Source: Actinomycetes bacterium
Lineage (GTDB): Bacteria > Actinomycetota > Actinomycetes > Propionibacteriales > Propionibacteriaceae
NCBI GenBank assembly: GCA_023387135.1
Contig: JAEWIK010000213.1
Span: 1-10,954, forward strand
Direction of reading: 5' to 3'
DNA: 10,954 nt
Shown here: piece after piece, positions 1 through 10,954 of the stretch
Numbering within the stretch: the stretch's first letter is position 1
Layout of the letters: each line of letters starts with the position of its first letter
Translations under genes and position numbers: made by a program
Notes under the pieces: generated by a model
What the model saw: the letters and a program-made list of their open reading frames with translations, nothing else
Databases searched by the model: none
What the model was told of the DNA's origin: nothing

Positions 1-2
1 CG

Positions 3-35
3 CCGTTCGTCACCCCCGCCGTCCGGGAGTCCTAG
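3..35 (+). CDS. possible C-terminal tail of an upstream gene (partial)
   Basis: The frame starting at base 3 is open from the window edge and ends at a TAG (33-35), giving the short tail PFVTPAVRES. It is followed by a GC-rich inverted repeat, as expected at the end of a gene. Ten residues are far too few to identify a family, and a GC-rich stretch this short may be open by chance. The call is a guess that needs sequence to the left of the window. Confidence 0.25.
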   Translation, partial: PFVTPAVRES

Positions 36-174
36 CCGCTCCCGGCCCCCGCGCGCCGGTGGCGCGCCGGCCTCTTGCACCCCGCGGCCCGGCTCTCCAG
101 TTCGGCCGCGCGCCGCATCTCCTCACTGTGCCGGGCGACACGGTGCTGCCCTCGATCCCCCATGCATGGCGTGT
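36..174. other. intergenic stretch without a supported gene
   Basis: Apart from the hairpin at 51-67 I see no gene here. One notable element is a perfect 10-bp palindrome, CCATGCATGG (160-169), which sits five bases upstream of the proposed -35 box. It could be an operator for the regulator encoded downstream, or chance. A short minus-strand reading frame (163 down to 32) lacks a ribosome binding site and has a very Arg/Ala-rich composition typical of spurious frames in GC-rich DNA. Confidence 0.4.
51..67. terminator. GC-rich inverted repeat, possible terminator hairpin
   Basis: GCGCGCC (51-57) and GGCGCGC (61-67) can pair as a 7-bp stem around the 3-nt loop GGT. It lies 15 nt after the possible upstream stop at 33-35. 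There is no run of T after it (CCTCTTGC follows), so it is not a classic intrinsic terminator. Actinobacterial terminators often lack a good T-run, but self-complementary GC repeats also arise by chance in DNA this rich in G and C. Confidence 0.25.
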
Positions 175-204
175 TTGACGTCGTGTAGTAGACGGGGTTA
201 CTCT
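175..204 (+). promoter_or_regulatory. putative operon promoter (TTGACG, 18 nt, TACTCT)
   Basis: TTGACG (175-180) matches five of six bases of the sigma-70/SigA -35 consensus. It is followed after 18 nt by TACTCT (199-204), which fits the loose actinobacterial -10 pattern TANNNT. Transcription would start near 211, leaving a leader of about 70 nt before the regulator's ATG at 282. It is the best promoter candidate I found ahead of the gene run. The -10 match is weak, so the call rests mainly on the -35 box and position. Confidence 0.45.
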
Positions 205-210
205 CCAACT

Positions 211-231
211 GGTCATGACAACATGTCGACC
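211..231. promoter_or_regulatory. possible operator dyads at the predicted transcription start
   Basis: Two overlapping dyads lie just downstream of the proposed -10: the palindrome GTCATGAC (212-219) and GACA-ACA-TGTC (217-227), within a segment bounded by GGTC and GACC. GntR/HutC regulators bind short dyads, usually over their own promoter, so this is a reasonable site for autoregulation by the next gene. No match to a specific published operator is claimed. The dyads are short enough to occur by chance. Confidence 0.3.
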
Positions 232-281
232 GGACGACCTGTGGAGCGAGACCCCACAGCGGACACGAGGTGGTGATTCCG

Positions 282-1022
282 ATGCCGGACAAGGTGTTGA
301 AGTACTCCGCCGTGAAGCGGGCGATCTCCGACCGGATAGCGAACGAGCAGTACCCCCTGAACTCGATGATCCCCAGCGAGCGGGAACTCATCGAGACCTT
401 CGGCGTCAGCCGCATCACGGTCCGCAAGGCGATCGACGAGCTCGTCGCCGAGGGCTACCTCTACCGCATCCAGGGCAAGGGCACCTACGTCAAGAGCGAC
501 GAGGCGCCGCACGACCTGTTCTCCCTCACGAGCTGCACCGAGGAGATCGAGAGCATGGGGATGACGGCGGCCCGCCGCGTCATCAGGGCCGAGGTGGTGG
601 GCGCCGACAAGCGGCTGGCCGCCACGATGCAGATCGACGAGGGCAGCCCCGTCTTCGTCCTCGAACGCGTCTACTACGCCGACGCGCACCCCATCAACTA
701 CACGACCACCCACCTGCCGCTGACCCTGTTCCCGGGGCTCGACAAGCACGACTTCACCGTCGACTCGCTGTACTCGGTGCTCGAACGCCAGTACGGAGTG
801 ACCATCTCCAACGCCCGCCGGATGCTCGAGGCCACCCTGGCGGGCGGCGCCGTCGCCAAGCACCTCGAGGTGGCGAAGGGTTCGCCGCTCATCCTCTTCA
901 ACTGCGAGACCCACGGCGAGCTGCCGAGCCCGATGGGAGGGACCACCCAGCGGGTCATCGAGGCCTTCACGTGTTGGTACCGCACCGACGTCCACAAGTT
1001 CTACATCGACCAAGTCAGGTAG
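282..1022 (+). CDS. GntR family (HutC type) transcriptional regulator
   Basis: This 246-residue protein is a DNA-binding repressor that probably controls the operon in response to the imported compound or a product of it. The N-terminal winged helix-turn-helix spans about residues 5-70, with the diagnostic PSERELIETFGVSRITVRKA segment (31-50) and wing GKGTYV (65-70). The rest, about 85-240, matches a UTRA effector-binding domain in length and pattern, including the LERVYYADAHPINY-like strand. The length is normal for the HutC subfamily. I chose ATG 282 because GAGGTGG (267-273) lies 8 nt upstream; the in-frame GTGs at 270 and 273 overlap that ribosome binding site. As the first gene of the run, 49 nt before the binding-protein gene, it is likely a local, autoregulated repressor. 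The ligand cannot be told from sequence; UTRA domains often bind sugar phosphates, amino-acid derivatives or similar small molecules. Confidence 0.93.
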   Translation: MPDKVLKYSAVKRAISDRIANEQYPLNSMIPSERELIETFGVSRITVRKAIDELVAEGYLYRIQGKGTYVKSDEAPHDLFSLTSCTEEIESMGMTAARRVIRAEVVGADKRLAATMQIDEGSPVFVLERVYYADAHPINYTTTHLPLTLFPGLDKHDFTVDSLYSVLERQYGVTISNARRMLEATLAGGAVAKHLEVAKGSPLILFNCETHGELPSPMGGTTQRVIEAFTCWYRTDVHKFYIDQVR

Positions 1023-1071
1023 CTGCAGCACCGCCGCTGCCCAAGAAATCACCAAACAGGGAGACACACGC

Positions 1072-2286
1072 ATGTCAGTAGGAGGAAGGGCAACCCGGCT
1101 CATCGCCGCGGTCGTCCTCGCCGCGACCCTGGCGCTCAGCGCCTGCTCGTCCGGCAACGCACCAGCCGCCCCCGGTGGGTCAGCACCCGCCGCGGCGGGA
1201 GGCAAGATCGCACTCGTCGCCTCGGCGGCGGGCGCCAACGACAACGGCTACAACCAGACGGCCATCGAGGGGCTCAAGAAGCTCGCGGCCGAGAAGGGCG
1301 TCGAGTACAAGGTCGTCGAGACCACCACCGACTACCCGGGCACCCTGAAGACCCTCGCCCAGGCGGGCTTCAAGCTGATCTACTCGCTGGAGTACGACTT
1401 CACGGCCCTGATCGAGGGCGTCGGCGGCGAGAAGCCGCTGGCCGAGCAGTTCCCCGACACCACCTTCGTGGTCTTCAACGCCAACCCGAACCTGAAGGAC
1501 GGCAAGCCGATCCACTCCAACGTCATCTCGGTGATGTTCAACGTCAACGAGGCATCGTTCCTCGCCGGCGCGCTCAGCGTGATGGTGACGGAGAACGCAG
1601 CGACCCTGTTCGACAGCGCCGCCTACGGCTTCACCCCGGCCCCCGAGGGCCGCAAGGTCGGCTTCATCGGTGGCACGCAGTCGGCGGGCATCTCGGTCTT
1701 CTCCGACGGCTACGCCCAGGGCGTGGACTACGCCGCCAAGCAGGTCGGCGCTGACGCCGTCTACACGATGTACTCCACCTTCGATGCCGGCTTCGTCGAC
1801 ACCGCCAAGGGCTCCACCACCGCCGGCACCTACTTCGACCAGGGCGCGAACGTCGTCTTCAGCGTCGCGGGCTCGGTCGGCGACGGTGTCGCCGCCAAGG
1901 CCAAGGAGGTCAAGAAGCTCGCCGTGATGGTCGACGCCGACAAGGACGCCAGCCAGCCGGGCAGCGTGCTCACCAGCGTGCTGAAGAACACCAACGTCCC
2001 GGTGTACGAGCTGGGCATGAAGATGCTCGACGGCAGCCTCGCGGCCGAGGGTGGCAAGGAAGTCGACTACAACCTCGCCTCCGGCGCCACCGGCGTCACC
2101 GACCTGTCGGTCATCGAGAAGTCGGTCAAGTCCGACGATGCCGCCAAGGCCAAGTGGGCAGAGATCAAGAAGTCGCTCGACGACATCGTCGCCAAGATCA
2201 AGGACGGCTCCATCAAGGTCAGCAATGCGCAGATCGGGGAGACCCTCGACTACGCGACGCTGACCAACGTCAAGCTCCCCAACTGA
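1072..2286 (+). CDS. BMP family ABC transporter substrate-binding lipoprotein
   Basis: This 404-residue lipoprotein is the extracellular receptor of the ABC importer encoded next. A lipoprotein signal peptide is clear: Arg at 6 and 9, a hydrophobic stretch, and lipobox LSAC with the lipidated Cys at 25, followed by an Ala/Pro/Gly-rich linker to about 44. The mature part follows the BMP/PnrA-like fold (periplasmic binding protein type 1). IALVASAAGANDNGYNQ (46-62) carries the Asp57 and Asn61 of the family's D-x-x-x-N ligand motif, and later come TFVVFNANPN, NVISVMFNVNEASFLAGALS and GRKVGFIGG. Characterised BMP proteins with this transporter type bind purine or pyrimidine nucleosides (Treponema PnrA, Bacillus BmpA/NupN), so a nucleoside-like ligand is likely but unproven. 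AGGGAG (1058-1063) sits 8 nt before the ATG. The mature domain is Lys-rich and is tailed by an extended Lys/Asp-rich C-terminal region. Confidence 0.93.
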   Translation: MSVGGRATRLIAAVVLAATLALSACSSGNAPAAPGGSAPAAAGGKIALVASAAGANDNGYNQTAIEGLKKLAAEKGVEYKVVETTTDYPGTLKTLAQAGFKLIYSLEYDFTALIEGVGGEKPLAEQFPDTTFVVFNANPNLKDGKPIHSNVISVMFNVNEASFLAGALSVMVTENAATLFDSAAYGFTPAPEGRKVGFIGGTQSAGISVFSDGYAQGVDYAAKQVGADAVYTMYSTFDAGFVDTAKGSTTAGTYFDQGANVVFSVAGSVGDGVAAKAKEVKKLAVMVDADKDASQPGSVLTSVLKNTNVPVYELGMKMLDGSLAAEGGKEVDYNLASGATGVTDLSVIEKSVKSDDAAKAKWAEIKKSLDDIVAKIKDGSIKVSNAQIGETLDYATLTNVKLPN

Positions 2287-2308
2287 GTGGCTGACGGGAG
2301 TGAGCAGC

Positions 2309-3856
2309 ATGATCGTTGAGACCGTCGGCCTGTCGAAGAAGTTCGGCGACTTCACAGCCAACGACGCGATCGACCTGCGCGTCGAGCAGGGTGAGATCAA
2401 GGCGATAGTCGGCGAGAACGGCGCCGGCAAGTCGACCCTGATGAACATGCTCTACGGGCTGCTCACTCCCACCAGCGGAAGCATCCTCGTCAGGGGGGAG
2501 GAGCAGAGCTTCTCCTCCCCGGCGGATGCCATCCGCGCAGGCCTCGGCATGGTCCACCAGCACTTCAAGCTGGTGCCCAGCCTCACGGTCTGGGAGAACA
2601 TCGTCCTCGGCATCGAGCAGCGGGTCCGCACCAGGATCGGCAGGCTTCCCTTCATCGACGCCCGCAGACAGCAGGCCGACGTGAAGGCGGCCGTCGAGAG
2701 GTTCGGCATGGACCTCGACGTCAACGCGAAGGTCGCCGACCTGTCGGTCGGCCTCAAGCAGCGCGTCGAGATCATGAAGATGCTCTACCGGGACGTCGAG
2801 ATCCTCATCCTCGACGAGCCCACCGCCGTCCTCACCCCGCAGGAGGTCGAGGGCCTGGTCGTCACGCTGCGCGAACTGAAGGCGCAGGGCAAGACGATCA
2901 TCGTCATCACCCACAAGCTCAGCGAGGTGATGAAGCTGTCCGACAGCGTCACCATCATCAAGCGGGGACGGGTGGTGGCCGACCTCACGACGTCCGAGAC
3001 CAGCGAGCGCGAACTCGCCCAACTCATGGTCGGACGGGACGTCGTGTTGAGCGTCGCGCGCGACGAGCGCGACTGCTCGGGCCACGACGTCGTCTACTCG
3101 GTGACGGGGCTCTCCACCACCGACGAGCACGGCAAGCAGGTGCTCACCGACATCGACCTCGTCGTGCGGCGAGGCGAGGTGCTGGGCATCGCAGGGGTTG
3201 AGGGCAACGGCCAGAGCGAACTCCTGCGAGTGCTCACCGGCCTCATGACCACCACCCAGGGCACCGTCATGCTCGAGGGACGCGACCTCACCAACGCCTG
3301 GCCGATGGCGCTGCGCCAGGCAGGCGTCGGGATCATCCACGAGGACCGCTACCAGCACGGCCTGTGCCGCGAGCTGACGATCTCCGACAACGCGATCGCC
3401 GGCTACCACGAGCGTCCCGACGTCTGCCGGGGCGGCCTGCTGCTGGGCAAGGAGATCGACGCGAAGCGCGACAGGCTGATCGACGAGTACGACATCAGGG
3501 TCGCCGACCCCGAGGGCGCCCTCGGCCAGCTCTCCGGCGGCAACGCACAGAAGGTCGTCATCGCACGCGAGTTCGACACTGCCCCCACCCTGCTCATCGC
3601 AAGCCAGCCGACCCGCGGTGTGGACGTCGGCTCCATCGAATTCATCCATCGCAAGATCCTCGAACTGCGCGACAAGGGAACCGCCGTGCTGCTGATCTCC
3701 AGCGAGCTGTCGGAGATCATGAGCCTCTCCGACCGCATCGCAGTCATGTACAAGGGCGGCATCATCGGTGAGGTCACCGACGTGTCGCACGCCTCCACGA
3801 CGGCCATCGGCCTGCTCATGGCCGGCGTGGTCGAGCCCGCGGAGGCGGTCCGATGA
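2309..3856 (+). CDS. ABC transporter ATP-binding protein with two nucleotide-binding domains (BMP/nucleoside importer class)
   Basis: This 515-residue cytoplasmic ATPase powers the importer. It is a tandem duplication like Bacillus NupO (YufO) and RbsA. Domain 1 is complete: Walker A GENGAGKST (35-43), signature LSVGLKQ (145-151), Walker B ILDEP with Asp169 and Glu170, and switch His202 in VITHK. Domain 2 has an intact signature LSGGNAQK (408-415), but its Walker A reads GVEGNGQS (296-303) with Gln302 in place of Lys. Its Walker B reads LLIASQP, with Ser432 and Gln433 replacing Asp and Glu. This asymmetry is usual in the family and is not damage. I chose ATG 2309 because GGGAG (2296-2300) lies 8 nt upstream; the in-frame GTG at 2300 overlaps that site. 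It starts 22 nt after the binding-protein gene, and its stop overlaps the first permease start by 4 nt (ATGA). Confidence 0.95.
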   Translation: MIVETVGLSKKFGDFTANDAIDLRVEQGEIKAIVGENGAGKSTLMNMLYGLLTPTSGSILVRGEEQSFSSPADAIRAGLGMVHQHFKLVPSLTVWENIVLGIEQRVRTRIGRLPFIDARRQQADVKAAVERFGMDLDVNAKVADLSVGLKQRVEIMKMLYRDVEILILDEPTAVLTPQEVEGLVVTLRELKAQGKTIIVITHKLSEVMKLSDSVTIIKRGRVVADLTTSETSERELAQLMVGRDVVLSVARDERDCSGHDVVYSVTGLSTTDEHGKQVLTDIDLVVRRGEVLGIAGVEGNGQSELLRVLTGLMTTTQGTVMLEGRDLTNAWPMALRQAGVGIIHEDRYQHGLCRELTISDNAIAGYHERPDVCRGGLLLGKEIDAKRDRLIDEYDIRVADPEGALGQLSGGNAQKVVIAREFDTAPTLLIASQPTRGVDVGSIEFIHRKILELRDKGTAVLLISSELSEIMSLSDRIAVMYKGGIIGEVTDVSHASTTAIGLLMAGVVEPAEAVR

Positions 3857-4959
3857 GGTTCCTTCCGCGTGGTGGGTGGGGCCGGCTCGGCCTCGGCCTG
3901 GCGAACTCGGTCATCCCCGTCGTGGCGGCGTTCGCCCTCGGCGCGATCATCATCGCGCTGGTCGGCGAGAACCCGTGGACCACCTACCAGTTCATGTTCA
4001 ACCAGACGCTGTTCGACGCCGGCGGCTTCCTCAAGACGCTGCACTACGCCACCCCGCTGGTCCTCACCGGCCTGGCCATCGCCATCACCTTCAAGGCCAA
4101 CGTCTTCAACATGGGCGTCGAGGGCCAGATGCTCGGCGGTGCGTTCACCGCCTGCGTCATCGGCTTCAGCGTCCAGGGCCTGCCCTCGATCGCCCACGTC
4201 GGGCTCGCGCTGCTGGCCGCGATCGTGGTCGGCATGCTGCTCGCGCTCATCCCGGCCCTGCTGAAGGCCTACCTCGGGGTCAACGAGATCGTCGTCACGC
4301 TGATGCTGAACTACGCGATCATCGAGGTCCTGCGGGTGCTCTCCCAGACGGTGTTCCGCGACGCCTCGTCGGGCTACGTGTCGACCCCCTCGGTGCTCCC
4401 GACGGCGATGTTCACCAGGCTGTTCGGGACGAGCCTCACCCTGTTCAGCCTCGTCGTCCTCGTCGTGTTCGCCGCCATGTACGTGGTCTTCGCCCACTCG
4501 AAGCTCGGCTACGAGGTGACGGCGATGGGCATCAATCCCGACTTCGCGGAGGCGTCGGGCATGAACGTCCGCCGCAAGATCATGACGATCATGCTGATCA
4601 GCGGCGCGCTGAGCGGCCTGGCGGGCGCAGGGTTCATGCTGAGCGAGAAGTTCAAGTACACCCTCGACTTCTCGGGCAACCCCGGCCTCGGCTGGGACGG
4701 CATGCTGGTCGCCCTGCTCGGCGGCCACAACCCTGTCGCCGTGCTCATCGCCGCGGTCCTGTACGCAGCCCTGAAGACCGGCGCGGACGCCGTCAGCATC
4801 TACTCCTACGTGCCCAAGGAGATCGTGGCGGTCATCCAGGGCCTCATCATCCTGCTGCTGTCCATCCGCTACATCACGCGGAAACCCGGCGGGCGCTCCC
4901 GGAAGACCACCCCCACCACGACCGAGCGCCGCGAGCCGGCGGAGGCGGTGAAGGCATGA
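3853..4959 (+). CDS. ABC transporter permease (first membrane subunit, NupP/YufP-like)
   Basis: This 368-residue inner-membrane protein is the larger of two permeases in the importer. It has a short basic N-terminus, then many hydrophobic segments typical of the BPD_transp_2 family, the first at about 18-38. Two family hallmarks are visible: FNMGVEGQMLGGA and the GVNEIVVTLMLNYAI segment. A cytoplasmic loop, about YEVTAMGINPDFAEASGMNV, is where the ATPase would couple. The C-terminus is a hydrophilic, Arg/Thr-rich tail after the last membrane helix. The start is fixed by the ATGA overlap with the ATPase gene, and GGAGG lies at 3841-3845. Its stop overlaps the second permease start by 4 nt in the same way, so the subunits are probably made by coupled translation. 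Transport specificity follows the binding protein and cannot be read here. Confidence 0.93.
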   Translation: MRFLPRGGWGRLGLGLANSVIPVVAAFALGAIIIALVGENPWTTYQFMFNQTLFDAGGFLKTLHYATPLVLTGLAIAITFKANVFNMGVEGQMLGGAFTACVIGFSVQGLPSIAHVGLALLAAIVVGMLLALIPALLKAYLGVNEIVVTLMLNYAIIEVLRVLSQTVFRDASSGYVSTPSVLPTAMFTRLFGTSLTLFSLVVLVVFAAMYVVFAHSKLGYEVTAMGINPDFAEASGMNVRRKIMTIMLISGALSGLAGAGFMLSEKFKYTLDFSGNPGLGWDGMLVALLGGHNPVAVLIAAVLYAALKTGADAVSIYSYVPKEIVAVIQGLIILLLSIRYITRKPGGRSRKTTPTTTERREPAEAVKA

Positions 4960-5870
4960 ACATCGAAAAGATCCTCTACGACATGCTGGCGTACAGCGCA
5001 CCGATCGTCCTGGCGGTGCTGGGCGGCAACTTCGCCCACAGCGCCAATGTGCTGAACATCGCGCTCGAAGGCATGATGCTGGCCGGTGCCTTCACCAGCG
5101 TGCTGGTGGTGATCCTGACGGGCAACGTCCTGGTCGGGGTGCTGGCGGGGATCGTCGTCACGATGCTGCTCGGGCTGGTGTTCTCCTACCTGGGCGTCAC
5201 GAGGCGCGGCAACGTCATCATCGTGGGCCTGGCGGTCAACCTGCTGGCGGCCTCGGGCAGCGCGTTCATCCTCAAGGCGATGAACCTGGCGAACCTGAAC
5301 GCCAACAGCATCGTGAACGTGTCCGACCTCAAGATTCACATCCCGTTCGTCGAGTCGATCCCCTTCATCGGAGGGGTCGTCAGCGGGCATCCGCCGCTCA
5401 CCTACGTCGCCTTCCTCGGCATCGCCGTGATGTCGGTGATCATGTACCGCACGCGCTTCGGCGTGTACGTCCGCGTGGTGGGAGAGAACGAGGACGCCGC
5501 CGCCAGCGTCGGCATCAAGGCCGACCGCATCAAGTACGCGGCGGTGCTCATCGGGGCCGTCTGCTGCGCGCTCGCCGGAGCCAACCTCGCGCTGGAGAAG
5601 ATGGCGCTGTTCACCAACGGCATGACGGCGGGCATCGGCTTCATCGCCATCGCCGCCATCTTCTGCGGCCGCGGACGTCCCGGCACCACCTCGCTGTACG
5701 CCATCGCCTTCGGCCTGGCCCAGTCGCTCGCCATCAACCTCAACCTGTCGGCGGGGCCGGCGTCGGGCCTGTTCAACACGATCCCCTACATCATGATCGT
5801 GGTGATCCTGACGGTGGTCTCCTTCCTGCAGCACAAGAACAGCAAGGCCAGGGGGCTCATCAATGCCTAG
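4956..5870 (+). CDS. ABC transporter permease (second membrane subunit, NupQ/YufQ-like)
   Basis: This 304-residue inner-membrane protein is the smaller permease, which pairs with the preceding one to form the channel. The N-terminal region carries the family motif ANVLNIALEGMMLAGAF, equivalent to the FNMGVEGQMLGGA motif of its partner. It is followed by alternating hydrophobic helices and a coupling loop around YVRVVGENEDAAASVGIKAD. The C-terminal part has FIAIAAIFCGRGRPGTTSLY, seen in the same position in NupQ-type proteins. The length is normal for the family. The in-frame reading frame extends much further upstream through the first permease gene, but that extension is an antiphase shadow. 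The true start is the ATG in the ATGA overlap, with GGAGG at 4941-4945. Its last 8 nt overlap the hydrolase gene, which ties transport to catabolism in one transcript. Confidence 0.93.
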   Translation: MNIEKILYDMLAYSAPIVLAVLGGNFAHSANVLNIALEGMMLAGAFTSVLVVILTGNVLVGVLAGIVVTMLLGLVFSYLGVTRRGNVIIVGLAVNLLAASGSAFILKAMNLANLNANSIVNVSDLKIHIPFVESIPFIGGVVSGHPPLTYVAFLGIAVMSVIMYRTRFGVYVRVVGENEDAAASVGIKADRIKYAAVLIGAVCCALAGANLALEKMALFTNGMTAGIGFIAIAAIFCGRGRPGTTSLYAIAFGLAQSLAINLNLSAGPASGLFNTIPYIMIVVILTVVSFLQHKNSKARGLINA

Positions 5871-6453
5871 TCAGCTCCGCACCGACAGCGATCGTCCCGT
5901 CAAGACGGCGATCCTCGTCGTCGACATGGTCTACGACTTCACCAACCCCGACGGGCTCGTCTTCTACCCGGAGAACCTGCAGATCCTGCCGCGGATCGCC
6001 GAGGCGGTCGAGACCTGCAGGCGTCACGACGCGCTCGTCATCTACCTGCAGCACCGCTACCGCGCGGGCAAGTACGACAAGAACCTGCTCACCATGCGTC
6101 CCAACTGCATCGAAGGGACCGGGGGAGAGCAGATCGATGAGAGCCTCACCGTGCTCCCGGGCGACTACGTCATCCCGAAGCGGCGCTACAGCGCCTTCTA
6201 CGGCACCGACGTCGACCTCGTCCTGCGCGAGCACGACATCCGCCGCGTCATCGTGGTGGGCACCAAGACGAACTGCTGCATCCGCGCGACCGTCACCGAC
6301 GCCTACAACCTCGACTACGACGTCGTCGTGATCTCCGACTGCGTGGCGACCAACGACCCGACGGTGAACGCCGTCCATCTCTCGGACATCGACAAGTACC
6401 TCGGGACTGTCATCTCGCTCGACCGGCTCCCCGGGCTGCTGGAGGCTGAGTAA
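5863..6453 (+). CDS. isochorismatase-like cysteine hydrolase
   Basis: This 196-residue cytoplasmic enzyme belongs to the isochorismatase-like superfamily, whose members mostly hydrolyse amides, ureides or related C-N bonds. The Asp-Lys-Cys triad is present: Asp21 in ILVVDMVYDF, Lys106 in VIPKRRYSAF, and Cys139 in GTKTNCCIRATVTDAY. The neighbouring Cys138 makes an unusual CC pair at the nucleophile; by alignment to the T-x-x-C-V-x-x-T motif, Cys139 is the catalytic one. The metal-site pattern D-x-H-x-x-x-H of nicotinamidases is absent, so nicotinamide deamidation is unlikely. Relatives act on biuret, ureidoacrylate (RutB), maleamate, N-carbamoylsarcosine and others; the sequence does not single one out. 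In this operon it could open or deamidate a base released by the phosphorylase (inference). It overlaps the permease gene by 8 nt and is followed by a 2-nt gap to the kinase. Confidence 0.9.
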   Translation: MPSQLRTDSDRPVKTAILVVDMVYDFTNPDGLVFYPENLQILPRIAEAVETCRRHDALVIYLQHRYRAGKYDKNLLTMRPNCIEGTGGEQIDESLTVLPGDYVIPKRRYSAFYGTDVDLVLREHDIRRVIVVGTKTNCCIRATVTDAYNLDYDVVVISDCVATNDPTVNAVHLSDIDKYLGTVISLDRLPGLLEAE

Positions 6454-6455
6454 CA

Positions 6456-7415
6456 GTGCCTCGCGTCGACGCCGTGATCAGCGGCTACGTCAGCATGGAC
6501 AGGATCATCGAGGTCGCCTCGCCCCTGCGCACCGGCTACACGTCGCTGGTGACCAACCGTGACAACGCGTCGATCCACTACGGCGGCTGCTCGATCAACA
6601 TCGCCTACGGGATGGCTAGGCTCGGCCTGACCACCATGCCCTGCATCAGGGTCGGGGCCGACTACTCCGACATCGGCCTGGAGCGCTTCCTCACCGAGGC
6701 GGGCATCTCCACGGCGGCGGTCGGCGTCGTCGAGGACGAGATGACGTCCAACTGCTACCTCATCGAGGACGCCCAGGGCGAGCACGTCACCGTCTACTAC
6801 CCCGGTGCGATGGACGGACGGCACTTCCGTCCGCTCGACCCGGCGCTGTTCGCCGGCGTCAGGCTCGGCGTGATCACCGTCGGCGCCGAACCCGACAATC
6901 GCGAGTTCCTCGACCGCTGCCGCGAGCAGGGGGTGCCGGTCGCCTTCGGCATGAAGGGCGACTTCTCGGCCTTCCCCGACGGCTTCCTGTCGGAGGTTCT
7001 CTGCTACAGCTCGGTCATCTTCCTCAACCGCGCCGAGAGCGCCGCCATCAAGGAGAAGCTCGGCCTGGCCGACATCACCGAACTGTTCGGTTCGCAGCGC
7101 CTGCGCTACCTCGTCGTCACCGCGGGCGGCGACGGCAGCGTCTGCTACGAGCGGGACGGGTCTGGGACGACGTCGGTGGCGGTTCCTGTCGTCAGCGGCG
7201 AAAGGGTGGTCGACACCACGGGTTCGGGGGACGCCTACATCGCCGGCTTCCTCTACGGCTACCTCGACGGGCGCCCGGCCCTGGAGTGCGGACGGCTCGG
7301 CGCCACGCTCGCGTCCTTCGTCGTCGAGGCGCGCGGCTGCTGCACGGCCCTGCCGACCCCCGACGCCTTCTGGCAGCGCTACAACCACACCTTCGGAGAG
7401 GACTCCCCACGATGA
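6456..7415 (+). CDS. PfkB family kinase, nucleoside-kinase-like
   Basis: This 319-residue cytoplasmic kinase belongs to the PfkB/ribokinase family. The N-terminal GYVSMDRI (10-17) holds the substrate-binding Asp15. The YGGCSINIAYGMARLG segment, with Gly43-Gly44 and Asn48, corresponds to the GG-x-x-x-N motif. Family signature 2 is DTTGSGDA (253-260), with catalytic base Asp259. The C-terminal LASFVVEARGCCTALPTPDAFWQRY region resembles the subgroup of bacterial and archaeal nucleoside kinases. Possible substrates are an imported nucleoside, the free sugar, or ribose 1-phosphate; an archaeal PfkB enzyme makes ribose 1,5-bisphosphate from the last. I cannot decide among them. It starts with GTG; GGAGG (6441-6445) lies 10 nt before it. 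Its last 4 nt overlap the phosphorylase start, which supports consecutive roles for the two enzymes. Confidence 0.9.
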   Translation: MPRVDAVISGYVSMDRIIEVASPLRTGYTSLVTNRDNASIHYGGCSINIAYGMARLGLTTMPCIRVGADYSDIGLERFLTEAGISTAAVGVVEDEMTSNCYLIEDAQGEHVTVYYPGAMDGRHFRPLDPALFAGVRLGVITVGAEPDNREFLDRCREQGVPVAFGMKGDFSAFPDGFLSEVLCYSSVIFLNRAESAAIKEKLGLADITELFGSQRLRYLVVTAGGDGSVCYERDGSGTTSVAVPVVSGERVVDTTGSGDAYIAGFLYGYLDGRPALECGRLGATLASFVVEARGCCTALPTPDAFWQRYNHTFGEDSPR

Positions 7416-8161
7416 CGACCCTGTACCTCAAGGCTGACGACAGCATCGCAAGGTACGTGATCCTCTCGGGGGACCCGTGGCGCGTCGAGACCCTCGCCGG
7501 CATGCTGGACGACCCTCGCCATGTCGCCTTCGCCCGTGAGTTCAACACCTACACGGGCTCCTACAAGGGAGTACCCGTCACCGTCTCGTCGACGGGCATC
7601 GGCGCGCCGTCCGCCGCCATCGCGATGGAGGAGCTCTACGAGTGCGGCATGGAGGTCGCCGTCCGCATGGGCACCGTGATGGCGCTGTCGGACGACCTGC
7701 TCGGCAGGTTCATCATCCCCGTCGCCTCGATGCGCGAGGAGGGGACGACCGCCGCCTACGCGCCGCCCAGCTACCCCGCGGTCGCCGACCCCGACCTGAT
7801 GGTCGCGCTCAACGAGGCGGTGAGCGCCGCCGGGGCGCAGTACGTCAACGGGCTGAACTGCACAGTCGACGCCTTCTACACGCATATGAAGGAGTCGAAG
7901 CTGTCGCGGCAGCGGGGGATCGACCTCCACCCCGGCTTCGACAGGCTGCGCGACCTCGGGGTGGCGGGGCTCGACATGGAGAGCAGCTGCATCCTCACGC
8001 TGGGCAGGCTGATGGGGATCCGCGCCGCCGTCGTCACCCTCGCCACCGTCCTCGAAGGACTCAAGGACGCGCTCCAGGGCCAGGCCCGCACCGATGCCGA
8101 GGCCCTGCTCTGCCGGGTGGCCCTCGACGGCATCCACAGGTTCGCACGAAAGGACGCATGA
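7412..8161 (+). CDS. nucleoside phosphorylase, uridine phosphorylase-like (PNP_UDP family)
   Basis: At 249 residues this matches E. coli Udp (253) in size, and it probably cleaves a nucleoside with phosphate to base and pentose 1-phosphate. The phosphate site is intact: GDPWR (20-24), Arg42 in AREFN, and Arg85/Thr88 in VRMGTV. The sugar-binding stretch GLDMESSCILTLGRLMG matches NYEMESATLLT of Udp, with the ribose-contacting Met-Glu pair kept. Base recognition differs. The Gln-x-Arg pair that reads uracil in Udp is not seen in the equivalent segment after TVDAFYTHMKESK, and the Gly of GTTG is Met90 (GTVM). The base may therefore not be uracil. ATG 7412 is fixed by the ATGA overlap with the kinase gene and by GGAGAGG (7395-7401). 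It ends one base before the BtpA-like gene. Confidence 0.88.
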   Translation: MTTLYLKADDSIARYVILSGDPWRVETLAGMLDDPRHVAFAREFNTYTGSYKGVPVTVSSTGIGAPSAAIAMEELYECGMEVAVRMGTVMALSDDLLGRFIIPVASMREEGTTAAYAPPSYPAVADPDLMVALNEAVSAAGAQYVNGLNCTVDAFYTHMKESKLSRQRGIDLHPGFDRLRDLGVAGLDMESSCILTLGRLMGIRAAVVTLATVLEGLKDALQGQARTDAEALLCRVALDGIHRFARKDA

Positions 8162-8162
8162 C

Positions 8163-8969
8163 ATGGCAACGCAGGATTACTTCGGACCGGGCAAGCAGTT
8201 CATCCTCGGGATGGTGCACTGCCTGCCGTTGCCTGGGACGCCGAAGTTCGACGGGAACATGACGCGGATCATCGACCAGGCGGTCTCCGACGCCCAGACC
8301 CTCGAACGCGCGGGAGTCGACGCCGTCATCGTGGAGAACATGGGTGACGACCCGTTCGGCATCCAGCTCGATCCCCCGCAGAGCATGGCGCTCGCCGCGA
8401 TCAGCGCGCTGGTGAAGCAGGCGGTCGGCATCCCCGTCGGCATCGACGCGGCGCTCAACGACTACAAGACCTCGCTGTCCATCGCGCAGGCCATCGGCGG
8501 CGACTTCGTCCGCCTGCCGGTGTTCGTCGACACCGTCGACTTCTACGGCTGCGGGATCGTGCAGCCGTGCGCCCGCGAGGCCATGTACTACCGCAAGGCC
8601 ATCGGCGCCGAGAACGTCAGGGTGTTCGCCGACATCCAGGTCAAGCACACGCACATGACGCTGCCCAGCGTGACCATCGAGGACTCGGCCCGGGCGGCCC
8701 GCGACTGCGGCGCCGACGCCCTGATAGTGACGGGCTCCCGGATCGGCGTCGAGACACCGATCGACCTGATCCAGCGTGCGAAGCGCGTCGTCGACATCCC
8801 CGTCATCGCCGGCAGCGGCGTGAAGACGACGAACATCGCCGAACAACTCTCCATCGCCGACGGTGCCATCGTCGGCAGCAGCCTCAAGGAGGGCGGGGAC
8901 ATCAGCAACCCCGTCTCGTACGACCTCACCCGCGCCCTCGTGGACGCGCTCGGACGAAAGGACCACTGA
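8163..8969 (+). CDS. BtpA/SgcQ family TIM-barrel protein
   Basis: This 268-residue protein matches the BtpA/SgcQ family over its whole length. The family's opening motif ILGMVHCLPLPGTP (14-27) is followed by GVDAVIVENMGDDPF (51-65). The C-terminal half ends in a standard TIM-barrel phosphate-binding pair: GSGVKTTNI (217-225) and ADGAIVGSSLK (232-242). The family is named for a cyanobacterial photosystem I biogenesis factor, but its bacterial relatives such as E. coli SgcQ sit in sugar operons and their reactions are not established to my knowledge. A phosphorylated sugar or base-sugar intermediate is a likely ligand here (inference from the phosphate motif and neighbours). ATG 8163 is chosen because AAGGA (8150-8154) lies 8 nt upstream and the preceding gene stops at 8161. 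An ATG at 8158 is out of frame. Confidence 0.88.
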   Translation: MATQDYFGPGKQFILGMVHCLPLPGTPKFDGNMTRIIDQAVSDAQTLERAGVDAVIVENMGDDPFGIQLDPPQSMALAAISALVKQAVGIPVGIDAALNDYKTSLSIAQAIGGDFVRLPVFVDTVDFYGCGIVQPCAREAMYYRKAIGAENVRVFADIQVKHTHMTLPSVTIEDSARAARDCGADALIVTGSRIGVETPIDLIQRAKRVVDIPVIAGSGVKTTNIAEQLSIADGAIVGSSLKEGGDISNPVSYDLTRALVDALGRKDH

Positions 8970-8971
8970 CT

Positions 8972-10126
8972 GTGATGCGACCCATGAAGCTCGGCGGGAG
9001 CGAGTTGGTGTTCGGGCAGGGATGCCTCGAACACCTGCGCACGCTGAAGGGCCGCAGGGCGGTCATCGTCATGCGTGGCGACAGGTTCGCCCGCAACGGC
9101 ATCCTCGACATCGTCGGCGAGCACCTGGCGGCGGCGGGCATCGAGTGGAAGGTGTTCGACGGCGTCGAGCCCGACCCCAAGTTCTCGTCGGTGAAGGCGG
9201 GCGCCGACCTCATGAAGGAGTTCGGGCCGGACGTGATCATCGCGCTCGGCGGCGGCTCGGCGATGGACGCCGCCAAGGCCATGTGGGTCTTCTACGAGCA
9301 CCCCGAACTCGCCGACCTGGCGGACCTGCTGCCGCCGAAGAAGATCCCGCCGCTGCGGCAGAAGGCCCGCATGGTGTGCATCCCGTCCACCAGCGGCAGC
9401 GCCAGCGAGGTGAGCCGCAGCATCGTCATCTCCGACGACGAGAGCGGCACCAAGCACGGCATCGGTGACATGGAGATGGTGCCCGACATCGCGATCTGCG
9501 ATCCGCTGGTCACCGCCACGATGTCACCGCGCGTCACCGCCGACAGCGGCATGGACGCCCTCACCCACGCGATCGAGGCCTTCGTCTCGACCAGGGCCAA
9601 CTACCTGAGCGACATCCTCGCGCTGGCGGCGGCCAAGGACATCATGGAATCCCTGCCGGCGGCGTGCAGCCACGGCGACGACCTCGAGGTGCGCGAGCGG
9701 ATGCTCAACGCCTCGATGGTGGCGGGGCTGGCGTTCACCAACGTGTCGCTGGGGATCGTCCACTCGATGGCCCACTCGCTGGGCAGCCACTTCGGGATCG
9801 CACACGGCTTGGCCAACGCCGTCCTGCTGCCCTATGTCGTGGAGTTCAACAGTGCCGACGAGGTCGCGCGCGGCAGGTACCGCCAGCTCGCCGAGGCCAT
9901 CGACGCCGACGACCTGGCCAGCGGCCTGCGCTTCCTGTGCGCGAGGGTGAACGTCCCGTCCTCGCTGCGCGAACTCGTGCCCGACGAGCGCGACTTCATG
10001 GACAGGCTGCCCGCGCTGGTCGAGATGGCCCAGGCCGACGGCTGCACGAAGACCAACCCGATCGTGCCGACCCCCGAGCAGTTCCGTGAGCTGTACCTGG
10101 CCGCGTACAACGGCGAGGTGCGTTGA
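8972..10126 (+). CDS. iron-containing (type III) alcohol dehydrogenase
   Basis: This 384-residue NAD(P)-dependent enzyme interconverts an alcohol and an aldehyde or ketone. The N-terminal dinucleotide domain has GGGSAMDAAKAMW and a TSGSASEVSRSIVI segment. The C-terminal metal domain keeps all four Fe/Zn ligands: Asp195 and His199 in MDALTHAIEAF, His264 in VHSMAHSLGSHF, and His278 in IAHGLANAVLLP. Spacing and numbering are almost identical to E. coli lactaldehyde reductase FucO (D196, H200, H263, H277), so the protein is likely active. Substrate choice varies widely in this family. Between two phosphate-binding TIM barrels, it may reduce an aldehyde released by an aldol-type cleavage (inference). 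I chose GTG 8972, 9 nt after AAGGA (8958-8962); ATG 8975, one codon later, is a close alternative. It ends by overlapping the next gene by one base (TGATG). Confidence 0.93.
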   Translation: MMRPMKLGGSELVFGQGCLEHLRTLKGRRAVIVMRGDRFARNGILDIVGEHLAAAGIEWKVFDGVEPDPKFSSVKAGADLMKEFGPDVIIALGGGSAMDAAKAMWVFYEHPELADLADLLPPKKIPPLRQKARMVCIPSTSGSASEVSRSIVISDDESGTKHGIGDMEMVPDIAICDPLVTATMSPRVTADSGMDALTHAIEAFVSTRANYLSDILALAAAKDIMESLPAACSHGDDLEVRERMLNASMVAGLAFTNVSLGIVHSMAHSLGSHFGIAHGLANAVLLPYVVEFNSADEVARGRYRQLAEAIDADDLASGLRFLCARVNVPSSLRELVPDERDFMDRLPALVEMAQADGCTKTNPIVPTPEQFRELYLAAYNGEVR

Positions 10127-10857
10127 TGAAACTGATCTGCTACCTGTCGAACGGCTACCCGAGCCTCGCCGACAGCGCGGAGATCGCGCGCTGGTACGCC
10201 GAGTCGGGGTGCGACCTGGTCGAGATCGACCTGCCTGCGCGGGACCCGTACCTGGAAGGCGAGTACATCGCCGGGAGGATGGCGTCCGCCCTGGCGGCGT
10301 GCGACGACTACGACGCCTACATGGCCAACATCGTGGGCATCGCCGAGGCGTCCCCCGACCTGCGGATCCTCGTGCTCGCCTACGAGCAGACCGTCGTCGA
10401 GATCGGGGTGGAGAAGTTCATCGCCTTCTGCACCGACAACGAGTTCCTGGACGTGATCCTCGTCGGGCTCGCCAGCGACGAGGTGAAGAACCGGCTGATC
10501 GAGCGCGGCATCAGGGTGTCCTGCTATGTGCAGTTCCACATGGACCCGGCGGAGATCGAGTCGGCCAAGCAGTCGAACGGCTTCGTCTACCTGCAGGCGA
10601 GGCCGGCTCCCGGACAGGTCAATCCCGCCTTCCCGACCCTCGCCGACTGTGTCGCCGAACTGCGGCGCCAGGGCATCGAGCGGCCCATCTACTGCGGAGT
10701 GGGCGTGGCGACCCCCGAGGACTTCGCCGACGTCCGCGACGCGGGTGCCGACGGTGCTTTCGTCGGGAGCACGATCCTGCGCCTCTACCAACAGCCCGAC
10801 GTGCTTCGCGCGACGATCAGGGCGTTCAAGCAGGCCCCGGTGGACCAGCCGGTCTAG
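10126..10857 (+). CDS. tryptophan synthase alpha-like TIM-barrel enzyme (TrpA paralogue)
   Basis: This 243-residue TIM barrel resembles tryptophan synthase alpha chain, which retro-aldol-cleaves indole-3-glycerol phosphate to indole and glyceraldehyde 3-phosphate. It is about 25 residues shorter than TrpA. Catalytic Glu49 of E. coli TrpA aligns with Glu33 in LVEIDLPARDPYLEG. The second catalytic residue, Asp60, is replaced by Glu44. The phosphate-binding loops are kept: CGVGVATPEDF (190-200) and AGADGAFVGSTI (206-217). No trpB or other trp gene is near, and the genes around it are catabolic, so a role in tryptophan synthesis is doubtful. An aldolase-like step on another phosphorylated substrate is a reasonable guess, as is a non-aldolase TIM-barrel role. 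ATG 10126 is chosen because the preceding TGA overlaps it (TGATG) and GCGAGG lies just upstream; TTG 10123 is less likely. It is the last gene of the run. Confidence 0.82.
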   Translation: MKLICYLSNGYPSLADSAEIARWYAESGCDLVEIDLPARDPYLEGEYIAGRMASALAACDDYDAYMANIVGIAEASPDLRILVLAYEQTVVEIGVEKFIAFCTDNEFLDVILVGLASDEVKNRLIERGIRVSCYVQFHMDPAEIESAKQSNGFVYLQARPAPGQVNPAFPTLADCVAELRRQGIERPIYCGVGVATPEDFADVRDAGADGAFVGSTILRLYQQPDVLRATIRAFKQAPVDQPV

Positions 10858-10916
10858 TCCTGCGACCCTCGCCCAGGATGTGCCAGCCGCCATCACCCCG
10901 GAGATGCCACCACGGG
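10858..10916. other. intergenic stretch after the operon
   Basis: I see no gene and no convincing intrinsic terminator here. The only fold noted is a 5-bp stem TCCTG/CAGGA near 10858-10879, with an 11-nt loop and no T-run. Transcription may end by Rho or beyond the window. Confidence 0.35.
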
Positions 10917-10954
10917 TCATTGCAGCGTGTCGAGTCGCACGGTGAGGTAGATGT
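10917..10954 (-). CDS. possible C-terminal end of a convergent gene (partial)
   Basis: On the minus strand a frame open to the window edge ends with TGA at 10919-10917 and encodes the tail IYLTVRLDTLQ. Its mix of hydrophobic and charged residues looks more protein-like than most shadow frames here, and a convergent gene would explain why the operon stops. Eleven residues cannot establish a gene or a family; sequence to the right of 10954 would settle it. Confidence 0.3.
   Translation of the reverse strand, partial: IYLTVRLDTLQ

Follow-up and report, generated by a model that had tools for sequence, protein, structure and literature searches.

Nucleoside catabolism through the deo operon relies on a nucleoside phosphorylase, DeoB and DeoC. 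A different logic has been shown experimentally in haloarchaea, where a phosphorylase, a ribose-1-phosphate (R1P) kinase, an aldolase and a glycolaldehyde reductase work together (Sato et al. 2022, PMC9700705; here and below as given in excerpts of that report). This non-carboxylating pentose bisphosphate pathway of halophilic archaea is the closest described logic for the operon discussed here, but the operon is not that pathway. A limited literature search on the combination yielded this report as the one relevant match and no description of the gene set, in line with the original prediction that the combination corresponds to no characterised pathway; the matches listed included a related Thermococcus paper (PMC12628685) and no account of a catabolic role for BtpA/SgcQ proteins.

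Layout and recurrence of the gene set

The window is the whole stretch of DNA that was analysed, 10,954 nucleotides from an Actinomycetes bacterium of the Propionibacteriaceae (GCA_023387135.1, contig JAEWIK010000213.1, positions 1-10,954, forward strand). Positions 282-10857 hold 11 open reading frames (ORFs), all on the plus strand: a GntR/UTRA regulator (REG), a four-gene BMP importer (BMP, ATP, PRM1, PRM2) and six enzymes (ISO, PFK, PNP, BTP, ADH, TRP). The count of ten given originally leaves the regulator out. With ATG starts assumed for ADH (8975) and TRP (10126), the successive intergenic gaps are 49, 13, -4, -4, -8, +2, -4, +1, +5 and -1 nt, a range of -8 to 49 nt that bears out the predicted tight spacing of a regulator, a complete BMP-class importer and six enzymes on one strand. 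The starts of REG, PRM2, PNP, BTP and ADH were picked by hand within longer mechanical ORFs and then checked. In Pfam terms the 11 proteins comprise GntR plus UTRA, Bmp, ABC_tran (two stretches), two BPD_transp_2, Isochorismatase, PfkB, PNP_UDP_1, BtpA, Fe-ADH and Trp_syntA. As predicted, Pfam and NCBIfam detected no deoB, deoC, cdd, pseudouridine glycosidase or rut set among them, and scans of the window for inverted repeats, promoters, terminators, Rfam families and tRNAs gave nothing notable.

Fifty-four of the 71 loci carry all ten structural genes in collinear order, a measure of conservation given the TrpA-like gene, as the loci were retrieved via the TrpA-like protein. Eleven of the 17 non-collinear loci hit contig ends (L002, L008, L013, L024, L028, L029, L035, L037, L054, L058, L060), with ADH split over two ORFs in L028 and PRM2 in L029; L063 and L071 hold broken or incomplete copies, and the remaining four (L047, L065, L068, L070) are variants. 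The operon in L047 lacks BTP, and an SgcQ-like protein (30% identical) lies divergently upstream. ADH is missing at the Anaerolineae loci L068 and L070, the latter cut by a contig end, and genome G003, for which completeness is not given, shows no Fe-ADH match at 1e-20. A rearranged Chloroflexota copy (L113) retains all six enzyme types, its Fe-ADH being of a different kind. Collinearity together with this reshuffled copy rules out chance co-location. The predicted import-and-catabolism unit is hence conserved in distant genera and not confined to one strain, and the 11 genes almost certainly form a single pathway.

Parts of the operon are also found separately. The front half recurs on two rhizobial plasmids (L128 and L131), where the tail consists of SIS and an aldehyde dehydrogenase (ALDH). 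A. vitis keeps the order REG-BMP-ATP-PRM-PRM-ISO-PFK-PNP unchanged, followed by SIS and ALDH, and the top model of its kinase is R1P kinase, below cut-off; in R. lusitanum phmmer detected BMP, ATP, PRM1, PRM2, ISO, PFK, SIS and ALDH, and PNP was found via tblastn only. No aldolase is recognisable in the SIS and ALDH tail, which therefore does not map readily onto the C-C cleavage step proposed below; relatives of the SIS protein gave no further clue. TRP, Fe-ADH and BTP stand behind PTS importers in L065 and L124. In L107, TRP and Fe-ADH follow a PTS importer and two ADP-ribosylglycohydrolases, with no BTP at the locus and three BtpA matches elsewhere in the genome. The original prediction had named a split of its enzymes among other operons as evidence against it; the halves do occur apart, but these arrangements reveal front and tail as swappable modules. 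Would one transcript with two independent functions, nucleoside salvage in one half and unconnected sugar-phosphate metabolism in the other, explain the same pattern? The separate front (L128/L131) and tail parts (L065/L124/L107) point in this direction, but the ten-gene collinearity and the cohesion of six enzyme types in L113 despite shuffled order make it very improbable.

The carriers are distant, mostly oxygen-avoiding bacteria, according to record titles gut and sediment anaerobes, and presumably represent several phyla, these being assigned partly from general knowledge. Because the operon recurs in such anaerobes of several phyla, the pathway and its nucleoside may be widespread. Phylum samples returned mostly the seed genome itself (1/398 genomes in two samples whose listed genomes overlap; 3/301 in a third, where G794 is a trp operon), so the distribution is patchy.

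Regulator, importer and front enzymes

REG (282..1022, plus strand) matches Pfam UTRA (1.1e-30) and GntR (9.1e-20). Its predicted HutC type was upheld at the level of the GntR/UTRA superfamily but not for HutC itself, whose equivalog model scores 142.3 bits against a cut-off of 220. An operator-like site of 17 nt, CTGGTCATGACAACATG (209..225, plus strand), lies 56 nt upstream of the regulator ORF and is recognised by recurrence of its pattern in relatives. That pattern, CTGGTNATGACRACATR, was derived from sites seen in upstream regions of the loci and has 25 sites in 72 loci at 0-2 mismatches, 19 of the 25 preceding REG or BMP, compared with 1 site in one Markov shuffle. The site is near-unique within each genome, and many relatives, though not all, carry it ahead of their regulator or importer genes. 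Half-sites GTNTANAC, which we take to be the HutC-type consensus, were rejected as operator (1/92 upstream regions versus a shuffled mean of 5.4); in their place the palindrome GTCATGAC emerged from the upstream regions.

The importer genes follow on the plus strand. BMP (1072..2286; Pfam Bmp 7.2e-34) is the substrate-binding lipoprotein of an ABC importer, and its nearest solved relatives in the PDB are Lbp, the Borrelia-type BmpA and BmpD, and TmpC, whose ligands we take to be nucleosides. ATP (2300..3856, GTG start with an ATG at 2309; Pfam 1.4e-55) is an ABC ATPase with two ABC_tran stretches, and PRM1 (3853..4959) and PRM2 (4956..5870) are permeases (BPD_transp_2, 5.6e-38 and 1.1e-30). 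Family membership supports a putative nucleoside-type importer, and a nucleoside-like substrate is likely for the operon.

ISO (5863..6453, plus strand; Pfam 1.2e-41) is an isochorismatase-family cysteine hydrolase in which D21, K106 and C139, presumably the triad positions by family pattern, are conserved at at least 95% across 61 sequences. Its best PDB match is the cysteine hydrolase 3irv, followed by an isochorismatase hydrolase and an N-carbamoylsarcosine-amidase-related protein, with nicotinamidases distant, and the RutB model matches weakly (73 of 378 bits). If the base is degraded, as originally predicted, ISO could be its one candidate enzyme. Were the operon to salvage a riboside that carries an amide, nicotinamide riboside for example, PNP would free the amide base, ISO would hydrolyse the amide and the other enzymes would use the ribose. 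Distant nicotinamidases do occur among the solved relatives of ISO, and a PNP homologue (35.5% identical) adjoins pnuC on a Vibrio tubiashii plasmid. However, PnuC-type proteins transport several vitamins and nucleosides; nicotinamidases are less close to ISO than other cysteine hydrolases, N-carbamoylsarcosine amidase and RutB are, and NAD-salvage genes are absent from the 11. We regard this salvage as improbable.

The PfkB kinase PFK (6456..7415, plus strand, GTG start) has as best solved relative the MJ0406 sugar kinase (3.3e-35), presumably a nucleoside kinase. The R1P kinase model NF053626 (2.8e-19; 69.7 bits versus a cut-off of 330) is its top model among those spanning most of the protein in their best stretch, and is outscored by the IolC model across the C-terminal third only. 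PNP (7412..8161, plus strand; Pfam 1.7e-34) is a uridine-phosphorylase-like nucleoside phosphorylase with an altered base pocket, matching TIGR01718 at family level only (5.3e-50, 170 bits versus an equivalog cut-off of 280.3). A Glu at the putative ribose-hydroxyl position, which we assume to bind the ribose hydroxyls in this phosphorylase family, is conserved in its relatives. While the phosphate-site arginines are retained, the Gln and Arg that contact uracil are replaced; the substrate is therefore probably not uridine, and ordinary uridine salvage was judged unlikely. The altered pocket is compatible with common purine nucleosides, since a uridine-phosphorylase-like haloarchaeal enzyme favours guanosine (PMC9700705). 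In the operon genomes deoB exceeds its cut-off in 16/18 and deoC in 17/18, so that a route for ordinary nucleosides already exists; this speaks against ordinary purine salvage, if only indirectly. The predicted import of a modified nucleoside or nucleoside-like product is supported in part: the importer family points to a nucleoside, the replaced uracil contacts point away from uridine, and most genomes already have deoB and deoC, but purine nucleosides keep a place among the candidates.

The tail enzymes BTP, ADH and TRP

BTP (8163..8969, plus strand), a BtpA/SgcQ-family phosphate-binding TIM barrel, passes the cut-offs of TIGR00259 (217.8 versus 153.4 bits) and PF03437 (227.8 versus 30 bits). 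The fold neighbours of its AF2 model (pLDDT 92.9) are HisF, TrpA, GGGPS and NanE, at a TM of ~0.6.

ADH (8975..10126, plus strand, alternative GTG start at 8972; Pfam Fe-ADH 1.5e-46) is an iron-containing, AdhE/FucO-like alcohol dehydrogenase with AdhE, ErcA and lactaldehyde reductase as nearest models. AdhE gives the lowest E-value (4.5e-101, under cut-off) and lactaldehyde reductase 1.3e-81 (under the equivalog cut-off); the haloarchaeal glycolaldehyde reductase model NF053832 is weak (2.2e-5). The ADHs of L113, L065, L124 and L107 are YqhD-like, their best model being PRK15138, presumably YqhD (284-296 bits, below the cut-off of 645), with 28-29% identity to the window ADH in the three of four compared. 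Two Fe-ADH subfamilies therefore supply the TRP-adjacent aldehyde reductase. Both YqhD and FucO are in use as glycolaldehyde reductases of E. coli, as an excerpt of the source states (PMC4559361). An aldehyde intermediate is probable; that it is glycolaldehyde itself we consider possible, at rather less than even confidence.

TRP (10126..10857, plus strand; Pfam Trp_syntA 7.1e-26) is a TrpA paralogue that keeps the acid pair and the phosphate site. Counting residues from the TTG at 10123, the catalytic Glu (E34) is invariant in 18/18 aligned rows, and the second acid (position 45) is Glu or Asp in 17/18, the exception being L107. The tyrosine of a GFVY motif is nearly invariant among relatives, and the phosphate loops of TrpA (GVG, GS) are kept. 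By alignment, TRP carries the features expected of a TrpA-type lyase, two acids and G3P phosphate loops, and the balance tips slightly towards a C-C lyase. Tryptophan synthase was rejected as its identity: TRP scores 81.2 bits with the trpA equivalog, missing the cut-off of 102.35, and no trpB is among the 11 genes. Proteins of this type are labelled tryptophan synthase in source databases. A second, weaker TrpA match in operon genomes G004, G006 and G139 may be the true TrpA.

If the sugar were 2-deoxyribose, TRP might act as a non-Schiff-base analogue of DeoC that yields glyceraldehyde-3-phosphate and acetaldehyde, which ADH would reduce to ethanol and ALDH oxidise in rhizobia. AdhE as the lowest E-value model of the window ADH, ALDH in place of ADH in plant-associated relatives and an operon without an ordinary aldolase are consistent with this. 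Yet deoC and deoB are already present in nearly all operon genomes, deoxyribose needs neither a PfkB nor a BtpA step, and the conserved Glu of PNP is assumed to bind a ribose hydroxyl. The deoxynucleoside version appears rather improbable.

A candidate pathway and known systems

The best model overall, which we hold tentatively and somewhat short of even confidence, runs from a riboside through a sugar-1-phosphate and a 1,5-bisphosphate to a BtpA-family conversion, a TrpA-like C-C cleavage and an aldehyde reduction. We infer the substrate and the reactions of both TIM barrels, BTP and TRP. Against the scheme stand the variants that lack ADH or BTP, and L107, whose TRP lacks the second acid. 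A riboside, probably not uridine, would enter via the BMP ABC importer, and ISO may hydrolyse the aglycone at an amide or ureide group. Phosphorolysis by PNP would give the sugar 1-phosphate, to which the PfkB kinase would add a 5-phosphate, or the 5'-phosphate may be made first; either order is possible because R1P kinase models stay below cut-off and MJ0406 is the closest solved kinase. The BtpA barrel would convert the 5-phosphorylated riboside or the bisphosphate to an open-chain aldose 5-phosphate. The TrpA-like lyase would then cleave C2-C3 in the manner of TrpA, giving glyceraldehyde-3-phosphate and a two-carbon aldehyde, glycolaldehyde where the sugar is ribose. Fe-ADH would reduce the aldehyde to an alcohol and dispose of NAD(P)H in anaerobes, and rhizobial relatives would oxidise it by ALDH rather than reduce it.

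A bacterial pentose bisphosphate route would share the start of this scheme. PNP and PfkB would form ribose-1,5-bisphosphate (R15P), BTP would turn it into ribulose-1,5-bisphosphate, TRP would release DHAP together with glycolaldehyde phosphate, or with glycolaldehyde once the phosphate has been removed, and the C2 product would be reduced by ADH. The front chemistry is that of haloarchaea, and some species have a phosphorylase and an R1P kinase without a known R15P isomerase (PMC9700705). On Haloferax and Halobellus plasmids, moreover, BtpA adjoins a PfkB protein for which R1P kinase is the highest-ranking model, with scores (104 and 108 bits) that stay short of the cut-off of 330. However, Pfam and NCBIfam found no eIF2B-type R15P isomerase, HAD phosphatase or FucA aldolase in the 11 proteins, and a PTS-linked BTP would hardly encounter a 1-phosphate. 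For BtpA-linked kinases, ribokinase is a much better match than R1P kinase in 2/3 alphaproteobacterial records and a slightly better one in the third (L074). TrpA-type geometry also disagrees, since the fragment it leaves beside the phosphate is the three-carbon aldehyde and no enolate. This route is unlikely.

Returning to cleavage into glyceraldehyde-3-phosphate, the route would be wasteful in deoB-bearing cells if the sugar were plain ribose. We offer, as a doubtful proposal, a catabolic route not described so far: a TrpA paralogue turned sugar-phosphate C-C lyase, with a BtpA barrel as its partner, would act on nucleosides whose sugar or aglycone cannot use the deo/pentose-phosphate route. 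The products would be glyceraldehyde-3-phosphate and a C2 aldehyde, reduced in anaerobes and oxidised in rhizobia. If true, the BtpA family gains a catabolic role and tryptophan synthase chemistry works as an aldolase in fermentation. The operon offers BtpA/SgcQ proteins a testable role and places a TrpA paralogue in a catabolic setting.

How does this compare with known systems? TRP resembles TrpA in fold (TM 0.85, from an AF2 model with pLDDT 94.4), acid pair and phosphate loops, but differs in its identity of about 21-25%, the missed trpA equivalog and the lack of trpB among the 11 genes. The deo operon shares a nucleoside phosphorylase and the expected C3 phosphate and C2 aldehyde, whereas DeoB and DeoC are encoded outside the present operon in most genomes. 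The sgc operon (Salmonella record), whose SgcQ belongs to the BtpA family, likewise pairs a BtpA-family barrel with a second, RPE-like phosphosugar-type barrel and a PTS, but has neither nucleoside enzymes nor a TrpA-like protein. With the haloarchaeal pathway the operon shares a uridine-phosphorylase-like phosphorylase, a PfkB-type kinase and the proposed aldol cleavage and aldehyde reduction; unlike it, the operon is bacterial and, in place of R15P isomerase, RuBP phosphatase and FucA, has TrpA-like and BtpA barrels, a cysteine hydrolase and a BMP importer (PMC9700705).

Gene layout and recurrence of the operon

Eleven genes, all on the + strand, were identified in the window from the ORF list, Pfam, NCBIfam and a start-codon check. 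A GntR/UTRA regulator (REG, 282–1022) is followed by a BMP-type importer comprising the binding lipoprotein (BMP, 1072–2286), an ATPase (ATP, 2300–3856) and two permeases (PRM1, 3853–4959; PRM2, 4956–5870). The enzymes are an isochorismatase-family cysteine hydrolase (ISO, 5863–6453), a PfkB kinase (PFK, 6456–7415), a uridine-phosphorylase-like phosphorylase (PNP, 7412–8161), a BtpA/SgcQ-family TIM barrel (BTP, 8163–8969), an iron alcohol dehydrogenase (ADH, 8975–10126) and a TrpA paralogue (TRP, 10126–10857). The Pfam and NCBIfam scans took ADH from a CTG at 8966, which its residue numbers follow, and TRP residues are counted from a TTG at 10123. Intergenic gaps from BMP onward range from -8 to +13 nt, which suggests that the eleven-gene block forms, from BMP on, one transcript with coupled translation. 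Since BTP alone among eight proteins scanned passed its NCBIfam cut-off (TIGR00259), curated models give no exact functions.

How widely does this arrangement recur? We drew 71 loci from GTDB genomes with TRP patterns from alignment A1, a TRP-seeded sample that says nothing on the frequency of the other enzymes without TRP, and called genes by phmmer with the eleven window proteins at 70 bits. All ten structural genes are collinear in 54 of the 71 loci. By record title these belong to Lachnospiraceae, Oscillospiraceae and further clostridia, to Bacilli (Peribacillus L055, Vagococcus L059, an Enterococcaceae MAG, L069), Spirochaetes (L040, L044), Izimaplasma (L039) and Mollicutes MAGs (L056, L057, L061). 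REG lies upstream in 45 and only downstream in seven, and phmmer did not find it in two (L025, L046). The remaining 17 comprise 11 that hit a contig end, including L028 and L029 with ADH and PRM2, respectively, split over two ORFs, two broken or incomplete loci (L063, L071) and four variants (L047, L065, L068, L070). Five loci are from Chloroflexota, three of them cut (L024, L037, L058) and two rearranged (L068, L070). This is a real, conserved pathway encoded by a single operon.

TRP-like proteins are uncommon across the sampled genomes. In the family of G001, 7 of 150 genomes have matches at E < 1e-50, and the other 36 of 43 matches are weaker (5e-24 to 9e-16) and presumably canonical TrpA; in the family of G071, 11 of 397 genomes match at 1e-32, and the phylum samples returned mainly the seed genome. 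P0012, from a Propionibacteriaceae MAG, is ~80% identical to TRP; together with a window GC of 64–69%, this points to a probable actinobacterial origin.

Clustering placed a VOC/glyoxalase-superfamily gene, one member of which was Pfam-checked, just after TRP in 17 of the 71 loci (L004, L006, L008, L009, L016, L022, L023, L029–L036, L045, L066); the window stops 97 nt past TRP, so that this position falls outside it. Anaerotruncus colihominis DSM 17241 (L063, 9571–10718) has a short ADH ORF, TRP over two ORFs and no further operon gene detected nearby by phmmer, unlike strain JM4-15 (L004), which has the full set.

A recurring site upstream of the operon

The top palindrome over 92 upstream regions, GTCATGAC, occurs in 13 of them, while no 8-mer exceeded 7 regions when the bases were shuffled 20 times; 13 of 59 loci carry it, where 200 Markov shuffles gave 0.2 on average and never more than 2. 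The pattern CTGGTNATGACRACATR was written from GTCATGAC sites already seen, so its count is not independent: at up to two mismatches it yields 25 sites in 72 loci (1.27 Mb), and one Markov shuffle of these loci gave 1. Nineteen of the 25 precede REG or BMP, 18 within 80 nt and that of L045 at 538 nt, and six lie elsewhere. The window copy, at 209–225, has zero mismatches.

At up to one mismatch, 19 of 24 genomes carry a site (21 in total), against three sites for the reversed pattern in the same genomes, seven of which were picked for a site seen there beforehand, while G119, G139 and G882 seem, by their coordinates and site letters, to be the genomes behind loci known earlier. Among nine BMP-type operon genomes without an earlier exact site (G002, G004, G005, G006, G042, G044, G154, G933, G1015), six have it 9.0–10.2 kb upstream of TRP; in G042 it stands before a second REG-BMP copy, and G002 and G005 have none at the operon at this threshold. 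Of the variant genomes, G001, G003, G071 and G842 have no site at up to one mismatch and G1060 has one, on another contig. Since sites lie mostly at the operon and the four off-operon sites (G002, G006:C22, G1060, G1101:C9) are about as many as the three of the control, the pattern points to REG probably controlling this one operon through the CTGGTNATGACRACATR site, in many lineages, not all.

Variant loci and exchanged modules

The Chloroflexota locus L113 (phylum of G003) holds BMP, ATP, PRM1, PRM2, three PNP, PFK, TRP, a YqhD-like ADH, ISO and BTP in a different order from the window operon; its PNP paralogues stand in tandem within one operon (10920–13444, -). L065 and L124 combine a PRD-type regulator and a mannose/sorbose-type PTS with BTP, TRP and a YqhD-like ADH (regulator, EIIB, EIIC and EIID of L065 Pfam-confirmed, other names by resemblance). 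L107 has TRP, two ADP-ribosylglycohydrolase-family proteins (Pfam), a YqhD-like ADH and, by resemblance, EIIA-, EIIB- and EIID-like PTS genes and a GntR-like regulator; EIIC was not called there. The best model for all four variant ADHs is PRK15138 (284–296 bits, below the cut-off of 645), and three of the four are 28–29% identical to the window ADH. Both YqhD and FucO of E. coli reduce glycolaldehyde (PMC4559361). We read this as recruitment of an aldehyde reductase beside TRP from two Fe-ADH subfamilies.

On two rhizobial plasmids, genes for a SIS-domain protein and an aldehyde dehydrogenase stand behind the front half. In Agrobacterium vitis REG to PNP are annotated, with proteins 27–44% identical to the window's; in Rhizobium lusitanum phmmer found BMP to PFK, and PNP is absent from the ORF call and matched nonetheless, by tblastn only. 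Taken together, the variants are most simply explained by a front half that passes a sugar phosphate on to an aldehyde-yielding tail, with anaerobes reducing the aldehyde and aerobes oxidising it. Several results argue against one scheme for all loci: L068 and L070, where TRP precedes a weak BTP and phmmer found no ADH; genome G003, with no Fe-ADH match at 1e-20; the L047 operon, which lacks BTP, the closest being an SgcQ-like gene (30% identical) just upstream on the opposite strand and paired with a TrpF-like gene; L107, without BTP in the locus; and the rhizobial SIS and aldehyde dehydrogenase tail, in which no aldolase is recognisable. In Sporolactobacillus (L125, 7231–8660, -) an SgcQ-like BtpA gene, divergent from the operon, overlaps a TrpF-like gene whose best model is phosphoribosylanthranilate isomerase, below cut-off.

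Enzyme chemistry and known pathways

Aligned to E. coli-type UPP, PNP keeps the phosphate-binding arginines and largely the FY pair, has a conserved Met at the uracil-contact Gln and does not keep the uracil-contact Arg. A haloarchaeal uridine-phosphorylase-like enzyme prefers guanosine (PMC9700705), so by analogy a purine nucleoside is a possible PNP substrate. In operon genomes, which may be incomplete, deoB exceeds its cut-off in 16 of 18 and deoC in 17 of 18; common nucleosides thus mostly already have a route, and this raises the odds of an unusual substrate or of a special fermentative use. The closest solved structure to PFK is MJ0406, and a ribose-1-phosphate (R1P) kinase model covers most of its length at a score far below cut-off; that model is also the best for the A. 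vitis kinase, below cut-off. ISO keeps a putative Asp-Lys-Cys triad. Elsewhere, a PNP homologue (35.5% identical) adjoins pnuC on a Vibrio tubiashii plasmid (L129, 6228–7699), and in Acetoanaerobium noterae (L130, 1054–7714) a BMP importer precedes an oxidoreductase-like gene (by resemblance) and a PNP homologue, with ISO, PFK, BTP and TRP not detected.

The predicted structure of TRP has the TrpA fold (TM 0.85). Its first catalytic Glu is invariant in 18 aligned rows, the second acid is Glu/Asp in 17 of them, the GFVY tyrosine is nearly invariant and both phosphate loops are present; we take the acids and tyrosine to match TrpA E49, D60 and Y175 in role. TrpA releases glyceraldehyde-3-phosphate. 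On an open-chain aldose 5-phosphate, the same geometry in TRP would cut C2-C3 and free a C2 aldehyde.

BTP is predicted to be a phosphate-binding barrel, with HisF, TrpA, GGGPS and NanE among the nearest solved folds. H19, D43, E58, N59, D62, R117, D157, K161 and K242 are invariant in 29 sequences, alphaproteobacterial and haloarchaeal ones included. In each of five haloarchaeal and alphaproteobacterial records examined for neighbours, BtpA adjoins or lies near a PfkB (best model R1P kinase in the two haloarchaea, ribokinase in the other three). Its neighbour is a PTS in sgc and at L065/L124, and neither kind of gene is close to the SgcQ-like gene of one more alphaproteobacterial record. BTP probably acts on a sugar or riboside that carries a phosphate. 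On Haloferax and Halobellus plasmids (L073, L075) BtpA adjoins a PfkB with R1P kinase as best model, below cut-off, and is a candidate for the missing ribose-1,5-bisphosphate (R15P)-using enzyme in haloarchaea without R15P isomerase. At L126 (7561–12376) a BtpA gene stands with two amidohydrolase-like genes, the first without an NCBIfam match to its protein, and a mannose-type PTS (names by resemblance).

The gene set has no description among the matches listed in literature on these families and combinations, a body with subscription journals mostly outside. To the overall mechanism, a reasoned model, we give somewhat less than an even chance. The haloarchaeal non-carboxylating pentose bisphosphate pathway (PMC9700705) begins with a uridine-phosphorylase-like guanosine phosphorylase and R1P kinase and continues with R15P isomerase, ribulose-1,5-bisphosphate (RuBP) phosphatase, Ru1P aldolase and glycolaldehyde reductase. 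Its R15P isomerase, RuBP phosphatase and Ru1P aldolase are missing from the window set, which is therefore not assigned to it, whereas the phosphorylase, kinase and final reductase kinds may recur, and by analogy the window operon may work similarly.
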